From: Thermoplasmata archaeon
GTDB taxonomy: Archaea; Thermoplasmatota; Thermoplasmata; Thermoplasmatales; Thermoplasmataceae
Direction of reading: 5' to 3'
Length of the DNA: 5,951 nt
Assembly: GCA_021797055.1 (NCBI GenBank)
Contig: JAKAAI010000111.1
Coordinates: 1 to 5,951 of the forward strand
The notes under the pieces were generated by a model. That model made no database searches. It saw only the letters and a list, made by a program, of their open reading frames with translations, and had not been told where the DNA came from. A program made the translations under genes and the position numbers. Below, one piece after another: positions 1 through 5,951 of this stretch; the stretch's first letter is position 1; every line of letters begins with the position of its first letter.

Positions 1-2
1 TA

Positions 3-1130
3 CCTGCGTTCCAACAGGCTACGGGGCAGTTTTCACTTCTTGCGGGCGCTACCGGAAAAGATGTTGAGCAAAAGGAATTAAATATGGACATGCCGGAAGT
101 AAAAGATTTGATAAACTGGTCTCCTGTTGTATGGCGTAATCCATATTTTGTAGGGCCACCCGGATCAGGGAAGACAAATTCACCAGTTCTATTGACATCA
201 TGGGCTGTCTATTTGCATCAGGGGACTATATTCGATCAGGAAATGTCTATCGATTACATGAAAAGAGGAAAAATACCTGATAGCCCTGATTGGTACAGAA
301 AGCAAGGAATAATCAGGGGAACACTTCGAGTATATTTTCCGAATATGCAATTTCCGATTGAAGAACCGAACGGCAAGAGAATTGGCGATTTAAAGACTTA
401 TACTCATTCCTATGCATATCGGCACGCATGGGAAATCTATCTGGATGATCCGCCTGGCTCTTCGGTTCTCTGGATCAAACATGATCAGACTATGAATAAG
501 CGTTTAAATCTTGGAATAAGGCCCGAGTCGATTTACGCCCTCGTTTATATGGGAGAGATGGGAAAAGGAAGGAAAATGGAATCTGGGACATCAAAAAACG
601 TAACCGCTATGATGATCAATTTTCAATTATCAAGGCAGATAGGCGTAAGATTCTTTATGTCAGGTGCAACGATGCCCGCAGCTCAGATCATGGACGCCGT
701 TAACCCCGTAATCGAGATGATTTCAACACCAACCGGAAAAAGGGATATATTAGGCAGGCCTAAATTGAAATATACCGCAGTCGCTCGATATCTCGATCCC
801 AATGGAAAGGGAGAGATAAGGCGTGATCTTGGAATTGTGCCACTTCATCCCTTAACTGAACTACTGAATGAGAATATATCATCGGATATGAGCGCCGAAT
901 TTGGAGAATTGCCACTTAAAGAAATATTCGACCAATCACAGGTTACAAATCCTATTGTCTATGAAAAGGATCCAGAGGGAGTAATCAGGGAAGTGGATCA
1001 GATAATCAGGGAAATGTATCACATAAGTTCAAGGAATGAGTATCCTGATGGCGAAAAGGTGAAACAAACAGTTAAAGTGATCGAACCTAAAAGAAACCAC
1101 GATGATGAGCCGGATGAAATATTCCTATAA
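3..1130 (+). CDS. P-loop ATPase, probable viral genome-packaging/DNA-translocation type (5' end probably outside window)
   Basis: A perfect Walker A motif, GPPGSGKT, lies at residues 24-31 counted from the ATG at 84. A hydrophobic strand, YALVYMGEMG (151-160), occupies the Walker B position; the usual Asp is Gly but the following Glu (E158) is kept. A polar stretch GRKMESGTSKN and the strand RFFMSGATMPAAQ follow, an order that resembles FtsK/HerA-like and Zot-like ATPases of archaeal viruses, where a DE pair precedes an Arg/Ser-rich segment and a sensor-like strand. The C-terminus (about 310-348) is charged. The start is uncertain. The ATG at 84 has only AAGGA upstream, while the same frame is open from base 3, and the 27 upstream codons are G-rich at first position as coding sequence is. 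I therefore treat the gene as 5'-truncated. The alternative is a start at 84, two bases after a TAA in another frame (79-81). The ATPase call is secure; the packaging role is inferred. Confidence 0.72.
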   Translation, partial: PAFQQATGQFSLLAGATGKDVEQKELNMDMPEVKDLINWSPVVWRNPYFVGPPGSGKTNSPVLLTSWAVYLHQGTIFDQEMSIDYMKRGKIPDSPDWYRKQGIIRGTLRVYFPNMQFPIEEPNGKRIGDLKTYTHSYAYRHAWEIYLDDPPGSSVLWIKHDQTMNKRLNLGIRPESIYALVYMGEMGKGRKMESGTSKNVTAMMINFQLSRQIGVRFFMSGATMPAAQIMDAVNPVIEMISTPTGKRDILGRPKLKYTAVARYLDPNGKGEIRRDLGIVPLHPLTELLNENISSDMSAEFGELPLKEIFDQSQVTNPIVYEKDPEGVIREVDQIIREMYHISSRNEYPDGEKVKQTVKVIEPKRNHDDEPDEIFL

Positions 1131-1173
1131 TATTTTGAATAGGTTGTTGGCTTTCTAAATGATGCATTTATAA

Positions 1174-2001
1174 TTATGCGGTTTGCTGGGTTTGCGGTGA
1201 TTTATCTTCCTCAGGCATTTCTTTTTCATTTCTCCAGCCTGGATGCAATCCGAATCCTTTGACCGCTTTTTCGATTTCTTTCATATCTTCATCATCGAAT
1301 TGAAGAGTCAGGTAATGTTTTAATGCCGTCTTATCTGTATGCCCCATAGACATTTCTGCAATAGTCAGTGAATGATTGTCGTTTTTGAAATAATTCACGA
1401 GCCAAGAGTTCCATGTTTTTCTGAAAACACGCAATGATAATCCATTGGTGCTAATCACTCTATCTATTGGGGCTGTTTGTCTTACAATCTTTCTCTTGCC
1501 GTCTTTTTCTATTTCTTGAATGCCGATAGTTTTATTTTCTTTATATGTGATTGTTCTTTCAGGATATCCCAATTTCTTTCCGGTTGCAGCAAGGACACTA
1601 TCTAAATATCGATATGCTTCCTTAGGATCAGAATGAAGCGGCAATGTTTTAAAGAATTTATCTACAACGCCAATGCCCATATCAGAAAGATAGACAATTC
1701 TTTCTTTGACTGTTTGTTTCTGCTTGCCGACATCATAGAAAAGATTTTTATCTAATCTTAGTGTTCCATCATCTTGAAGTAGTTCCGGATGGGAATGAAG
1801 TATGAACAATTCATAAAATCTCATTCCTGTGAACAAAAGGCCCTGAAGCCAAATCTGAACATTGCCCTTGCTGGCCGGTATTCTTCTCGACCATGAGCCT
1901 GAGGGTTCAACCTCAATATTGCTTAATATCTCTTTTATCTCGCCATATCTTAGGATTCTGGTGGCTTGCCTTGTTGCCACTTTCCATATCGGAGTTTTCA
2001 T
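1174..2001 (-). CDS. Tyrosine recombinase / integrase with minimal N-terminal domain
   Basis: This 275-aa protein would cut and rejoin DNA at attachment sites through a 3'-phosphotyrosine intermediate. Visible catalytic motifs are TGMRFYEL with R61 (box I), the beta-hairpin lysine region GKQKQTVKERIVYL (K93/K95 candidates), LSLRVFRKTW with R194 (box II, where the usual His of HxxR is R191), MGHTDKTA with H221, and KHYLTL with nucleophile Y230. Spacing from R61 to Y230 suits the family. Only about 45 residues precede the catalytic domain, so the core-binding domain present in most integrases of about 300 aa is nearly absent. It cannot be extended, because an in-frame TAA lies one codon upstream of the ATG. 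The C-terminal tail (255-275) is charged and Gln/Thr-rich. The gene is convergent with the ATPase and divergent from the structural operon. A TATA-like box 25 bases upstream predicts a leaderless mRNA. Confidence 0.9.
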   Translation of the reverse strand: MKTPIWKVATRQATRILRYGEIKEILSNIEVEPSGSWSRRIPASKGNVQIWLQGLLFTGMRFYELFILHSHPELLQDDGTLRLDKNLFYDVGKQKQTVKERIVYLSDMGIGVVDKFFKTLPLHSDPKEAYRYLDSVLAATGKKLGYPERTITYKENKTIGIQEIEKDGKRKIVRQTAPIDRVISTNGLSLRVFRKTWNSWLVNYFKNDNHSLTIAEMSMGHTDKTALKHYLTLQFDDEDMKEIEKAVKGFGLHPGWRNEKEMPEEDKSPQTQQTA

Positions 2002-2002
2002 G

Positions 2003-2095
2003 AATTATGTATCGACATTTCATTTTTAAAGTTTACGACATTTTAAACATAAATGCCGTAACGACATTCCAGCTGGGAAATGCCGAAACGATTTT
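2003..2095. repeat. Four degenerate 17-bp repeats (operator or iteron array)
   Basis: The best copy, at 2052-2068, reads AATGCCGTAACGACATT and is an imperfect palindrome centred on 2060 (AATGYCGT-A-ACGRCATT). A second copy at 2079-2095 matches it at 14 of 17 positions, and one at 2003-2019 matches at 13 of 17. At 2026-2042 only the right half, ACGACATT, is kept. Centres fall at about 2011, 2034, 2060 and 2087, a spacing of 23-27 bp. The first copy lies between the predicted integrase TATA box and its start codon, and the second overlaps the TATA box. A regulator bound here would be expected to affect integrase transcription. Integrase arm sites or replication iterons are alternatives. Confidence 0.6.
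2023..2030 (-). promoter_or_regulatory. TATA box of the integrase gene (leaderless)
   Basis: On the minus strand the box reads TTTAAAAA and is centred about 25 bases upstream of the integrase ATG. This is the archaeal TATA-to-TSS distance, so transcription should start at or next to the start codon. No Shine-Dalgarno sequence lies in front of this ATG, which fits a leaderless mRNA. Confidence 0.55.
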
Positions 2096-2167
2096 TTTCC
2101 TTATAAGAAAACTGTATAGATAACGTGCGGGCGAGGCAAAATCGAGAATTTCTTTAAAGCCGAAAAC

Positions 2168-2175
2168 TTAAAATA
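2168..2175 (+). promoter_or_regulatory. TATA box of the structural operon
   Basis: TTAAAATA follows an A-rich, BRE-like stretch. With a normal spacing of about 26 bases the transcript would start near 2195-2200, immediately before a hairpin and the Shine-Dalgarno site of the 264-aa gene. A palindromic TTATAA near 2101-2106 is a weaker alternative promoter element. Confidence 0.45.
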
Positions 2176-2199
2176 CTTTCAACGCATACTAATAATTTT

Positions 2200-2225
2200 T
2201 TGAGTGCAAAAATGAAAACACTCAA
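2200..2225 (+). promoter_or_regulatory. 5'-UTR stem-loop directly before the Shine-Dalgarno site
   Basis: TTGAGTG (2200-2206) and CACTCAA (2219-2225) form a perfect 7-bp stem with a 12-base A-rich loop. One base separates it from the ribosome-binding site GGGAGG (2227-2232), which sits five bases before the ATG at 2238. Given the predicted start site, the hairpin would lie at or near the mRNA 5' end. It could protect the transcript or tune translation of the surface-protein gene. Confidence 0.5.
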
Positions 2226-2237
2226 CGGGAGGAAAAA

Positions 2238-3032
2238 ATGTACGGAAAGAACATAACGGAAAAACGGTGGCTCACGATCATCGTTGCCCTTATAATTGTC
2301 CTTTCTGGTGCAGTTGTTGCCCTGTCGATTCAGGGATTGGCTGCCACTGGAAAGAATAATCTTACGAGCGACATTGGCCTTGGGTCTGATGTTGGAATGG
2401 TGTTTGGCTATAATGGATCGGGTAAGAATCCGACATGGGAAGCTGCAGGTCTGACATTATCTGGAAGCACAGTAGTAGCGACATTTAATGCCGGATTCAA
2501 TGTTACAAATATCGTCGTTTTCCAAAAGAATCCTGACTATTCAGTGCAGGGGCTTTTGAACAGGTCATACGTTTACACGACATTGAATGTAGGTACATCA
2601 GTACTGAACACTACGGGCGCTGCAATGACAGATAATTTCGCACTTCAAAGCGCAAATATGGAATTCGGAGAACAGGTCAACGACACATCAGTTCATTCTT
2701 TGACAGACAAAGGAGTTATACCGGCAAACATATGGTCCTCAACAGTGATATACAGCAATGCGGCAAACATTAACAATCTGAACAAATCAACTGAAATGAA
2801 CGTCTTCGGAATGTTGACAGGCAGTTTCGGATACACGGGAACAATACTAATAACATTGAATAATTCGGCAGCTCTGCCATCGACGAACCATCTTTCAGTC
2901 AAGATATACCAGCAATACGGCGCACCCTTTGATATCAATATAATCACAGTATCCCAGACAGTCATGGTAATACTCGGCGTAATAGTCTTTGTAGGTGTCA
3001 TTGTTGGAATGCCAAGAAGGAGGGAAAGGTAA
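2238..3032 (+). CDS. Membrane-anchored surface protein, candidate major virion/envelope protein
   Basis: I do not recognise the family of this 264-aa protein. It has a basic N-terminus, a strong membrane segment at about 12-36 (signal anchor or signal peptide), a Ser/Thr/Asn/Gly-rich ectodomain at about 37-235 with alternating beta-like hydrophobics and no cysteine, a second membrane segment at about 236-258, and a basic PRRRER tail. This predicts both ends inside and a loop of about 200 residues outside. Eight N-X-S/T sequons fall in that loop (N41, N59, N88, N108, N124, N148, N182, N208), which suggests heavy glycosylation. It is the first and largest gene of the operon and has the strong ribosome-binding site GGGAGG five bases before its ATG. 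The architecture suits an archaeal viral spike or envelope protein. A host cell-surface protein is possible but less likely in this context. Confidence 0.85.
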   Translation: MYGKNITEKRWLTIIVALIIVLSGAVVALSIQGLAATGKNNLTSDIGLGSDVGMVFGYNGSGKNPTWEAAGLTLSGSTVVATFNAGFNVTNIVVFQKNPDYSVQGLLNRSYVYTTLNVGTSVLNTTGAAMTDNFALQSANMEFGEQVNDTSVHSLTDKGVIPANIWSSTVIYSNAANINNLNKSTEMNVFGMLTGSFGYTGTILITLNNSAALPSTNHLSVKIYQQYGAPFDINIITVSQTVMVILGVIVFVGVIVGMPRRRER

Positions 3033-3448
3033 TGTCAAAGAGAAAAGAAAACAGCATGATGGTAGAAAGCAGGGAAATTGCAGGCATAATCGTAGGGATC
3101 ATCGTTCTCGGAATAGCTGTCTCAATATCTTATTTCCTTGGAAGCACGGGCATGTTTGCTCTTGGTTCTGGCGGAGTGATAATGGGGTTGCTGCTCGGAG
3201 GAACTCTTGGATATGCCTATGCCGCCATAAATAGAAGACGCAGATACGACTACACTCTCGGAATTGTGATACTGGGATATCTTCTCGGCGCTTATGTGAT
3301 TGAGATATTTATTCCAGATGGGCAGTTCCTCGCAAACCTTGCAACCACAGGATCGCTCGGATGGATATTGTATCTGTTCTATGGACTGGTCATATTCATG
3401 CTTCTGGTGGCGTCATTCGCATTTGCCAAGAGAACGGACCTGAGGTGA
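3032..3448 (+). CDS. Four-helix integral membrane protein
   Basis: This 138-aa protein has a charged N-terminus (MSKRKENSMMVESRE) and four predicted membrane segments at about 17-37, 42-66, 74-93 and 108-131. The middle Arg cluster NRRRR (about 68-71) marks a cytoplasmic loop, and the tail AKRTDLR is also basic. The second segment is Gly-rich (GGVIMGLLLGGTLGY), which allows tight helix packing. The start ATG overlaps the stop of the surface-protein gene (TAATG), and AAGGAGGG at 3017-3024 is its ribosome-binding site, so translation is probably coupled. I recognise no family. Its position makes it a likely envelope or assembly partner of the surface protein. A transport role cannot be excluded, but no ion-binding or catalytic motif is visible. 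Confidence 0.82.
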   Translation: MSKRKENSMMVESREIAGIIVGIIVLGIAVSISYFLGSTGMFALGSGGVIMGLLLGGTLGYAYAAINRRRRYDYTLGIVILGYLLGAYVIEIFIPDGQFLANLATTGSLGWILYLFYGLVIFMLLVASFAFAKRTDLR

Positions 3449-3452
3449 AAAC

Positions 3453-3683
3453 ATGGGGGCATTAAAAACGATCGCCTATGGTATCGTATTTTTTGTGATA
3501 CTCATAGTCGGTCTGTCCCTATATTTCGCCATCACCACACCATCAGGGCAAATGGGATTAGCAGGGATGTTCCAGCAACTCGGAAATTCGGTGCTAAGCA
3601 TGGTATCGAGTTTCTTTGCGCCGGTAACGGCATTCTTCAACGGAATAGCCCATGCCATAACGAATTTCTTTAGCCATCTGTGA
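3453..3683 (+). CDS. Small membrane protein with C-terminal amphipathic helices
   Basis: This 76-aa protein carries one clear membrane segment at about 6-28, then a Gly/Gln-rich turn. The Phe- and Ala-rich C-terminal half (about 38-76) reads as one or two amphipathic or semi-hydrophobic helices ending FFSHL. Its ribosome-binding site, GAGGTGA, overlaps the stop codon of the preceding gene, and the ATG follows five bases after that stop, so the two are tightly coupled. It has very few charged residues and no cysteine. The size and pattern fit a small viral membrane protein, for example an envelope component, a membrane-remodelling peptide or a holin-like pore. The sequence does not decide among these, and I recognise no family. 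Confidence 0.78.
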   Translation: MGALKTIAYGIVFFVILIVGLSLYFAITTPSGQMGLAGMFQQLGNSVLSMVSSFFAPVTAFFNGIAHAITNFFSHL

Positions 3684-3687
3684 GGAA

Positions 3688-3930
3688 ATGAGACCGCTCT
3701 TATTTCTCGTCGGTGTACTTCTTTTTTTCTATGTGATAGTCGAGGCTATCGAAGGAAAATTACAGTACAGCTTTGAAGGATGGATAGGAATCGGAATGTA
3801 TGACCTGTCAGAAAAATTTACGGCTATGCCATCCATGACACTGTTCATGGATCTGGTATATTTTATGACATTTGTTCTGGCTTTGGGAATGATATACATA
3901 GGAGGTACATCAAGCAAAAGAGGTGATTAG
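3688..3930 (+). CDS. Small two-helix membrane protein
   Basis: This 80-aa protein has membrane segments at about 3-20 (LLFLVGVLLFFYVIV) and 51-72. They are separated by a loop with aromatic and acidic residues (GKLQYSFEGWIGIGMYDLSEKF) that probably faces outside if both termini are inside. It ends in a short polar tail, GTSSKRGD. The ATG lies four bases after the previous stop, with TGAGGA as ribosome-binding site. It closes the block of four membrane proteins. The stop is TAG, and the same frame continues open beyond it into the next gene, so a readthrough fusion to the KGSLKKYGF protein is formally possible. I do not recognise the family; a structural or assembly role is inferred from position. 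Confidence 0.78.
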   Translation: MRPLLFLVGVLLFFYVIVEAIEGKLQYSFEGWIGIGMYDLSEKFTAMPSMTLFMDLVYFMTFVLALGMIYIGGTSSKRGD

Positions 3931-4176
3931 ATAACAAAAATAAAAATAACGCATAAAGGATCTCTCAAAAAATACGGCTTCAATACAACAGAATCTGAAA
4001 AGAAACAGATGGAAGCAATTCATAGGGCAGACAAAACATACGGCAAAGGAGAAGTCAATAAGAAACTGGCCGCACTTGAGACGTTCGACAAACATCGTCC
4101 CACGGAGCGAAAACGCATCAAAAATGTTATATTATGTGATTGTACCATTGGAATAATAAAAAGGAACAAGAGGTAA
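3931..4176 (+). CDS. Small basic protein with KGSLKKYGF motif; apparent non-canonical ATA start
   Basis: This 81-aa ORF has no usable ATG. The frame opens directly after the TAG of the preceding gene and reads ITKIKITHKGSLKKYGF, then a helical, charged region with TYGKGEVNKKLAALETF (about 37-53) and a basic, Cys-containing tail. The best ribosome-binding site in the window, GAGGTGAT (3920-3927), places an ATA at 3931 seven bases after GAGG, the same gap as for the ATG at 3453. Translation therefore probably starts at ATA, or the ATG was lost by one substitution. The only internal ATG (residue 27) would delete the first motif. From memory, the paired KGxLxxYGY and YGxxxVxRKLxAL pattern resembles small proteins annotated DUF5771 in giant viruses and in some archaeal elements. 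That link is tentative and the function is unknown. Standard ATG-based gene calling would miss this gene. Confidence 0.62.
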   Translation: MTKIKITHKGSLKKYGFNTTESEKKQMEAIHRADKTYGKGEVNKKLAALETFDKHRPTERKRIKNVILCDCTIGIIKRNKR

Positions 4177-4182
4177 AATAGA

Positions 4183-4302
4183 ATGAAAAAGGAAAGAAAA
4201 AAAGAAGACCTGGATCTAAAAAATCGAACTGTGATGGTTGTATTTCTTCCATCGCCGAAGAAGAACAAACACCAAAGGGAAAATAAAAGAAAGAGGAGGT
4301 AG
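4183..4302 (+). CDS. Very small basic protein
   Basis: This 39-aa ORF begins with a lysine/glutamate-rich helix (MKKERKKEDLDLKN), has a short hydrophobic core (VMVVFLP), and ends in a strongly basic tail (HQRENKRKRR). GAGG at 4170-4173, overlapping the end of the preceding gene, lies nine bases before its ATG. Its own end carries the GGAGG ribosome-binding site of the next gene, which fits an operon link. No family is recognised. The composition suggests nucleic-acid binding, but the local DNA is so A/G-rich that the basic composition could be partly a by-product. The arrangement supports it as a gene more than the sequence does. Confidence 0.45.
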   Translation: MKKERKKEDLDLKNRTVMVVFLPSPKKNKHQRENKRKRR

Positions 4303-4304
4303 AA

Positions 4305-4505
4305 ATGGCACGAAGAAAAATGAAAAGGAAAATAACCGAACATGATCGAATGATAGATCATGAAAATGCGCTGAAAGGGACAGAAAAATGGAAAAGAACC
4401 CCAACAGGTGCAAGGCGGGCTGAAAGAGTCCGGTCAAGGCATGGATGGGGGTTCGAAGGGAGATCTCCAAGAACCAGGAAAAGGAAATACAAGAACAAAG
4501 CATAG
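4305..4505 (+). CDS. Small arginine/lysine-rich protein, possible nucleic-acid-binding or virion core protein
   Basis: This 66-aa protein is about 40 percent Arg+Lys. It starts MARRKMKRKITEHDRMIDHENALKGTEKW in consecutive blocks and finishes with an Arg-rich region containing RRAERVRSRHGWGFEG and a poly-basic tail RTRKRKYKNKA. The perfect ribosome-binding site GGAGG (4295-4299), five bases before the ATG, makes this one of the best-supported small genes here. Only two bases separate it from the preceding stop. Such a composition is typical of DNA-condensing or RNA-binding proteins. As the last gene of a putative virion operon it could coat the genome, but this is inference. A T-rich terminator follows. 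Confidence 0.7.
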   Translation: MARRKMKRKITEHDRMIDHENALKGTEKWKRTPTGARRAERVRSRHGWGFEGRSPRTRKRKYKNKA

Positions 4506-4511
4506 TCCTGG

Positions 4512-4548
4512 ATTTTCCATTATATTTTTTAAATTATTTTTTTACTAT
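4512..4548 (+). terminator. Oligo-T terminator of the structural operon
   Basis: Just after the last operon gene the + strand becomes very T-rich, with runs TTTT, TTTTTT and TTTTTTT and no strong hairpin. Archaeal RNA polymerase terminates at such U-tracts, so this probably ends the seven-gene transcript. Confidence 0.55.
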
Positions 4549-4561
4549 TATGAATTGAGGT

Positions 4562-4570
4562 TATATAAAA
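4562..4570 (+). promoter_or_regulatory. TATA-like box without an obvious gene
   Basis: TATATAAAA is a strong archaeal TATA match and predicts a start near 4592. The only ATG nearby (4578) gives a 9-codon ORF. The box could make a leader of about 100 bases for the 109-aa gene or a small RNA, or be chance in AT-rich DNA. Confidence 0.3.
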
Positions 4571-4658
4571 AGGTTAATGGAACTTTATTCACCTTTATTT
4601 CCGTAATCACGTCATATTTTTATTTCTAAAATTCTAAACAAATAGCTAAAACAAAACA

Positions 4659-4666
4659 TATTTATA
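4659..4666 (+). promoter_or_regulatory. TATA box of the 109-aa gene
   Basis: The sequence TATTTATA follows an A/C-rich BRE-like stretch (AAAACAAAAC). It predicts a start at about 4685-4690, giving a very short leader that contains the GAGGT ribosome-binding site (4687-4691). Confidence 0.5.
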
Positions 4667-4685
4667 CTATAACGATATATAGTAT
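4664..4685. promoter_or_regulatory. Operator-like inverted repeat over the promoter
   Basis: ATACTATA (4664-4671) and TATAGTAT (4678-4685) form perfect 8-bp arms around a 6-bp spacer. The repeat overlaps the TATA box and reaches the predicted start site, where a dimeric repressor would block transcription. No regulator gene for it is identified in the window. Confidence 0.5.
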
Positions 4686-4698
4686 TGAGGTAAAACAA

Positions 4699-5028
4699 AT
4701 GTCTAACACATATAAGGTACCAGTCTATGGAGACGTAGACTGGAAGCAAAATGTAGTGGCACGGGTACGATATCGACAGAACTTGGACCTATGGGACGGA
4801 CACAACTGGACCAATGGTGGAGTTGGATGCCATCTGGGCATAACGAAACTCAGGGACGGGAGGTATGTACTGATACATGGAACTGACTGGGAGGGGCAAA
4901 GGGATTACGGAGAGATTGTATCCCGCAAAGAAGCACTGGATGCGATCCTGAAAGCAGGATGCGACGAGCTCCTCGAGACGCAGAAATTCAGAGAATTGAA
5001 AGAACTGCTGGTGCAGGAAGAAGAGTAA
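4699..5028 (+). CDS. Uncharacterised 109-aa protein, Trp/Gly-rich core and acidic tail
   Basis: This soluble 109-aa protein has a beta-like N-terminal half: VPVYGDVDWKQNVVARVRYRQN, then WDGHNWTNGGVGCHLGITKLRDGRYVLIHGTDWEG. A C-terminal helical part follows (EIVSRKEALDAILKAGCDELL and the tail ELKELLVQEEE). The density of Trp, Gly, His and Asp in the core looks like a conserved fold, and the style recalls short hypothetical proteins of archaeal mobile elements, but I cannot name a family with confidence. GAGGT at 4687-4691 lies eight bases from the ATG. It has its own promoter with an operator-like palindrome and its own terminator, so it is a single-gene transcription unit. Its higher GC content and different codon look compared with the flanking DNA suggest a separate origin. 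Two cysteines (C44, C89) are present without a metal-site pattern. Confidence 0.82.
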   Translation: MSNTYKVPVYGDVDWKQNVVARVRYRQNLDLWDGHNWTNGGVGCHLGITKLRDGRYVLIHGTDWEGQRDYGEIVSRKEALDAILKAGCDELLETQKFRELKELLVQEEE

Positions 5029-5033
5029 ATCAA

Positions 5034-5070
5034 GGATTTTGTAAATCCCTGTCTTTTAATTTTTCCCTTG
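5034..5070 (+). terminator. Hairpin plus T-rich terminator after the 109-aa gene
   Basis: GGATTT (5034-5039) and AAATCC (5043-5048) form a 6-bp stem with a 3-base loop, followed by CTTTTAATTTTT. It begins six bases after the stop codon and lies between convergent genes. Confidence 0.6.
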
Positions 5071-5241
5071 GGTTGAACCTGTTATTTTACGCATCCACAC
5101 AAACAAATCTTTATTGGACGGGTATTTTTCGGTTTTGACTGTTTTATATGTAAGTAACATGTCAGTGGCTATAGGTTTCTGGAGAAACCTCAGGAAATAC
5201 TTGTTTTCTTTCTGTTTGGCTTTCTGTCTATTTTCTGTCAT
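5056..5241 (-). CDS. Small hypothetical basic protein
   Basis: This 61-aa ORF encodes MTENRQKAKQKENKYFLRFL, then QKPIATDMLLTYKTVKTEKYPSNKDLFVWMRKITGSTQGKN. It is Lys-rich with scattered aromatics and looks protein-like, with no membrane segment and no motif I recognise. It converges with the 109-aa gene, leaving a 27-base gap filled by the terminator. There is no Shine-Dalgarno site. A TATAAAAA box at 5257-5264 sits a little too close (about 20 bases) to be an ideal leaderless promoter, so the gene may instead be read from the leftward gene upstream (44-base gap). A perfect 7-bp hairpin at 5173-5190 lies inside it. It is supported mainly by amino-acid composition and gene spacing, and could be spurious. 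Confidence 0.4.
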   Translation of the reverse strand: MTENRQKAKQKENKYFLRFLQKPIATDMLLTYKTVKTEKYPSNKDLFVWMRKITGSTQGKN

Positions 5242-5285
5242 GGAAAGGTTTTAAATTTTTTATAGAGTTTGGATTCATCTTTTTT

Positions 5286-5648
5286 TCAACTCCGGTATAT
5301 AAAGAGGGCCGGAGTCCGGCCAGAAAAGCCCTCCTGAATCATGTGTATATAATAATAGGAGAGCAGCCGCCGCCACATGACATTTTCCCCATTGGAAGTT
5401 GCACTTTCCGCTTTCAGCTGGGATGTCATGTCCCTGTCACATGACACTCTGCATGACATCATCTCCTTTCCTCCGGGTTGCACTAGGAGAAAGTACCTCT
5501 TGTGCTTATCTGACCTTCTCGTATCTGTGGTGATCTTTTCAGAGATCTCTCGTAAGATCTGCTGCACCTCTTCATCCGTAAAAAAATCTATTGAAAGAGA
5601 TCTTCCTCCTGACTGCAGCATCATGTTTTTTGGAACCGGCAAGGGCAT
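5286..5648 (-). CDS. Hypothetical protein, possibly leaderless, overlapping CATGACA repeats
   Basis: In this 120-aa ORF the N-terminal part looks most protein-like: RSLSIDFFTDEEVQQILREI is an amphipathic helix, followed by KHKRYFLLVQPGG. The C-terminal half is less convincing because it runs through palindromes and CATGACA repeats (for example MSCRVSCDRDMTSQL) and a GC-rich inverted repeat at its end. A minus-strand TATA box, TATTTAAA (5669-5676), is centred about 24 bases before the ATG, which is right for a leaderless mRNA. Tandem CATGACA repeats cover the start codon, so autoregulation is conceivable. No family is recognised. An overlapping + strand frame (5377-5655) is also open, so the region could be non-coding control DNA. 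Confidence 0.45.
   Translation of the reverse strand: MPLPVPKNMMLQSGGRSLSIDFFTDEEVQQILREISEKITTDTRRSDKHKRYFLLVQPGGKEMMSCRVSCDRDMTSQLKAESATSNGENVMWRRLLSYYYIHMIQEGFSGRTPALFIYRS
5289..5333. repeat. Overlapping GC-rich inverted repeats
   Basis: Three symmetrical elements overlap here: ACTCCGG/CCGGAGT (5289-5295 and 5309-5315), the 15-bp perfect palindrome GGCCGGAGTCCGGCC (5307-5321), and GAGGGC/GCCCTC (5304-5309 and 5328-5333). The arms compete, so alternative RNA or cruciform folds are possible. A TATATAAA sits inside the first loop (5296-5303). The GC-rich block stands out from its AT-rich surroundings. Confidence 0.55.
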
Positions 5649-5668
5649 GACATGACATTATCCAACTG

Positions 5669-5676
5669 TTTAAATA
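5669..5676 (-). promoter_or_regulatory. TATA box of the 120-aa ORF
   Basis: On the minus strand TATTTAAA, preceded by AAACC, is centred about 24 bases before the ATG at 5648, so a leaderless transcript is predicted. The start point would fall on the tandem CATGACA repeats. Confidence 0.45.
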
Positions 5677-5696
5677 GGTTTGTGGTTACCATCATG

Positions 5697-5732
5697 AGAG
5701 ATCTCTTTCAAAGAGCCTCAAGAGTATATAAA
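5697..5732. promoter_or_regulatory. Palindromes AGAGATCTCT and CTCTTTCAAAGAG next to a TATA-like box
   Basis: AGAGATCTCT (5697-5706) overlaps the 13-bp palindrome CTCTTTCAAAGAG (5703-5715). TATATAAA (5725-5732) can serve either strand. On the + strand it points to a start at about 5755, on the second CATGACATGACA copy, but no ORF follows. AGAGATCTCT recurs at 5541-5550, and the core AGATCT occurs four times between 5543 and 5704. Confidence 0.35.
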
Positions 5733-5872
5733 GAAAAATCAAAGTCTAAAATCATGACATGACAAAATATACATTTTGACATGTATATCTGAAGCCATAC
5801 CTGCCTTGCATACTTCTTCCTGGGTTTTATCCTGTATTTTTCGTCATCTGAGTTGTTTCTCAAAACATTCAT
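5708..5872 (-). CDS. Short hypothetical protein with a good ribosome-binding site
   Basis: This 54-aa ORF starts at 5872 behind GAGGAG with seven bases of spacing, the only good Shine-Dalgarno site on the leftward strand in this region. The N-terminal part is charged and plausible (MNVLRNNSDDEKYRIKPRKK, then YARQVWLQIYM). It is followed by CIFCH, a possible half metal site, and a hydrophobic/acidic tail. The second half overlaps the CATGACATGACA repeat and a CAAAAT/ATTTTG inverted repeat, so it may be a truncated or eroded gene. No family is recognised. It would be first in a leftward series with the 120-aa and 61-aa ORFs. Confidence 0.4.
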   Translation of the reverse strand: MNVLRNNSDDEKYRIKPRKKYARQVWLQIYMSKCIFCHVMILDFDFSLYTLEAL

Positions 5873-5951
5873 ATTTAAACTCCTCAAGTTTTTCTCTTTT
5901 TACTCTTAATTAACTAATATTACACATTGATGCTGCCAGTGAGCGTGAGCA

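Follow-up and report, generated by a model that had tools for sequence, protein, structure and literature searches.

Organization of the Locus

The DNA stretch analysed here (the window, 5,951 nucleotides) contains the 3′ part of a P-loop gene, an integrase gene, a divergent operon, a 109-aa frame, and a region of repeated octamers. The gene of the P-loop ATPase-like protein (1..1130, plus strand) has its 5′ end beyond the window, and the part present encodes the C-terminal 375 residues with a Walker A motif. It is followed by a gene for a tyrosine recombinase (integrase) of divergent type (1174..2001, minus strand), which runs towards the ATPase gene and away from the operon. On the plus strand the operon begins with the gene of a 264-aa two-anchor surface protein (2238..3032), which overlaps by one base (TAATG) with the gene of a 138-aa membrane protein with four helices (3032..3448), and continues with a 76-aa protein with a single N-terminal transmembrane (TM) helix and an amphipathic C-terminal half (3453..3683) and an 80-aa protein of pI 4.8 with two TM helices by hydropathy (3688..3930). 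Then three further plus-strand frames are found: a basic open frame of 81 codons that continues the 80-aa reading frame beyond its TAG (3931..4176), a putative 39-aa frame with a Lys/Arg-rich translation (4183..4302), and a putative, very basic 66-aa frame (4305..4505), a candidate DNA-binding protein.

The original prediction described seven tightly packed genes, and for the first four this is borne out by the chain itself and by selection. The four-frame chain is 1693 nt long, while no comparable chain in 200 first-order Markov sequences exceeded 631 nt. When the genome collection was scanned with patterns from the ATPase alignment, one locus was obtained, L001, a 3.6-kb contig that is colinear with window positions 428–4035 at 96.1% identity. 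The differences between the two by codon position are 7/1/37, 3/0/14, 1/2/6, and 1/0/4 in operon frames one to four, and dN/dS is about 0.02 to 0.08, where the estimates for the 76-aa and 80-aa genes are based on 9 and 5 differences only. Thus measured against L001, purifying selection acts on the first four operon genes, the integrase gene, and the ATPase-like gene (dN 0.005, dS 0.35 for the latter).

The claim does not extend in the same way to the rest of the operon, as the fifth frame does not begin with an ATG and the sixth and seventh lie beyond L001, which spans only the first 105 nt of the fifth frame (with zero differences) and nothing of the other two. The first ATG of the fifth frame is at 4009, leaving 55 aa from there, so that a gap of a few bases after the 80-aa gene requires a non-ATG start; this and amber read-through are alternatives by which the frame may be expressed. 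As frames, the small basic proteins of the prediction are present (pI 10.1, Lys/Arg-rich, and pI 11.8 for the fifth, sixth, and seventh, respectively), and all three are likely to be genuine genes. Within this region (window 3928–4176), L001 shares both the TAG that ends the 80-aa gene and the 105 nt that follow it. A weak DUF5771 match on the fifth frame begins upstream of the ATG at 4009 (E 0.018, 15.7 bits, cut-off 26.2).

A 7-bp hairpin (2200..2225, plus strand) lies directly 5′ of the ribosome-binding site of the 264-aa gene; its stability is not significant (z −1.14; 27 of 200 shuffles were equally stable). The segment 2141–2240 is identical in the window and L001, and the strict archaeal promoter pattern had no match upstream of the operon. 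At the other end of the window the octamer CATGACAT occurs six times between 5376 and 5760 (five direct copies, one inverted) against 0.36 expected, a number that none of 200 shuffles attained. These iteron- or operator-like repeats are possibly replication iterons or an operator of the element, and no replication gene was recognised within the window.

The 109-aa frame (g109, 4699–5028) is preceded by an A+T-rich leader, in which the promoter pattern found no match, and its plasmid matches are weak (hypothetical proteins of Geobacillus and Anoxybacillus, E 0.02 and 0.1). Two minus-strand frames are located at 5056–5241 (61 aa) and 5289–5648 (120 aa), the second of which crosses part of the octamer region and has weak family matches (best E 0.024).

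Surface Protein and Membrane Proteins

Hydropathy gives 2, 4, 1, and 2 helices for operon frames one to four, in agreement with the predicted membrane proteins of four, one, and two helices (138, 76, and 80 aa) and with the two-anchor surface protein. The eight sequons claimed for the latter are also confirmed: there are nine in total, and since the sequon at N5 precedes the first anchor, eight lie between the anchors. The family of the 264-aa protein comprises 19 matches; six sequons are kept in 15–18 of 18 members, and cysteine is absent from 18 members. The family of the 138-aa protein comprises 15 matches, ten at 99–100% and five at 68–88% identity, and its alignment (A4, 7 sequences) has a mean column identity of 84%. 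As judged from these sequences, both proteins are members of real families.

Summed over clusters, the surface family is listed on 33 contigs and the four-TM family on 51. Relatives of both proteins are listed on contigs 8796 bases long (98 and 99% identity) and by contigs 24111 bases long (54 and 70% identity), a co-occurrence in two lineages that is defined by protein records listed on contigs of the same size.

Structural comparison of the 264-aa protein with archaeal virus proteins had been proposed as a check. The ectodomain is modelled as a beta-sandwich, the best structural match of this model is an archaeal S-layer domain, and the pleolipovirus spike VP4 is absent among the matches shown, the element being incomplete in the window.

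One 216-aa protein record (P0018, contig of 1367 bases) joins an N-terminus related to the integrase to a distal part related to the surface protein, unlike the window, where the two genes are divergent. This fusion represents either a recombination inversion or an assembly chimera.

Integrase and P-Loop Protein

Tyrosine recombinases are characterized by a motif of two Arg, GH, and Tyr positions, and the R, R, GH, and Y positions of the window integrase align with those of the integrase from a Methanosarcina barkeri 227 plasmid. The Smith-Waterman score of this pair is 108, against 33.7 (sd 4.9) for shuffles, none of which (0 of 300) reached it. According to this alignment the predicted integrase neighbour is a divergent tyrosine recombinase. 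The likeness is significant in the whole-protein comparison, whereas the database match is at E 0.2 only; the plasmid search returned three Methanosarcina plasmids with annotated integrases at E 0.2–0.3, and the other window proteins searched, the ATPase and g109, had no match on the M. barkeri 227 plasmid. Pfam Phage_integrase did not match, PHROG 216 integrase matched at E 0.11 only, and in comparisons with viral integrases 122 of 300 shuffles reached the score for SSV1, 15 that for APOV1, and 281 that for Humcor2.

The window's own P-loop protein is listed at full length as P0020 (502 aa), one of six matches. FtsK/HerA packaging ATPases carry Walker A, Walker B, and a C-terminal sensor within one fold. 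What is shown of the packaging-type ATPase of the original prediction is a protein with a Walker A motif, whose packaging type is putative: no Pfam, PHROG, or NCBIfam family matched at cut-off, DUF87 (HerA) matched one of the six family members at E 0.79, and the AlphaFold2 model was poor (mean pLDDT 39).

The profile of this protein gave probability 91 over 85 columns with 11 VP8 proteins of pleolipoviruses. When 1374 frames from eight archaeal virus records were compared with it, VP8 proteins took ranks one to three, and they held the top four of 23 places in the comparison with 12 control P-loop frames, where the His2 and Hardyhisp2 VP8 fell below seven of the 12 controls. The N-terminal part with Walker A scored above 200 of 200 column shuffles against VP8; without Walker A the score was reached by 45 of 200 shuffles upstream and by 85 of 200 downstream. 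The probability of 91 at first suggested pleolipovirus kinship, but in the cut-out test the signal needs Walker A. The best ATPase–VP8 match without Walker A keeps the same register, which is a weak lead. On the sequence comparisons, kinship of the ATPase with VP8 is possible.

No contig size is common to the ATPase matches and the surface-protein matches, and therefore only the window and L001 show the two genes linked.

Distribution and Host

The statement that the operon proteins have no match to a known family is correct for those scanned, as judged by curated cut-offs: none had such a match in Pfam or NCBIfam (frames five and six being scanned outside NCBIfam), and the 39-aa frame had none in Pfam. 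The 264-aa, 138-aa, ATPase, integrase, and 109-aa proteins had no relatives in the phage collection by protein search, and eight scans of IMG/VR, among them patterned scans for the 264-aa and 138-aa families, the ATPase, and the integrase, yielded zero confirmed loci. Family libraries, the phage collection, and virus profiles revealed no homologue of capsid, spike, or fusion proteins, the 76-aa, 80-aa, and basic frames having been compared with the family libraries and eight virus records only. The ATPase had no match among 72,556 plasmid records, where the integrase and g109 gave weak matches only. No literature describing the operon was found among open-licence papers with queries not specific to these proteins.

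L001, a fragment of the same element, is a contig with coverage 1.23 (from its title) in a metagenome-assembled genome (MAG) titled Nitrospirae, and the locus occurs in 1 of 395 genomes of the phylum of this MAG. GC content and codon usage of the MAG are near those of the window, so the binning of L001 may be composition-based; misbinning or a bacterial host is possible. An archaeal host is favoured by the conservation of the N-glycosylation sequons and by the likeness of the integrase to that of Methanosarcina.

According to an excerpt of a 2018 review, no archaeal virus had been isolated from mesophilic acidic environments at that time, while spindle- and rod-shaped particles had been observed at Iron Mountain (PMC6336744). 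Excerpts of other papers describe AMDV3 and AMDV3b as metagenomic viruses of the Thermoplasmatales archaeon G-plasma (PMC3330103), assign viruses from acid mine sediments to predicted hosts in Thermoplasmatota (PMC9061769), and mention in the E-plasma genome a viral packaging ATPase typical of Fuselloviridae (PMC10354927).

Possible Nature of the Element

Judged by its sequence, the operon resembles a module for a membrane particle, carried by a mobile element that has not been described before and is probably archaeal. This interpretation follows from the make-up of the operon, in which small membrane proteins, a two-anchor sequon-bearing surface protein, and basic frames are united in one mobile-element operon; the single 3.6-kb locus in the genome collection fits a mobile element as well. 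We favour, with slightly better than even confidence, the view that the operon serves as particle module for a so far undescribed integrative element, most likely an enveloped, tailless archaeal virus. The virus layout of the original prediction survives as the best reading by make-up, with no capsid, spike, or fusion homologue to accompany it. The claim of an undescribed system is supported in so far as a conserved membrane-protein operon is present beside an integrase and a P-loop protein; no clear homology to a known virus family was found in libraries, the phage collection, or virus records. More tentatively, with a probability clearly below even, the operon may be the virion module of a new family with an envelope, a cysteine-free, heavily glycosylated surface protein, structural proteins unrelated to those of known viruses, and an archaeal host.

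In such an element the integrase, assigned by family, would move the DNA into and out of the host chromosome, and the operon would be transcribed as a single transcript. The 264-aa protein is predicted to be membrane-anchored at both ends with its beta-sandwich outside, where sequon conservation suggests N-glycosylation, and probably serves for attachment. The membrane scaffold of the particle could be built from the four-helix protein together with the 76-aa and 80-aa membrane proteins, the small basic proteins may coat or neutralise DNA, and the P-loop protein, which has a Walker A motif, would drive DNA loading or assembly; release presumably occurs by budding without lysis.

The main rival, rather unlikely in our estimate, is a plasmid transmitted in membrane vesicles that it encodes itself, with the operon supplying the vesicle-membrane proteins. 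Membrane and surface proteins without a capsid homologue, the iteron-like repeats at 5376–5760, and the plasmid origin of the integrase relative are all in accordance with it; however, the ATPase is unmatched in the 72,556 plasmid records and the integrase and g109 are matched weakly. A vesicle-spread plasmid would present the same gene make-up, and the boundary between vesicle plasmids and enveloped viruses is thin. A narrower form of the virus reading, in which the element belongs to the pleolipovirus lineage as a divergent offshoot beyond the haloarchaea, is quite improbable: the types of parts are the same, the VP8 profile probability is 91, VP8 came first in two comparisons, and an excerpt of PMC10919331 mentions VP4 from Methanomassiliicoccales, but the ATPase signal does not rise above shuffles without Walker A, two VP8 proteins (His2 and Hardyhisp2) stay below seven of 12 controls, the surface and four-TM profiles are unmatched (probability at most 2.4), and the window lacks a VP4-size protein.

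A cellular surface or secretion operon with an integrase as a chance neighbour is very unlikely. Glycosylated surface proteins are common in archaea, and the S-layer domain as the best ectodomain match is consistent with this explanation; against it, the integrase and ATPase genes are adjacent in both loci read (window and L001), and one locus was found in the genome collection, in 1 of 395 genomes of the MAG's phylum. The latter is a weak argument, because the collection was scanned by ATPase patterns and not by the operon.

If the operon proteins are virion proteins, they provide marker genes for an unrecognised group, with the 33 surface and 51 four-TM contigs listed and none from the patterned IMG/VR scans. 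If the host is a Thermoplasmata acidophile, the virus of a new family would infect acidophiles and touch the gap in isolated viruses of mesophilic acidic environments indicated in the review excerpt (PMC6336744), although viruses attributed to Thermoplasmatota are known from metagenomes (PMC9061769, PMC3330103).

Comparison with Known Viruses and Elements

Fuselloviridae and other spindle-shaped viruses have a VP1/VP3-type major capsid protein as their hallmark, and VP2 of SSV1 is a basic protein. SSV1 carries the adjacent convergent genes B-251 and D-335, which we take to be the ATPase and integrase, and the window ATPase and integrase genes are also convergent. No significant similarity to SSV1 was found by profile or single-protein search, and the integrases compare no better than shuffles (122 of 300). 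With the 76-aa and 80-aa proteins as queries, phmmer gave nothing significant among the frames of three virus records (SSV1, His1, and STSV1, the last over its first 50 kb); proteins this short may evade sequence search.

Pleolipoviridae (HRPV1, HRPV6, His2, and relatives) resemble the operon in the kinds of parts: their annotations list surface proteins with two anchors, a protein of about 133 aa with four TM helices, small virion proteins that have two, and a P-loop ATPase. Among the surface proteins, His2 ORF28 is annotated as having 8 sequons besides a signal sequence and an anchor. The pleolipovirus Humcor2 carries an integrase as the window does, but 281 of 300 shuffles reached the score of the pair. 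However, the surface and four-TM profiles had no match to VP4, VP3, ORF6, or ORF7 (highest probability 2.4); the 264-aa family gave 0.8 against 11 VP4 proteins, and the 138-aa profile gave 0.1 against 9 VP3 proteins, though size and annotated helix number are similar. The V-shaped VP4 spike and fusion protein, the pleolipovirus hallmark according to an excerpt that also mentions VP4 from Methanomassiliicoccales, members of Thermoplasmatota (PMC10919331), has no counterpart of its size in the window.

A further likeness, one of principle, is to the plasmid vesicles of haloarchaea (pR1SE and apHPVs). In an excerpt of PMC10818511 the plasmid-vesicle principle is described and two conserved gene clusters are reported for apHPV elements; what these would share with the window is the idea of an element that encodes its own membrane-particle proteins.
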